From: Bacteroidia bacterium
GTDB lineage: Bacteria; Bacteroidota; Bacteroidia; UBA4408
Direction: 5' to 3'
Length of the DNA: 54,677 bases
NCBI GenBank assembly: GCA_020845635.1
Contig: JADLFI010000030.1
Coordinates: 1-54,677 of the forward strand
The translations under genes were made by a program, and so were the position numbers. Shown here in pieces: positions 1 through 54,677 of this stretch. Every line of letters begins with the position of its first letter. Positions within the stretch are counted from its first letter, which is position 1. The notes under the pieces were generated by a model. The model saw only the letters and a program-made list of their open reading frames with translations. It did no database searches and was not told where the DNA came from.

Positions 1-660
1 GGCTCCAAAAAATTTATTTTGAAGGACATTATTATCTGATAAGCTACCAGATTCCGATTTAATATACCTTAATGCCGTTCATCAATTGTATAATTGAAGC
101 CAATAAAATAAATATCTGATGTATCTCTTGGAATATTGTAAAACTCAAAAACTCTCGGCTCAGATATTTGTTCTATTAAATCAAATGCTTCGCAGATTTT
201 GGGAACCCCGCTAAAATAAGTGTAAAAACATGAATTTTGCCTACTCCTACTTGTTCTCTTTTGGGGTATAGCGATATATTTTCACAATGTAGTTATTTAC
301 TTCTTTGAAGCGAATTTTTGGGATAAAGAAAAGTGGATTTCCAGATTCATATTCTTTTTTCAGCATACATACCCAAGTAGGAAAAGTGAATGTTGACTTG
401 CGACTATTCGTTAATTTTGCTCAATAGCTGTTGGCGAGCTTTTTTGCCAATCTAAGATTTAGTAACGGGCTGGGCAAGAAGATTAACTTTTTTCATAAGT
501 CTTAGTTTATGACATAATCGTAGTATTCACAATCAAGCTTTTTAATTTATCTAAGTTTTTCTGGGATAGAAGTATCATTTTACACACTTAAGCAAAATAA
601 TTTATTGAGTAATAGGGATATTGCTTTACATATTGCATATTTGTTGCAAATTAACAAACT
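1..660. other. Gene-free left end with decayed coding remnants
   Basis: There is no intact gene here. On the reverse strand two short stretches read like protein. One is open from 420 down to a stop at 247-249, with an in-frame TGA at 421-423 and further protein-like codons beyond it. The other, in a different frame, is open from 281 down to a stop at 69-71 and contains no ATG. The pattern of stop plus frame change fits a decayed gene, but no family is recognisable. The last 100 bases before 661 are AT-rich and presumably hold the promoter of the next gene, although no clean TAnnTTTG box stands out. Confidence 0.4.
69..423 (-). pseudogene. Possible decayed reverse-strand gene, family unknown
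   Basis: Read leftward, codons from about 480 run into a TGA at 421-423. They continue open to TAG at 247-249, including stretches such as NPLFFIPKIRFKEVNNYIVK. After a frame change the sequence stays open to TAA at 69-71, with stretches such as EPRVFEFYNIPRDTSD. Amino-acid composition is protein-like rather than random, with mixed charged, aromatic and hydrophobic residues. I do not recognise the family. It could also be two chance open stretches. One internal stop and one frame change would be needed to join the parts. Confidence 0.25.
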
Positions 661-1479
661 ATGAAAAAGCTATATTTATTAATGCTCCTTTTGGGGTCAT
701 TGCAAGTATTGGCTCAATCTGAGCAGCAATTGTCAAAATGGTCGGTTGGGGGCAGTGTTTACGGTAATTTATTGCCCGAAAAAGATAATTTGGAACAATT
801 ATTCTTTAAACCCGGTGTATCGGCAGGTATTAATGCAGGTTACAAGTTTAATGAGCATTTTACTCTTAAAACAGGTTTAATGTTTACACAAAAGGGGAAA
901 ATGTATCACAAAGAAGATACCTTATCATTATTAAAAAGTTTTAACGATCTAATAGGCACAATAGTGGATACCGGCACTGTTAATTCTGTGGCAGGCTACA
1001 TTAATGACAAAGTTTACTCACATTATGAAGGGTATAACCGCTTAGGATACATAGAGATTCCGATCTTGGCCGAGTTTTCAGGCTCCCATTTTAAATTTGC
1101 AGCCGGTCCGTATATCGGATTGTTGGTTAACGCTCACACCAAAGAATCATTAAAACAAGATATTCCGGCTTTGGATTTAATTAAACCTATTATTGACTCC
1201 TTGGGTTTTGCTGCTGCCTTAGTTCAGGGAATGGTTCAATCGGCATTTCCGGGATACAACCAACCCTATATAACCGAAACGAGCGAAACAGCCGATTTTG
1301 TACAACTAAAATATGGTTATATGATTCAGTTAAGCTATAAAATATATCCTAATACTTTTCTGGAATTACGATTTTCACAGGCTTTAAACGATTATCTCAA
1401 AAATGACCCTGATCATACCAAAATAATGGCATTATCCATAGGTGTTAACTATAGTTTTCATTTAAGAAAAAAGCCTTAG
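661..1479 (+). CDS. Outer-membrane beta-barrel protein (PorT-like fold)
   Basis: The 272-residue protein starts with a clear signal peptide (residues 1-18, lysines then leucines, cleavage near VLA-QS). It continues as alternating polar/hydrophobic strands with Gly/Tyr-rich turns, such as SVGGSVYGNL, ISAGYKF-like and FHLRKKP at the end, typical of the 'outer membrane protein beta-barrel' family common in Bacteroidota. It is exported and probably sits in the outer membrane. The specific role is unknown. PorT of the T9SS has the same general fold but I see nothing diagnostic for PorT. It is a single gene, convergent with the antiporter gene downstream (19-nt gap). Confidence 0.75.
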   Translation: MKKLYLLMLLLGSLQVLAQSEQQLSKWSVGGSVYGNLLPEKDNLEQLFFKPGVSAGINAGYKFNEHFTLKTGLMFTQKGKMYHKEDTLSLLKSFNDLIGTIVDTGTVNSVAGYINDKVYSHYEGYNRLGYIEIPILAEFSGSHFKFAAGPYIGLLVNAHTKESLKQDIPALDLIKPIIDSLGFAAALVQGMVQSAFPGYNQPYITETSETADFVQLKYGYMIQLSYKIYPNTFLELRFSQALNDYLKNDPDHTKIMALSIGVNYSFHLRKKP

Positions 1480-1498
1480 TTGAAAACAGGAATGGGTA

Positions 1499-3658
1499 TT
1501 ATTCATTACCTTCTTCTCTTTTGAAGATATTGCCAATACCTTTTCCCAGTTTCTGAATGGTTTCAATTCCTTTGTTTAAAGGTTCGGCATTTATATCATC
1601 AAAACGCTCAATAGAATATTCTTGCGAGTATTGTTGAGGATATATAACTACAATACTATTCAACGGAAAATGTTTTTCAAGTTTTGAAGGTAAGTTATCT
1701 AATGCAGATATATATGAAGCCGCTCCTCTTCGGGCCGAAACAAGAACAAAAAGATCTTCTTCTTTAATGTATCTTGACAGTATCAGAAAATCATCCCAAT
1801 CGTCAAAATGATTCACAGAAAATGAAATGGAAATCTTTTCATTAGCATACACTTTTTCAATTGACTTTTCGGTAGCTTCATTACAATAAAATAAAATTGG
1901 AATACTTAGCTCTTGAGCCAGCTTGGCAGTTTTTATCAGCCAATATTCAAAACCGCTTTCGTGTTCAACCAAGGGTGGTGTAGCAATCACCAATCGTTTG
2001 TGTACAATCAGTGGTTTTTCAAGATGGCAAATAAAAGTAGTTTTATCAGTATTCAGCAAAATACTTTCTAACTTTTGTCCCATTAGTTTATCAATAAAAC
2101 CCGTACGTCTCGGCCATTTCAACACAATTATATCTGCCATAATCTCGCGCGAAACACGAGCTATACCACTGGCTGCATTATGGTCAATAGTAGTAATTAC
2201 ATTTACTTTGGTTTCAGAGGCCGAAGCTTGTTTTACGTAATCTTCCAGTTTATTTCTGGTTTTTACAATATTTTGTTCTGCCTCGGCATTATTTGACACC
2301 ACCGTTAAAACAGAAATTGGGTTAGCTGACTTTTTATCTTTCATAAAAATTGAAAACTCTAGTAATTTTTCAAAGTTTTCGGTGTTGGCAATTGGAAGTA
2401 AAATATGCTCGCTTTGTGCTTTATTGATATTTAGGTGGTCTTCGGTACTGTCTTCTGTTTCAAGAATAATTTTTTTAGCGGCCCTTTCGGTTGAGAAAGA
2501 AGCCACAATACATGTAATCAGGATTAAAATAATGGTTCCATTTAAAATGTTTTCATCAATAATTTCGGCTTTATATCCCACCAAAATAACTGCCAGAGTT
2601 GCTGCTGCATGCGCCCCACTCAATCCAAAAATTAATTGCCTTTGCGCTCCTGTATATTTAAAAACAAGTTGTGTTATTAAAGCCGCTAACCATTTACCTG
2701 TTAGGGCTACGGCTGACAAGGTAAGAGCAATAATCAAGGCCATAGGGCCACTCATAATAACACTTACATCAACCAGCATACCAACACTAATTAGGAAAAA
2801 AGGAATAAACAATGAATTCCCTAGAAACTCAATGCGGTTCATTAAAGCCGATGAATGAGGGATGAGTTTATTTAATGCCAGTCCGGCCACGAAAGCCCCT
2901 ATAATAGCCTCTACACCTGCCGCTTCGGCAAGGAAAGCAGCAAAGAACACAACCGATAAAACAAAAATATAATGTGAATGTTTTTCACTTTCTAACTTGC
3001 TAAAAAACCATTTGGCAATGCGCGGTATAACAAAAAACATAATAGCCGAAAAAATAGCCAACGAAGCCCCTAACCGAATCCAAAATTCTTCGTTTAGGCT
3101 GCCTTGATGGTTCCCCATAATAACAGCCAGAATGATTAACACTGCTGTATCGGTTAATATGGTTCCTCCAACAGTAATAGCTACTGCCTGGTTTTTTGAA
3201 ACCCCGAACTTACTAACTATTGGATAGGCTACCAGAGTATGCGTAGCAAACATACTGGCCGTTAAGAAACTGGCATTAAAATCGTATCCCAGCAAATAAT
3301 GACAAACCGGAAAACCTACCGATAAAGGAATAATAAAGGTAAAAAATCCAAATAAAATACTTTTATTTCTGTTTGCTTTAAATTCATTCAAATCTAGCTC
3401 AAGCCCTGCAATAAACATTATATACAACAAACCTATGGTTGAAAACAAATCAATAGCTGAGTTTTTTTCGAGAATATAAAAACCGTGTGGCCCAATAATT
3501 ACACCGGAAATAATGAGTCCAATAATTCCGGGAATATTTATTTTACGTAATAAAATGGGTGATAAAAGAATAATGAATAGAATTAATGAGAATACCAATA
3601 TGGGGTTATGTAACGGCAATTCAAATTCTTTCAGTAATTCTCTGTAAAATTCTAACAT
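1499..3658 (-). CDS. CPA2-family cation:proton antiporter with C-terminal stress-protein-like domain
   Basis: A 719-residue membrane protein. Residues about 15-395 form the Na+/H+ exchanger (KefB/NhaS3-like) core of roughly 12 hydrophobic segments, with typical stretches such as GLIISGVIIGPHG, FIAGLELDL and GAFVAGLALN. From about residue 415 it becomes soluble and resembles two universal-stress-protein-like halves (SEHILLPIANTENFEKLLEF, later LVIATPPL). The usual TrkA-N (RCK) nucleotide-binding domain of Kef channels is absent. Predicted role: monovalent cation/proton exchange at the inner membrane, gated or tuned through the cytosolic domain. It lies 20 nt downstream of queD and may be co-transcribed with it. 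Confidence 0.88.
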   Translation of the reverse strand: MLEFYRELLKEFELPLHNPILVFSLILFIILLSPILLRKINIPGIIGLIISGVIIGPHGFYILEKNSAIDLFSTIGLLYIMFIAGLELDLNEFKANRNKSILFGFFTFIIPLSVGFPVCHYLLGYDFNASFLTASMFATHTLVAYPIVSKFGVSKNQAVAITVGGTILTDTAVLIILAVIMGNHQGSLNEEFWIRLGASLAIFSAIMFFVIPRIAKWFFSKLESEKHSHYIFVLSVVFFAAFLAEAAGVEAIIGAFVAGLALNKLIPHSSALMNRIEFLGNSLFIPFFLISVGMLVDVSVIMSGPMALIIALTLSAVALTGKWLAALITQLVFKYTGAQRQLIFGLSGAHAAATLAVILVGYKAEIIDENILNGTIILILITCIVASFSTERAAKKIILETEDSTEDHLNINKAQSEHILLPIANTENFEKLLEFSIFMKDKKSANPISVLTVVSNNAEAEQNIVKTRNKLEDYVKQASASETKVNVITTIDHNAASGIARVSREIMADIIVLKWPRRTGFIDKLMGQKLESILLNTDKTTFICHLEKPLIVHKRLVIATPPLVEHESGFEYWLIKTAKLAQELSIPILFYCNEATEKSIEKVYANEKISISFSVNHFDDWDDFLILSRYIKEEDLFVLVSARRGAASYISALDNLPSKLEKHFPLNSIVVIYPQQYSQEYSIERFDDINAEPLNKGIETIQKLGKGIGNIFKREEGNE

Positions 3659-3678
3659 AATACTTTGTTTTTAAAATT

Positions 3679-4104
3679 TCATACACTCTGTTTAATATAG
3701 GCATAGGCTGTTTCGGTTTCAAAAACCTTAATTCCTATTGCAGTAATTCTATTGTTTCTAAGATTCTCTCTATTTTTCTCCAAAATAATATTCAAAAAGA
3801 ACAAGCATAAGTTCTCTGCTGATGAATCATAAGGCAATAAAAAATATCGCCATGCTTTTTGGTCAAAAATTTCTTTTAGTTCAATATCAGAATTACTAAT
3901 GATGGTGGTATGATCTATTTGTTTTATAAATGGTTCAACCATACTTTTTATATCGTTAAAATCTATTACAAAACCCTTTTCGTCAGGTTCGCCTTCAAAT
4001 TCAACAACCATTTTATATGAGTGTCCATGCAAGTGCTTACATTTTTCTTTATGCCATGGTATTCGGTGCGCTGCTTCCCACTTAAATGTTTTTGCTACTA
4101 TCAT
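3679..4104 (-). CDS. queD: 6-carboxy-5,6,7,8-tetrahydropterin synthase (QueD/PTPS family)
   Basis: At 141 residues this is the normal size for the 6-pyruvoyl-tetrahydropterin synthase fold. Zinc ligands H13, H26 and H28 and the catalytic Cys22 are present in the arrangement AAHR...C-K-H-L-HGH, and the family Glu/His near VFETETAYA closes the C terminus. QueD converts dihydroneopterin triphosphate to carboxytetrahydropterin on the route to preQ0 and queuosine. No other queuosine gene is next to it. The start ATG is preceded by an A-rich stretch. A eukaryote-type PTPS activity (pterin cofactor synthesis) cannot be excluded from sequence alone. Confidence 0.85.
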   Translation of the reverse strand: MIVAKTFKWEAAHRIPWHKEKCKHLHGHSYKMVVEFEGEPDEKGFVIDFNDIKSMVEPFIKQIDHTTIISNSDIELKEIFDQKAWRYFLLPYDSSAENLCLFFLNIILEKNRENLRNNRITAIGIKVFETETAYAYIKQSV

Positions 4105-4214
4105 TGCTTTGTTAGAGATAAAAAAAATATCTGCAAAAGTACATTAAAAAGAGGAGCTATTAAAGTATTTATTCAGCTTTTTTGGTATATATTTGTTTTA
4201 ACTTATCAAGAACT

Positions 4215-4568
4215 ATGGACATTGAAACATTAAGAACTTACTGCATTTCTAAAAGAGGGGTTACCGAAAGTTTTCCTTTTGATAATGATACCCTGGTTTT
4301 TAAAGTAGGTGGTAAAATATTTTTATTGGCTGCCTTAAATGAAAATCCTTTGCAGATTAATGTAAAATGCCAACCCGAAAAGGCTATTGAGCTACGCGAA
4401 AGATATCCGAATAATGTTTTCCCGGGCTATCACATGAATAAAAGACACTGGAATACTATTTCTTTATTCAACCTATCCTCGCCACTCATTATGAGTTTTA
4501 TTGATGAATCGTATCAACTGGTTTTTCAGGGTTTATCCAAAACATTGCAAAATAAAATCACCGCATAG
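4215..4568 (+). CDS. MmcQ/YjbR-family protein
   Basis: A 117-residue protein of the YjbR (CyaY-like fold) family. It has the typical opening MDIETLRTYCISKRGVTES, a middle with PLQINVKCQPEKAIELRERY, and the NKRHWNTI motif near the end. Family members are small DNA-binding-like cytosolic proteins of uncertain role. I chose the ATG at 4215 because the 11 codons upstream do not match the family start. Its stop codon lies inside the hairpin at 4556-4590. Confidence 0.82.
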   Translation: MDIETLRTYCISKRGVTESFPFDNDTLVFKVGGKIFLLAALNENPLQINVKCQPEKAIELRERYPNNVFPGYHMNKRHWNTISLFNLSSPLIMSFIDESYQLVFQGLSKTLQNKITA

Positions 4569-4590
4569 TTAAATAAACCATGCGGTGATT
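4556..4590 (-). terminator. Rho-independent terminator of the DUF2911 gene
   Basis: An 11-bp perfect stem (AATCACCGCAT with ATGCGGTGATT) with a 13-nt loop. On the minus strand the stem is followed by TTTTATTTT, so it ends the leftward gene at 4618. The rightward YjbR-like gene's stop codon is inside the stem, so the hairpin may serve both convergent genes. Confidence 0.75.
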
Positions 4591-4617
4591 ATTAATATTT
4601 ATTAGCCTAATTAATAA

Positions 4618-5475
4618 CTATTTTATTGTCTTCGCTTCCGCTATTAACTTATCGTTATTTTTTACGTAAGTATCATCTTTAGCTTCCATAGCCAAAGCTT
4701 TTGATTTCTCGGCAGTTTCTATAGCACCTTTAGCATCTTTCAACTTTATTTGAATTTTAGCTTTTAAATGATACACCCAAAAAGCCTTTGGATTTTGATC
4801 AACAGCTTTGTTTACCCACTCTAAGGCTTGTTTCATATCTTTATTATTTTCATAATAATAACTGGCAGCAGCATAGTATGGGCGGTTGTCGCCCGGAGAC
4901 ATTACTTTTTCAATGTTCTTCATTACTTTGGCATCAATATCGGTAGTTACTTTTATCGGCACTCTTACCTGATCCCACAACAATTCAATAGTGCAAGATG
5001 TTGGCATTACATCGGCTACTTCAATGGTAAAAGTTTCAATTTTTTGAGATAGTGCTGTAGGTTTTACATTTACGCGCATTAGCTCATCAGCTTGGTTGTA
5101 GTTGTTTACGCCACCACCCAAGGTCAAGTCTTTATACAATAATATTTCCCAATTGTCTTTACCCGGAATAGTATATAAAGCATAAGTTCCGGCATTTACG
5201 GCTTTCCCTTCTACCATTACATCATCGGTAAAGGTAATTTTGGTTGACGCATTGGCTCCGGTTCGCCATATTTTTCCATAAGGAACCAAATCGCCAAATA
5301 TAACACGGCCTTTAGTACTAGGGCGACTGTATTCAAGGCTTATTTCCCCTAAGCCAAAGTTTTGTTTTAAGCTTTGTGTTGGACTTGGTGCCGGTGTTTT
5401 TAGGGATTGCGCATGTAGCGTTAATCCAAAACATAAAAACGCGATGAAAATACTGTATAAAACTTTTCTTGTCAT
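4618..5475 (-). CDS. Secreted DUF2911 protein with C-terminal TPR repeats
   Basis: A 285-residue exported protein. The signal peptide covers residues 1-23 (MTRKVLYSIFIAFLCFGLTL, cleavage after HAQ). A DUF2911 domain follows (about 35-170; recognisable stretches are LEYSRPSTKGRVIFGDLVPYG, KIWRTGANASTKI and AGTYALYTIPG), then tetratricopeptide helices (about 195-280). DUF2911 is frequent in Bacteroidota periplasmic or surface proteins and its function is unknown. I chose ATG 5475. An in-frame GTG 12 codons upstream lies beside a TAnnTTTG promoter box (5500-5507) and would be upstream of the transcript start. Confidence 0.85.
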   Translation of the reverse strand: MTRKVLYSIFIAFLCFGLTLHAQSLKTPAPSPTQSLKQNFGLGEISLEYSRPSTKGRVIFGDLVPYGKIWRTGANASTKITFTDDVMVEGKAVNAGTYALYTIPGKDNWEILLYKDLTLGGGVNNYNQADELMRVNVKPTALSQKIETFTIEVADVMPTSCTIELLWDQVRVPIKVTTDIDAKVMKNIEKVMSPGDNRPYYAAASYYYENNKDMKQALEWVNKAVDQNPKAFWVYHLKAKIQIKLKDAKGAIETAEKSKALAMEAKDDTYVKNNDKLIAEAKTIK

Positions 5476-5499
5476 ATCTATATTTTTTTGATTAATGTC

Positions 5500-5507
5500 C
5501 AAAAATA
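5500..5507 (-). promoter_or_regulatory. Sigma-A -7 box (TATTTTTG) for the DUF2911 gene
   Basis: On the minus strand this reads TATTTTTG, a full match to the Bacteroidota TAnnTTTG box, 25 nt before ATG 5475. No clear -33 TTTG is seen at the expected distance. Confidence 0.5.
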
Positions 5508-5602
5508 ACACTCTTTATTTAGATTGCTGCTAAATAAAAACATAATAAATTAAAAAACAACCATGTGGCATTTATCAAAACATTTTGCATGCCTTGCCAA
5601 TA

Positions 5603-6349
5603 TTAGTAAACATGCTGACCGCCATTAATAGAATAATTGGCTCCTGTAATAAAATTGGTTTTATCTGACGCCAGAAAAGATACCAAGTACGCTACTTCGT
5701 GCGTTCCCCCCAAACGACCCATTGGTATTTGTGCCACAATTTGCTCACGTACTTTTTCAGGTACAGCCATTACCATATCGGTAGCTATATATCCGGGTGA
5801 AATGGTATTTACCGTTATTCCATATTTAGCTACTTCCATGGCCAATGTTTTAGTAAAACCGTGCATTCCCGCCTTTGCTGCCGAGTAGTTGGCTTGCCCA
5901 AACTGACCCCTTTGTCCGTTTACCGATGATATATTGATAATACGCCCAAACTGCTGATTAATCATAGAATTAATAACATGGCGTGTACAATTAAAAACAC
6001 TTGTCAAATTACTCGATATTACAGCGTCCCAGTCATCTTTACTCATTTTAGCGAACCGTCCGTCACGGGTAATTCCGGCATTGTTTACCAATACATCAAT
6101 GATGCCAACTTCTTCTTCAATTTTTTTTATCATTGTTCCAACCGAGTCATAATTGGTAACATCTGCTTCATATAAGTCAATATGAATATCTTCATCTTTC
6201 ATTTTCTTTTGCCATGCTTCGGCTTTGCTTTTATCACGATAATTAGCTATTACATGAAATCCATCTTTGTTTAACTGCTTACACATAGCTGTTCCCAGAC
6301 CTCCTGTGGCTCCGGTAACTAAAACAATTCGTTTATTTACTTTATCCAT
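5603..6349 (-). CDS. phaB: Acetoacetyl-CoA reductase / 3-oxoacyl reductase (SDR family, PhaB-like)
   Basis: A 248-residue short-chain dehydrogenase. The nucleotide-binding glycine motif TGATGGLG is at 12-19, NNAG at 89-92, and the catalytic set N114, S142, Y155 and K159 is complete. The stretches NGQRGQFGQANYSAAKAGMH and SPGYIATDMV are typical of acetoacetyl-CoA reductases rather than generic FabG. It should reduce acetoacetyl-CoA to (R)-3-hydroxybutyryl-CoA with NADPH. The gene lies 12 nt downstream of a MaoC/PhaJ-type hydratase gene, so both enzymes handle (R)-3-hydroxyacyl-CoA. No PHA synthase is in the window. Confidence 0.8.
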   Translation of the reverse strand: MDKVNKRIVLVTGATGGLGTAMCKQLNKDGFHVIANYRDKSKAEAWQKKMKDEDIHIDLYEADVTNYDSVGTMIKKIEEEVGIIDVLVNNAGITRDGRFAKMSKDDWDAVISSNLTSVFNCTRHVINSMINQQFGRIINISSVNGQRGQFGQANYSAAKAGMHGFTKTLAMEVAKYGITVNTISPGYIATDMVMAVPEKVREQIVAQIPMGRLGGTHEVAYLVSFLASDKTNFITGANYSINGGQHVY

Positions 6350-6361
6350 GATTTTAAGGTA

Positions 6362-6769
6362 TTAAATTCTATCAGTATTCATAATGGTTGCTTCACCTGT
6401 GGTACAAACAGCTTGGCTTGCTTTTTCCATAATTACGGTTTCTACAACAGCCCTGTGTTTTTCCTCATTAAGCTCTTTTACGGTAAAAACAGCCTCATAG
6501 CTTGTATTTACATACATAGGTTTTAAAAACGAGAGCGATTGTTTTAAATAAATTGTTCCCTTGCCTGGAAATAAGGTTCCAAAAACTTTGCTGAATAATG
6601 AGGCTCCCAACATGCCATGCATGATAGGAACTTTAAACATAGTTTCGGCAGCATATTTTGGGTCAAGGTGTATTGGATTATTGTCTCCGGTAACCTCTGC
6701 AAATTTTACAATATCTTCTTGGGTAAAAGAAAATTCGTGCTTAAAGGTATCGTTTAGTTTAATTTTCAT
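6362..6769 (-). CDS. MaoC-family (R)-enoyl-CoA hydratase (PhaJ-like)
   Basis: A 135-residue single hot-dog-fold hydratase. The catalytic dyad D29 and H34 sits in GDNNPIHLD, and the active-site stretch MHGMLGASLFSKVFG follows. It should interconvert trans-2-enoyl-CoA and (R)-3-hydroxyacyl-CoA, linking beta-oxidation to the neighbouring PhaB-like reductase. I chose ATG 6769. The 16 upstream codons are a Phe/Lys/Ile-rich AT artefact without family similarity, and the ATG is preceded by an A-rich leader. It forms a two-gene operon with the reductase. Confidence 0.82.
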   Translation of the reverse strand: MKIKLNDTFKHEFSFTQEDIVKFAEVTGDNNPIHLDPKYAAETMFKVPIMHGMLGASLFSKVFGTLFPGKGTIYLKQSLSFLKPMYVNTSYEAVFTVKELNEEKHRAVVETVIMEKASQAVCTTGEATIMNTDRI

Positions 6770-6860
6770 TTTTATCTTTTTTAAAAAAATTTTTTGAAAG
6801 ATAAAAAAATGAAACAATTTTTCAAAATAAATAAACCCAATGCTTTACCTAATATCATAT

Positions 6861-6899
6861 AAAAAACTACTGCCACAAAGTGTTGTAGTAATTTTTTTT
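6861..6899 (-). terminator. Likely bidirectional terminator after cdd
   Basis: An imperfect hairpin (ACTAC/GTAGT plus CAC/GTG around an AAA loop) is flanked by six A on the left and eight T on the right. Transcription leftward from cdd would end in U residues here. The interior bulges lower confidence. Confidence 0.45.
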
Positions 6900-6943
6900 A
6901 GGATGGCTATAAACTAAGCCTATAAAGTGGTATCAAATTTCTA

Positions 6944-7435
6944 TTAGTGTTTTTCTAAATCGCTGCTTGAAAAAGCCAAAGGCAATAAGGAGCCAATGTT
7001 TTTTAAACAATAAATTGGGCCTTCCTGCCCTTGTAAGAATAGTTCAATATCTGAGTGATATAAGTTTTCGTACTCTGAAAGTACTTGGCGGCACGCTCCA
7101 CATGGTGCCACCGGAGTGTTTACTTTAAATTCTTTGGAAAAAGCAGTAACTGCAATTTTTTTTACTTTAACGCCCGGATATTGAGACGATGCATAAAACA
7201 TAGCCACACGCTCGGCACAAATCCCTGAGGGGTAAGCTGCATTTTCTTGATTGTTGCCCGTTACTATTTTCCCGTTTTCAAGTAAAATGGCGCTCCCAAC
7301 ACTAAACTTAGAATAAGGAGCATATGCATTTTGTGCAGCTTTACGCGCAGCCTCTATAAGATTAATATCATCTTGTGCTAACTCGTTAATTCCTGAATAA
7401 CTTTTATAGTTTATTTGAAAGCTGTGTTCGTGCAT
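6944..7435 (-). CDS. cdd: Cytidine deaminase
   Basis: A 163-residue homotetramer-type cytidine deaminase. The zinc site is complete: C73-A-E75 (in GICAERVA) and C112/C115 (in PCGACRQVL). NQENAAYPSG supplies the substrate-binding Asn/Glu. It deaminates cytidine and deoxycytidine to uridine and deoxyuridine in pyrimidine salvage. It starts 6 nt after the DUF4290 gene stop and is very likely co-transcribed with it. Confidence 0.93.
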   Translation of the reverse strand: MHEHSFQINYKSYSGINELAQDDINLIEAARKAAQNAYAPYSKFSVGSAILLENGKIVTGNNQENAAYPSGICAERVAMFYASSQYPGVKVKKIAVTAFSKEFKVNTPVAPCGACRQVLSEYENLYHSDIELFLQGQEGPIYCLKNIGSLLPLAFSSSDLEKH

Positions 7436-7441
7436 AAATTA

Positions 7442-8092
7442 TTAATATTTCTTTTTCTGGAATTTCTTTTTCTTTTTAGACATTCCGTTATTGTTATTGT
7501 AACCTGATTGTTGGGTGTTGCGTGGGTTTAAATCGTTTTTGGCCATTAACTTAATTCCTTCTTTGAGTTTTAATTGCCCTTTGGATAATGTGTTAAACTG
7601 CTCTACAATTACCTCGTCAGAAACATTATCTTTATTCCAGGTAATGTAAAAGCTTTTCATAATATTGGCTATAATCTCCAAAAAAGCATCTTTCATCTCG
7701 CCCTCTTCCATCTCAATAGCACTTTGAATCATATCTTCTACCACTTTCCCGTAGTGTTTATATTTAATATTATTTCGAGGGTAGGCTACTTGTTGGGGTT
7801 TAGTATTAAATGTTTCGGGGTTAGGCTTGGGGTAAGGCGAATCAACATCTAATTGAAATTTGGATATAACAAATAAATGATCCCAAAGTTTGTGTTTAAA
7901 GTCAACTACATCACGTAGGTGGGGGTTCAACTGGCCCATCACATCAATAATGGCTAAAGCTGCTTTGTTTCTTTCATCTCTGTCCTTAATTGTAATGGCA
8001 TAATTTACCATTTTTTGAATATTTCTACCGTATTCGGGAATAATTAAAGGACTTAAATCTGTGTTGTATTCCAACAAGTTTTGTGTATTCAA
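7442..8092 (-). CDS. DUF4290 family protein
   Basis: A 216-residue soluble protein matching the DUF4290 family, which I know only from Bacteroidota. The N terminus (EYNTDLSPLIIPEYGRNIQK, later QLNPHLRDVVDFKHKLWDHL) is characteristic. The C terminus is a low-complexity tail of Asn then Lys residues, likely flexible and positively charged, which could mean nucleic-acid or ribosome contact (inference). Function is unknown. It sits between the PAP2-like gene (105 nt) and cdd (6 nt). Confidence 0.82.
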   Translation of the reverse strand: MNTQNLLEYNTDLSPLIIPEYGRNIQKMVNYAITIKDRDERNKAALAIIDVMGQLNPHLRDVVDFKHKLWDHLFVISKFQLDVDSPYPKPNPETFNTKPQQVAYPRNNIKYKHYGKVVEDMIQSAIEMEEGEMKDAFLEIIANIMKSFYITWNKDNVSDEVIVEQFNTLSKGQLKLKEGIKLMAKNDLNPRNTQQSGYNNNNGMSKKKKKFQKKKY

Positions 8093-8197
8093 ATAATAAA
8101 ATTTTAGGGTAAAAAAGCAATGTACTATAGATACTTGCTTAGTTTATTATACAAAGATATGAAAATGTTTTTATTAAATATTATCTTTTCAAAAAAA

Positions 8198-8812
8198 TTA
8201 AAGTATAAATGCCGCCAATTGCGAAAATACGCCCAGCAAAAATCCACTATACACCTCAATAGGTTGGTGTGCTCTTAATTCTAATCGTGCCCACCCCATT
8301 AATCCTGCCAACAATATTGACACAATAAAGAAAAAACTAAAATCAACCGTGCTATAAAGATTTACTGCTAAGAAAGATCCAACAGCTCCGCCTACACCAA
8401 TTAAATGCGAACTTATTTTTATCTTATAATTAATAATCCCTGCCAGCAATATGGCTATAGCTGCTCCTAATAACAAGTTGGCAATAAATGCCGGAAGAGG
8501 AGCTTTATAAATTAGCCACCATGTACTTAAATAAAAACAGAAAGTTATAAAGTACGGAAGGCTACGCTCTGTTTGAATATCAATATGCAAGCTACTTATT
8601 AAACCCATACGTTTTAAAACAAGCATAGCAAACACCGGCAACAAACAAGTATTTAAGAATATAAGCAAATACACTATTATACTTATGCTGCCGCTTATTT
8701 GAAACATTGAGTAATTTAAAAATAAAAAACTAATGTATGTTGGCAAAAATACCGGATGAAAAATATAGGATAATATTAAAGCAATAGTATTTTTAAGGCT
8801 ATTCAAAAACAA
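8198..8812 (-). CDS. PAP2-like integral membrane protein, divergent
   Basis: A 204-residue protein with about six hydrophobic segments. Two regions resemble the phosphatase PAP2 signature: KISSHLIGVGG (in place of PSGH) and ARLELRAHQPIEVYSGFLLG (in place of SRxxxxxHxxxD). The histidine is kept but the serine, arginine and aspartate positions are altered, so catalytic activity is doubtful. The family is commonly annotated as PAP2-like in Bacteroidota. It follows rpoN by 30 nt and may be part of the asnS-rpoN transcript. Confidence 0.65.
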   Translation of the reverse strand: MFLNSLKNTIALILSYIFHPVFLPTYISFLFLNYSMFQISGSISIIVYLLIFLNTCLLPVFAMLVLKRMGLISSLHIDIQTERSLPYFITFCFYLSTWWLIYKAPLPAFIANLLLGAAIAILLAGIINYKIKISSHLIGVGGAVGSFLAVNLYSTVDFSFFFIVSILLAGLMGWARLELRAHQPIEVYSGFLLGVFSQLAAFIL

Positions 8813-8842
8813 TGACAGATGGTTGTATTATATAATAAATAA

Positions 8843-10348
8843 TTATACTTCTTTTCGCATACGTGCAACAGGTATATCCAATTGTTCGCGGTATTTGGCA
8901 ACTGTTCTGCGAGCAATATTATATCCTTTTTCTTTTAATATTTTCGCAAGTTTATCATCGGTATATGGTTTATTCTTTTTTTCCGATTCAATAAGTTCTT
9001 GCAATATTTTCTTTATTTCTCTGGTCGAAATTTCTTCGCCTAAGTCATTCACTGACGATTCGCTAAACAGCTCTTTCAAAGCAATAGTACCAAATGATGT
9101 TTGAATATACTTACCATTAGTAACTCGCGAAACAGTAGATATATCAAGGTTTACAATATCAGCAATATTTTTCAGTATCATAGGTTTTAGTTTTGTAATA
9201 TCTCCTTCCTGAAAATAATCTTGTTGATACTCTAGAATAGTTTGCATAATAATCATGAGCGTAGAGTTACGCTGATTAATTGCATCTATAAACCATTTGG
9301 CTTTATCAATTTTATCTTTTACAAATTGAATAACTTCTTTTTTTTCTTTGCTGCTTAATTTAGATTTGGAATACTCTTCAAGCATGTCCTTATATCCACG
9401 ACTTACTCTTAGTTCTGGGGCATTCTTAGAATTTAAACTCAACTCCAGTTGGCCTTCATTATTCAACAATATAAAATCTGGGATAATATGCAGTATGCTT
9501 TTCTGCCCTTCGTTCATTGAGTTTCCGGGCTTGGGATTTAGTTTTAATATTTCGCCAATGGCGTCTTTAAACAATATATCATCTCCTTCTTCTACGCTTT
9601 CCAGATTAAGTCTTTTGGCTATTTTTTCATAATGCTTTTTACTAAACTCTTCCATGCTTTGCTCCACAATTTGAAGAGCTAACTTTACTACCGGATTATG
9701 GCCTTCGGAGTATTTTCTTTTCAACTGCAAGGTTAAACACTCTTGTAAATCGCGTGCTGCAACACCGGGCGGATCAAACTGTTGAATAACATGAAGCAGT
9801 CTTTCTACCTCCTCTTCGGTTGTATTTATGTTTAACTTAAATGCCAAATCATCAATGATAGCCGATAGTTCTCTTCGCATGTAGCCATCTCCATCTATAT
9901 TCCCTATAATAAATTCTGCAATTTGATATTGCTTATCATCTAATGCAACCAAACCTAATTGATTACTTAAAAGCTCATGAAAGCTAATACTGTTGCTTAT
10001 AGGTATTTCATGATGCTCGGTATCTTCTCCGCTGTTTTTTACATTTAATTTGTATGAGGGGATTTCATCATCATCTAAAAATTCATCTAAATTAAAATCT
10101 TCCCTACTTTGTTCATTATCTTCAAAACCTTCAATATCTTCGTTTTCCTGGTTGCTAAACTCATTATCACTATCCTCATTAAAATCATCTTCACTGCTTT
10201 CAATCTCTTCAAGGGCAGGATTCTCTTCAAGCTCTTCCTTAATACGTTGTTCTAAACCAATAGTAGGTATTTGCAACAATTTTACCAATTGTATTTGTTG
10301 CGGTGATAGTTTCTGTATTTGTTTTTGCAGTAACGATTGTCTTAACAT
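8843..10348 (-). CDS. rpoN: RNA polymerase sigma-54 factor
   Basis: A 501-residue sigma-54. The Gln/Leu-rich activator-interacting region is at 1-45, followed by an acidic linker at 48-105 (nearly all Asp/Glu/Ser/Asn). Next come the core-binding domain (about 110-310), a helix-turn-helix region with TVSRVTNGKYIQTSFG, and the RpoN box ARRTVAKYRE at 479-488. It directs transcription from -24/-12 promoters that need AAA+ activators; none is in the window. It lies 16 nt downstream of asnS and is presumably co-transcribed with it. Confidence 0.96.
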   Translation of the reverse strand: MLRQSLLQKQIQKLSPQQIQLVKLLQIPTIGLEQRIKEELEENPALEEIESSEDDFNEDSDNEFSNQENEDIEGFEDNEQSREDFNLDEFLDDDEIPSYKLNVKNSGEDTEHHEIPISNSISFHELLSNQLGLVALDDKQYQIAEFIIGNIDGDGYMRRELSAIIDDLAFKLNINTTEEEVERLLHVIQQFDPPGVAARDLQECLTLQLKRKYSEGHNPVVKLALQIVEQSMEEFSKKHYEKIAKRLNLESVEEGDDILFKDAIGEILKLNPKPGNSMNEGQKSILHIIPDFILLNNEGQLELSLNSKNAPELRVSRGYKDMLEEYSKSKLSSKEKKEVIQFVKDKIDKAKWFIDAINQRNSTLMIIMQTILEYQQDYFQEGDITKLKPMILKNIADIVNLDISTVSRVTNGKYIQTSFGTIALKELFSESSVNDLGEEISTREIKKILQELIESEKKNKPYTDDKLAKILKEKGYNIARRTVAKYREQLDIPVARMRKEV

Positions 10349-10364
10349 ACCACAAAGTTAATAA

Positions 10365-11756
10365 TTAAAATTCAGCATTCTTAGGGGTTCGCGGAAACGG
10401 AATAACATCTCGAATATTAGTCATCCCGGTAACAAACAACATTAAACGTTCAAACCCAAGCCCAAAGCCCGAATGTGGGCACGACCCAAATTTTCTGGTA
10501 TCTAAGTACCACCACAATTCATCTTCATCAACCCCCATTTCGGTAATACGTGCATATAGTTTATCATAATTATCTTCACGTTGCGAACCGCCAATAATCT
10601 CACCAATCCACGGGAACAAAACATCCATGGCACGCACCGTCTTCCCATCTTCATTTTGTTTCATGTAAAAGGCTTTTATTTGCTTAGGATAATTTGTCAG
10701 TATTACCGGTCCTCCAAAATGTGTTACCAAGTAATTTTCATGCTCTTTTTGTAAATCAGTACCCCACGATACTTTAAATTCAAACTCTTTATTGTTCTTC
10801 TCTAATATTTCAACCGCATCAGTATAAGTTAATCGTTTAAAAGTCTTGGCAGTTACGCTCTTTAGTCGTTCAATAAGTTCTTTATCATACATCTGATTTA
10901 AAAATTCCAAATCGTCTTTACAGTTCTCTAAAGCAAAGTTGATCAGATATTTCAACATTTCCTCAGCCAAATCCATATTGTCGTTAATATCATAAAAAGC
11001 CATTTCGGGTTCTATCATCCAAAATTCAGCCAAATGACGTGGAGTATTGCTGTTCTCTGCTCTGAAAGTTGGACCAAAGGTATATACATTGCCCAAAGCT
11101 AAAGCTCCCAGTTCGGCTTCAAGTTGCCCACTCACGGTTAAGTTGGTGGCTTTCCCAAAAAAGTCTTCCATGTAATTGATAGACCCATCATTGGTTCGTG
11201 GTGGATTTTCGAGTGATAAGGTGGTTACTTTAAACATTTCTCCTGCTCCTTCGGCATCACTGCCGGTAATAATTGGCGAGTGCATGTAGAAAAATCCTTT
11301 TTGATGAAAAAATTGGTGAATGGCAAATGCCATATTATGACGGATTCTGAATATTGCTCCAAAAGTATTGGTACGCGGGCGTAAATGCGCTATTTCACGT
11401 AAAAACTCCAAAGTGTGGCCTTTTTTCTGTAAAGGATACTTTTCCGGATCGCTATGCCCATACACTTCAATATTGTTACATTGTATTTCAACACTCTGGT
11501 TTTTTCCTTGCGAGTCAACTAATAACCCTTCGGCTCTTATACAGGCTCCTGTACTTATTTGCTCGCATATCACAAACGCATCAGTGCCCGCTGCTATAAC
11601 CAATTGAATATTTAATATGGTGCTTCCATCATTTAATGCAATAAAGTTAACATTTTTACTATTTCTTATGGTACGTACCCATCCTTTAACCACAACATTT
11701 TGTGGGGCTTTTACTTCTCCCTTTAATAAGCTCTTAATTGAAGTGTGTTCTATCAT
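10365..11756 (-). CDS. asnS: Asparaginyl-tRNA synthetase
   Basis: A 463-residue class II synthetase. The N-terminal OB-fold anticodon-binding domain (about 1-115) is followed by the class II catalytic core: motif 2 around [20 protein letters not shown] and motif 3 near the end ([16 protein letters not shown]). The C-terminal [16 protein letters not shown] is the signature of AsnRS as opposed to AspRS. It charges tRNA-Asn directly. It is the first gene of a leftward run that continues into rpoN. Confidence 0.96.
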
Positions 11757-11971
11757 AAATTCCTTAATTCTTTTAATTTTTTAAGAACTACAAATTTCTA
11801 AAACTTTTGTTGAGAATAAAATTTATTTTTACTCTTCTTTCCTATCTTTAATATCACAAAAAATAGCTAACCTCAATAAATGCAACTATATATAGTAAAT
11901 TCGGTAAACATATCATCAATCAAATAAGTTTTAGTACGCAAAGTGTTTATTAAATAGTTCAATCTATTTTA

Positions 11972-11979
11972 TATTTTTG
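11972..11979 (+). promoter_or_regulatory. Sigma-A -7 box (TATTTTTG) for the PhnP-like gene
   Basis: The box reads TATTTTTG, a full TAnnTTTG match. It contains an in-frame TTG at 11977. That codon therefore cannot be translated, which supports the GTG start at 11992. Confidence 0.55.
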
Positions 11980-11991
11980 TTACTTCAATAC

Positions 11992-12762
11992 GTGTCAATC
12001 TTGAGAATTACTTTTTTAGGAACCGGAACTTCGCAAGGCATACCCTTAATTGCATGCAAATGCAATGTTTGCCAAAGTACCAACCTTAAAGATAAAAGAT
12101 TGCGCACCTCGGTAATGGTTGAAACGGATGATTTATGTATTGTAATTGACACAGGGCCCGATTTTAGACAGCAAATGCTTAGCCAAAAGGTTGAAAAGTT
12201 AGACGCGGTACTTTTTACCCACGAACATAAAGATCATACAGCCGGAATGGACGATGTTAGGGCTTTTAATTTTATTCAGAAAAAGCATATTGATATATAT
12301 GCTTCATTACGCGTTCAGGAAGCTATTAGAAGAGAGTTTTCGTATATTTTTTCTGATGAAAAATACCCGGGTATTCCTTTAATTAATTTACATACTATTA
12401 CTAACCAACCCTTTGTGATAAACAATACAAATATTACGCCTATACAAGTGTTGCATTACAAACTTCCCGTATTTGGTTTTAGAATAGGCGATTTTACCTA
12501 TATAACTGATGCCAATAAAATTAATGATGAGGAGAAAATGAAAATTAAAGGCTCAAAGGTATTGGTTTTAAATGCTCTTAGAAGAGAGCCTCATATTTCG
12601 CACTTTACGCTTAATGAGGCCATTGCTTTAGTAAATGAATTAAAGCCCGAGAAGGCATATTTTACACATATCAGTCACCAACTTGGATTACACCAAGATG
12701 TTTCGGCCGAGCTTCCGCAACATATTTTTTTGGCTTACGATGGTTTAAGCTTAGAGATTTAA
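11992..12762 (+). CDS. PhnP-like metallo-beta-lactamase-fold phosphodiesterase
   Basis: A 256-residue MBL-fold hydrolase. The metal site HxHxDH is H77, H79, D81 and H82 (in FTHEHKDH), with further His residues in HYKLP and in FTHISHQLG. The extra C22-x-C24-xx-C27 cluster (ACKCNVC) is the hallmark of the PhnP branch, which hydrolyses cyclic phosphates or phosphodiesters. No other phosphonate gene is adjacent, so the substrate is open. I chose GTG 11992 as start. The TTG five codons upstream is inside the promoter box, and the GTG sits right before the beta-strand ILRITFLGTGTS where family members begin. Confidence 0.85.
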   Translation: MSILRITFLGTGTSQGIPLIACKCNVCQSTNLKDKRLRTSVMVETDDLCIVIDTGPDFRQQMLSQKVEKLDAVLFTHEHKDHTAGMDDVRAFNFIQKKHIDIYASLRVQEAIRREFSYIFSDEKYPGIPLINLHTITNQPFVINNTNITPIQVLHYKLPVFGFRIGDFTYITDANKINDEEKMKIKGSKVLVLNALRREPHISHFTLNEAIALVNELKPEKAYFTHISHQLGLHQDVSAELPQHIFLAYDGLSLEI

Positions 12763-12787
12763 ATAATTACCTCCATTATACATAGCT

Positions 12788-13279
12788 CTATTCAAAAGAC
12801 TTTCTATAAATTAAAGCTACAGCATGGGCTGCAACACCTTCTTCGCGCCCTATAAATCCCATTTTTTCGTTGGTGGTCGCTTTTAATGATATTTGATTTT
12901 TTTCTATCCCAATAACCTCAGCCAAAGTACTTATCATTTGATCTAGAAGAGGCTTAATTTTGGGTTTTTCCAACACTAAGGTAACATCAATATTGCCAAT
13001 ATGGTAATGGTGTTTCTGCAATAAATAAACCACTTCGCGCAGCAATATTTTACTGTCAATTCCCTTAAATTTATTGTCTGTATCGGGAAAATGTTTACCA
13101 ATATCGCCTAAGGCTGCCGCTCCCAGCAAAGCATCGCAAATAGCATGAATAACCACATCAGCATCTGAGTGCCCAAAAGCACCTTTCTGATGCGGAACAG
13201 CAATACCCGATAACCAAAAGGGGTGATTTTCTTTTAGCTGATGTACATCAAAGCCAAACCCAATTCTAAAAGGATGCAT
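12788..13279 (-). CDS. ispF: 2-C-methyl-D-erythritol 2,4-cyclodiphosphate synthase
   Basis: A 163-residue MEP-pathway enzyme. Zinc ligands D11 and H13 are in GFDVHQL and H45 is in ADVVIHAI. The substrate loop GHSDAD (36-41) and the C-terminal LKATTNEKMGFIGREEG are present. It makes the cyclic diphosphate intermediate of isoprenoid synthesis from CDP-ME 2-phosphate. Its ATG overlaps the porV stop codon by one base (TAATG), so translation is coupled to porV. Confidence 0.96.
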   Translation of the reverse strand: MHPFRIGFGFDVHQLKENHPFWLSGIAVPHQKGAFGHSDADVVIHAICDALLGAAALGDIGKHFPDTDNKFKGIDSKILLREVVYLLQKHHYHIGNIDVTLVLEKPKIKPLLDQMISTLAEVIGIEKNQISLKATTNEKMGFIGREEGVAAHAVALIYRKSFE

Positions 13280-14517
13280 TAGTTATTGTTTTCTTTAACC
13301 GATCCGCTGCTTATGGCATCAAAGTTAAAGGTAAGCGTAAACCGTAAAGTATTTTGCAGTGGGTTTTGCGTAACGGTGGGTATTAAATAGGCAAAATCTA
13401 TTCCGAATACATTATAGCGCAATCCGGCACCTATATTAAAGTACTGCCTGTTTCCTTTTGATGGCGCTTCATGAAAATATCCGGTACGCAACGCAAATAA
13501 ATTATCGTACCAATATTCCATCCCTGCAGCCCACATCACTTCTCTAAGCTCTTCGGCAATTCCATCAGGTGCATCATAAAAAGATTGAACTACTCCGGCA
13601 ATAGGTCCTACGTTTGATGGCTTTCCGCTACTTAATACCAAGTTGCCGTCTGCTCCATAAATTGGGCTTCCTGTTGAGTCACGTGCTATTCGTGGAGGGG
13701 TAGGCACAAGAAGTTTATTAAAATCAACCATAAAGCAGATTTTATTGTAATCATCAAGCTCAAAAGTTATGCTATTTCCAATCTTTAAATTCTGCGGAAT
13801 AAAATCTCTTACGGCTGTTTCGCTATATGATATTTTAGAGCCTACGTTTGAAATATTTAATCCAAATGAATAGATGGTTTTTTTACCTCCCAAGGTTATA
13901 TCATTGTTTTGGTAATATGCTCCTATATCGGCAGCCACTGCTTGTCCGGGCTTGGTATTGGCGCCCGCAACATTAATACCGCTGGTTAAGTTGGAGTAAA
14001 CGTAGCGCAAAGCCAAAGAAGTGCTAAATCTGGAGCTTAGTTTACGGGCATAACCTAAATCAACCGAAAATTCATTTGGCCTGAACTGTCCAATAGTTTG
14101 TCCGTTTACATCTGTAAATGTAATATCTCCTAAAGAAAAATAACGTAACGAGCCGGCTATAGCTTGATTTTTATCTAATTTGTAATATCCGCTCAAGTAC
14201 GAAAAATTAATATCGGGCACTAAACGTCTTAGCCAAGGTGTGTAGTTTAAGGCAAATCCGGTCTTTTTTTCAATAAAGGCGTATTTTGCTGCATTCCAGT
14301 GCATAGAGTTTACATCAGGGCTTGATGCTACACCACAGTCACCCATTCCTCCCGCACGGGAGTCAGGCCCTATAGATAAAAAAGGAACCGAAGTAGTAAT
14401 AGTGTTTAAACTTACCTCCTGACCTGTTAATGATGACTTTTTTTGTGCCAAGCTTACTTTCCCCGAAGCAAGAATTGCAAAAACATATATACAGGTTACC
14501 CAATTGCTATTTTTCAT
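13279..14517 (-). CDS. porV: T9SS outer-membrane protein PorV
   Basis: A 412-residue FadL-like outer-membrane barrel. The signal peptide is residues 1-24 (ending SLAQ). The PorV signature FLSIGPDSRAGGMGDCGVAS is near residues 47-66, followed by NSMHWNAAKYA and Gly/aromatic-rich strands to the C-terminal LRFTLTFNF. PorV shuttles type IX substrates from the secretion pore to PorU, which removes the sorting domain. It lies 47 nt downstream of porU. I chose ATG 14517 because the eight codons upstream precede the signal peptide. Confidence 0.93.
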   Translation of the reverse strand: MKNSNWVTCIYVFAILASGKVSLAQKKSSLTGQEVSLNTITTSVPFLSIGPDSRAGGMGDCGVASSPDVNSMHWNAAKYAFIEKKTGFALNYTPWLRRLVPDINFSYLSGYYKLDKNQAIAGSLRYFSLGDITFTDVNGQTIGQFRPNEFSVDLGYARKLSSRFSTSLALRYVYSNLTSGINVAGANTKPGQAVAADIGAYYQNNDITLGGKKTIYSFGLNISNVGSKISYSETAVRDFIPQNLKIGNSITFELDDYNKICFMVDFNKLLVPTPPRIARDSTGSPIYGADGNLVLSSGKPSNVGPIAGVVQSFYDAPDGIAEELREVMWAAGMEYWYDNLFALRTGYFHEAPSKGNRQYFNIGAGLRYNVFGIDFAYLIPTVTQNPLQNTLRFTLTFNFDAISSGSVKENNN

Positions 14518-14564
14518 TATTTTACGACTAAAAGATTGCAAATTTATAAATTTATATTTGATTA

Positions 14565-17500
14565 TTATTTCAAAACTACTAATTTTTCATACTTGTCTGC
14601 CCATGTACCGTCAGCAGCCGATACTTTTAAGCGATAAACATATACCCCCCGTCCAATTTTATCTCCAAAATCATCTAAACCATCCCAGGTAATACTTTCC
14701 GACCTAAAACCTTCACATCTAACCAAAGATTCTAATGTTTTGATGAGTTTGCCCGATACGGTAAATATTTGAATACTTACATTTAAAGTTTCGCAAGGTT
14801 TGTTATGCTCAAACATAAACTTGGTATAAGTGGTAAATGGGTTAGGATAGTTAAATACATGTTGCAGTGCAAGCTTAGAAGAGCTTGAAACTACAAAGTC
14901 TGTAGAAGCAATATTGGAATTGTTATAAACATCCCAGGCTTTTAAAGTTAGGGTATGCCTGCCTTCACTTAATTTACTGAATGGGTACCTTACCCTGCCA
15001 CTTTGATAAGAATTCAAATCTGATTGATAATAATCATTTACAATAACAGATTTTTCGGTGTTTTCATCTAGAATAGCTATTAAGTCATGGCCTATACCGT
15101 TACCAATCGTGTTAATTCCATTCTCATCAAACAATACCCCCAGCAAATCGGGATTTTCGTTGGTTATACTTCCCGATATAAAGTTTTCATCATTCATGTA
15201 CAAATCAATTTTTGGCCCTTCATTGTCAATAGCGGCATTATTGTTGGTTCCTCCCACAATAAAGTTTTCGTTATATCCATTGGCATCTTGTACTCCGTTA
15301 GCAGCATAATAACTTATGCGTCCAATACCATACGAGTAATCAATATCTTTTGGGGTAATAAACGTAAACGAGAACTCCCCATTAACCACACTGGCTTTGC
15401 CCCTGTAAATAATACCCTTACGCATGTTGAAAACTGCCGGCACAGAGCTTTGAGGGTCATTAGCCAAGGTTCTCAGTTTTGATTCTTTGTCGTAAACCGT
15501 TGGATAAATTATACCATTAAAGTCGGTAAGCTTTACTCCCGACTGATTGGTTAAATAACCGCTAACTGTAATTTTTGATAAAGCTTTTAAGGTGTCGCCA
15601 TTAAATGTTACAGGTTTGTTGTTTATACTTTGCGTGTAAACCTTATACGTTGGAAAATTCATTCTAACTGCCGGATCGCAAAGTAAAGAAAAGTTACGGT
15701 GGTTAGATTCTCCGGTACTGTTGCTTGCCGTAATATTCTTGGTTATTGTAGCAATATCGCCCACACGGGGATATAGCTTTGTAACAGAATCGGGTATAAA
15801 TACATTCTTAAAAAAGTTTCTGTTTATAGTTTCGTTAAAATTAGAATAGGCCAAACGAGTAGTAGTCAACAATCCTAAGCCTCCCCCATTAGGTCTTAAT
15901 ATTACTTCCTCTCCGGCAGAGGTTCGGGCAGGATCGTCAAAACGGCTAAACTCGCAGGTGGCAGTAACAAATAGCGGCAAACGATTGGCATTGTTCCACG
16001 ATTCAATATCTTTAAGCTCTAAAATTCTCTCCTGTGCCCAACCTGTTTCGCCTCCATGTCCTATATAATTAATTATTAAGGCTCCTCTGTTTACTCTTTG
16101 GTTAATGGCTAAATTCACATCAGGATATCTGGCTCCTCCGGCAGCCGATTGTTGCTTAAAGGCATCAATATATATTTTATCAATATTATATTCATGATAA
16201 GTGGTATCAACATAAGTAACCAAACGCTCTGTTTGCGAAAAGTGTAAATTATTATCCTCATCATCAGCAACAAAACACAATACGTTTCGCCAATCGCCAC
16301 TCGAAAAAGAGCCTGCCGTACCACAAAACGAAGGGTTAGCAGACTCAATTGGTTGTGGTTGCATATATGCTTCAATTTTATCAACTACGGCTTTGGCTTC
16401 TTCTTTGGTTTTAACAGGAATTCTTCCAACAGCAATATCCATCTGCTCTCTTAAGCCATCGCCCTCATTTTCATCTAACAACCCAAAATAATCATCAGAT
16501 ACATAAGAACTAATATATGATGTTCCGTTGGTTGACTCGTAACATACCACAAAATTAGTATTCCCCACGGTGCTTCTGCCACGATTACGATATGAAGCAT
16601 CGCCCATTAATAATAAATACTTAGGCATTTCCTGAGCATTGCTTGCCCTGTCGTAAAACATTTTTACAAATTGTTTAATAGCAGTAGCATCTTGATTCCC
16701 ACTCGAAAATTCATTGTAAATTTCTTGTGGTGTAACAATAAGTGTTTTTAGTCCGTCATTCTCAAAATGCAAGGCGGCTAACCTCTGCGACTCGCTGTAA
16801 AACAATGAGTGTGTAACAATAATCATATCATAGAAACCCAAGCCATGTAAGTTTTGATTATTTACGGAGCCAAACAAATATGGTTCTTTTATGGCATTAC
16901 TTCCTAAATTAAAGGCATAATATTGAAATACGGTATCGGCATGAGCTTTAAAAGAAAATGTATTGTCAATTAAAAGCCCATCAATTTGATTTATATTTTG
17001 TAAATCTGAAATATTCCAAACAATGGTGTGGTTAGTTGCATCGGTAATATTAAACTCGGCTATTTGCCCTGCACCAACCGACATAAAATCTCTAAATCCC
17101 AATTCGTTACCCGCCATTTTTAATTGTCTGCGTACGCGCATCTCTATATAATCTAATAAACCGTAGCCACTATTATATGAGGGCGATTTGTTAAACTTTA
17201 CTTCTACACTAAGTTGAGAAGCATTAGGAGTAAATTGCTCACAAACAGAGGCTATTGTAACCGGGTCGGCATAATATGGCGATAAAGCAACCGGAGGTGG
17301 GGTAAGCCCAATGGTAGAGCTGCCGCATTTAATGGTAAAATTTGCCGAAGGATTTGAGCGTGCTCCAACTTGTACATTAATATAAGCCGGGCTGCTATAT
17401 TCAATGTTAGGAAAATTAAATGGAAATGTATAGGAAGTAACAACATCAAAGTTTTCTCCAAACCACTGTCTTCCGCTTTTTACCACATTAATTGCCTCGT

Positions 17501-18527
17501 TTTCATAAAATGCAAAATCATCAAATGTCGAAACCGTAGTGGTGGCATTCTGTGCTAATGAACTTTGTAGGGGGATTCTTTTACCTACTGCACCTTCTAC
17601 ATTTATAAAGTAATAACTGGTATCAGTATAATCGTTCAAAGTGTGTTTAAGTTGTAGGCAGTTGGTACTGTTTACCCAACGGTGTGGTGCTTTTCCATAA
17701 AAAAGTACAAAATCTGTTTGGTCAAATTTACCATCACTCTCCCCTTCTATATAAACGGCACATTCGGGCAAATCATCAAAACGCGGAATGTTATTTTGGA
17801 AAGGTAATTGTTCGCCACCACTACCATAAACTTTTATTTGGCGTGGGTCAATATCATCAACCATTACCCCAAGCTTTTTCATAAGATTATAATCTAATTT
17901 ATACACCCCATCTTTGGTAACTCCTACTTTAAACCACACTCCTGTATTTAAAACCGACTCCTGCGCATATACATGTGCTCGGTTACGATAATTGTTCTCA
18001 TCTGTGGTTGTTGGAATTACACGAATATCAAAAGCTATTAACTTTTCTATTTTTCCGTTAACCGGATGCTTGCGTAAGGGAACAAAATCAAAGATAAGCG
18101 AGGCTTTTTTCTTTAAATAAATCAAGGCAGTATTTACCTCAACCTTAGAGCCAATATTTTGATATTTAGAGGCAATGCTGTTTTCCTCCGGACTAAGTTC
18201 GCTAAATAGCGTATTTATTAATTCTACCTTTCCATTTAATGCTCCTGCCGGAAGCTTTGTTTGGGCAGAAAAATAAGGTAATCCGTCATTTACGGCATAT
18301 CTAACATCTTCAAAATTTAGATTTGTTTGTATATTCTCTTCTGTTTTTGTAACTGTAGGTGCTAACCACAATATTTTATACGCCTGTGATAGTTCAGATG
18401 TTGCAACACTTGCCACGGTTGGCGCATTTATATTTGTGCTTTCTTTTTTTACTTGTGCAAACGTTTCAATAGCGGCTAACGTAACACAAAGTAAAGTTAG
18501 AATAAAAATATTTTTCTTTAACGGCAT
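14565..18527 (-). CDS. porU: T9SS C-terminal signal peptidase/sortase PorU
   Basis: A 1320-residue secreted gingipain-like (C25) cysteine peptidase. The signal peptide is residues 1-24. A large N-terminal region leads to the peptidase core with H824 (in NYIGHGGETGW) and C858 (in TATCEFSRFDD), spaced as in known PorU. A C-terminal Ig/sorting-domain-like module (about 1235-1320, FNYPNPFTTYTKFMFEH ... GRGVYVYRL) follows. PorU cleaves the C-terminal domain of T9SS cargo and transfers it to the lipid anchor at the cell surface. The adjacent porV encodes its partner. The gene is divergent from the porP/sprF-gldJ genes. Confidence 0.95.
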   Translation of the reverse strand: MPLKKNIFILTLLCVTLAAIETFAQVKKESTNINAPTVASVATSELSQAYKILWLAPTVTKTEENIQTNLNFEDVRYAVNDGLPYFSAQTKLPAGALNGKVELINTLFSELSPEENSIASKYQNIGSKVEVNTALIYLKKKASLIFDFVPLRKHPVNGKIEKLIAFDIRVIPTTTDENNYRNRAHVYAQESVLNTGVWFKVGVTKDGVYKLDYNLMKKLGVMVDDIDPRQIKVYGSGGEQLPFQNNIPRFDDLPECAVYIEGESDGKFDQTDFVLFYGKAPHRWVNSTNCLQLKHTLNDYTDTSYYFINVEGAVGKRIPLQSSLAQNATTTVSTFDDFAFYENEAINVVKSGRQWFGENFDVVTSYTFPFNFPNIEYSSPAYINVQVGARSNPSANFTIKCGSSTIGLTPPPVALSPYYADPVTIASVCEQFTPNASQLSVEVKFNKSPSYNSGYGLLDYIEMRVRRQLKMAGNELGFRDFMSVGAGQIAEFNITDATNHTIVWNISDLQNINQIDGLLIDNTFSFKAHADTVFQYYAFNLGSNAIKEPYLFGSVNNQNLHGLGFYDMIIVTHSLFYSESQRLAALHFENDGLKTLIVTPQEIYNEFSSGNQDATAIKQFVKMFYDRASNAQEMPKYLLLMGDASYRNRGRSTVGNTNFVVCYESTNGTSYISSYVSDDYFGLLDENEGDGLREQMDIAVGRIPVKTKEEAKAVVDKIEAYMQPQPIESANPSFCGTAGSFSSGDWRNVLCFVADDEDNNLHFSQTERLVTYVDTTYHEYNIDKIYIDAFKQQSAAGGARYPDVNLAINQRVNRGALIINYIGHGGETGWAQERILELKDIESWNNANRLPLFVTATCEFSRFDDPARTSAGEEVILRPNGGGLGLLTTTRLAYSNFNETINRNFFKNVFIPDSVTKLYPRVGDIATITKNITASNSTGESNHRNFSLLCDPAVRMNFPTYKVYTQSINNKPVTFNGDTLKALSKITVSGYLTNQSGVKLTDFNGIIYPTVYDKESKLRTLANDPQSSVPAVFNMRKGIIYRGKASVVNGEFSFTFITPKDIDYSYGIGRISYYAANGVQDANGYNENFIVGGTNNNAAIDNEGPKIDLYMNDENFISGSITNENPDLLGVLFDENGINTIGNGIGHDLIAILDENTEKSVIVNDYYQSDLNSYQSGRVRYPFSKLSEGRHTLTLKAWDVYNNSNIASTDFVVSSSSKLALQHVFNYPNPFTTYTKFMFEHNKPCETLNVSIQIFTVSGKLIKTLESLVRCEGFRSESITWDGLDDFGDKIGRGVYVYRLKVSAADGTWADKYEKLVVLK

Positions 18528-18733
18528 AATAAAATTAAGTATATATTACTTTTTTTAATAAAAGAAAGCAAATATTGAAGAAAATATTGACTAATGAACG
18601 AAAAAAATAGAATATTATTGTATTAGCTGCTGCTGCTTTATTTGTTAAAATAGTTTGAAAATTAAAAAAAAACGAGGTGTTTGTAACTTTTTATAAAAAA
18701 TATATGTATAATTGTAACTTTAATTATTTAAGA
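18528..18733. other. Divergent promoter region between porU and porP/sprF
   Basis: A 206-base AT-rich spacer separates the two T9SS transcription units. It holds a rightward promoter candidate at 18680-18714. No clear leftward TAnnTTTG box for porU could be picked. Confidence 0.5.
18680..18714 (+). promoter_or_regulatory. Candidate sigma-A promoter for porP/sprF-gldJ
   Basis: TTTG at 18680-18683 and TATAATTG (one mismatch to TAnnTTTG) at 18707-18714, 23 nt apart. The ATG at 18734 lies 20 nt downstream. An upstream in-frame TTG at 18677 would be before the promoter and is discounted. Confidence 0.45.
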
Positions 18734-19705
18734 ATGAAAAGAAATTTGTTGTTTAATTGGCTGTTCGCGGGCTTAGTGTGTATTATTTTAGTTCAGGATG
18801 TTAAGGCACAAGACCCTTTATTTAGCCAGTTTTACGCAAACCCGTTATATTTGAATCCTGCTTTTGCCGGTACCGCTCGTTGCCCTCGCGTAGTGATGAA
18901 TTATAGAAACCAATGGCCCGGTATTCCCGGCAATTTTGTTACCTATAGCGCATCATACGACCAACATGTGGATGACATTATGGGAGGATTAGGGGTAATA
19001 GCCATGAATGACCGAGCCGGAGCCGGAACTTTAACAACCACGGGAGTTAGCGGAATGTACTCGTACCAACTGCCTGTAAACCGATTCTTTAGTATCAGAG
19101 CAGGGGTTCAGGCCGGTTACTACCAAAAGAAAATAGATTGGAATAATTTAGTTTTTGGCGACCAAATAAGCGATCGCAACGGATTTATTTATAAAACAGC
19201 CGAAACCCCAATTCAAAACAGTAGAGGTGTTGCCGATTTTTCGGCCGGTATATTGGCCTTTAGCGATAAATTTTACGGAGGTTTTGCTGCTCATCATCTT
19301 ACACAGCCTTATGAAGGTTTTACCAATGCCGCCAAAAGCCGTTTGCCTAGAAAATATACCGGGCACGTAGGAGCTGTAATTCCTCTAAATCCTTTTAGTA
19401 CAGACGATTGGACGCTTTCTCCAAATGTTATTTATCAACAACAAGCAAATTTTCAGCAACTTAATTTAGGATTATACGTATCAAAGGGTCCAATGGTTGG
19501 TGGATTATGGTATCGTAACCGCGATGCTATTATTGCCTTGGTTGGTTTTAAAATGGATAAATTTAAAATAGGATATACTTATGATGTTACCATATCAAAG
19601 CTAAGCAATGCTTCAGCAGGTTCGCATGAGTTATCTATGATTTTAACTTTTAAATGTAAGGTAAAAAGAAAGAAATTTAATACAATTAACTGCCCTACAT
19701 TCTAA
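18734..19705 (+). CDS. T9SS membrane protein, PorP/SprF family
   Basis: A 323-residue outer-membrane protein of the PorP/SprF family. The signal peptide is 1-26 (MKRNLLFNWLFAGLVCIILV, cleavage after KAQ). The diagnostic family start follows at once: DPLFSQFYANPLYLNPAFAG, then VVMNYRNQWPGIPGNF. PorP/SprF proteins are T9SS accessory barrels, used for particular cargo (SprF with SprB) or for anchoring attachment proteins. It lies 58 nt upstream of gldJ in the same direction. This is one of the many paralogues such genomes carry, so it need not be PorP itself. Confidence 0.9.
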   Translation: MKRNLLFNWLFAGLVCIILVQDVKAQDPLFSQFYANPLYLNPAFAGTARCPRVVMNYRNQWPGIPGNFVTYSASYDQHVDDIMGGLGVIAMNDRAGAGTLTTTGVSGMYSYQLPVNRFFSIRAGVQAGYYQKKIDWNNLVFGDQISDRNGFIYKTAETPIQNSRGVADFSAGILAFSDKFYGGFAAHHLTQPYEGFTNAAKSRLPRKYTGHVGAVIPLNPFSTDDWTLSPNVIYQQQANFQQLNLGLYVSKGPMVGGLWYRNRDAIIALVGFKMDKFKIGYTYDVTISKLSNASAGSHELSMILTFKCKVKRKKFNTINCPTF

Positions 19706-19763
19706 ATAAATAAACAGGAAACTGAAAATGAAAATAAATTTACGCTTACCATTAATTAACAAA

Positions 19764-21347
19764 ATGAAAACAAGCAAAAAATTGATGTTGGCCGTTTCTG
19801 CCGGAGCTGTTTTTATAGCAAGCTCATGTACCAAGCCTACCTCTAACTCTACCGGTTGGGAATATAACAACCCCGACAACGGTGGATTTGAAAGAGTTGC
19901 TTACCATGAACAAGAAACCGGACCGGGTTTAGTACTAATTGAAGGAGGTACTTTTACTATGGGTAGAGTTGAGCAAGACTTTATGTACGATTGGAACAAC
20001 GAGCCTAGAAGAGTAACTGTTTCTTCGTTTTATATGGATGAAACAGAAGTACGAAATATTGATTGGTTAGAATACTTATTCTGGATTAGAAATGTGTATG
20101 GTGTAGATTATCCCGAAGTATTGAAAAAAGCACTACCCGATACCTTAGTGTGGCGCGACCGATTGGCATTTAATGAACCTTATGTTGAATATTATTTGCG
20201 TCATCCTGCCTATGCCGATTATCCGGTTGTTGGTGTAAACTGGTTGCAAGCTACCGATTTTTGCGCCTGGAGAACCGACCGTGTAAATGAGTTTATTTTG
20301 GTAAGAGAGGGTATTTTAGAATTTGACCCAAACAATTGGGTTAATGAAAACAATTTTAATACCGATGCCTATTTAGTAGGGCAATACGAAGGTACCGTAA
20401 AGAAAAACAAAGCCGACCTGAACAGTAAAGGCAGTGGCGAAAGAAAAGTAAGAATGGAAGATGGTATTTTATTACCTCGTTACCGCCTCCCAACCGAAGC
20501 CGAATGGGAATTTGCAGCTTTGGGCTTAATTGGAAATACTATTGATGAAGACGTAATGAGTCGTAAGCTATACCCTTGGAACGGACATTATGTTAGAAAT
20601 GATAGCGAAAGAGATATAGGAAAAATGATGGCGAACTTTAAGAGAGGACGAGGTGACAATATGGGTACATCGGGTAACTTGAATGATAATGCTGATGTTA
20701 CTGCTCCTGTTTTATCCTATTGGCCAAATGATTACGGATTGTATAACATGGCCGGTAATGTTAGTGAATGGGTAATGGATGTTTACAGAGAAGTAAGCCA
20801 TGATGATAAATCTGATTTTAGATCTTTCAGAGGAAATGTATTTCAAACCAAAGTACTTAATGAAGATGGCGCTGTGGCCGATAAAGATAGTTTAGGTCAT
20901 ATTACTTACCGAAATGTTGACCCGGTAAAAGACAATTTGGCTGAAAGAAGAAATTACAAACGTTCTGATAATATTAATTACCTTGATGGAGACTATTCAT
21001 CTCAAGTTGATGAAGAAAACTGGAAGCAGTTACTTGCCACCGCAGCTGCTGCTGAAAGTGATGGTAGTGAGACCGAAAGATCAGAAGAAGGAGAAGATGG
21101 ACAGGCCTTAGCTCCTGAAAGTAATGGAATGTATTTTAACACAAAGACCTCAGAATCAGGGCCTGACATTACCTCTATGATAAACGATAAAGCTCGTGTA
21201 TTTAAAGGTGGTAGCTGGCGTGACAGAGCCTATTGGATGAACCCTGGAACACGTAGAATGTTAGATGAAAGACAATCTACCTCTTGGATAGGATTCCGTT
21301 GCGCTATGACCCGTGTAGGTAGTCCGGTTGGTTTAAATAGCAAATAA
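19764..21347 (+). CDS. gldJ: Gliding-motility/T9SS lipoprotein GldJ
   Basis: A 527-residue lipoprotein. The lipobox ASSC puts the lipidated Cys at residue 22. The rest is a formylglycine-generating-enzyme (sulfatase-modifying) fold, with LVLIEGGTFTMGRVEQDF, RLPTEAEWEFAALG, YNMAGNVSEWVMD and the C-terminal VFKGGSWRDRAYWMNPGTRR ... GFRCAM. The catalytic cysteines of true FGE are not evident, as in GldJ/GldK. GldJ stabilises the T9SS/gliding machinery. An acidic Ala/Glu/Ser/Gly-rich insert (about residues 430-460) separates two parts of the fold. I chose ATG 19764 because the 12 codons upstream precede the lipoprotein signal. Confidence 0.92.
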   Translation: MKTSKKLMLAVSAGAVFIASSCTKPTSNSTGWEYNNPDNGGFERVAYHEQETGPGLVLIEGGTFTMGRVEQDFMYDWNNEPRRVTVSSFYMDETEVRNIDWLEYLFWIRNVYGVDYPEVLKKALPDTLVWRDRLAFNEPYVEYYLRHPAYADYPVVGVNWLQATDFCAWRTDRVNEFILVREGILEFDPNNWVNENNFNTDAYLVGQYEGTVKKNKADLNSKGSGERKVRMEDGILLPRYRLPTEAEWEFAALGLIGNTIDEDVMSRKLYPWNGHYVRNDSERDIGKMMANFKRGRGDNMGTSGNLNDNADVTAPVLSYWPNDYGLYNMAGNVSEWVMDVYREVSHDDKSDFRSFRGNVFQTKVLNEDGAVADKDSLGHITYRNVDPVKDNLAERRNYKRSDNINYLDGDYSSQVDEENWKQLLATAAAAESDGSETERSEEGEDGQALAPESNGMYFNTKTSESGPDITSMINDKARVFKGGSWRDRAYWMNPGTRRMLDERQSTSWIGFRCAMTRVGSPVGLNSK

Positions 21348-21370
21348 TTTATTTAATAAATATTTTTTAC

Positions 21371-21402
21371 AACCTGCATCAGTATTCGATGCAGGTTTTT
21401 TT
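21371..21402 (+). terminator. Rho-independent terminator after gldJ
   Basis: A 10-bp perfect stem AACCTGCATC / GATGCAGGTT with a 7-nt loop, followed by seven T. It separates gldJ from murF. Confidence 0.9.
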
Positions 21403-21425
21403 ATTATTGCAATAATATATTTCTT

Positions 21426-22730
21426 ATGAATTCAATATCTATTACTGATTTATATAATTATTTCAAGAACTCATCAGGTACTTGTACCGATACCCGAAAC
21501 ATAATACCTAACAGTATGTTTTTTGCACTTAAGGGGAATAATTTTGACGGAAACAAATTTGTTACCCAAGCTCTTCGTGAAGGTGCCAAATATGCTGTAT
21601 GTTCTAACCCTGAGCTGGCCGACAACCGAAATGTATTTTATTTTGACAATACTTTAGATGCATTACAACAGCTTTCTCATCATCACCGAATGCAATTTAA
21701 CATACCGGTCATTGCCATAACCGGCTCTAACGGAAAAACTACAACAAAAGAGTTGTTTAATGTAGTATTATCCAAAAAATTTAAAACTTTGGCCACTAAA
21801 GGAAACCTTAATAATCACATTGGTGTTCCTTTAACTTTGCTTCAACTTAATAACACGCACCAATTGGCAATTATTGAAATGGGAGCCAATCACCAAGGCG
21901 AAATTGACATGTTATGTAAAATTGCAAATCCCGGCTTAGGAATTATTACCAATATTGGGAAGGCTCATTTAGAAGGATTCGGAGGTATTGATGGTGTTAT
22001 AAAAGGCAAAACAGAGCTTTACCACTATTTAAATAAAAATAATGGGACTATTCTCTTTAATAAAGATAATCATATTTTGCATCAGTATGCTAATGGTATC
22101 AACCAAATCAGCTATGCCTTTGGCCAAGAAGCAGATTGTAAAGGAGAAATAATAAAGGAACAACCTTTTGTTTTTCTAAAATACCAATATAAAAACAATC
22201 CCACACAGGAGGTAAAATCGCATTTAATAGGTGGTTATAATGCCGAAAATATATTAAGTGCCATTTGCGTTGCTCAGTATTTTAATATTGATGCAAAATT
22301 AATTGCAGAAGCCATAGAATCTTATATCCCTGATAACAGCCGTTCACAAATAATTAGTAAAAAAAACAACACTATTGTACTTGATGCTTACAATGCTAAC
22401 CCAAGCAGCATGAAAGCTGCTTTAGATAACTTTAACAGCATGAAAACAGATAATAAAATAGTGTGTTTGGGCGATATGTTTGAGTTGGGGGAAGAAAGTC
22501 CGGTAGAGCATAATAATATTATAAAAGAAGCCTTGAAAGGGAAGTACAAAAAAGTAATTTTTGTAGGTCCTAATTTTGGGAAATATAAGCATCAATATGA
22601 AGCTGAATTTATTGATGATACTCCGGCTGCTATTGATTTTTTAAAGAAGATGAAGAAAGAAAATTGTGTTTTTTTAATTAAAGGTTCGCGTAGTATGAAT
22701 ATGGAAAAATTACTGGAGGCTTTTGAGTAA
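21426..22730 (+). CDS. murF: UDP-N-acetylmuramoyl-tripeptide-D-alanyl-D-alanine ligase
   Basis: A 434-residue Mur ligase. The N-terminal UDP-binding domain (TDTRNIIPNSMFFAL) is followed by the ATP P-loop ITGSNGKTTTKEL at 98-110, the NNHIGVPLTLL stretch, the central IEMGANHQGEIDML, and the C-terminal LDAYNANPSSMKAALDNF characteristic of MurF. It adds D-Ala-D-Ala to the UDP-MurNAc-tripeptide in the cytoplasm. Its start is 24 nt after the gldJ terminator, so it needs its own promoter or read-through. Confidence 0.96.
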   Translation: MNSISITDLYNYFKNSSGTCTDTRNIIPNSMFFALKGNNFDGNKFVTQALREGAKYAVCSNPELADNRNVFYFDNTLDALQQLSHHHRMQFNIPVIAITGSNGKTTTKELFNVVLSKKFKTLATKGNLNNHIGVPLTLLQLNNTHQLAIIEMGANHQGEIDMLCKIANPGLGIITNIGKAHLEGFGGIDGVIKGKTELYHYLNKNNGTILFNKDNHILHQYANGINQISYAFGQEADCKGEIIKEQPFVFLKYQYKNNPTQEVKSHLIGGYNAENILSAICVAQYFNIDAKLIAEAIESYIPDNSRSQIISKKNNTIVLDAYNANPSSMKAALDNFNSMKTDNKIVCLGDMFELGEESPVEHNNIIKEALKGKYKKVIFVGPNFGKYKHQYEAEFIDDTPAAIDFLKKMKKENCVFLIKGSRSMNMEKLLEAFE

Positions 22731-22812
22731 TCAGCTAGAAAAATATAAAGCAACTGATATAGGATTAACTGCAATCCCCAAGTAATTGAGTCCTCTATAT
22801 TATTAATGCTCC

Positions 22813-23289
22813 TTAATAAGCGTATTTTACCGCGTGCCACAGAGCCACAAATTCAACTAATGTAACCCGGCCATCTATAGTAAATTCTATATCTGACGAG
22901 TAACTAGAGTTTCCTTTATATACTTTGTTATCTTTAATGTTGGCAATAATATCGCTGCTGTATGACGATGTTCCCTTATAAATTTTCCCATCTTTAAAAG
23001 TCATCACAATATTACTGCTATAGTTTGATGTTCCTTTGTATACCTTGCCATCAGTAATATTATAGAGCACATCGCTTGTGTAATTGCTTGTGCCTTTGTA
23101 AATTTTATTCTGATTAATGTTACAAATAATGTCTGAACTATAATTTGAGATCTTTTTATAAACCTTATTATTATTAAGATTGCAAATAACATCAGATGAG
23201 TAGGTACCGGTGCCTTTATAAACCTTAATCGGTAAATTCATAGGGAGCGTATTAAAAAGTAAAATAATTGAAATTACTATATATTTCAT
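22813..23289 (-). CDS. Exported protein of six 20-residue repeats, family not recognised
   Basis: A 158-residue protein. A hydrophobic N terminus (about 1-17) looks like a signal peptide. Residues 22-141 are six tandem 20-residue units of the form K-[VI]-YKGxSxYSSDIxxNxxxx, and residues 142-158 form a hydrophobic/aromatic cap (VTLVEFVALWHAVKYAY). Each unit likely forms a pair of beta strands, so the whole is probably a small beta-solenoid or barrel-like stack (inference). DNA repeats are 60 bp but diverged in sequence, so the array is old and under protein-level constraint. No function is known to me. It lies downstream of the PafA-like gene and has its own -7 box. Confidence 0.72.
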   Translation of the reverse strand: MKYIVISIILLFNTLPMNLPIKVYKGTGTYSSDVICNLNNNKVYKKISNYSSDIICNINQNKIYKGTSNYTSDVLYNITDGKVYKGTSNYSSNIVMTFKDGKIYKGTSSYSSDIIANIKDNKVYKGNSSYSSDIEFTIDGRVTLVEFVALWHAVKYAY

Positions 23290-23301
23290 GATGTTTCAAG
23301 A

Positions 23302-23309
23302 CAAAATTA
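23302..23309 (-). promoter_or_regulatory. Sigma-A -7 box (TAATTTTG) for the 20-residue-repeat gene
   Basis: The minus strand reads TAATTTTG, a full TAnnTTTG match 12 nt before ATG 23289. This implies a very short leader. The -33 element is not clear. Confidence 0.4.
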
Positions 23310-23338
23310 CGGAAGAACATCAATAAAGAGTAAAAACA

Positions 23339-24982
23339 TTATTTGGTTAAGTTCAAGATGGGTTTACCCACGCAACCATTAGGGAATGCAATATCTAGGA
23401 AAGAGGCAACAGTAGGAGCTATATCAGTAATGTTTACCGACTCATACGATTCTCCTACTTTTATTTTCCATCCATACCAAAGTAAAGGTATATGAGTATC
23501 GTAGGTGTAGGTAGCACCGTGTGTGGTTCCTGTTTTATGAAAATCAAGATAAGCCGGTAAATAATTAACGGCAACATCGCCACTTCTTTTGTCATTATAC
23601 CCCATGTAAATTCTGCTTAAAGCAATATCATTTGAGCCTGATGCATTGCGAATGTCAAAAACAGTATAAGCATTAGCTACACCATCTAACTGCTGCGTAT
23701 ATAGTGCAATTTTTTCTGTTACCTCTCTTAGATTTAATTTCTTATTCGTTAATGCTTTATGGTCTAAAAAGAATTGTTGATTGGTGTAGGATAAGACTAA
23801 GGTATCACCATAAATTTTTTTCATATAATTTTTTACTGAATCGGCTATAACCTTAGGTTGTACATAACCGGCAGGCATACGTAATGATTCCAAATAGGCA
23901 GCGTTATGTGCACCCCCATGATCGGCAGTTAAGAATATCAATACATTTTCTTTGCCTATGTTTTTTTCAACATAATTAAGCAGCTCTTCCAGGTCTTTAT
24001 CTAACCTTAAATAAGTATCCTCCGTTTCAACCGCATTAATTCCGTATTTATGCCCAACATAGTCAGTACTCGAAAAACTTACCGTTAAAAAATCGGTAAT
24101 ATCATCTTTGCCCAAGTCCTCATTTTTTAAGGCTTCCAAAGCAAAATCTTTAGTCAGGCTATTCCCAAAAGGGGTTGAACGAATAATATTGTAACCTTTA
24201 TTTTTTTCTTTTAATTCGGCCAACTTATGCGGGAAAACTGGTTTTGTTTCACCTTTAAACAATCCTTCATAAGGGTTATCGTCAGCTATACTTTCAGTGT
24301 ATGAAGCTAAGGGCAATAATGTTGTCCAGTCTTGCGACAAATATTTGTCAGCCAATTTTTTTTCGTTAAATGAAGTAACCCATGCCGGTAATTGTTTCAT
24401 ATAAAAAGTGCTTGAAATAAATATACCATTATCGCCATCAAACCAATAAGCAGCATTTGCTATGTGTCCGGCAGGAAGTATGGATGAACGGTCTTTCTGT
24501 GATATGCCAATAACTTTTGATTTTAAATTGGTAGCCAAACGCAACTCATCACCAATAGTGTTTGTCATCATATTGCGAGGCGACATTTTACCTGCTTCAC
24601 TGTTAGAGCCAACGGTTTGTACATTGTCATCTTGTGTACAATATACATTCTTCCCATTTCGTTTGTCGTACCAATCGTTCGAAATTATACCATGAAACCT
24701 CGGAGTGCTGCCTGTATAAATTGAAGCATGCCCGGGAGCAGTGTATGTAAGAACATAATTATAATTAGCATTTTTATTAAAAAATCCGTTATTCATTAAC
24801 CTTTTAAATCCTCCTTCGCCAAACTTGCTTTGATAACGATATAAATAATCAACTCGCATTTGATCAACCACAATGCCTATAATAAGTTTAGGTTTTTGAG
24901 CATAAGCAGAAGTTATAAAAAATATGCTGCCTATAAATAGAGCAATAACCTGATTTAATTTTGATGTCTTAATAGTTTCCAT
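23339..24982 (-). CDS. PafA-type alkaline phosphatase
   Basis: A 547-residue periplasmic member of the alkaline phosphatase/nucleotide pyrophosphatase superfamily. The signal peptide is 1-29 (cleavage after AYAQ). The first metal ligand is D40 in VVDQMR, and the nucleophile candidate T81 is in YTAPGHASIYTG. Later metal ligands lie in TADHGGAHNA and near GTTHGATYTYDTHIPLLWYG. The PafA group hydrolyses phosphate monoesters, is Bacteroidota-typical, and is calcium-activated in Elizabethkingia. Its start overlaps the end of the PAP2 gene by 28 nt, so the two are co-transcribed with obgE. Confidence 0.87.
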   Translation of the reverse strand: METIKTSKLNQVIALFIGSIFFITSAYAQKPKLIIGIVVDQMRVDYLYRYQSKFGEGGFKRLMNNGFFNKNANYNYVLTYTAPGHASIYTGSTPRFHGIISNDWYDKRNGKNVYCTQDDNVQTVGSNSEAGKMSPRNMMTNTIGDELRLATNLKSKVIGISQKDRSSILPAGHIANAAYWFDGDNGIFISSTFYMKQLPAWVTSFNEKKLADKYLSQDWTTLLPLASYTESIADDNPYEGLFKGETKPVFPHKLAELKEKNKGYNIIRSTPFGNSLTKDFALEALKNEDLGKDDITDFLTVSFSSTDYVGHKYGINAVETEDTYLRLDKDLEELLNYVEKNIGKENVLIFLTADHGGAHNAAYLESLRMPAGYVQPKVIADSVKNYMKKIYGDTLVLSYTNQQFFLDHKALTNKKLNLREVTEKIALYTQQLDGVANAYTVFDIRNASGSNDIALSRIYMGYNDKRSGDVAVNYLPAYLDFHKTGTTHGATYTYDTHIPLLWYGWKIKVGESYESVNITDIAPTVASFLDIAFPNGCVGKPILNLTK

Positions 24983-25542
24983 TTGCTAAGAATTACAAGG
25001 GTAAAATTATAAAATAAAAAAGCCAAAACAACACCGCATATAATACCTGCTATGATGTCAATTGGGAAATGCACCCCCAAATATATTCGACTATATGAGG
25101 TTAGGCAAGCATAAAATATGGTTATTGTTTTGATATAATATTTTGTTGGTTTAAGCATCATTAAACAATAAGTAACTAAACCAAAAGCATTAGCCGCATG
25201 ACTTGAAAAAAAACCAAACATTCCGCCCCTATAATGGTTAACTGTGTGTACCAAATGTTGTATTTCAGGATCGTGTGTTGGGCGCAATCGCTGAACCAGA
25301 GCTTTAAAAACATTGGCGGTTTGGTCGGTAAATAATATTAATGTAAAGGCGCATAATATGACAATCCAAACTTCCTTCTTATATTTTTTATGCAATAAAT
25401 ATATAAGCCATAAATACAGTGGAGTCCAAAATAAGGTGTTACTAAAATAAAACATCAGCGTGTCAAGCACCGTATTATGCCAACCATTGAAGAGCAACAG
25501 AAGTTTTTTATCGGCCTCAACAATGTTATATATAATATCCAT
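24955..25542 (-). CDS. PAP2-superfamily membrane phosphatase
   Basis: A 195-residue membrane protein with about five hydrophobic segments and a complete PAP2 signature: VQRLRP, SSHAANAFG and YSRIYLGVHFPIDIIAG. Likely substrates are undecaprenyl pyrophosphate or phosphatidic acid derivatives. I chose ATG 25542 because it overlaps the obgE stop by one base (TAATG). The eight codons upstream lie in obgE. It overlaps the PafA-like gene by 28 nt, giving an obgE-PAP2-pafA operon. Confidence 0.87.
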   Translation of the reverse strand: MDIIYNIVEADKKLLLLFNGWHNTVLDTLMFYFSNTLFWTPLYLWLIYLLHKKYKKEVWIVILCAFTLILFTDQTANVFKALVQRLRPTHDPEIQHLVHTVNHYRGGMFGFFSSHAANAFGLVTYCLMMLKPTKYYIKTITIFYACLTSYSRIYLGVHFPIDIIAGIICGVVLAFLFYNFTLVILSKWKLLRHQN

Positions 25543-26534
25543 TACTTTTGGTTTAATGCTTCCCACAACATATCCTTTAATTCTTTTAAATGATATTGTG
25601 TATGTGAGGAAATAAATAGACTTGGTACAGGTGGTAAGTGCTTCGATAATTCCGCTTCCAATTCCTGATCCAGCAAGTCAGATTTTGAGATAGCCAGTAT
25701 CCTCTTTTTATCAAGCAATTCAGGATTAAACTGCTGTAGCTCGTTTAATAAAATTTCATACTCCTTTTTTATATCATCGCTATCGGCAGCAATTAAAAAC
25801 AACAAAACCGAGTTTCTCTCTATGTGTCTTAAAAAGCGGTGTCCCAAGCCTTTTCCCTCATGAGCTCCTTCAATAATCCCGGGAATATCGGCCATAATAA
25901 AAGTTTTGTAATCGTAATATTTTACAATCCCTAATTGTGGGGTTAAGGTAGTAAATGGGTAGTTGCCAATTTCAGGTTTTGCGGCCGATAGTTTTGACAA
26001 TAAGGTTGATTTTCCGGCATTTGGAAAGCCTACCAATCCAACGTCTGCCAATACTTTTAGTTCAAGAATTTTCCATCCTTCTTCTCCCGGCTCTCCGGGT
26101 TGTGCAAAGCGTGGGGTTTGTAGGGTGGCGCTTTTAAAATGGGTATTTCCTAATCCTCCTCGCCCACCACGAAGCAATATTTTTTCTTCTCCGTCTTCAG
26201 TTATTTCAAATTGTATTTCACCGGTTTCGGCATCACGGGCTACAGTCCCTAAAGGCACCTCAAGATACTCATTTTTTCCGTTTGCTCCGGTTCTCATATT
26301 GCTGCCTCCGCTACCCCCTGCTTCGGCCATAACATGCTTGCGGTATTTAAGATGCAGCAAAGTCCATAATTGTTTATTCCCTTTAACTATGATATGTCCG
26401 CCTTGTCCACCATCGCCACCATCGGGTCCGCCTTTGGCTGTTAGTTTGCTACGATGAAGGTGTACCGAGCCTGCACCACCCTTGCCCGAACGGCACATTA
26501 TTTTTACATAGTCAACAAAATTTGATTCGGACAT
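25542..26534 (-). CDS. obgE: Obg-family GTPase (ribosome assembly)
   Basis: A 330-residue Obg GTPase. The glycine-rich Obg fold covers 1-157 ([16 protein letters not shown] and similar turns). The G domain has G1 GFPNAGKST at 169-177, G3 in [17 protein letters not shown], and a G4-like SKSD. It lacks a C-terminal OCT extension, as in many Bacteroidota. It acts in 50S ribosome maturation and stress signalling. It is 41 nt downstream of adk and is followed by the overlapping PAP2 gene. Confidence 0.96.
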
Positions 26535-26575
26535 TGCGTGATATTTTCTTTTCTAAATGCTAATTAAAATCCGTT

Positions 26576-27163
26576 TTAACTGGGGATATAAATATTCTCA
26601 ACTTTTTGACACAAAGAATTAAATATCTCATCTATGCTTCCAATACCATTAACTGCATAAAATTTCTTTTGTGCCGTATAATAGTCTTTTAAAGGGGCTG
26701 TTTTGTTGTTGTATTCTTTAACTCTGTTTCTGATAATTTCTTCGTTCTGATCATCTGCACGACCCGAATCTTTTCCGCGCAGTAGAAGTCGTTTGGTTAA
26801 TTCTTCATTATCAACCTCCAAAGCAAGCATACATGTAATTTGGGTATTCATCTCGCTCAACAATTCATCTAATGCTTGTGCTTGTGCCGTTGTTCGTGGA
26901 AAGCCATCAAAAATAAAACCCTTAGCTTGATTATTGCTATTAAGTTTTGATCTAATCATTCCTATAACTACATCGTCAGGAACCAAGTCCCCATTATCCA
27001 TCAATGTTTTCGCTTTCATCCCCAATTCGGTTTTTTGAGCAATTTCTGAACGTAATAAATCGCCTGTAGAAAGATGTATAAGATTATATTTAGTAATTAA
27101 TTTTTCAGATTGGGTTCCTTTTCCGGCACCCGGAGGGCCAAACAATACTATATTTAACATCAT
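26576..27163 (-). CDS. adk: Adenylate kinase
   Basis: A 195-residue short-lid adenylate kinase. The P-loop GPPGAGKGT is at 9-17, HLSTGDLLR is the AMP-binding stretch, FIFDGFPRTTAQA follows, and the lid holds RLLLRGKDSGRADDQ without zinc cysteines. It interconverts ATP+AMP and 2 ADP. Two ATGs stand in a row (27163 and 27160); either could be used. It is upstream of obgE in the same direction. Confidence 0.96.
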   Translation of the reverse strand: MMLNIVLFGPPGAGKGTQSEKLITKYNLIHLSTGDLLRSEIAQKTELGMKAKTLMDNGDLVPDDVVIGMIRSKLNSNNQAKGFIFDGFPRTTAQAQALDELLSEMNTQITCMLALEVDNEELTKRLLLRGKDSGRADDQNEEIIRNRVKEYNNKTAPLKDYYTAQKKFYAVNGIGSIDEIFNSLCQKVENIYIPS

Positions 27164-27353
27164 AAATTATTTAGAATTAAAAATGCTAAGATACTGTTTC
27201 AGACAAATAGTGACAAATTTAAACCCAATAAATCAGAAATAAATCAATTGATAAGAAAACCACAGCGTATAAACTGTTTGCAGCAACAACTCCGGAAAGG
27301 TTTATTTTACTAAATGTTTACGTTGAAATGAAATAAGGATAAAATTAAAGAAT

Positions 27354-27782
27354 TTACTCTTTAATCCACATCAGCAATTTATTATTATTCTCAAAACTAC
27401 TGATATCTTTTGTAGTAAGAATCATTACCAAATCTATTACAGGTAATACAAAAAAACCACCGCCAAAGGTAAAAAGGTAAACAGCCGGAATATAGGGAGC
27501 TGTGCCCAAATAAATACGATGCACTCCAAGCATACCCAATGTAAGCGTTAGTACGGCTGCGGTTACACGCTTATTTTCTGTTCCAATATTTTGAACAATA
27601 TTCGTAACCAATTGTTTGTTTAGAGATCCCCAAAAATCATTAACCTCATCAACACCGGGTTGAAAAAAAATTTCAACATTTTTATCAGAAGGCTCAAAAA
27701 CTTGCAATGTAGTGGTCAATGCTTTAACGTTATGACAAGCTACAAACATTAAAATATTAATGATTACAAATCTCAGCAGCAT
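27354..27782 (-). CDS. TM2-domain membrane protein
   Basis: A 142-residue protein. A signal-like hydrophobic segment (about 3-20) is followed by a soluble stretch (about 22-72). A TM2 domain follows: TLGMLGVHRIYLGTAPYIPA with the conserved GxHRxYLG core, then FTFGGGFFVLPVIDLVMIL. TM2 proteins are small two-helix membrane proteins of unknown role. It is a single gene between adk and the sodA terminator. Confidence 0.75.
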   Translation of the reverse strand: MLLRFVIINILMFVACHNVKALTTTLQVFEPSDKNVEIFFQPGVDEVNDFWGSLNKQLVTNIVQNIGTENKRVTAAVLTLTLGMLGVHRIYLGTAPYIPAVYLFTFGGGFFVLPVIDLVMILTTKDISSFENNNKLLMWIKE

Positions 27783-27803
27783 AAATATATAATCTTGTAT
27801 AGA

Positions 27804-27840
27804 TAAAAAAATGCGCCATTAATTGTTTATTAATGGCGCA
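27804..27840 (-). terminator. Rho-independent terminator of sodA
   Basis: A 12-bp perfect stem TGCGCCATTAAT / ATTAATGGCGCA with a 5-nt loop. On the minus strand it is followed by seven T, directly downstream of sodA. Confidence 0.92.
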
Positions 27841-27853
27841 AATGGGTAATTAA

Positions 27854-28459
27854 TTACTTAGCCGCTTTAAATCTTCTGTTTACTTCGTTCCAGTTTACCA
27901 CATTCCAAAAGGCATTAACATAATCGGGTCTTCTGTTTTGGTAGTTTAAATAATAAGCATGTTCCCAAACATCAATACCTAATATTGGTGTGCCTTTTAC
28001 CTCGGCAATATCCATTAGGGGATTGTCTTGATTAGGTGTGGAAGTAATAGTTAACTTACCGTTATGTACTATTACCCAAGCCCAACCCGAACCAAAACGC
28101 GTTCCGGCAGCTTTATTAAACTCTTCTTTCATTTTATCGAACGAGCCAAAAGAAGCATTAATGGCATCAACTATCTCTCCGTTAGGGTTTCCTCCTGCTC
28201 CGGGAGCCATAACAGTCCAAAACAAAGAGTGATTATAATGACCTCCTCCGTTGTTTCTTACTGCCATAGGATATTTTGAAACATTGGCACAAATTTCTTC
28301 AATACTTAATTTTTCGGCATCTGTACCGCTTATGGCTGTGTTTAGATTATTGATATAAGCCTGATGATGTTTAGTATGGTGTATTTCCATAGTTCTTGCA
28401 TCAATGTGTGGCTCTAATGCGTTATACGCATAGGCTAATTTAGGTAACTCAAATGACAT
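27854..28459 (-). CDS. sodA: Superoxide dismutase, Mn/Fe family
   Basis: A 201-residue cytosolic SOD. Metal ligands H27, H77, D163 and H167 are present (the last two in [11 protein letters not shown]). The active-site glutamine is in the C-terminal domain (PNQD, Q144), which points to a manganese or cambialistic enzyme rather than iron-only. It dismutates superoxide and fits an oxygen-exposed lifestyle. It is monocistronic, with its own TATCTTTG box and a strong terminator. Confidence 0.95.
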
Positions 28460-28499
28460 AATACTTAATTTAAAAGATTAATATTAATAATTTATAACT

Positions 28500-28507
28500 C
28501 AAAGATA
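28500..28507 (-). promoter_or_regulatory. Sigma-A -7 box (TATCTTTG) for sodA
   Basis: The minus strand reads TATCTTTG, a full TAnnTTTG match 40 nt before the sodA ATG. The -33 element is not clear. Confidence 0.5.
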
Positions 28508-28548
28508 ATAGATTTATTGGGCTTTGTGCTTATAAAGTGTGTTAATTG

Positions 28549-29793
28549 TTATTTTCTGCGAAGCAGCGCCATGTAAAAACCATCAGAATTGAATTGCACA
28601 GGATCATATCTTTTTTCTCCTTCAAATTCCCATTCATTTCCATTTCTTTCTATAAACCAGGCTATTTGTTCTTCGCCTTCCATAGGTAAAATACTGCATG
28701 TGGCATAAAGCAGTTTGCCTCCGGGTTTTACACAAGGAGCAAAACGCTCTAATAGCTCTCTTTGCTGTTGTATCAGATTTTTGATGTCCTCTGCCTGTAA
28801 TTTCCATTTGGCATCAGGATTTCTGCGTAATACTCCTAAGCCCGAACAGGGAAGGTCAAGCAATACACGGTCGGCACTTGCAGTTAATCTTTTAATGGTT
28901 TTAGAGCTTTCAATTTCTTTGGTTTCAATAATTGAAACTCCGGCTCTGCGCGCTCTTTTGCGAAGTTCTTCCAATTTATATGCTTTGTTTTCCATGGCTA
29001 TTAACCGGCCTTTATTTTTCATGATTGCTGCTATATGCAAGCTTTTGCCACCGGTGCCGGCACAGGCATCAATTACGCGCATGCCGGGCTTTACTTGTAA
29101 AAAATCTGACACCATTTGCGAAGCAGCATCTTGCACCTCAAATAATCCTTCTTTAAACTCGGTCAGTCTGAAAACGTTTCGCCTATACTTTAACTCAACG
29201 GCCAACGGACTCCATGTTAAAGTATGAGACTCAATTTGATGCTCTTCTAATATTTGCATAAGTTTTTGTGGGGTAGTTTTTAAAGAATTAGCCCGTAAAA
29301 CCATACTTGGTTCCTGATTTAAGGATACCGCCATTTTATTCCAGTAAGCTCCCAATTGCTCTTTACATAAACTATCTAACCAGTCGGGATACGATTGGCT
29401 AATTTTGCTTATCTTTTTATATTTAATTAAACGCTGCTCTATAGTATCGGTATTAATTTCCTTAAATGCTGCAAGAGCCGGCAGTTCCTTATCGCTAAAA
29501 ACAAACCAAGTTGCATATACTTTATAAAAATCGCTGTCTTTATACGCTTTTTCAACACCTGCCGCAGTTACCAACAACCTCCAATAGCGAATCATGCTGC
29601 TTGATGTTTCGTATATGTAGGTGCGATACCTTACATTCCACTTTTTGTTGGCTTTCATCACTTTCTCAATAGCCTTGTCCAAGTTAGTTCCATTTACTAT
29701 AACATCATTAATGACAACCGAAATGTTTTTTGAGAGTGATTTATAGTCTAATACTATTTTCCTTTTCCCTTTACTCTGTGCAGATAATTTCAT
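28549..29793 (-). CDS. RsmB/NOP-family RNA m5C methyltransferase
   Basis: A 414-residue RNA cytosine-C5 methyltransferase. An N-terminal NusB-like/targeting region (1-150) precedes the Rossmann core with the SAM motif DACAGTGGKSLHIA. The catalytic cysteines lie in DLPCSGLGVLRRNPD and YATCSILPMEGEEQ. The likely target is 16S rRNA (RsmB/RsmF type), but the exact base is not predictable. It is a single leftward gene. The far N terminus is basic. Confidence 0.88.
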   Translation of the reverse strand: MKLSAQSKGKRKIVLDYKSLSKNISVVINDVIVNGTNLDKAIEKVMKANKKWNVRYRTYIYETSSSMIRYWRLLVTAAGVEKAYKDSDFYKVYATWFVFSDKELPALAAFKEINTDTIEQRLIKYKKISKISQSYPDWLDSLCKEQLGAYWNKMAVSLNQEPSMVLRANSLKTTPQKLMQILEEHQIESHTLTWSPLAVELKYRRNVFRLTEFKEGLFEVQDAASQMVSDFLQVKPGMRVIDACAGTGGKSLHIAAIMKNKGRLIAMENKAYKLEELRKRARRAGVSIIETKEIESSKTIKRLTASADRVLLDLPCSGLGVLRRNPDAKWKLQAEDIKNLIQQQRELLERFAPCVKPGGKLLYATCSILPMEGEEQIAWFIERNGNEWEFEGEKRYDPVQFNSDGFYMALLRRK

Positions 29794-29950
29794 GCTTATA
29801 AATTAAGACACAAAGGTAATAATAAGCCATGATAATAAAGTATAAGGAGCCGAATTACTATAGAAAATAATTTTCAAATGCAGTAATATTACTGCTATCT
29901 TTTGATGTCATTGATAAATTATAGATAACAGATAAAATATTGTTCAAAGT

Positions 29951-30151
29951 ATGAACCCCAAAATACAATTACACGCAAAAGTGAATTTTACAACATTGAA
30001 ATACATCATAACTATAAGTAGCTTTTTAAGACGTAGTATAATAAATTATTATGGTGCGAACTCAATTAGTATTTCTTATTTCGATATAATTTCTACAGAA
30101 ATAATTTTGGAGGCTACATTAAATCATTTAACTCATCATTTCTTAAAATAA
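29951..30151 (+). CDS. Small hypothetical protein, doubtful
   Basis: A 66-codon frame with an ATG start, no overlap with any other gene, and a basic, Ile/Ser/Tyr-rich product without signal peptide or recognisable motif. A TATCTTTTG stretch about 55 nt upstream is close to, but not exactly, a -7 box. Composition is what AT-rich spacer would give by chance, so this is kept only as a possibility. Confidence 0.25.
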   Translation: MNPKIQLHAKVNFTTLKYIITISSFLRRSIINYYGANSISISYFDIISTEIILEATLNHLTHHFLK

Positions 30152-30244
30152 TGATTAACCTACTAATAGTTGGTTACTTTATTTGTTCATCATGATGGTA
30201 AACACCAAGCTAGAAAATTAGTATTGTATAACCTGTGGTGCAAC

Positions 30245-30277
30245 AAAAAAGGGATTACACGTTGTGAAATCCCTTTT
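30245..30277 (-). terminator. Terminator after the CAT tRNA
   Basis: A 10-bp stem AAAAGGGATT / AATCCCTTTT with a loop of about 11 nt. Read leftward it ends in six U, four bases past the tRNA 3' end. Confidence 0.8.
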
Positions 30278-30281
30278 GTAG

Positions 30282-30355
30282 TGGGCCCACTTGGAATCGA
30301 ACCAAGCACCTACTGATTATGAGTCAGTTGCTCTAACCGAATGAGCTATAGGCCC
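30282..30355 (-). tRNA. tRNA with CAT anticodon (elongator Met or Ile2)
   Basis: A 74-nt cloverleaf read leftward. The acceptor GGGCCTA pairs with TGGGCCC and the discriminator is A. The anticodon stem ACTGA/TCAGT encloses the loop CTCATAA (anticodon at 30319-30321), and the T arm is CTTGG/CCAAG. CCA is not encoded. It lacks initiator features, so it is either elongator tRNA-Met or the lysidine-modified tRNA-Ile2 that reads AUA. The GGG-start acceptor makes Ile2 plausible but sequence inspection does not settle it. Confidence 0.92.
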
Positions 30356-30432
30356 TTTTGCAACTTTTAATGAATATTTCAACTAAAAGCGGTCGCAAAA
30401 TTATACATTTACAACCATTTTCAAAATAAAAT

Positions 30433-31080
30433 ATGCAACATATTTTTTCAAAGCTTAAAAATAAAGAATTTGAAGCCCTCATTTTCGACTTTGGAGCAGT
30501 TATTATAAATATTGACTACAACCTGACTAAATCAGTATTTGAGAAGTATGGAATAGAAAATTTTGACCTTTTGTTTTCAAAGGCAAAACAGAATAATTTA
30601 TTCGATAATTTTGAGAAAGGTTTAATTTCCAATGATAAATTTAGAACAGAACTCAGAAAAATTACACAAACCAATATTTCTGATTTTAAAATTGACAGAG
30701 CATGGAATAGCATGATTCTTGACCTCCCTAAAGAAAGACTCAAGCTACTGGAAAAATTAAAAAGAGACTTCCCTTTGTTCTTATTGAGCAACACTAACAG
30801 AATTCACGAAAAGGCTTTTACAACATATATAGAACGAATCTATGGCTGGAACAATTTCTCCAACCTGTTTCAAAAAATATATTTTAGCCATCATATACAC
30901 ATGCGTAAACCTGATTCAGAAATTTTTGAATTATTATTAAACGAAAATAATCTTCGTCCCGAACATACTCTGTTTATTGACGACTCGCCTCAACATATTG
31001 AGGGAGCACAAAAAGTGGGTTTAGTGACTATTCACAAAACCGACAACTTGGATATATGCGATTTATTTTCAATCAAATAA
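30433..31080 (+). CDS. HAD-superfamily phosphatase (subfamily IA, YihX-like)
   Basis: A 215-residue HAD hydrolase. Motif I is IFDFGAV with nucleophile D19 and glycine in place of the second Asp, as in the YihX/'FDLGNV' group. Motif II is LLSNTNR, the motif III lysine is in RKPDSEIF, and motif IV is LFIDDSPQHIEGA. It is probably a small-molecule sugar or nucleotide phosphatase; the substrate is unknown. It stands alone, 77 nt from the tRNA on the opposite strand. Confidence 0.85.
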   Translation: MQHIFSKLKNKEFEALIFDFGAVIINIDYNLTKSVFEKYGIENFDLLFSKAKQNNLFDNFEKGLISNDKFRTELRKITQTNISDFKIDRAWNSMILDLPKERLKLLEKLKRDFPLFLLSNTNRIHEKAFTTYIERIYGWNNFSNLFQKIYFSHHIHMRKPDSEIFELLLNENNLRPEHTLFIDDSPQHIEGAQKVGLVTIHKTDNLDICDLFSIK

Positions 31081-31201
31081 CTTAATATATACAAGTATTA
31101 AAATTATTGTTTAGGCTACTATACATTAAGGCTAAATCATCAATTATCTTTTTATCATTATGGGCAAAGCTATTATCTTTATGCCCTGAAAAAATTAAAT
31201 T

Positions 31202-32749
31202 ATGAACAGGAGAGTAAGGTTAAGATTTGCCCCAAGCCCCACAGGGCCTCTGCATATAGGTGGTGTACGCACTGCTTTGTATAGTTATTTGTTTGCTAAA
31301 AAACACGGTGGTGATTTTTTATTACGTATTGAAGACACTGACCAAACCCGTTTTGTTCCGGGAGCAGAAGAATATATTATTGAATCTCTTAACTGGTGTG
31401 GTATTAAGATAGATGAAGGAGTAGGTGTAGGTGGCCCTTTTGCCCCCTATCGTCAAAGCGAAAGAAAAGAAAGTGGTATTTATGCAAAATATGCAAAACA
31501 ATTAGTTGACAAGGGCTATGCATATTATGCTTTTGATACATCTGAGGAATTGGAAACAGCACGTAAAAATGCTGAAAGTAGAGGAACTTCGTTTTCATAT
31601 AATGCACAAACCCGCAACAGTTTAAAAAACTCATTGAGCTTACCCGAATCGGAAGTTAAGCAATGTTTAGCTCAACAAAACTACGTTATTCGTTTAAAAG
31701 TTAATCCTGATGAAGAGATTGTTCTTAATGATTTAATCAGAAACGAAGTAAAGTTTAACTCAAACATTGTTGACGATAAAGTATTACTGAAATCAGACGG
31801 AATGCCTACCTATCATTTGGCACATATTGTTGATGATTATCTTATGCAGATTAGTCATGCTGTAAGGGGCGAAGAATGGTTGCCCAGTGCTCCTGCACAT
31901 ATTTTAATTTACCGGTATTTAGGTTGGGAAAATGAGATGCCCCAATATGGTCATTTACCATTGTTGCTGAAACCCGATGGGAATGGCAAATTAAGCAAGC
32001 GCGATGGAGATAGATTAGGGTTTCCGGTTTTTCCGCTAGAGTGGAAAGATCCTAACAGTGGTGAGATATCAAGTGGTTATCGCGAAAAAGGATACGAAGC
32101 TCAGGCTTTTGTAAATATGCTGGCACTGTTGGGATGGAATCCGGGCACCGAACGCGAAATTTTTAGTATGGAAGAGTTATGCCATGAATTTTCTTTCTCT
32201 CACGTACATAAGGCCGGAGCCAAATTTAATCCCGAAAAGGCAATTTGGTTTAATACCCAGTATGTACAAAAAAGTAGTGATGATTATTTGGTCGGCAAAC
32301 TAAAAGAACAACTGATGAGTGTATTAAACCTTAGCGAGCAGGACAAAAGATTGAGTGTTGATTATTTAACTCCGGCCGTACATCTTATTAAACCGAGAAT
32401 TCACTTTGCCAAAGAGCTTTACAGCACAGCCCCCTATTTATTTGAATCTCCTGAAAATTATGATTTAAAAATTATTGAGAAGCGTTGGAAACCTGAATTA
32501 GAAGGCTTTTTCAATCAATTAACAAAAGATTTTGATCAAATAAATAACTTTGAATCTGCGGTTGTAGAAGAACAATTTAAACAAAGTGCTGTTGCAGCAG
32601 GTATAAAGCCGGGCGATGTGTTGCAGCTATTACGGTTAATGCTTAGTGGCGTAGGAAGTGGAGTTGACTTATTCGGAATGATTGCTCTATTGGGAAAAAA
32701 GGAAGTACAAGAGCGCATAGAAAAAGCGCTTAAAAAAATTACAAACTAA
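31202..32749 (+). CDS. gltX: Glutamyl-tRNA synthetase
   Basis: A 515-residue class I synthetase. The HIGH-type motif is in FAPSPTGPLHIGG (H18-I-G) and the KMSKS-type motif is KLSKRDG. ADTD-like RIEDTDQTRFVPGAEEYI and GEEWLPSAPAHILIYRYLGW are typical of GluRS, and the C-terminal helical anticodon-binding domain covers about 380-515. It charges tRNA-Glu. It is followed by glnS after 17 nt in the same direction. Confidence 0.96.
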   Translation: MNRRVRLRFAPSPTGPLHIGGVRTALYSYLFAKKHGGDFLLRIEDTDQTRFVPGAEEYIIESLNWCGIKIDEGVGVGGPFAPYRQSERKESGIYAKYAKQLVDKGYAYYAFDTSEELETARKNAESRGTSFSYNAQTRNSLKNSLSLPESEVKQCLAQQNYVIRLKVNPDEEIVLNDLIRNEVKFNSNIVDDKVLLKSDGMPTYHLAHIVDDYLMQISHAVRGEEWLPSAPAHILIYRYLGWENEMPQYGHLPLLLKPDGNGKLSKRDGDRLGFPVFPLEWKDPNSGEISSGYREKGYEAQAFVNMLALLGWNPGTEREIFSMEELCHEFSFSHVHKAGAKFNPEKAIWFNTQYVQKSSDDYLVGKLKEQLMSVLNLSEQDKRLSVDYLTPAVHLIKPRIHFAKELYSTAPYLFESPENYDLKIIEKRWKPELEGFFNQLTKDFDQINNFESAVVEEQFKQSAVAAGIKPGDVLQLLRLMLSGVGSGVDLFGMIALLGKKEVQERIEKALKKITN

Positions 32750-32766
32750 TACTAAATTAACATTAC

Positions 32767-34419
32767 ATGAGCGCTGAAAAAGGGCATAATTTTTTAGAAG
32801 AAATTATAGAAAAAGAAATAAATGAAGGGAAATTTCCTAACGGAATTATTACCCGCTTTCCTCCTGAACCTAATGGTTATTTGCATATAGGGCATGCCAA
32901 ATCAATTTGTTTGAATTTTGGACTAGCACAAACCTATGGTGGAAAAACTAATTTACGTTTTGATGATACCAACCCCACTACCGAAGACACGGAATATGTT
33001 GAAAGCATTAAAGAAGATATAAAATGGCTGGGATTTGAGTGGAGCAAAGAATTATATTCATCTGACTATTTTGAAACCCTTTATGAATATGCTGTAAAGC
33101 TAATAAAAAAAGGAAAAGCTTATGTTGATGATTTGAGTGCAGAAGAAATAGCTCGATTAAAAGGAACACCAACCGAAGCCGGAAAACCAAGTCCTTTCCG
33201 CGATCGCAGCGTTGAAGAAAATTTAGACTTGTTTATGCGCATGCGTAATGCTGAATTTGCCGAAGGCGAAAAAGTATTACGTGCAAAAATTGATATGGCA
33301 TCGCCAAACATGCACCTTCGCGACCCCCTAATGTATCGTATTAAACACGCTTCGCATCACCGTACAGGCAATAAGTGGTGTATATACCCTATGTACGATT
33401 TTGCACACGGACAAAGCGATTCTATTGAAAATATTACCCACTCCATTTGTACTTTAGAGTTTGAGGTGCACCGTCCACTATACGAGTGGTTTATCAAAGA
33501 GTTGGAAATATATCCAAGCCGTCAGTTTGAATTTGCTCGCTTAAATTTAAACTACACGGTAATGAGCAAACGCAAGTTATTGCAGTTGGTAAACGAAAAG
33601 CATGTCAACGGATGGGACGACCCTCGTATGCCTACTATTAGTGGATTACGCAGAAGAGGTTTTACCCCAGCTAGTATTCGGTTTTTTTGTGATAAAATAG
33701 GCGTGGCTCGCAGAGAAAATATTATTGATTTTGGTTTATTAGAATTTTGTGTTCGTGAAGATTTGAACAAAACAGCCGATAGAGCAATGGTGGTTGAAGA
33801 TCCTGTTAAATTAATCATCAATAATTACCCCGAAGACAAAGTAGAAATGATGTCCGGGGAAATTCATCCTGAAGAAGAAAATAGTCCGGTACGCATGATT
33901 CCGTTTAGTCGTGAGATATTGATAGAGCGTGAAGACTTTATGGAGAATCCTCCAAAAAAATATTTTCGCCTTTCTCCGGGAGCTATGGTACGTTTAAAAC
34001 ATGCCTTTATTGTAAAATGCACCGGTTTTGATAAAGATAATCAGGGTAATATTACCAAGATTTATGGCGACTATTTTCCTGAAAGCCGAAGTGGACAAGA
34101 CAAGAGCGGCTTGAATGCTAAAGGTGTATTGCATTGGGTCAGTGCGGCTCATGCAGTACCTGTGGAGCTAAGACTATACGATCGTTTATTTAAAGTTGAA
34201 AATCCCAACAGTGGCGATGAAGATTTCAAAACATATTTAAATCCTGAAAGTTTAAAAATAAAGCAAGGTTTTGCTGAACCCGAACTCGTTAAAGCAAACT
34301 TAAACAACCGCTATCAATTTTTACGTAAAGGTTATTTTTGTTTAGATAAAGATAGTAGCCCTGATAAATTAATTTTTAACCGTACGGTAACTCTAAAAGA
34401 TAGCTGGAAAAAAGATTAA
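32767..34419 (+). CDS. glnS: Glutaminyl-tRNA synthetase
   Basis: A 550-residue class I Gln[18 protein letters not shown] carries HIGH at 40-43. LRFDDTNP and the KMSKS-type [11 protein letters not shown] are present, and the two C-terminal beta-barrels for anticodon binding (about 340-550, ending VTLKDSWKK) are complete. It allows direct charging of tRNA-Gln, so Gln-tRNA does not depend on GatCAB. Directly after gltX, it pairs the two homologous synthetases in one apparent operon. Confidence 0.96.
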
Positions 34420-34429
34420 TAAAGGTTTT

Positions 34430-35485
34430 TTATGCCTTTTCTTTTCGCAAAATAAATACTATCAGTATAAAAGACAACAGTAGCAAAATACCTACCGCTT
34501 GGTGAGCCACACCAAAATAAACTAAACTATCGCCATAAGGCGAGAAGATAACTGTAAATATACCTAAAATAATTTGCAGGGTAATAAGCAATGCCGGGAG
34601 TACGCGTATTTTCTGAAAGAGCCAACTGGCCTCTATTTTAAGTGCCTTAAACACCCAAATCATAGTAAGAAAAAATAAGATATATGCCAAGCCTCTGTGT
34701 ATGAAATGTATAGTAGTAACATTGTAAAATAAATTAGTCCAAACAGGAGAATCTTTAAACATACCGTGCGGTATAATCATACTGTTAATATCGGGCCAGG
34801 TAGGCGAAAAGGCGGCTGCATGCAAACCAGCCATAAAAGCTCCATAGGTAAGCTGAATAAATAATATAACTAATATTGCCAAGCTAAACTGGCGTAATGG
34901 TTTGTTCATTATATAACTTGAGGGTTTTACCGATAACCTTAAGGCAAACCAAAAAGTATAGGCCAGAAGAACCAAGGCAGCAACAAAATGTGTTGCCAAT
35001 TGTATATGTCCTACAAACAATTTTTCGGGCACCAAGCCGCTTTTTACCATTATCCAACCTATAGCCCCTTGAATTGCACCTAAAAAGAAAAGAACAACCA
35101 TTGGAAGTATCATATCTTTCTTAAACTTTTTCTTAACCAAAAAATATACAAATCCTACAATAAATACCAACCCCATTAAACGCGCCCAGTTGCGATGCCC
35201 CCATTCCCACAAAAATATCTTCTTAAAATCGTTTAACGTAAAATCGGCATGAATATGTTGAAACTGGCTTGTGGTTTTATACTTATCAAACTCTGTTTGC
35301 CAGTCGGCTACCGATAGCGGAGGCATAAAGCCCGTTATTGGTTTCCACTCAGTAATACTTAAACCACTTTCGGTAAGGCGGGTAATTCCGCCTAAAACTA
35401 TTTGAAAAAGCAACATAAACACCCCTATATATAGCCAAATGGCAATAGGGTTATGTTTTTTTGAATTATTCTCTATTGAGGTCAT
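34430..35485 (-). CDS. ctaA: Heme A synthase (COX15/CtaA family)
   Basis: A 351-residue protein with about eight membrane helices. The family stretches GGITRLTESGLSITEWKPITG (split over the first loop), WEWGHRNWARLMG, VGHIQLATHFVAALVLL and HRGLAYILFF hold the heme-binding histidines. It oxidises heme O to heme A for aa3-type cytochrome oxidase. I chose ATG 35485. The TTG 11 codons upstream (35518) is part of a TATGTTTG promoter box. It is convergent with glnS, with only 10 nt between stops. Confidence 0.9.
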   Translation of the reverse strand: MTSIENNSKKHNPIAIWLYIGVFMLLFQIVLGGITRLTESGLSITEWKPITGFMPPLSVADWQTEFDKYKTTSQFQHIHADFTLNDFKKIFLWEWGHRNWARLMGLVFIVGFVYFLVKKKFKKDMILPMVVLFFLGAIQGAIGWIMVKSGLVPEKLFVGHIQLATHFVAALVLLAYTFWFALRLSVKPSSYIMNKPLRQFSLAILVILFIQLTYGAFMAGLHAAAFSPTWPDINSMIIPHGMFKDSPVWTNLFYNVTTIHFIHRGLAYILFFLTMIWVFKALKIEASWLFQKIRVLPALLITLQIILGIFTVIFSPYGDSLVYFGVAHQAVGILLLLSFILIVFILRKEKA

Positions 35486-35515
35486 GAAAAAGGCTAAGGT
35501 TTGTTTTTGAAAGGA

Positions 35516-35523
35516 CAAACATA
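35516..35523 (-). promoter_or_regulatory. Sigma-A -7 box (TATGTTTG) for ctaA
   Basis: The minus strand reads TATGTTTG, a full TAnnTTTG match about 30 nt before ATG 35485. It includes the TTG codon that would otherwise extend the protein. Confidence 0.5.
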
Positions 35524-35627
35524 ATAAGTTTTTATTCTTTATAAAAAATATGGCTTTGCGTAAATCACACAGTCATTGAAATATCAAAGGACTTAATCCA
35601 AATTCTGTATGTAAAATACACAATGGA

Positions 35628-36770
35628 TTAGTCGTGAAAATATTCTTTCATACGGTCAAAAAAGCTCTTCTCTCTCCCTGATGGATTAGGTTTGAAATTT
35701 TCTGACTCATTCAACTTTTCCAATGTTTTGGTTTCTTCTTTACTTAGTTTCTGAGGTATCCATACATTGATATTTACCAGCAAATCGCCTTTGTGGTGCG
35801 AGTTAAGTTCAGGCAAGCCTTTTCCTCGTAAGCGTAATACTTTTCCAGGTTGTGTTCCTGATTCTATCTTAATTTTTGCTTTTCCGTCAATGGTTGGTAC
35901 CTCAATATGAGTTCCTAAAGCAGCATCGGTAAATGATATATACTTGTCAACAAATAAATTATTGCCATCTCTTTTCAAAAACGGATGTTCACTTTCTTCA
36001 ATCAGAATAAGCAGGTCGCCCGAGACACCATTTCTTGCAGCAGCATTACCTCTACCACTCATAGATAATTGCATACCTTGTGCAACTCCTGCCGGAATGT
36101 TGATAGTTATTACCTCTTCGGCACGAACTATACCATCGCCATAGCATGTTTTACATTTATCTTTTATGATTTGCCCTTCGCCACCGCAATGAGGACAAGT
36201 GGTTGAGGTTTGCATCTGACCTAAAATGGTATTCATAATTTGTGTTACCTGCCCTGAACCATGACATGTATTACAAGTATTAAAAGCCGAGCCTCCGGCA
36301 GCACCGCTTCCAGAACAGGTACTGCAACTGACATATTTGTTTACTTTAATTTTCTTTTCAACCCCGGTGGCTATTTCCTCTAAGGTTAATTTTACTTTAA
36401 CTCTTAAATTGCTTCCTCGGTTTACTCTACGGCCACCACGACTACTGTGACCTCCAAAACCTCCCCCTCCGAATATGTCGCCAAACTGACTAAAAATATC
36501 CTCCATGTTCATCCCGCCAAAACCCGATGCGCCTCCCGCTCCGGCAGCTCCAGCAGCATGACCAAAACGATCGTATTGTGCTCGCTTTTGGGCATTACTT
36601 AATACTTCATAAGCCTCAGCAGCTTCTTTAAACTTTTCTTCGGCAACCTTATCGCCCGGGTTCTTATCCGGGTGATACTTCATGGCCATCTTACGATATG
36701 CTTTCTTTATTTCTGAGTCATCGGCTCCTTTTGATACGCCTAATATTTCGTAATAATCTCTTTTTGACAT
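35628..36770 (-). CDS. dnaJ: Chaperone DnaJ
   Basis: A 380-residue full-length (class I) DnaJ. The J domain has HPD at 33-35. A Gly/Phe/Ala-rich linker covers about 70-115. The zinc domain has four CxxCxGxG-type repeats ([32 protein letters not shown]), and a C-terminal substrate-binding domain follows. It delivers unfolded clients to DnaK, and the adjacent grpE (76 nt upstream) encodes the nucleotide exchange factor. DnaK is not in the window. Confidence 0.97.
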
Positions 36771-36846
36771 TCATTAATAGTGTTAATTCAAACTTTGTAA
36801 AACAAAGCGCTTAATATGATTGTTGTTTAAAAAATGAATTTATATA

Positions 36847-37434
36847 TTAATTGCCTATTACAACTTTGGCAAATCTAATCACTTTTCCATTCAACATATA
36901 TCCCTTCTCTAACTCATCAACTACTTTTCCTTTCATATCTTCACTTGGGGCTGAAACGTAGGTTACAGCCTCATGAAGATCAAAATCAAACGCACTGCCT
37001 ATGCTATTCAGTGGCTCTAATCCTTTTGAGGATAAAGTATTGTTTAGTTTATTGTATATCAGTTTTACGCCATCTTTCAATGATTCAACATCGGTAGCAC
37101 TCTCCATAGCACTTAAACCCCTCTCAAAATCATCAATAATAGGCAACAAAGCCTTAAAAATATCTTCGCCTGCAGTTTTGACAAGTTCACTACGTTCTTT
37201 GGCAGTTCTTTTCCGATAATTGTCAAACTCACTTAACAAACGAATGTGCTTGTCGTTTAATTCAGCAATTTGTTCTTCCAGTAAAGCTATGGCTGAGTTA
37301 TCCTCTTGGGGTAATTCAGTATTCTTCAATTCGGCAGTCTCGCCACTTTCCTTAGAAGTAATGGTTTCACTATTTGAATCGGCTGTTGGCTCTTCGCTAA
37401 CAGGCATCTCCTTATTGTTTGTTTCCTCTGTCAT
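36847..37434 (-). CDS. grpE: Nucleotide exchange factor GrpE
   Basis: A 195-residue GrpE. The disordered acidic N terminus (1-60) is followed by a long coiled-coil (LLEEQIAELNDKHIRLLSEF, then DNYRKRTAKERSEL). The C-terminal beta domain has GLEPLNSIGSAFDFDLHEAV and ends GYMLNGKVIRFAKVVIG. It releases ADP from DnaK. Starts at 37464 or 37434 are possible. I chose 37434 because the typical MTEE-like acidic start follows it and the preceding codons are basic and AT-rich. Confidence 0.94.
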   Translation of the reverse strand: MTEETNNKEMPVSEEPTADSNSETITSKESGETAELKNTELPQEDNSAIALLEEQIAELNDKHIRLLSEFDNYRKRTAKERSELVKTAGEDIFKALLPIIDDFERGLSAMESATDVESLKDGVKLIYNKLNNTLSSKGLEPLNSIGSAFDFDLHEAVTYVSAPSEDMKGKVVDELEKGYMLNGKVIRFAKVVIGN

Positions 37435-37633
37435 TTTAAAGAATTTTTTAATTCGAGCTTTCATTATTTGTTCATATAGCTTTACAAAAGTATTGCCATT
37501 GCACAATTGCCGACAATTTGGCAGTTGATTGTTTAAAACTTGAACTTTTATAAATCCCGTTTTTCGCAGTGTTTAATGTTGCTAATTATATTACAATGTA
37601 TATCAATTAATTATACACATAATCACATATTTA

Positions 37634-37665
37634 TTTGATTTTGATAAATATTAAGTGTACTTTTG
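37634..37665 (+). promoter_or_regulatory. Sigma-A promoter of the initiator tRNA
   Basis: TTTG at 37634-37637, then 20 nt, then TACTTTTG at 37658-37665. Both boxes match the Bacteroidota -33/-7 consensus exactly. It is the best promoter in the window and lies 63 nt before the tRNA. Confidence 0.75.
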
Positions 37666-37728
37666 CAGCCGTTTTAAGGAATTATAAAATTCCAAAACTT
37701 AAGTGAAGCTGTTAGTTCATTATCATAT

Positions 37729-37801
<73 letters not shown>

Positions 37802-37806
37802 CTAAG

Positions 37807-37840
37807 AAAGAGTCGCACACACAATGCGGCTCTTTATTTT
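37807..37840 (+). terminator. Terminator of the initiator tRNA
   Basis: An 11-bp stem AAAGAGTCGCA / TGCGGCTCTTT (one G:T pair) with a 7-nt loop, followed by ATTTTTT. It begins 6 nt after the tRNA. Confidence 0.85.
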
Positions 37841-37937
37841 TTCTATCCCCTTATCATTTTTATTCTTTGACTTTCGTTTTAACATAAAAAAGAATAAAGT
37901 AGCTTGTTTATTTTCTTTTTAATCTGTTTGAAATTTT

Positions 37938-37945
37938 TACTTTTG
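37938..37945 (+). promoter_or_regulatory. Sigma-A -7 box (TACTTTTG) for the universal stress gene
   Basis: A full TAnnTTTG match 40 nt before ATG 37986. A convincing -33 TTTG at the right distance is not seen. Confidence 0.5.
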
Positions 37946-37985
37946 TAAACTTAAATAACAGCTAAATTAATAAGCCCTAATTATT

Positions 37986-38813
37986 ATGAGCAAGAAAAAA
38001 ATTACCATTGTAGTTCCTACAGATTTTAGTAAAGTTGCTGAAAGTGCTACCGAACATGCTATTGGACTTTGTAATTCTTTGGGGAATGCAGAAATTATTT
38101 TACTTCATATACTTGGAAAAGAAAAAGAAAAAGAAGAAGCTGAAATTAAACTACAAAAAATAGCTGAAAAGCTTTCTAAAAGCAGTGGGGTAAAAATAGG
38201 TTACAAAACCCGTGTAGGAAATATTTTTGAAGATATTGGTGCTGCTGCTCAAAAGCTAAAAGCCAAGCTGATTATTATGGGAACACACGGTGTAAAAGGT
38301 ATGCAATACATTACCGGAAGTTATGCCGTAAAAGTTATTACCCATAGTACGGTACCTTTTATTGTTGTTCAAGAAAGAGGTTTCAGACAAGGATACAACA
38401 ATATTGTATTGCCTTTCGACTTAAGTAAAGATACCAAACAAAAACTTGATTTTGCCATTAATATTGCAAAAGTGTTCAATAGTAAAATTCATATTGTTTA
38501 TCCAAAAGAAACTGATGAGTTTTTAAGCAGCGCCATACGCAACAATATTGCTTTAGTAAAAAGTGAGCTTACCAATAATAACTTAGATTTTGATGCAAAA
38601 GAAGTAGAAGGTAGCTTTGTAAAACAATTTTTAAATTATGCCGCATCACAAGATGCCGACTTAATAGCTATTGTTAATAGTCAGGAAGTAGGTTTGCCTG
38701 AAATATTGGCCGGGACAGATGAAAGACAAATTATTACCAATGAGGCTAAAATTCCTACTATGATTATCAATCCTGTTAAAACCTCTATTGAGTCAAGTGT
38801 TTTATTCGGGTAA
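37986..38813 (+). CDS. Tandem-domain universal stress protein
   Basis: A 275-residue cytosolic protein of two UspA-like alpha/beta domains. The first (about 5-135) has TIVVPTDFSKVAESATEHAI and the ATP-binding-type loop IIMGTHGVKGMQYITGSYAV. The second (about 145-270, NIVLPFDLSKDTKQKLDFAI) is degenerate in its loop. Such proteins are induced in stress and may bind nucleotide; the exact role is unknown. pdxJ follows only 2 nt downstream, so the two are probably translated from one mRNA. Confidence 0.88.
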   Translation: MSKKKITIVVPTDFSKVAESATEHAIGLCNSLGNAEIILLHILGKEKEKEEAEIKLQKIAEKLSKSSGVKIGYKTRVGNIFEDIGAAAQKLKAKLIIMGTHGVKGMQYITGSYAVKVITHSTVPFIVVQERGFRQGYNNIVLPFDLSKDTKQKLDFAINIAKVFNSKIHIVYPKETDEFLSSAIRNNIALVKSELTNNNLDFDAKEVEGSFVKQFLNYAASQDADLIAIVNSQEVGLPEILAGTDERQIITNEAKIPTMIINPVKTSIESSVLFG

Positions 38814-38815
38814 GA

Positions 38816-39532
38816 TTGACTAAGTTAAGCGTAAATATCAATAAGGTTGCTACTTTGCGTAATGCAAGAGGGGGCAACTTGCCAAATGTTCAAAAATTTG
38901 CCATAGATTGTGAACGATTTGGAGCGCAAGGAATAACCGTGCACCCCAGACCGGATGAAAGGCATATTAGGTACAGTGATGTTTTTTTGCTGAAAGACAT
39001 AGTTAAAACAGAATTAAATATTGAAGGTTATCCCGGGAAAGACTTTTTAAATTTGGTTTTAGAAGTAAAACCTCAACAAGTTACTTTAGTTCCCGATTCG
39101 CCCGAGGTAATAACCTCTAACGCAGGGTGGGATACTATAACACATCAGTCTTTCTTAAAAGAAATAATTGACGAGCTAAAACGTGCCGGTATCAGAACTT
39201 CTATCTTTATTGATACTGACGTTAGAATGATAGAATACGCGAAAAAAACCGGAACAGACCGTGTTGAACTGTACACAGAAGCCTATGCAAAACAATTTCC
39301 AATTCACCAACAAAAAGCAATAGAGCCTTATATTAAAGCCGCACAAACCGCACAAAATTTACAGTTGGAAGTTAATGCCGGCCATGATTTAAATTTGGAA
39401 AATCTCAAATTTTTTAAAGAAAGTATTTCTTTCCTGAAAGAAGTTTCTATTGGTCATGCCTTAATCTCAGATGCTTTATATTTTGGAATAGAAAACACAA
39501 TACAACTATATTTAAAACAACTTCAATCATAA
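38816..39532 (+). CDS. pdxJ: Pyridoxine 5'-phosphate synthase
   Basis: A 238-residue TIM barrel. The family start TKLSVNINKVATLRNARGG gives the phosphate-contacting region. GAQGITVHPRPDERHI and NAGHDLNLENLKF supply conserved active-site residues (Glu/His). It condenses 1-deoxyxylulose 5-phosphate with 3-amino-2-oxopropyl phosphate in DXP-dependent vitamin B6 synthesis. The start is TTG at 38816. No ATG is near, and homologous proteins begin exactly here. It lies 2 nt after the stress-protein stop, so it is likely translationally coupled. Confidence 0.94.
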   Translation: MTKLSVNINKVATLRNARGGNLPNVQKFAIDCERFGAQGITVHPRPDERHIRYSDVFLLKDIVKTELNIEGYPGKDFLNLVLEVKPQQVTLVPDSPEVITSNAGWDTITHQSFLKEIIDELKRAGIRTSIFIDTDVRMIEYAKKTGTDRVELYTEAYAKQFPIHQQKAIEPYIKAAQTAQNLQLEVNAGHDLNLENLKFFKESISFLKEVSIGHALISDALYFGIENTIQLYLKQLQS

Positions 39533-39558
39533 ACAAATTAACCCAAAAACCACATCGC

Positions 39559-40467
39559 ATGAAAAAACAATTATTAGTAGCATTTTTACTTATTGCTATA
39601 CAAACACAAGCACAATTTGTTGATTTTAATTTTAACTCAAACTGGTCGGGTGCAAACGGAAATCCTATGGGTTGGGCTTCTGCCAAATTAGTTGTACCTA
39701 ACATAGTCGTTAAAGATTCAGTTATTGCACACTATGGCTCATCAGCTAAAATAACTACTTCTGATGTTTCATCAATTGCAGGCTTTACCAATGGATTAGT
39801 ACCACCACATTCAGGTTTATTACTTACCGGTTCAATTGGTTTTTCAAACCCTCCGGTTAGCCTTGGCTATCCTTTTACACAGAGAACTGACTCATTAGGC
39901 TTTTTTGCCCGCTACGAGCCTTCAGGGGTTGATACAGGTTTTGCACAAGTTATTTTATATAAGCGCCAAGCTGTTGCTCCTTTTAAGCGCGATACTATTG
40001 CTTTTGGTTATACCAAAATTGAGCCTACAGGACCTAATTTTATATTAAAATATGTGGAGGTTGAATATGACCCTAATTTCCCGTCATCTACCATTCCTGA
40101 TTCGGCTTTAATCATTTTTTCCTCAAGCATGATCTCGGGTGCTCAATTGGGCAGTACTCTTTGGGTTGACGATATACAATGGGGAACCATTAATACCGGG
40201 CAAATAGAGTTAAGTAATAATAATACCGAAATATCTGTTTCGCCTAACCCTGCCAACGATTATCTTTTTATTGATTTAGGGAAATATACTTCTGCTGTGA
40301 GGCTCGATATTACTGATATTTCAGGGAAACTAATAGAGTCAATAAATATAAACAACCGTCAAAAATATATTTCGGTAGCCCACTTGGCTAATGGCTTATA
40401 TTTGTACCAGGTACAAGACATCAATAATGGCAAACTAGCAAAAGGAAAACTAGTAGTTAAACATTGA
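39559..40467 (+). CDS. Secreted T9SS cargo protein with C-terminal sorting domain
   Basis: A 302-residue exported protein. The signal peptide is 1-18 (cleavage after TQA). The middle (about 20-215) has a beta-rich, jelly-roll-like look (NFNSNWSGANGNPMGWASA, ... LWVDDIQWGTI), resembling the carbohydrate-binding-like modules often found in such cargo. Residues about 228-302 are a type A sorting domain: ISVSPNPANDYLFID, DISGKLIES and LANGLYLYQV, with a basic end. It should be exported by the T9SS encoded at 13-21 kb. The substrate or role is unknown. Confidence 0.85.
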   Translation: MKKQLLVAFLLIAIQTQAQFVDFNFNSNWSGANGNPMGWASAKLVVPNIVVKDSVIAHYGSSAKITTSDVSSIAGFTNGLVPPHSGLLLTGSIGFSNPPVSLGYPFTQRTDSLGFFARYEPSGVDTGFAQVILYKRQAVAPFKRDTIAFGYTKIEPTGPNFILKYVEVEYDPNFPSSTIPDSALIIFSSSMISGAQLGSTLWVDDIQWGTINTGQIELSNNNTEISVSPNPANDYLFIDLGKYTSAVRLDITDISGKLIESININNRQKYISVAHLANGLYLYQVQDINNGKLAKGKLVVKH

Positions 40468-40488
40468 TATAAGTTGGTTTATTCTTTG

Positions 40489-40522
40489 AAAAAGGGGTGC
40501 ACAATACACCTGCACTCTTTTT
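40489..40522 (+). terminator. Terminator after the T9SS cargo gene
   Basis: A stem AAAAAGGGGTGCA / TGCACTCTTTTT with one bulged G and one G:T pair and a 9-nt loop. The right arm itself ends in five T. Confidence 0.7.
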
Positions 40523-40626
40523 CTCACAAAAAACTCTATTTTTTATTTTTCACTCCTCTTAAACTACACATATATGGTGGTTTAGCTGACATTTTAATGT
40601 ATTTGTCGTTCATCAATTAATAAAAA

Positions 40627-40659
40627 TGTGAGGATTTTAAAATGCAAATGCTATATTTG
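40627..40659 (+). promoter_or_regulatory. Candidate sigma-A promoter for the PD40 gene
   Basis: TGTG (one mismatch to TTTG) at 40627-40630, 21 nt, then TATATTTG at 40652-40659, a full -7 match. The ATG is 26 nt downstream. Confidence 0.55.
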
Positions 40660-40685
40660 TCTTTTATCATTTAATATAAATCAAA

Positions 40686-42374
40686 ATGGCATTAAGGATT
40701 ATTTACGGTTTTACGTTTTTGTTTTTTTCCCTTACTTTTTCAAACTATTTATTAGCACAAAGTAAAAAGGAAGACCCTGCTTTTGAAGCCAACAAGCAGT
40801 TTCTTCAGAAAAATTATAAAAGTGCATTGCATATTTATCAAGATTTGGTAAAGAGTGATGGAAATAACCCTGAATATAACCTAAGATATGCCTTATGCAT
40901 GTTGCGTACCAATGTGGTAAAAACAAATGCATATACCTATATTGAAAAATATTTTGCCTCCGATAAAGCTTCAAATGAGTATTATATTGATTTAGGAATA
41001 GCCTACCATCATGCTTTAAAACTTGATGAAGCTATAAAAGCTTTTAATAAATTTATAGAGCTAAATCCCAAAAAAAAGGTTGATGTTGAATGGGCCAATT
41101 TATATATTACCCAATGTAATAATGCTAAAGAACTTATTAAAAAACCTTTAGATGTGAGTTTTGAAAACCTTGGAAAGAAAATAAATACTGAGTTTGCCGA
41201 TTATTATCCTTTCTTACCTTCTAATGAGTCTTTTATTGTTTTTACTACACGAAGACCAGGAAATACAGGTGGTGTTATTGACCTTGATGGTTACTATACA
41301 TCAGAAATATATATGTCTGAATGGAAAAAAATGGCATGGACAAAATCAAAAAGTGTGAACGCACGGTTAAACACAGATTACGATGAAGAAGTTGTAGGGC
41401 TTAGTAGCGATGGTACTCAAATGTTGGTATATATTGATCATGAAGACAGCTTTGGCGACATTTATCTTTCGCAATACGAAAAAAACAGTTTTGGAATTGC
41501 GGTTGATTTAGGTAAAGTAATTAACACCAATAAACTTGAAACTGCTGCCTCTATTAGTTCTGATGGTACTACCATTGTATTTGCAAGCCAACGTGCGGGA
41601 GGAAAAGGAAGTACCGACTTATGGATGTCAAAAAAATTACCTGACGGTACTTGGGGGGTTCCTGTCAACATTGAAGAACTTAATACTGAATTTGGAGAAG
41701 ATTTTCCAAAACTGGCCGATGATGGAAGCTATATAATGTTTGCTTCACAAGGCTTTAATAGTATGGGGGGCTATGATGTTTTTAAAGCCGACTGGGATAG
41801 TGTTGCCCAAAAATTTAAAAAACCGGTTAACATTGGATACCCTGTTAACACAGTAGATGATGATATGACTATTTGTATTATGGAGAACGGCAGAAATGCT
41901 TACTTATCAGCCATTCGTGAAGATTCTAGCGGGGATTTAGATATTTATCGCGTTATTTTTAATAAAGTCCCTCCAAAACTTTCGGTCATTACAGCAAATG
42001 TTACCGCCACAGGTGACACTACTAAAGGTGGTATTGACGCAGAAATAATTGTAAATTATTTACCTACAGGTATTAAGCAAGGTGATTACAAAACCTATAG
42101 AAACGGTAAAGTAGCTATTGCTTTAGATGCCGGAAGGTATGAAATAGTAGTAAATTACAATGGATACAAACCTTACAAACAAGAAATAACCATCGACAAC
42201 AGAAATAATTTTACAGAGTTATTGCCATTAGCTATCAATTTAGAGCCTTTGTATAAAACCCCACCGGCTACCCCTTCAAAGAAAGAAAACACAGCCAAAG
42301 ACGGTAAAACTACACCTAAGACTCCACCTAAGACAGCACCGAAATCAGCTCCGAAATCAGCTCCATCTAAATAA
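40686..42374 (+). CDS. Exported TPR/PD40 (TolB-like propeller) protein
   Basis: A 562-residue protein. The signal peptide is 1-24 (ending LLAQ). TPR-like helices cover about 30-150. A PD40/WD40-like propeller (about 170-430) has repeats such as VVGLSSDGTQMLVYIDHEDS, AASISSDGTTIVFASQRAGG and FPKLADDGSYIMFASQG. A PEGA/carboxypeptidase-regulatory-like strand set (about 440-525) follows. The tail from 530 is almost only Lys/Pro/Thr/Ala/Ser. PorE and related proteins share the TPR-PD40 part but end in an OmpA peptidoglycan-binding domain, which is missing here. The basic tail could contact the wall or outer membrane (inference). Confidence 0.75.
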   Translation: MALRIIYGFTFLFFSLTFSNYLLAQSKKEDPAFEANKQFLQKNYKSALHIYQDLVKSDGNNPEYNLRYALCMLRTNVVKTNAYTYIEKYFASDKASNEYYIDLGIAYHHALKLDEAIKAFNKFIELNPKKKVDVEWANLYITQCNNAKELIKKPLDVSFENLGKKINTEFADYYPFLPSNESFIVFTTRRPGNTGGVIDLDGYYTSEIYMSEWKKMAWTKSKSVNARLNTDYDEEVVGLSSDGTQMLVYIDHEDSFGDIYLSQYEKNSFGIAVDLGKVINTNKLETAASISSDGTTIVFASQRAGGKGSTDLWMSKKLPDGTWGVPVNIEELNTEFGEDFPKLADDGSYIMFASQGFNSMGGYDVFKADWDSVAQKFKKPVNIGYPVNTVDDDMTICIMENGRNAYLSAIREDSSGDLDIYRVIFNKVPPKLSVITANVTATGDTTKGGIDAEIIVNYLPTGIKQGDYKTYRNGKVAIALDAGRYEIVVNYNGYKPYKQEITIDNRNNFTELLPLAINLEPLYKTPPATPSKKENTAKDGKTTPKTPPKTAPKSAPKSAPSK

Positions 42375-42396
42375 TATTCCATCTTATTTTTTATTA

Positions 42397-43203
42397 ATGC
42401 AACTTAAACTTACTCGCCCCTTAGCTTTCTTTGATTTAGAAACAACAGGTGTAAATGTGGCCTCCGACCGAATTATTGAAATTTGTATTCTTAAAATAAC
42501 ACCCGATAACAATAAAGAAAAACTGCTGCAACGCATAAACCCCGAAATACCAATTCCTTTAGCCTCCTCTTTAATACACAATATTTATGATAAGGATGTA
42601 AAAGATATGCCTACTTTTAAAAAAGTAGCCAAAAACATTGCCAACTTTATTGGAAATAGCGACCTTGCAGGATATAACTCCAATAAGTTCGATATCCCTA
42701 TTTTGGTTGAAGAGTTTTTACGTGCCGAGGTTGATTTTGAAATGGAAAACCGTAGAACCGTTGATGTTCAAAATATTTTTCATTTAATGGAGCAGCGAAC
42801 ATTAAAAGCAGCCTATCGGTTTTATTGTCAAAAAGAAATTATTAATGCTCACTCGGCAGAAGCTGATGTTGAAGCTACCTACGAGATTTTATTAGCTCAG
42901 CTCGACAAATATAAAGACCAAGAATTTGAAGACAAAGTTGGGAATATTTCAAAACCTGTTCAAAACGATGTAAAAGCCCTGCACGACTTTTCTACCATTA
43001 ACAAAAATGTTGACTTGGCAGGCCGAATTGTGTATAACGAAAATGGTGTAGAAGTGTTTAACTTTGGCAAGCATAACGGAAAACCGGTAAGCGAAGTGCT
43101 AAAAGCCGAACCTTCATATTATGCATGGATGTTGAATGGCGACTTCCCATTATATACAAAAAAAGTACTTACGGCCATAAAACTACGCGATTTTAATAAA
43201 TAG
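42397..43203 (+). CDS. DEDDh 3'-5' exonuclease with ExoX-like C-terminal domain
   Basis: A 268-residue DnaQ-like exonuclease. Exo I is FFDLETTG (D13, E15), Exo II is around GYNSNKFDIPIL, and Exo III is NAHSAEADVEATYEIL with H and D. After about residue 205 comes a module like those attached to ExoX-type enzymes: FGKHNGKPVSEVLKAEPSYY followed by WMLNGDFP. It may degrade or proof-read DNA; it is not the Pol III epsilon subunit by its neighbourhood. It lies 22 nt after the PD40 gene. Confidence 0.85.
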   Translation: MQLKLTRPLAFFDLETTGVNVASDRIIEICILKITPDNNKEKLLQRINPEIPIPLASSLIHNIYDKDVKDMPTFKKVAKNIANFIGNSDLAGYNSNKFDIPILVEEFLRAEVDFEMENRRTVDVQNIFHLMEQRTLKAAYRFYCQKEIINAHSAEADVEATYEILLAQLDKYKDQEFEDKVGNISKPVQNDVKALHDFSTINKNVDLAGRIVYNENGVEVFNFGKHNGKPVSEVLKAEPSYYAWMLNGDFPLYTKKVLTAIKLRDFNK

Positions 43204-43221
43204 CTTAAATTATTCTTTTCC

Positions 43222-44352
43222 GTGAAAATCATTATTGTTGGACCGGCTTTCCCTTTGCGTGGCGGCATTGCCGATTTTAATGAATCATTGTGCCGTGAAT
43301 TGAACAAACAAGGACATCAAGCCCGGATATTTTCATTCTCCTATCAGTATCCTAACTTTTTATTTCCGGGAACTACACAATACAGCAAAGGTAAAGGCCC
43401 TGAGGACATTTCTATAAATACGGTAATAAACTCCATTAATCCCTTTAACTGGTTTAAAACGGCTCATCAAATAAAAAAATTACAACCTCACTTAGTTATT
43501 GTCAGATACTGGATTCCTTTTATGTCGCCATGCTTAGGAACTATTATGCGTAGAATAAAAAAGCAATCAAAAATTAAAATTATTGCCATTACAGACAATG
43601 TAGTTCCTCACGAAAAACGAATTGGAGACAATATTCTTACACGCTATTTTGTAAATTCATGCCAAGCTTTTGTTACCATGTCAAAATCGGTAATGACCGA
43701 TTTAAATTTATTTACCGCTAATACCAACAAAGTCTTTATTCCACACCCAATTTACGATACTTTTGGAAATAAAGTAAGCAAACAAGAAGCCCGCAAATTT
43801 TTAAAACTGGAAACCCATAAACCATACATTCTATTTTTTGGTTTTATCAGACAATATAAAGGCCTTGATTTAGCGCTGAAAGCTATGGCCAATAAACAAA
43901 TTAAACAAATGGGAATTAAGTTAATTGTGGCCGGTGAGTTTTACGAAAATCCGGAACCCTATTTGCAATTAATTCAGCAACACCAACTGGAGCAAAACAT
44001 CATTCTTAACACACATTTTATCAATAGCGATTTGGTTAAATATTATTTCTGTGCTGCCGATTTAATTGTACAACCTTACCATACTGCCACACAAAGCGGA
44101 GTTACACAAATAGCTTACCATTTTGAACGCCCTATGTTGGTTACCAATGTAGGAGGATTGGCCGAAATGGTACCCCATCAGCTATGCGGTTATGTTGCCG
44201 AACAAAACGAAAATGAAATAGCAAACTATATTGTTGATTTTTATATGTCGGGGCGCGAAGAGGAAATGACAAGAAACTGCATTGAGGAAAAAAAGAAGTT
44301 TACTTGGTCGGCTATGGTTAAAGGGATAATTGACTTGTACCAGAAATTATAA
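43222..44352 (+). CDS. GT4-type glycosyltransferase
   Basis: A 376-residue GT-B-fold glycosyltransferase. The N-terminal domain starts IIIVGPAFPLRGGIADFN. The C-terminal domain has LFFGFIRQYKGLDLALKA, LIVAGEFYENPEPYLQLI, the nucleotide-sugar stretch ADLIVQPYHTATQSGVTQIA and NVGGLAEMV. It transfers sugar from an activated donor to a surface glycan or lipid acceptor. Neither is predictable, and no polysaccharide cluster is adjacent. The start is GTG at 43222, 18 nt after the exonuclease stop, so the two are likely coupled. Confidence 0.87.
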   Translation: MKIIIVGPAFPLRGGIADFNESLCRELNKQGHQARIFSFSYQYPNFLFPGTTQYSKGKGPEDISINTVINSINPFNWFKTAHQIKKLQPHLVIVRYWIPFMSPCLGTIMRRIKKQSKIKIIAITDNVVPHEKRIGDNILTRYFVNSCQAFVTMSKSVMTDLNLFTANTNKVFIPHPIYDTFGNKVSKQEARKFLKLETHKPYILFFGFIRQYKGLDLALKAMANKQIKQMGIKLIVAGEFYENPEPYLQLIQQHQLEQNIILNTHFINSDLVKYYFCAADLIVQPYHTATQSGVTQIAYHFERPMLVTNVGGLAEMVPHQLCGYVAEQNENEIANYIVDFYMSGREEEMTRNCIEEKKKFTWSAMVKGIIDLYQKL

Positions 44353-44376
44353 TCCTCTCGTAAGCTGTATGCCTAA

Positions 44377-44410
44377 TTGTTTTCTTTTTCAGATTTGTTT
44401 TGTATTTTTG
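44377..44410 (+). promoter_or_regulatory. Candidate sigma-A promoter for the NifU-type gene
   Basis: TTG at 44377-44379, 23 nt, then TATTTTTG at 44403-44410, a full -7 match. ATG 44431 follows 20 nt later. An in-frame TTG at 44422 would give a leader of only a few nucleotides. Confidence 0.55.
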
Positions 44411-44430
44411 TATAATAAAAATTGAAAACA

Positions 44431-44685
44431 ATGATTGACAAAGAGTTGTATCAAAAGATAGAAGACGCATTGAAACAAATAAGACCTTATTTGGAGGCTG
44501 ATGGAGGCGATGTTACTTTAGTAGAAGTTACCGAAGATTATGTGGCAAAAGTTAAACTGCATGGGAGTTGCAGTACTTGCAGCATGAGCATGATGACCAT
44601 GAAAGCCGGAGTAGAAGAAACGGTAAAAAGAGCCGTAAAAGAAATTAAATCGGTAGAGGCAATTGATTTGTCTGTTAATGCTTAA
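44431..44685 (+). CDS. NifU C-terminal-domain Fe-S scaffold protein
   Basis: An 84-residue NfuA/NifU-C-type protein. The core stretches IRPYLEADGGDVTLVEV and CSTCSMS, with the cluster-binding CxxC pair C47/C50, match the family. It carries a 4Fe-4S cluster for delivery to client enzymes. I chose ATG 44431 over the TTG three codons earlier because of the promoter position. It is followed by the biotinyl carrier gene after 11 nt and then thiL, in the same direction. Confidence 0.9.
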   Translation: MIDKELYQKIEDALKQIRPYLEADGGDVTLVEVTEDYVAKVKLHGSCSTCSMSMMTMKAGVEETVKRAVKEIKSVEAIDLSVNA

Positions 44686-44696
44686 AAATTTGATAC

Positions 44697-45203
44697 ATGA
44701 TAAAAGCCATACTCAATAATCGTGAGCATGAAATAGTGTTTAACAATAAAGAAAGAAAAGAAGGTACTATAAATAGCCAAAGTTTTATTTTAGACTTGCT
44801 AAAGTTAGATTCCGGAAAGTGGCATATTTTAAAAGACAATCAATCTTTTAATATTGAAATTGTTAAGCTCGATAAAGAGACCAAGCAAGTAGATATTAAA
44901 ATAAACAACAAACCTGTTTCCATAAAGCTAAGCGACCGTTTTGATGCCTTATTAAAAAATTTGGGAATAGATAATTTAGCTTCTACAAAAGTGGCCGAAC
45001 TTAAAGCTCCTATGCCGGGTTTAGTATTAGATGTTATGATTAATGAAGGTGATACTGTTGCTAAGGGTGATGCCTTGATAATATTGGAAGCCATGAAGAT
45101 GGAAAACATTATTAAATCACCTACCGATGGGATAATAAAAAAAATAAATGTACAAAAATCTTTAGCTGTTGAAAAAAATCAGGTTTTGATTTCATTCCAA
45201 TAA
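44697..45203 (+). CDS. Biotinyl-carrier (BCCP-like) subunit
   Basis: A 168-residue protein. Residues 1-85 form a variable N-terminal region. Residues about 98-168 are a biotinyl/lipoyl barrel with the biotinylation site EAMKMEN (K134), preceded by LKAPMPGLVLDVMINEGDTV. It carries carboxybiotin between carboxylase subunits (acetyl- or propionyl-CoA carboxylase or oxaloacetate decarboxylase type). The partner carboxylase genes are not in the window, so the enzyme is uncertain. It lies 11 nt after the NifU-type gene. Confidence 0.87.
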   Translation: MIKAILNNREHEIVFNNKERKEGTINSQSFILDLLKLDSGKWHILKDNQSFNIEIVKLDKETKQVDIKINNKPVSIKLSDRFDALLKNLGIDNLASTKVAELKAPMPGLVLDVMINEGDTVAKGDALIILEAMKMENIIKSPTDGIIKKINVQKSLAVEKNQVLISFQ

Positions 45204-45246
45204 GCTTGGCATAAAAAATAAATTTAATTATTGGTCTTTTAAAAAC

Positions 45247-46335
45247 ATGTTAGATAACAGCAACATTCCGCCACGTACCGAGTTGGAAAGATTAGGAGAA
45301 TTTGGTTTAATAGATTATCTTACAAAAAATATAAAACTCAAACACCAATCCAGCATTAAAGGGGTAGGAGATGATGCAGCGGTATTAGGCTTTGATGAAG
45401 GGCTCAGATGCATTGTTACTACCGATATGCTGATTGAAGGGGTTCATTTTGATTTATCTTACACTCCACTAAAGCACTTAGGATACAAGTCGGTAATGGT
45501 TAATGTGTCTGATTTGGCAGCAATGAATGCACAAGCCCGACAAATTACCGTATCTGTTGCAATTAGCAATCGCTTTTCATTAGAGGCTTTAGACGAACTT
45601 TATCAGGGTATATATTTGGCCTGCGAAAGAGAAGGAATAGATGTGGTTGGAGGCGATACAACCTCTTCAACTTCGGGATTAATTATTAGTATAACAGCTA
45701 TAGGACAAGCCAAAGAAGAGGATATTGTATATCGTAATACCGCGCAAGAAAATGATTTAATTGTAGTTAGTGGCGATTTAGGTGGAGCCTACGTTGGACT
45801 ACAACTGCTGGAACGCGAAAAACAAGTCTTTTTAAGCACTAACCAGCGTGTACAACCCGATTTGGAGGGAAATGATTACATCCTTGAAAGGCAATTAAAA
45901 CCCGAGGCTAGAACTGATATTACTGCTATTTTAAAAAAATTACAGGTTAAACCTACGGCCATGATTGATATTTCTGACGGGCTTTCATCAGAAATAATGC
46001 ATATCTGCAAACAATCCGATAAAGGTTGCAATATTTTTGAAGATAAAATTCCTATTGACCCAACAACTTACAATGCAGCGCGCGAGTTTAACCTTGACCC
46101 TACTGTTTGTGCTTTAAATGGTGGTGAAGATTATGAACTCTTATTTACCATGAATCTTTCAGATTTTGATAAAATAAAAGGAAACCCTAATTTAACGGTT
46201 ATTGGTCATATTACCGAGAAAGCTCAAGGTTATCAGCTTATTACAAAGTCCGGAAGTCAACATCCGCTCACAGCACAGGGTTGGAATGCCTTTTCTGAGG
46301 GAGAAGAAAAACACGCCCAAGACAATCAGGAATAA
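45247..46335 (+). CDS. thiL: Thiamine-monophosphate kinase
   Basis: A 362-residue AIR-synthase-like kinase. It starts with RTELERLGEFGLIDYL. The metal/ATP motif is VGDDAAVLG, followed by TTDMLIEGVHFDL, VMVNVSDLAAMNA and VVGGDTTSS, and the C-terminal part has DISDGLSSEIMHI and LNGGEDYELLFTM. It phosphorylates thiamine monophosphate to the active diphosphate. It lies downstream of the carrier gene, and the accessory cassette on the opposite strand starts 194 bases beyond its stop. Confidence 0.95.
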   Translation: MLDNSNIPPRTELERLGEFGLIDYLTKNIKLKHQSSIKGVGDDAAVLGFDEGLRCIVTTDMLIEGVHFDLSYTPLKHLGYKSVMVNVSDLAAMNAQARQITVSVAISNRFSLEALDELYQGIYLACEREGIDVVGGDTTSSTSGLIISITAIGQAKEEDIVYRNTAQENDLIVVSGDLGGAYVGLQLLEREKQVFLSTNQRVQPDLEGNDYILERQLKPEARTDITAILKKLQVKPTAMIDISDGLSSEIMHICKQSDKGCNIFEDKIPIDPTTYNAAREFNLDPTVCALNGGEDYELLFTMNLSDFDKIKGNPNLTVIGHITEKAQGYQLITKSGSQHPLTAQGWNAFSEGEEKHAQDNQE

Positions 46336-46529
46336 TTATATTTTCCTCATTATTGAAGTGGAGTATATTTTACGTATAGGAAATTTACCCACAACACCCG
46401 CAGCACAGAGTGTCTCCTCTATTGCCTTTTATGCTACTTTAGATTAGCACCTATTGTGTTTGTAATAACCGCATTAAAGTTAATAAAAAGTCTACTTCTA
46501 AACTGTCCTATTTTTTGGGAGGGGTACGG
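46336..46529. other. Boundary spacer with an IS-end-like sequence
   Basis: A spacer between thiL and the convergent helicase gene. Near its right end the minus strand reads CCCCTCCCAAAAAATAGGAC followed by AGTTTAGAAG. This resembles the terminal sequences of IS3-group elements (CCC, A-run, GGACA). No transposase is attached. It directly abuts the helicase stop codon and may mark the edge of the inserted cassette. Confidence 0.3.
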
Positions 46530-48692
46530 TTATGGGCTTGATTTCTCTTTGTATATTGATTTCGTTTGTTCGTTATGAATAAGTTCAAATTTGCTTAGTA
46601 GTTTTTTTGTCTGCTCAATGTCAAAGTATTTGTTCTTTACAAGTCTAATTTGATAGTTTTTTGGTAAATAGATTCCCCATTTAGAAAAATCTAAAAGTGT
46701 GGGATTGGTTTCTAGAAGCGTTGAAATATGTGTGTCAATGTCAGTCAATGGAAACGATAAATAACTCCATTTAGAAATCAATTCTTGTTTTGGAACATCA
46801 ATGTCAAACGAACTATTGCTGTCGTCAAGTGTATTTTTAATTCCAGCGATATTCAAAAGCAATTGTAACGTCCTGTTAATTCGTGTTCCAGTAAATGTAA
46901 ATAGTTGCAAATGTTTTTCTGTTGTCAATAACGGTCTTTCAGATTGCAAATTATTTATGTTGAACACAGCGAAATCTTTTCGCATCATTTCTATTTCATC
47001 AAAACTTGGTTCGTCAAGAAAATCATATTCAGTTTTGGAATACAATACCTCAAACATTTTTTCTCTAATCTTTTGATGAACTACTGCACCACCACCAAAA
47101 AACATAGGTTTTTTCCCGTCTTTTGCTGGAATTACTTCTATTTTTTTCGCTTTATGGTCAATGAATTTTATTTTCCAGATTTTTGCAGATAGCAATATGT
47201 TTTCATCTTCAATAATTTGAGGCGAAAAAGGTATTTCTCCAATTGTATTGCCTGCATTTACAACTTTAAAATTTTCTTCGGTTTTGAATACGCTGTAAAA
47301 TTCTCGACTATTAACAACTTTCTCGCCTTCAACACCAATAATAACCTCGTGTTGCAGTTTTTCAAGAAAATCAACTTCAATCAAATGTTGAAGTATTTCT
47401 TCAATTTCTGTTTGCTCTATTGAAGTGAAAGCCGAGTTTTCCTTGAGTTGTTTAATTAGTTCTATTAACAGAATCCCCGAATGACCTTTAGTTATTGATA
47501 AAGCCTGATGGACTAATATGTCATAAGGCTTTTCATTTTTTTCGGGTGGCTCGATGAAGCTTTCTTTGTATAAAAGCCAGCAAGAAATAGATTGTAGTAA
47601 ACTCCATTGAGTTGTTGCATAAAGAAATAAATTACTACTCTCTCCATCTTTTCTACCACTTCTTCCAACTCTTTGGATTAATGAAGCAATACTGTGTGTT
47701 GTATCTATCTGAACAACTTCATCAACAGAACCTATATCTATTCCAAGCTCCAATGTAGATGTACAGGAAATACAAAAATTATGTCGCTTGTTATTTTTTG
47801 CAAAGTACTCAACATATTCTCTTACTTCCCTGTCAACTGACGAGTGATGTGAAAAGTAATTTGGGTGTCCTTTTACTCTGTCTGATATTTTTTTAAGTTT
47901 TACCGCTACTTCCTCTGCTCGTCCTCTGCTGTTTGGGAAGATTAAAACTTTATTGTCTTTGGTTTCAATATATAAGTCTTTCAAAAGTTCTAATGGCAAC
48001 TCTTCCTTTTCATTTTTGAAAAAGCGAAAAGTTGTATTGATTTCTTTTGCAGTTCTATCCAATAACACTTTGGTATTTGCCTCATTTCCAGTAAATTTTT
48101 TTGCTTCATTGTAATCACCAATTGTTGCTGAAAGTCCTACAATACTGAATGAATTGGAATTAACCCTTTGAAGTCTGCTTAAGATAGATTTTAATTGAGT
48201 TCCTCTATCTGTTCCAATGAATGAATGTATTTCGTCAATAACAACATACTTTAAATTTGAAAACAACTGTTTAACATTAAATGGTTTGTTTACAAACATT
48301 GCCTCCAATGATTCGGGCGTAATTAATACAATTCCTGTTGGTTGTTTAATTAGCCTATTTTTCAATGTTTTATTTGCTTCTCCGTGCCACTTGGTTACTG
48401 TTACATCAAGATTTTTGCAAAGTTCTTCGACACGATAAAATTGGTCATTTATTAAGGCGATTAATGGTGAAATATATAAAACTTGAACACCTGATTCATT
48501 AAAGTTTACTTTTGAAAGTATTGGCAAAAAAGCGGCTTCGGTCTTTCCTGATGCGGTTCTCGAAGCTAAAATGAAATTTTCATCAGAGCCTAAAATTTTG
48601 GAAATAGCAACATTTTGAATTGGTCGCAATTGCTCCCAACCCTTATCACGAATATATCTTCTTATCGGTTCAGATAGTAACTTAAATGACAT
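46530..48692 (-). CDS. Lhr-like superfamily 2 DNA/RNA helicase of the Ter-like cassette
   Basis: A 720-residue SF2 helicase. The Q-like LRPIQ is at 22-26, Walker A ASRTASGKT at 43-51, DEIH at 153-156, SAT at 188-190, and motif VI QRVGRSGR at 340-347. The region after about 380 is a winged-helix/Lhr-core-like domain and ends without the long Lhr C terminus. An ATP-driven 3'-5' nucleic-acid translocase is expected. Its ATG overlaps the stop of the ATPase gene by one base (TAATG). It is the last gene of the cassette. Related Lhr-like helicases occur beside BrxC/D-like ATPases in defence loci. Confidence 0.85.
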   Translation of the reverse strand: MSFKLLSEPIRRYIRDKGWEQLRPIQNVAISKILGSDENFILASRTASGKTEAAFLPILSKVNFNESGVQVLYISPLIALINDQFYRVEELCKNLDVTVTKWHGEANKTLKNRLIKQPTGIVLITPESLEAMFVNKPFNVKQLFSNLKYVVIDEIHSFIGTDRGTQLKSILSRLQRVNSNSFSIVGLSATIGDYNEAKKFTGNEANTKVLLDRTAKEINTTFRFFKNEKEELPLELLKDLYIETKDNKVLIFPNSRGRAEEVAVKLKKISDRVKGHPNYFSHHSSVDREVREYVEYFAKNNKRHNFCISCTSTLELGIDIGSVDEVVQIDTTHSIASLIQRVGRSGRKDGESSNLFLYATTQWSLLQSISCWLLYKESFIEPPEKNEKPYDILVHQALSITKGHSGILLIELIKQLKENSAFTSIEQTEIEEILQHLIEVDFLEKLQHEVIIGVEGEKVVNSREFYSVFKTEENFKVVNAGNTIGEIPFSPQIIEDENILLSAKIWKIKFIDHKAKKIEVIPAKDGKKPMFFGGGAVVHQKIREKMFEVLYSKTEYDFLDEPSFDEIEMMRKDFAVFNINNLQSERPLLTTEKHLQLFTFTGTRINRTLQLLLNIAGIKNTLDDSNSSFDIDVPKQELISKWSYLSFPLTDIDTHISTLLETNPTLLDFSKWGIYLPKNYQIRLVKNKYFDIEQTKKLLSKFELIHNEQTKSIYKEKSSP

Positions 48693-50005
48693 TATAGTTC
48701 TTCTATGTTATCTAATGACAATTCATCAGGTCTTTCATCTTCAATTTCAATCTCTCCAAATAGTTTATTTTTATCAATATTCGGATTCTGTCTAATAATA
48801 TTTAAGATATTTAGAAAGTCTCTGATTACCTCTCTTGGTGTGAGAAATTCAGATGCTCCAGGTTTGTTAAATAACTCCTCCATAAATTGTTGAATTTCAT
48901 CATCAGTTATTTGAATTGTAGTTTTGTAATTGTAGTCGAAAATTGCTTTTAATTTCTTAAGTAAAACAAATATTTCGTTATGGTCAAGAGGTAATAATTT
49001 AAGGACAGGTTGGGCAAAATCTCTGATTTCAGATGTTTCAAATTTATTCGTTGCAAGTCTTGTTTTTAAAGCATCATAACTAAAAAGACCTCTTCGTTGA
49101 TTTTCTAAAAATTCTTTTGTCCCTGCGAAATTGAAGAATATGTTAGAAACCTTTCCTTGAAAACAATCATTGTAAATGGTTAGAATTTTTTCATAGTTTT
49201 TTTCTCTCATTACCGAAGTCGAAATCTTGTAAAGATTAATAGCCTCGTCAAGATTTATCATAAAACCACTATAACCCATACTTACAAAGAGTTTACAGAA
49301 GTTTTTAAGCATATCATAATAATTCAAGTCGTTAATTACTTCTCTAACACCTAAATCCTGTCTTGCTTCGGTTTTTGTTCTGTATTCTCCTTTGAGCCAC
49401 TTTAACGCATTTCTTCTGAGTTGTTCGTCTCCTGTAATATAACCTTCGTAGTATTTCATTACAACTGTCCCAAAGTCAAAACCACCAACATCTGTAATTT
49501 CGTTTATGGTTTTCATTATGTTATTCTGAATGAGTTTCAAATATTGCTCATTTCTTATTTCAACCAATGAGATGTTGTTTTCCTCTGCTGTCTTTGTAAT
49601 TACTTGTTCAATCCATTTTTCCAATAAAGTAGGTAAGGCACCGCCTTCAGGTTTTGTTTGAATTGAAACATTATCCATTATTGCAGAATAAAGAGCTACG
49701 CCTTTGCCATCATTTGAATACAAACGATTATCAGGAGTGAAGTCTGCATTAGCTACAACAAACTTCTGCTTCAAAGCAACTGTATTGAGCATGTGAAGCA
49801 TAAATGATTTTCCTGAACCAAAGTCTCCAATCCAGAACTTTACCATACTATGCCCGTTTTTTACATCCTCTAATGCGGATACGACTGCATTGATTTCCTC
49901 CGAACGACCAACAGTAATATGTTGGACACCAATCTTTGGAACTACACCACCAATTAAGGAATTGATTATTGAAGTGGCTTCTTTTGGTTTTATGTTATCT
50001 ATCAT
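48692..50005 (-). CDS. BrxC/BrxD-like (DUF2791-type) P-loop ATPase of the Ter-like cassette
   Basis: A 437-residue soluble ATPase. Walker A GDFGSGKS is at 60-67 and Walker B GFMINLDEA at 247-255. FFNFAGTKEFLENQRRGLFS and LTPREVIRDFLNIL are characteristic of the DUF2791/BREX ATP-binding family. N-terminal residues 3-40 (AxxIINSLIGGVVPKIGVQH and VGRSEEI) match the same family. Its start overlaps the TerB-C gene by four bases (ATGA) and its stop overlaps the helicase start, so all three are translated as a unit. In BREX, such ATPases work with a methyltransferase and a phosphatase; neither is present here. Confidence 0.85.
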   Translation of the reverse strand: MIDNIKPKEATSIINSLIGGVVPKIGVQHITVGRSEEINAVVSALEDVKNGHSMVKFWIGDFGSGKSFMLHMLNTVALKQKFVVANADFTPDNRLYSNDGKGVALYSAIMDNVSIQTKPEGGALPTLLEKWIEQVITKTAEENNISLVEIRNEQYLKLIQNNIMKTINEITDVGGFDFGTVVMKYYEGYITGDEQLRRNALKWLKGEYRTKTEARQDLGVREVINDLNYYDMLKNFCKLFVSMGYSGFMINLDEAINLYKISTSVMREKNYEKILTIYNDCFQGKVSNIFFNFAGTKEFLENQRRGLFSYDALKTRLATNKFETSEIRDFAQPVLKLLPLDHNEIFVLLKKLKAIFDYNYKTTIQITDDEIQQFMEELFNKPGASEFLTPREVIRDFLNILNIIRQNPNIDKNKLFGEIEIEDERPDELSLDNIEEL

Positions 50006-51606
50006 TTCGCTGAAATTTTTTGAAAATACTCTGGAATTATTGTGTAGTAATCGTCTTCTTCTTCAATTAAAACATCATCTAAAGCCTCATAGCAGGCTTC
50101 ATTAATGCTTTCGATTACTTGATTTTTAAAGACACCTTTTGATTTTACAAATTCTTCAATTTCACTTTGAAGAATTGAAAAATTATTTTTTAAAAACAGT
50201 TCTAAAATAGAAATATGTATCGGATTTAGGGATAATTCACTTAAAAATGCCGAGTGATGAGATTCTTCATTTTTCTGAATTATTTCAATTTTTATTTCTT
50301 CACTATTGACTTCTTGAGATTGAATTAAATTATTTTCATCTTCAAAATCATCACGTAGATATTCGTTAAGTAGTTCAACAGTACCAGTGTGTTGTTGTTG
50401 AACTACTTTGATAGCTGTCCTATCAAGTTGTATTTTTTTACGCTTAACTTCGTAAATCTTCGGTATAGCATTAAGTGCCTTATCTAGATTTTTATCTTTT
50501 ATTAATTCACTTATAATTTGCTCAAAATCGTGAAGCTGCTCGTTAGTTTTGAATAAGCTTTTTTGAATGGTCTTAGTCAGTTTTTTATTATCAAAGGTGG
50601 CAGATTTTAAATCGTGATAAAGATATTTAATATAATATTCTATACCTAGATTTTTATTATATCTCGATATAAATTTAGAAGCTTCAAAATAAATATTTTC
50701 TATATATGGATTTTCTGCATTTCTCTTTACTAAATCCACAATTTTATCATTAAATAATATTACTTCATTGTCTTTAAATTCATTTTTTATTTTTTCTAAT
50801 ATTATTTTGTATCTTGCCCTGTTATAGTTATTAATTCTAATTTCACTTTCTAAGTCAATATCACTAATTCTACTTAAATCTTCTCTAACATATTGAATGA
50901 GGATTGGTGCTATTTTACTATCAAATTGTGCAAGAGATTCCTGGGAATGAAAATACCAGTTTAAATCTGTTTTCCGTCCTACATTAAAAAACTCTCTAAG
51001 TTCATTCTCACAAGTTTTATATATGCATTGATTGTATCTAGTATTTAATTCGACTAATGCATTGTTATAATTGAAACTCCCTTGTCTGTATTTATAATGC
51101 TTTCTTGCTTCAATATCGATTATTTCATTTTTTATTTTTTTGTGTTCATCTACACCTAAATATTCATCCAAGTAATCTAAGCAATTTAAAAGTTGCCGTA
51201 TTAAATTTATTGCACAAAACCGTATTGAATTAAACTTATTATCTGTATCAATTAAACCATTTAGTATCTCAATTTCACTTTGAGTTAACTTTAATTCTTC
51301 TTTATATTTATTACCAATTTTCCAACTTTCAAACTCTACTATGTTGTTTGCAGTATGAATTTTTTCATAATTTCCTGTAACATCAATTATTGAATCATCA
51401 TAATTACTTTTTGTCGAGCTTGATGTAGTTACAGTTATTTTTATGTTTTTGAGAATATTTTGGATTAATTCATCTTTCATTTCTTGTTCAGTTTTCTGTC
51501 TAACATTGGAATTTGTAATCTTGGTTCTTTGTTGAACGGGTTGCTTCTTTTTTGTCGCAGTATAAATTATAAAAATTATTATTCCAATGATGATTATTGC
51601 AGTCAT
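50002..51606 (-). CDS. Membrane-anchored TerB-C-domain protein of the Ter-like cassette
   Basis: A 534-residue protein. A single N-terminal membrane helix (about 3-17, almost all Ile) is followed by a basic linker, then a long helical region (about 90-330). The C-terminal part (about 330-534) resembles the TerB-C domain. It has the stretch YYIKYLYHDLKSATFDNKKL, a later NPIHISILELFL helix, and a winged-helix-like end with SINEACYEALDDVLIEEEDD. A canonical TerB core is not obvious. TerB-C proteins are thought to act as metal- or stress-responsive scaffolds. It is the first gene of the operon and could tether the ATPase and helicase to the membrane (inference). Confidence 0.7.
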   Translation of the reverse strand: MTAIIIIGIIIFIIYTATKKKQPVQQRTKITNSNVRQKTEQEMKDELIQNILKNIKITVTTSSSTKSNYDDSIIDVTGNYEKIHTANNIVEFESWKIGNKYKEELKLTQSEIEILNGLIDTDNKFNSIRFCAINLIRQLLNCLDYLDEYLGVDEHKKIKNEIIDIEARKHYKYRQGSFNYNNALVELNTRYNQCIYKTCENELREFFNVGRKTDLNWYFHSQESLAQFDSKIAPILIQYVREDLSRISDIDLESEIRINNYNRARYKIILEKIKNEFKDNEVILFNDKIVDLVKRNAENPYIENIYFEASKFISRYNKNLGIEYYIKYLYHDLKSATFDNKKLTKTIQKSLFKTNEQLHDFEQIISELIKDKNLDKALNAIPKIYEVKRKKIQLDRTAIKVVQQQHTGTVELLNEYLRDDFEDENNLIQSQEVNSEEIKIEIIQKNEESHHSAFLSELSLNPIHISILELFLKNNFSILQSEIEEFVKSKGVFKNQVIESINEACYEALDDVLIEEEDDYYTIIPEYFQKISAK

Positions 51607-51626
51607 TCTTCTCTAAATCTTAGTTT

Positions 51627-51634
51627 CAAAAATA
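51627..51634 (-). promoter_or_regulatory. Candidate -7 box (TATTTTTG) of the Ter-like cassette
   Basis: The minus strand reads TATTTTTG, a full TAnnTTTG match 20 nt before the TerB-C ATG. No -33 TTTG at the expected place, so the promoter may be weak or regulated. Confidence 0.4.
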
Positions 51635-51657
51635 TATAAAATTTTAGTAATGCTGTT

Positions 51658-51742
51658 GCGTTGGGACAAAAGCAAAATGTGCTGCATTGTGTTGGCTTTG
51701 AGCGTTGGGATGCAACTCTTTTGATTTTGCCGAAGCGTTGGG
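51658..51742. repeat. Three copies of GCGTTGGG in the cassette flank
   Basis: The octamer GCGTTGGG occurs at 51658-51665, 51702-51709 and 51735-51742, always in the same orientation, with 44- and 33-base spacing. Between them lie AAAGC/TGTGCTGCA-like words. The layout resembles the repetitive spacer elements found next to mobile cassettes in Bacteroidota, and the GTTGGG part vaguely recalls integron cassette sites. No integrase is present. Confidence 0.5.
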
Positions 51743-51908
51743 TTGTTTTGTCATTTGTCTGTCTGTTTAATTTTTCACATTCGTTCAATAGGGTAACCAC
51801 CAACCTCAGCCCGTATAAAAACTCACTTTCATTAACACAAGCTATTTGATATTTATGAAATAAAAATACAAATAAAAACTGAAATACAAAATATCTTTGT
51901 GAATGCTA

Positions 51909-52040
51909 ATGATGACTCATAAAAGTCTTACTCATATTGGGTTTAAGAGCTTCGAGAATTATATTTAAAAAGATAATACTGCAAAATTTATTGATGCTTT
52001 TGCTGAAAAACTCGAACTTGATAAATTATTCTCCTTGTAG
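51909..52040 (+). pseudogene. Remnant of an IS1182-like transposase N terminus
   Basis: An ATG-started frame with one internal TAA (51966-51968). After the stop it reads KDNTAKFIDAFAEKLELDKL, which looks like the conserved N-terminal stretch of IS1182-type (DUF772) transposases ('DNPVRFIDAFVEKLDL'), preceded by HIGFKSFENYI. The frame ends at TAG 52038-52040, so only about 43 residues remain. It is clearly non-functional. The family call is by eye. Confidence 0.4.
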
Positions 52041-52252
52041 GCGCTAAGCAGATGTTAAGCTCTTGTGTGCATGCATTAGTACCGGTATTTATACTCAAAT
52101 ATTACAGATGTAAGCACTTGGCTCAACCATAAAATGGAAGGGAGTCAGCTTAGATACCACCAGGAGACTAAACAGCATTAAATTGATAGAGTTAGCCCCA
52201 ATTTTGTTGGTTTGGGTTTAACAACGACTTAAAAAAAACGATAACTTTTTTC

Positions 52253-53713
52253 CTAAAAGCGCTTGCCCAAGGTTAATACAACCATTCCGGAGCTAATTGA
52301 GTTTTGTGATGGGTTAGGGTTAAAAGCACTATTATATAAATAATACTTCTCATTGTAAAAACTGCGCATATAGGCAATGTCAGCAAAAAAACCGTCTTGT
52401 CTATAGCCAACACCTCCGGTAATTAATTGCTGATTGCTCATTAACCCCGCATTTTTAAACGCACTTGGGTAAATACCATATCCAAACCTTAAGCTAAATG
52501 GCGTTAATCGTACTTCTGCGCCCATACGAATATTCCCTACAGATTTAAACTTATCACGTATGGCGTTATTCTGATCAGAAAAATTATACCCCTGAGCTCT
52601 AAATCTTGAGTTTCTGTAATCTACATACTCATAATCGGCACTAATTAAACCGTATTCACCAATAACAAAAGCAAGAGAACCTATAGCTCTAAAAGGACTA
52701 ATATATCTATAATTAAAACTTCCCTTATCTCCTCCGCCTGCAGCATCTATCCCTGCGCTATATGTCTTACCATCAGAAAATGATGTTGACATCCCCGCAC
52801 TATAACTATCGGTTAGGCTATAAAAAGTTGGTGAATGAATAGCTCCTCCAATACGTATAGCAGGAATTGGCATATAAACAAATCCGGCTTTAAAATTTAT
52901 TCCATTACCATCGGTATTTAAATAGTTGTCTATATAAAAACTCTTTATATCAAAAGTATCTGTGGCTGGTCTTTCGCTATATCTGCTTTCTTCCCAATAT
53001 CTTATTTTTTCAAAACCTATGGTACCTCCTATAAAAAGTTTATTGTCGTAATTTCCGCCTACAGTCAAAACCGTTTCACCAATGCCTCCTCTCCTTTCAA
53101 TGGTTTTTCTTTGTATCTTATCTATATTAGAGGGCATAGCACTATAATATTTATTACTAAGTGTATCAATCAAATAGGTACTCCATGCTAAATCGGGGCC
53201 AAATAATGGTAGATTCTCAGGATTATAAGATTGAGCCTCGTGTAAGTAAACATCTGTTAAACTAGAACTTTGATTATTCCCCTCCATAACAACACGGTTG
53301 TTGAAATTAGCCAATCTATTATACCCAAAGCCCATAGCTACCCCTTTCCATTTACTGTTAGCCGATTCTATGGGATTAGCAAAAATAATTCCTGTATTTG
53401 AAATATTAAATTGATAATGATCGTCTGAATTGCTTTGCCCTAAGTAACTTGATTTTGTTGATGCTGCTTTTAAAGCAGGGCTAAAAGTAAACTCTGAGGC
53501 TCTGTATAAGCCTATTCCTCCGGGGTTAGTAGTTAAGCTGGAAAAATCGGCTCCCAATGCCCCAAAAGCTCCTGCCATGGAAATACTTCTGGCAGTACCT
53601 CCTATTGAAGTATTAGAAAAACGTAAAGCATCATCTTCATTTTGAGCAACCACTACTTGTGAACTCATAAACAAGGCCAAAACTGTTTTTGTTATTTTAT
53701 TTACCGTTTTCAT
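52253..53713 (-). CDS. FadL/OmpP1-family outer-membrane protein
   Basis: A 486-residue outer-membrane barrel. The signal peptide is 1-23 (cleavage after VVAQ). The N-terminal SIGGTARSISMAGAFGALGADFSSLTTNPGG (in two parts) is the FadL/TodX plug-like region: SMAG, then LTTNPGGIGLYR. Many amphipathic strands follow to the C-terminal VVLTLGKRF. It probably takes up hydrophobic compounds. It lies downstream of the Asn/Ser/Gly-rich gene on the same strand (30 nt), so the two may be co-transcribed. Confidence 0.85.
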   Translation of the reverse strand: MKTVNKITKTVLALFMSSQVVVAQNEDDALRFSNTSIGGTARSISMAGAFGALGADFSSLTTNPGGIGLYRASEFTFSPALKAASTKSSYLGQSNSDDHYQFNISNTGIIFANPIESANSKWKGVAMGFGYNRLANFNNRVVMEGNNQSSSLTDVYLHEAQSYNPENLPLFGPDLAWSTYLIDTLSNKYYSAMPSNIDKIQRKTIERRGGIGETVLTVGGNYDNKLFIGGTIGFEKIRYWEESRYSERPATDTFDIKSFYIDNYLNTDGNGINFKAGFVYMPIPAIRIGGAIHSPTFYSLTDSYSAGMSTSFSDGKTYSAGIDAAGGGDKGSFNYRYISPFRAIGSLAFVIGEYGLISADYEYVDYRNSRFRAQGYNFSDQNNAIRDKFKSVGNIRMGAEVRLTPFSLRFGYGIYPSAFKNAGLMSNQQLITGGVGYRQDGFFADIAYMRSFYNEKYYLYNSAFNPNPSQNSISSGMVVLTLGKRF

Positions 53714-53743
53714 TATAACCAGTTAAATAGATTAATGCCTGTT

Positions 53744-54677
53744 TTACTTTCTTCCTCCCGTTGATCTGCTGCCTCCCCCAATATTACCTCTACCTGAGCC
53801 GGTGCTGCCTCCGCTTTGTGAACCAATAGAAGAGCGGCTATTGTTGGACGGACTTGAAAAATTTGACCTTGACGGTGATTCATTTCTTTGAATACTTGGT
53901 GTACTATTATTTATTGATGGTGCACTCTGATATGTTCTTTGCGAAGAATTATTGTTATTGTTGTGGTTCATGTTTGTCGGTTTCTCATTTCTGTTATTAT
54001 TGTAGCTTGGTCGGCTCTCAACCGGTTTACTATAATAATCATTTGAATTATTCTTTATATTTCTGTCAACCGGACGTGTGTCATAATTTGGTGTACTTAC
54101 CCCCATATTGTTGTTGGGTTTGGTATCATTACTATTTACAGGTTTAGTGTCATAATTTGGCTTAACTACTCCAGTATTTCTAGGCTTTGTATCATAGCTT
54201 GGAGTACTTGTTCCAAAGTTGTTGTTATTTGGTTTGGTATCATAGCTTGGGGTACTTGTTCCAAAATTATTGATATTTGGTTTGGTATCATAGCTTGGGG
54301 TACTTGTTCCAAAGTTATTATTGTTTGGTTTGGTATCATAGCTTGGGGTACTTGTTCCAAAGTTATTATTGTTTGGTTTGGTATCATAGCTTGGGGTACT
54401 TGTTCCAAGACTGTTGTTGTTTGGTTTGGTATCATAGCTTGGGGTACTTGTTCCAAAACTGTTGTTGTTTGGTTTGGTATCATAGCTTGGGGTACTTGTT
54501 CCAAAACTGTTGTTGTTTGGTTTGGTATTAACGGTTTTATCTACCGGTTTGATTTCTGTATTTGTTACTGTTCTATTATCAAAGGTAGGCTTTACACCAC
54601 CGGTTGAATTATTCCCAAGAGTATTGGTTTTTACATTAGTAATTTGGTTTATTGTAGCTCTATCAACACCTTTGGAA
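53744..54677 (-). CDS. Asn/Ser/Gly-rich protein with seven 16-residue repeats, 5' end beyond the window
   Basis: The frame is open from the window edge (first full codon at 54676) to a stop at 53744, at least 310 residues. Residues begin SKGVDRATINQITNVKTN, then a stretch ending EIKPVDKTVNT. Seven 16-residue repeats of the type YDTKPNNNSFGTSTPS follow, then a disordered Asn/Ser/Arg/Gly-rich end. Composition predicts an unstructured, extended, probably exported protein; the N terminus is not visible. The internal ATG at 54106 is not the start because the frame continues upstream. The family is not recognised. Confidence 0.75.
   Translation of the reverse strand, partial: SKGVDRATINQITNVKTNTLGNNSTGGVKPTFDNRTVTNTEIKPVDKTVNTKPNNNSFGTSTPSYDTKPNNNSFGTSTPSYDTKPNNNSLGTSTPSYDTKPNNNNFGTSTPSYDTKPNNNNFGTSTPSYDTKPNINNFGTSTPSYDTKPNNNNFGTSTPSYDTKPRNTGVVKPNYDTKPVNSNDTKPNNNMGVSTPNYDTRPVDRNIKNNSNDYYSKPVESRPSYNNNRNEKPTNMNHNNNNNSSQRTYQSAPSINNSTPSIQRNESPSRSNFSSPSNNSRSSIGSQSGGSTGSGRGNIGGGSRSTGGRK
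54191..54526 (-). repeat. Seven tandem 48-bp repeats inside a coding region
   Basis: Units start at 54191, 54239, 54287, 54335, 54383, 54431 and 54479, exactly 48 bases apart, with few differences between copies. In the reading frame each gives YDTKPNNNSFGTSTPS. The near identity points to recent copy-number change by slippage or recombination. The unit at 54527 is already diverged. Confidence 0.92.

What the first reader, a model, noticed from the sequence alone, without database searches (positions are those of the whole stretch)
46530..51606. Three-gene TerB-C / BrxC-D-like ATPase / Lhr-like helicase cassette: a candidate defence system
Seen: three leftward genes overlapping by four and one bases, coding for a membrane-anchored TerB-C-like protein, a DUF2791/BREX-type ATPase and an SF2 helicase. 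They lie between core genes (thiL and a FadL-family gene) and are flanked by mobile-element debris. Known: Ter-domain proteins have been linked by comparative genomics to stress and DNA-processing gene neighbourhoods, and the ATPase family occurs in BREX loci. Inference: an independent cassette that senses membrane or nucleic-acid stress, or phage infection, and acts by helicase-driven remodelling. No nuclease, methyltransferase or phosphatase is present, so it is not a standard BREX, restriction or DISARM locus.
Basis: partly seen in the sequence, partly recalled or inferred. Interest (0 to 1): 0.85.

Follow-up and report, generated by a model that had tools for sequence, protein, structure and literature searches.

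The report
Shango anti-phage defence gene trio
The three genes are a copy of Shango, an already described bacterial defence system against viruses whose inner workings are unknown; this copy belongs to a branch in which the TerB parts of one protein are shortened or too altered to recognise.

Summary
The three leftward overlapping genes are there, open, at the stated coordinates. They are not a new system: PADLOC-DB names them SngA, SngB and SngC of Shango, in Shango order (5e-37, 5e-169, 4e-215). Shango inhibits phages in Pseudomonas aeruginosa (PMC10250203, passages). The locus looks horizontally acquired: GC below 25 other window genes, no SngB relative in 3 of 3 same-genus genomes, close relatives in other families and phyla. 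Best mechanism, inferred only: SngB (predicted ORC/Cdc6-like AAA+ ATPase) loads or activates the SF2 helicase SngC on invading DNA, with fast-changing SngA, here probably membrane-anchored, as sensor or scaffold. Modestly new: the window sits in a supported branch (39 of 90 SngB rows) whose SngA has Pfam TerB_C (38 of 38) but no match to TerB or TerB_N (0 of 38 each; 16 and 31 of 38 elsewhere). The window's SngA also lacks a block of about 125 residues that its closest relatives keep. Ordinary as a discovery; useful as a lean Shango variant.

The parts
50002..51606 (-). sngA: 534-aa SngA, N-terminal hydrophobic segment (about residues 1-17), helical middle, C-terminal TerB_C domain (384-531); lacks a block of about 125 residues kept by its nearest relatives
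   Evidence: PADLOC SngA 5.5e-37; Pfam TerB_C; alignments; hydropathy; AlphaFold model, mean pLDDT 81.4
48692..50005 (-). sngB: 437-aa SngB, BrxC/BrxD-family AAA+ ATPase with Walker A GDFGSGKS (from residue 60) and Walker B MINLDE (from residue 249); predicted ORC/Cdc6-like fold
   Evidence: PADLOC SngB 5.1e-169; PF10923; motifs; model mean pLDDT 89.8; VIA-align best Z 17.0 to a Cdc6/Orc1 chain
46530..48692 (-). sngC: 720-aa SngC, SF2 (Lhr/BrxHI-like) helicase with helicase motifs in place
   Evidence: PADLOC SngC 4.4e-215, BrxHI/BrxHII 5e-133; DEAD and Helicase_C; motifs
51789..52032 (.). multi-copy intergenic repeat upstream of sngA, holding a broken short frame; probable mobile-element remnant
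   Evidence: parts of it match 21 other places in the own genome; two stops in 44 codons
46482..46528 (.). 47-bp element directly downstream of sngC, with one other copy in the genome (G000:C4:31193-31240, 92%)

Best explanation
The locus is a horizontally acquired Shango anti-phage system (confidence 0.95 for this identity). Most likely mechanism (my confidence about 0.35; inferred, not shown): SngB, an ORC/Cdc6-like AAA+ ATPase, assembles on DNA and loads or activates SngC, a BrxHI/Lhr-like SF2 helicase, on phage DNA or its replication intermediates, so that phage DNA is unwound or its replication disrupted. SngA, the fastest-changing partner and in this copy probably tethered to the inner membrane, acts as sensor and scaffold through its TerB_C module and decides when the SngB-SngC motor is switched on. 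Shown here: homology, gene order, catalytic motifs in place, predicted SngB fold, patchy distribution, faster SngA divergence. Inferred: DNA target, loading step, sensing role, membrane attachment. The confidence given below is for identity and defence role, not for the mechanism.
For: PADLOC best hits SngA/SngB/SngC. Same gene order (TerB-like, ATPase, helicase) as PA14 Shango, which inhibited several phage families (PMC10250203, passages). In 80 genome loci found through SngB, 66 upstream proteins were tested and all 66 match the SngA profile, and 69 of 80 have an SngC-like helicase next door. SngB model: the first 15 VIA-align rows are Cdc6/Orc1, Orc2-type, Cdc6 and ORC chains (best Z 17.0, 3.9 A, 260 aligned), followed by DNA-bound TnsC and archaeal ATPases; a BrxC chain is in the Foldseek list at E 0.01. 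SngC, BrxHI, DruE and DpdJ form a potentially distinct clade in a published helicase tree (PMC12278908, passage). BrxD and BrxHI are a linked pair in type 2 BREX, and BrxD is suggested to load or activate BrxHI (PMC12839542, passages). Mean identity to the window over 15 chosen relatives: SngA 41%, SngB 84%, SngC 68%.
Against: No published mechanism of Shango was found. By phmmer the best PDB chains are chance-like (SngB E 0.077, SngA E 0.07). No nuclease was recognised, so the damaging step is unexplained. Fold similarity among AAA+ proteins does not show helicase loading, and HslU, an unfoldase, leads the Foldseek list. Neighbouring defence genes are sparse and uncontrolled. Published Shango did not act on every phage tested. 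The window copy has no phage test, and its shortened SngA could be impaired. Fast SngA divergence could also mean weak constraint.
Confidence: 0.9

Rival explanations
1. Abortive-infection reading: SngB-SngC monitor DNA for phage-made structures, and SngA, tethered at the membrane, is the effector that harms the cell membrane or metabolism when released.
For: N-terminal hydrophobic stretch in the window SngA and, by the same threshold, in 20 of 38 branch members longer than 300 aa, the window included; no nuclease recognised; the Hachiman precedent of a sensor helicase with a separate effector (PMC12278908, start of abstract, passages).
Against: Only 20 of 38 SngA proteins inside the branch and 14 of 43 outside it have such a stretch, so anchoring is optional; Pfam recognises no toxic domain in the window SngA. 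[quoted passage not shown]
Confidence: 0.25
2. Stand-alone part of BREX type 2: the trio is a BrxD-BrxHI dyad that works with BREX proteins elsewhere in the genome.
For: SngB matches BrxD (PADLOC 2.2e-44) and SngC matches BrxHI/BrxHII (5e-133); BrxD-BrxHI are a linked dyad in type 2 BREX.
Against: The Shango profiles score far better; NCBIfam BREX_BrxD 151.8 bits is below its cut-off of 350; the only BrxC/BrxD-family match in the own genome is SngB itself, so no BrxC was found. PglX and PglZ were not searched for.
Confidence: 0.03
3. Host stress-response or DNA-repair cassette (metal or DNA damage) that is not antiviral in this host.
For: TerB-family proteins were linked to stress and DNA-processing contexts (Anantharaman 2012; recalled, seen only as a reference-list entry; not held).
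Against: Homologous systems stop phages; patchy distribution, 4 of 295 class genomes including the own one at E<=1e-50, is unlike housekeeping; no TerB core is recognised by Pfam in the branch.
Confidence: 0.07
4. Decaying, non-functional Shango: the short SngA and very low GC mark a locus on its way out.
For: SngA lacks a block that its nearest relatives keep; SngA GC 0.261; adjacent mobile-element debris.
Against: All three frames are open, gene overlaps and catalytic motifs are in place; 12 other rows of the branch also have 25 or fewer residues at that block, among them 8 Chryseobacterium loci, and 11 of the 12 have an SngC-like gene next door (L084 does not).
Confidence: 0.1

Closest known systems
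Shango (SngA-SngB-SngC), tested in Pseudomonas aeruginosa PA14 and reported from E. coli
   Same: Same three families in the same order; all three match the PADLOC Shango profiles; PA14 order TerB-like, ATPase, DEAD/DEAH helicase
   Different: SngA of the window has only TerB_C by Pfam, no TerB or TerB_N match, and an N-terminal hydrophobic segment; a review lists PF05099 TerB as the Shango domain (PMC10952713, passage). The PA14 and E. coli SngA themselves were not compared here
BREX type 2 BrxD-BrxHI dyad
   Same: Homologous ATPase and helicase; the same pairing (PMC12839542, passages)
   Different: No BrxC-type protein found in the own genome; an SngA is present; below the BrxD equivalog cut-off
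Lhr-like and ligase-associated DEXH helicases
   Same: SF2 helicase core; TIGR04121 at 1.2e-73
   Different: 248.2 bits against a cut-off of 850; the BrxHI/BrxHII and SngC profiles of PADLOC score higher (442.9 and 714.6 bits)
ORC/Cdc6 and TnsC AAA+ ATPases
   Same: Predicted fold of SngB: Z 17.0 with Cdc6/Orc1, Z 13-14 with TnsC
   Different: Fold only; 8-16% identity in the ORC/Cdc6 and TnsC rows; no role in replication or transposition implied

Membership tests
Shango | SngA (TerB-type) protein | tested here: met
   PADLOC SngA 5.5e-37, residues 187-532 to profile 190-524 of 528; TerB_C 6e-29. The N-terminal third lies outside the match
Shango | SngB ATPase | tested here: met
   PADLOC SngB 5.1e-169, residues 4-425; Walker A and B present
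Shango | SngC DEAD/DEAH helicase | tested here: met
   PADLOC SngC 4.4e-215, residues 2-699; helicase motifs present
Shango | Three adjacent genes in the order A-B-C | tested here: met
   Overlapping genes A-B-C; PA14 order read in PMC10250203 (passage)
Shango | Pfam TerB (PF05099) domain in SngA, as listed in a review | tested here: not met
   Window SngA: only TerB_C. Branch: TerB in 0 of 38; other SngA: 16 of 38. As 22 of those 38 also lack it while all 38 match the SngA profile, I do not treat it as required for membership
Shango | Anti-phage activity | not testable with these tools
   Needs a phage assay
BREX type 2 | BrxC-family ATPase in the genome besides BrxD | tested here: not met
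   Only one PF10923 match in the own genome, SngB itself (genome in 60 contigs, 99.99% complete)
BREX type 2 | BrxD equivalog score | tested here: not met
   NF033438 151.8 bits, cut-off 350
BREX type 2 | PglX methyltransferase and PglZ in the genome | not tested
   No genome-wide search for these was run

The most novel reading that the evidence does not exclude
A widespread branch of Shango works without the TerB metal-binding core: its SngA has been reduced to a TerB_C platform with exchangeable N-terminal modules (single hydrophobic anchor, SH3, TM2, or none), and the window carries one of its leaner forms. Then TerB_C, not TerB, is the obligatory part, and the fast-changing SngA would be the recognition subunit over a conserved SngB-SngC motor.
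Probability: 0.35. Interest if true: 0.5.

Novelty: new member of a known kind. Interest (0 to 1): 0.28.

Why it matters
No mechanism of Shango was found in the held library with the searches made here. A branch whose SngA lacks recognisable TerB and TerB_N domains, with a compact example of about 5.1 kb, helps to narrow down which parts are obligatory (TerB_C, the ORC/Cdc6-like ATPase and the helicase) and gives a small construct for testing the helicase-loader idea. As a discovery of a defence system it is not new.

Tried and rejected
New-system reading: rejected, because PADLOC names all three proteins. BREX part: disfavoured. Always-at-one-core-locus reading: rejected; in G022 the trio lies on contig C67 while its thiL homologue is on C19. 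Flank DNA (window 44000-54677) matched none of 38 related loci outside the cassette, apart from one match in L072 that reaches 138 bases upstream of sngA (a DNA-level test that would miss diverged flanks).

Clean empty site: not found. In the same-genus genome G001 the homologues of the two flanking genes lie about 36 kb apart on one contig, so the window site is also a rearrangement point. Fold of SngA: no Foldseek match at E<=0.001; VIA-align best Z 9.5, to helical-repeat proteins, below the level that its note calls telling for helical folds. Rfam at gathering score: only two tRNAs in the window. Phage genomes: no SngB relative in 50,697 records. The block missing from the window SngA as a diverged TerB_N: suggestive only (hhalign probability 22%, E 0.001 alone; colinear with the TerB_N region when whole SngA profiles are aligned at 99.3%). 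A loose regular expression for the TerB core did not separate the groups (36 of 39 and 44 of 46) and one for helicase motif I was badly written (22 of 82; it misses the window's own TASGKTE); a stricter TerB pattern gave 10 of 38 in the branch (shuffled mean 6.2) and 18 of 38 elsewhere (shuffled mean 7.2), a weak contrast. Neighbour test: 199 flanking ORFs of at least 120 aa (over 1500 aa left out) of 22 of the 35 branch loci; at E<=1e-20, 3 PADLOC families with one member each in the first 99 (one of them an RmuC, which may be housekeeping), and 31 families in the other 100, the 25 shown with one member each (several families may share a protein); no control was run.
Full report
What is there. 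Three genes on the minus strand, 50002-51606, 48692-50005 and 46530-48692, are open and overlap by 4 and 1 bases. Pfam gives TerB_C, BrxC_BrxD, and DEAD plus Helicase_C. PADLOC-DB gives SngA (5.5e-37), SngB (5.1e-169) and SngC (4.4e-215) as best hits, ahead of BrxD (2.2e-44) and BrxHI/BrxHII (5e-133). This is Shango.

What is known. PMC10250203 (passages) describes Shango in P. aeruginosa PA14 as TerB-like protein, ATPase and DEAD/DEAH helicase, with modest (10- to 100-fold) lower plating of many but not all phages and generally strong protection in liquid culture, and says that it was also found in E. coli (Millman 2022; recalled, seen only as cited). A 2026 review lists its mechanism as unknown (PMC12926258, passages). 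SngC, BrxHI, DruE and DpdJ form a potentially distinct helicase clade (PMC12278908, passages). For BREX type 2, BrxD is called an ORC-Cdc6 AAA+ ATPase that may load or activate BrxHI (PMC12839542, passages; its main text does not hold the word Shango). Searches for a Shango mechanism or a Bacteroidota subtype turned up none among the listings; passages only were also seen of PMC10952713 and PMC11096173. Most listed papers were not opened.

Recurrence. An ORF lies directly upstream of SngB in 75 of 80. Of these, 66 were tested as SngA (34 in A4, 32 in A5) and all 66 match the SngA profile, as do the other 10 rows of the two alignments (window, G022 and eight plasmid loci). The 14 loci not tested had no upstream ORF (5) or one open at the contig end (9). 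An SngC-like helicase follows in 69 of 80; of the other 11, 8 had no ORF called there and 3 had one that did not match (not looked into further). Annotated plasmid trios: Hymenobacter, Cetobacterium (beside a type I restriction-modification operon), Natrinema (archaeon), Paenibacillus, Sphingobium, Pseudoalteromonas and Arthrobacter. SngB relatives occur in 691 of 72,556 plasmid records (the trio was not checked in each; BREX BrxD could be among the weaker ones) and in none of 50,697 phage records.

Acquisition. SngB relatives at E<=1e-50 are found in 4 of 295 genomes of the class, the own one included; at E<=0.001 in 0 of 3 same-genus and 0 of 4 same-family genomes. G205, in another family of the class, has the trio with SngB 92%, SngC 87% and SngA about 53% identical. 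In the SngB tree the window's nearest rows are MAGs titled Microscillaceae (93%), Bacteroidia, Ignavibacteriae, Flavobacterium and Chlorobaculum. GC is 0.323 (sngC), 0.323 (sngB) and 0.261 (sngA) against mean 0.369, sd 0.023, minimum 0.329 in 25 other window ORFs that I picked from the 45 of 150 aa or more.

The variant branch. I set the group by SngB identity (loci at 62% or more to the window, with two plasmid loci and G022) and then built the tree: its 39 rows, of 90, form one side of a supported branch (99/92), so the label and the tree are not independent. Of 38 SngA proteins of this branch, 38 have TerB_C, 0 have TerB and 0 have TerB_N by Pfam at E<=0.01, while 4 have SH3_3 and 3 have TM2. 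Of 38 SngA proteins from outside it, 38 have TerB_C, 31 TerB_N, 16 TerB and 4 TM2. Whole SngA profiles of the two sets align with probability 99.3%, so they are homologous. A block of about 95 aligned residues, present in 15 of the 31 branch rows of A6, may be a diverged TerB_N (weak); two further rows (L087, L094) have residues there that do not resemble it and were left out of A10. The window has none of it, 12 other rows have 25 or fewer residues there and one has 77, while the closest relatives L065 and L067 keep it. A6 leaves out seven rows of A4: L024, L057 and L058 (not of a source allowed for folding) and L072, L095, L096 and L098 (long, short or divergent). The window SngA starts with a hydrophobic segment whose first 14 residues equal those of L067.

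Structure. SngB: mean pLDDT 89.8; Foldseek leads with HslU (E 3.1e-5), with BrxC (9zdx) at E 0.01; the VIA-align second look puts Cdc6/Orc1 and ORC chains first (Z 17.0 down to about 14), then TnsC. SngA: mean pLDDT 81.4, mostly helical, no confident relative. SngC was not modelled.

Mechanism. Homology, catalytic motifs and fold make an ATPase-plus-helicase motor likely. SngB as loader rests on the published BrxD suggestion and on fold. SngA as sensor or scaffold rests on its divergence (mean identity to the window 41% for SngA, 53% for its C-terminal part, 84% for SngB, 68% for SngC over 15 chosen relatives) and on its exchangeable N-termini. None of these steps was shown. Rivals are an abortive-infection effector role of SngA, a host stress cassette, a BREX part, and a decaying locus.

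Verdict.

Noticed in passing
window 46482-46528 and G000:C4:31193-31240 (L145:2694-2741): The 47-bp element just after sngC has one other copy in the genome, about 150 bases after a 327-aa ORF (L145:1557-2540) that looks like a DUF1016/YhcG-type nuclease (family name recalled, not searched). A shared 3' sequence behind two defence-like genes may mark a common mobile vehicle.
   Followed up: partly
window 51789-52032: Multi-copy intergenic repeat: parts of it match 21 other places in the genome, several at contig ends; contains a broken short frame with two stops.
   Followed up: partly
window 54189-54528: 48-bp tandem repeat, 7.1 copies at 95%, inside a 616-aa ORF at 53744-55594 of the contig; same-genus relatives of this ORF are 42-46% identical.
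   Followed up: no
L024:10122-10535 (G022): A 137-aa TerB-like ORF (judged by eye) lies about 4 kb from the G022 Shango trio, whose own SngA has no Pfam TerB match; possibly a TerB protein in trans.
   Followed up: no
L060:11739-15964 and L062:11515-16240: In Natrinema and Sphingobium a metallophosphoesterase and an SMC-family or AAA-family ATPase lie directly next to Shango: a recurring neighbour pair in 2 of the 7 annotated plasmid loci.
   Followed up: no
L096:7989-10046 and L095:6104-7750: In two Bacteroidales-type loci the SngB ORF is much longer (about 685 and 548 aa); next to L096 the following ORF did not match SngC, and L095 ends soon after SngB: a possible divergent or fused arrangement.
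   Followed up: no
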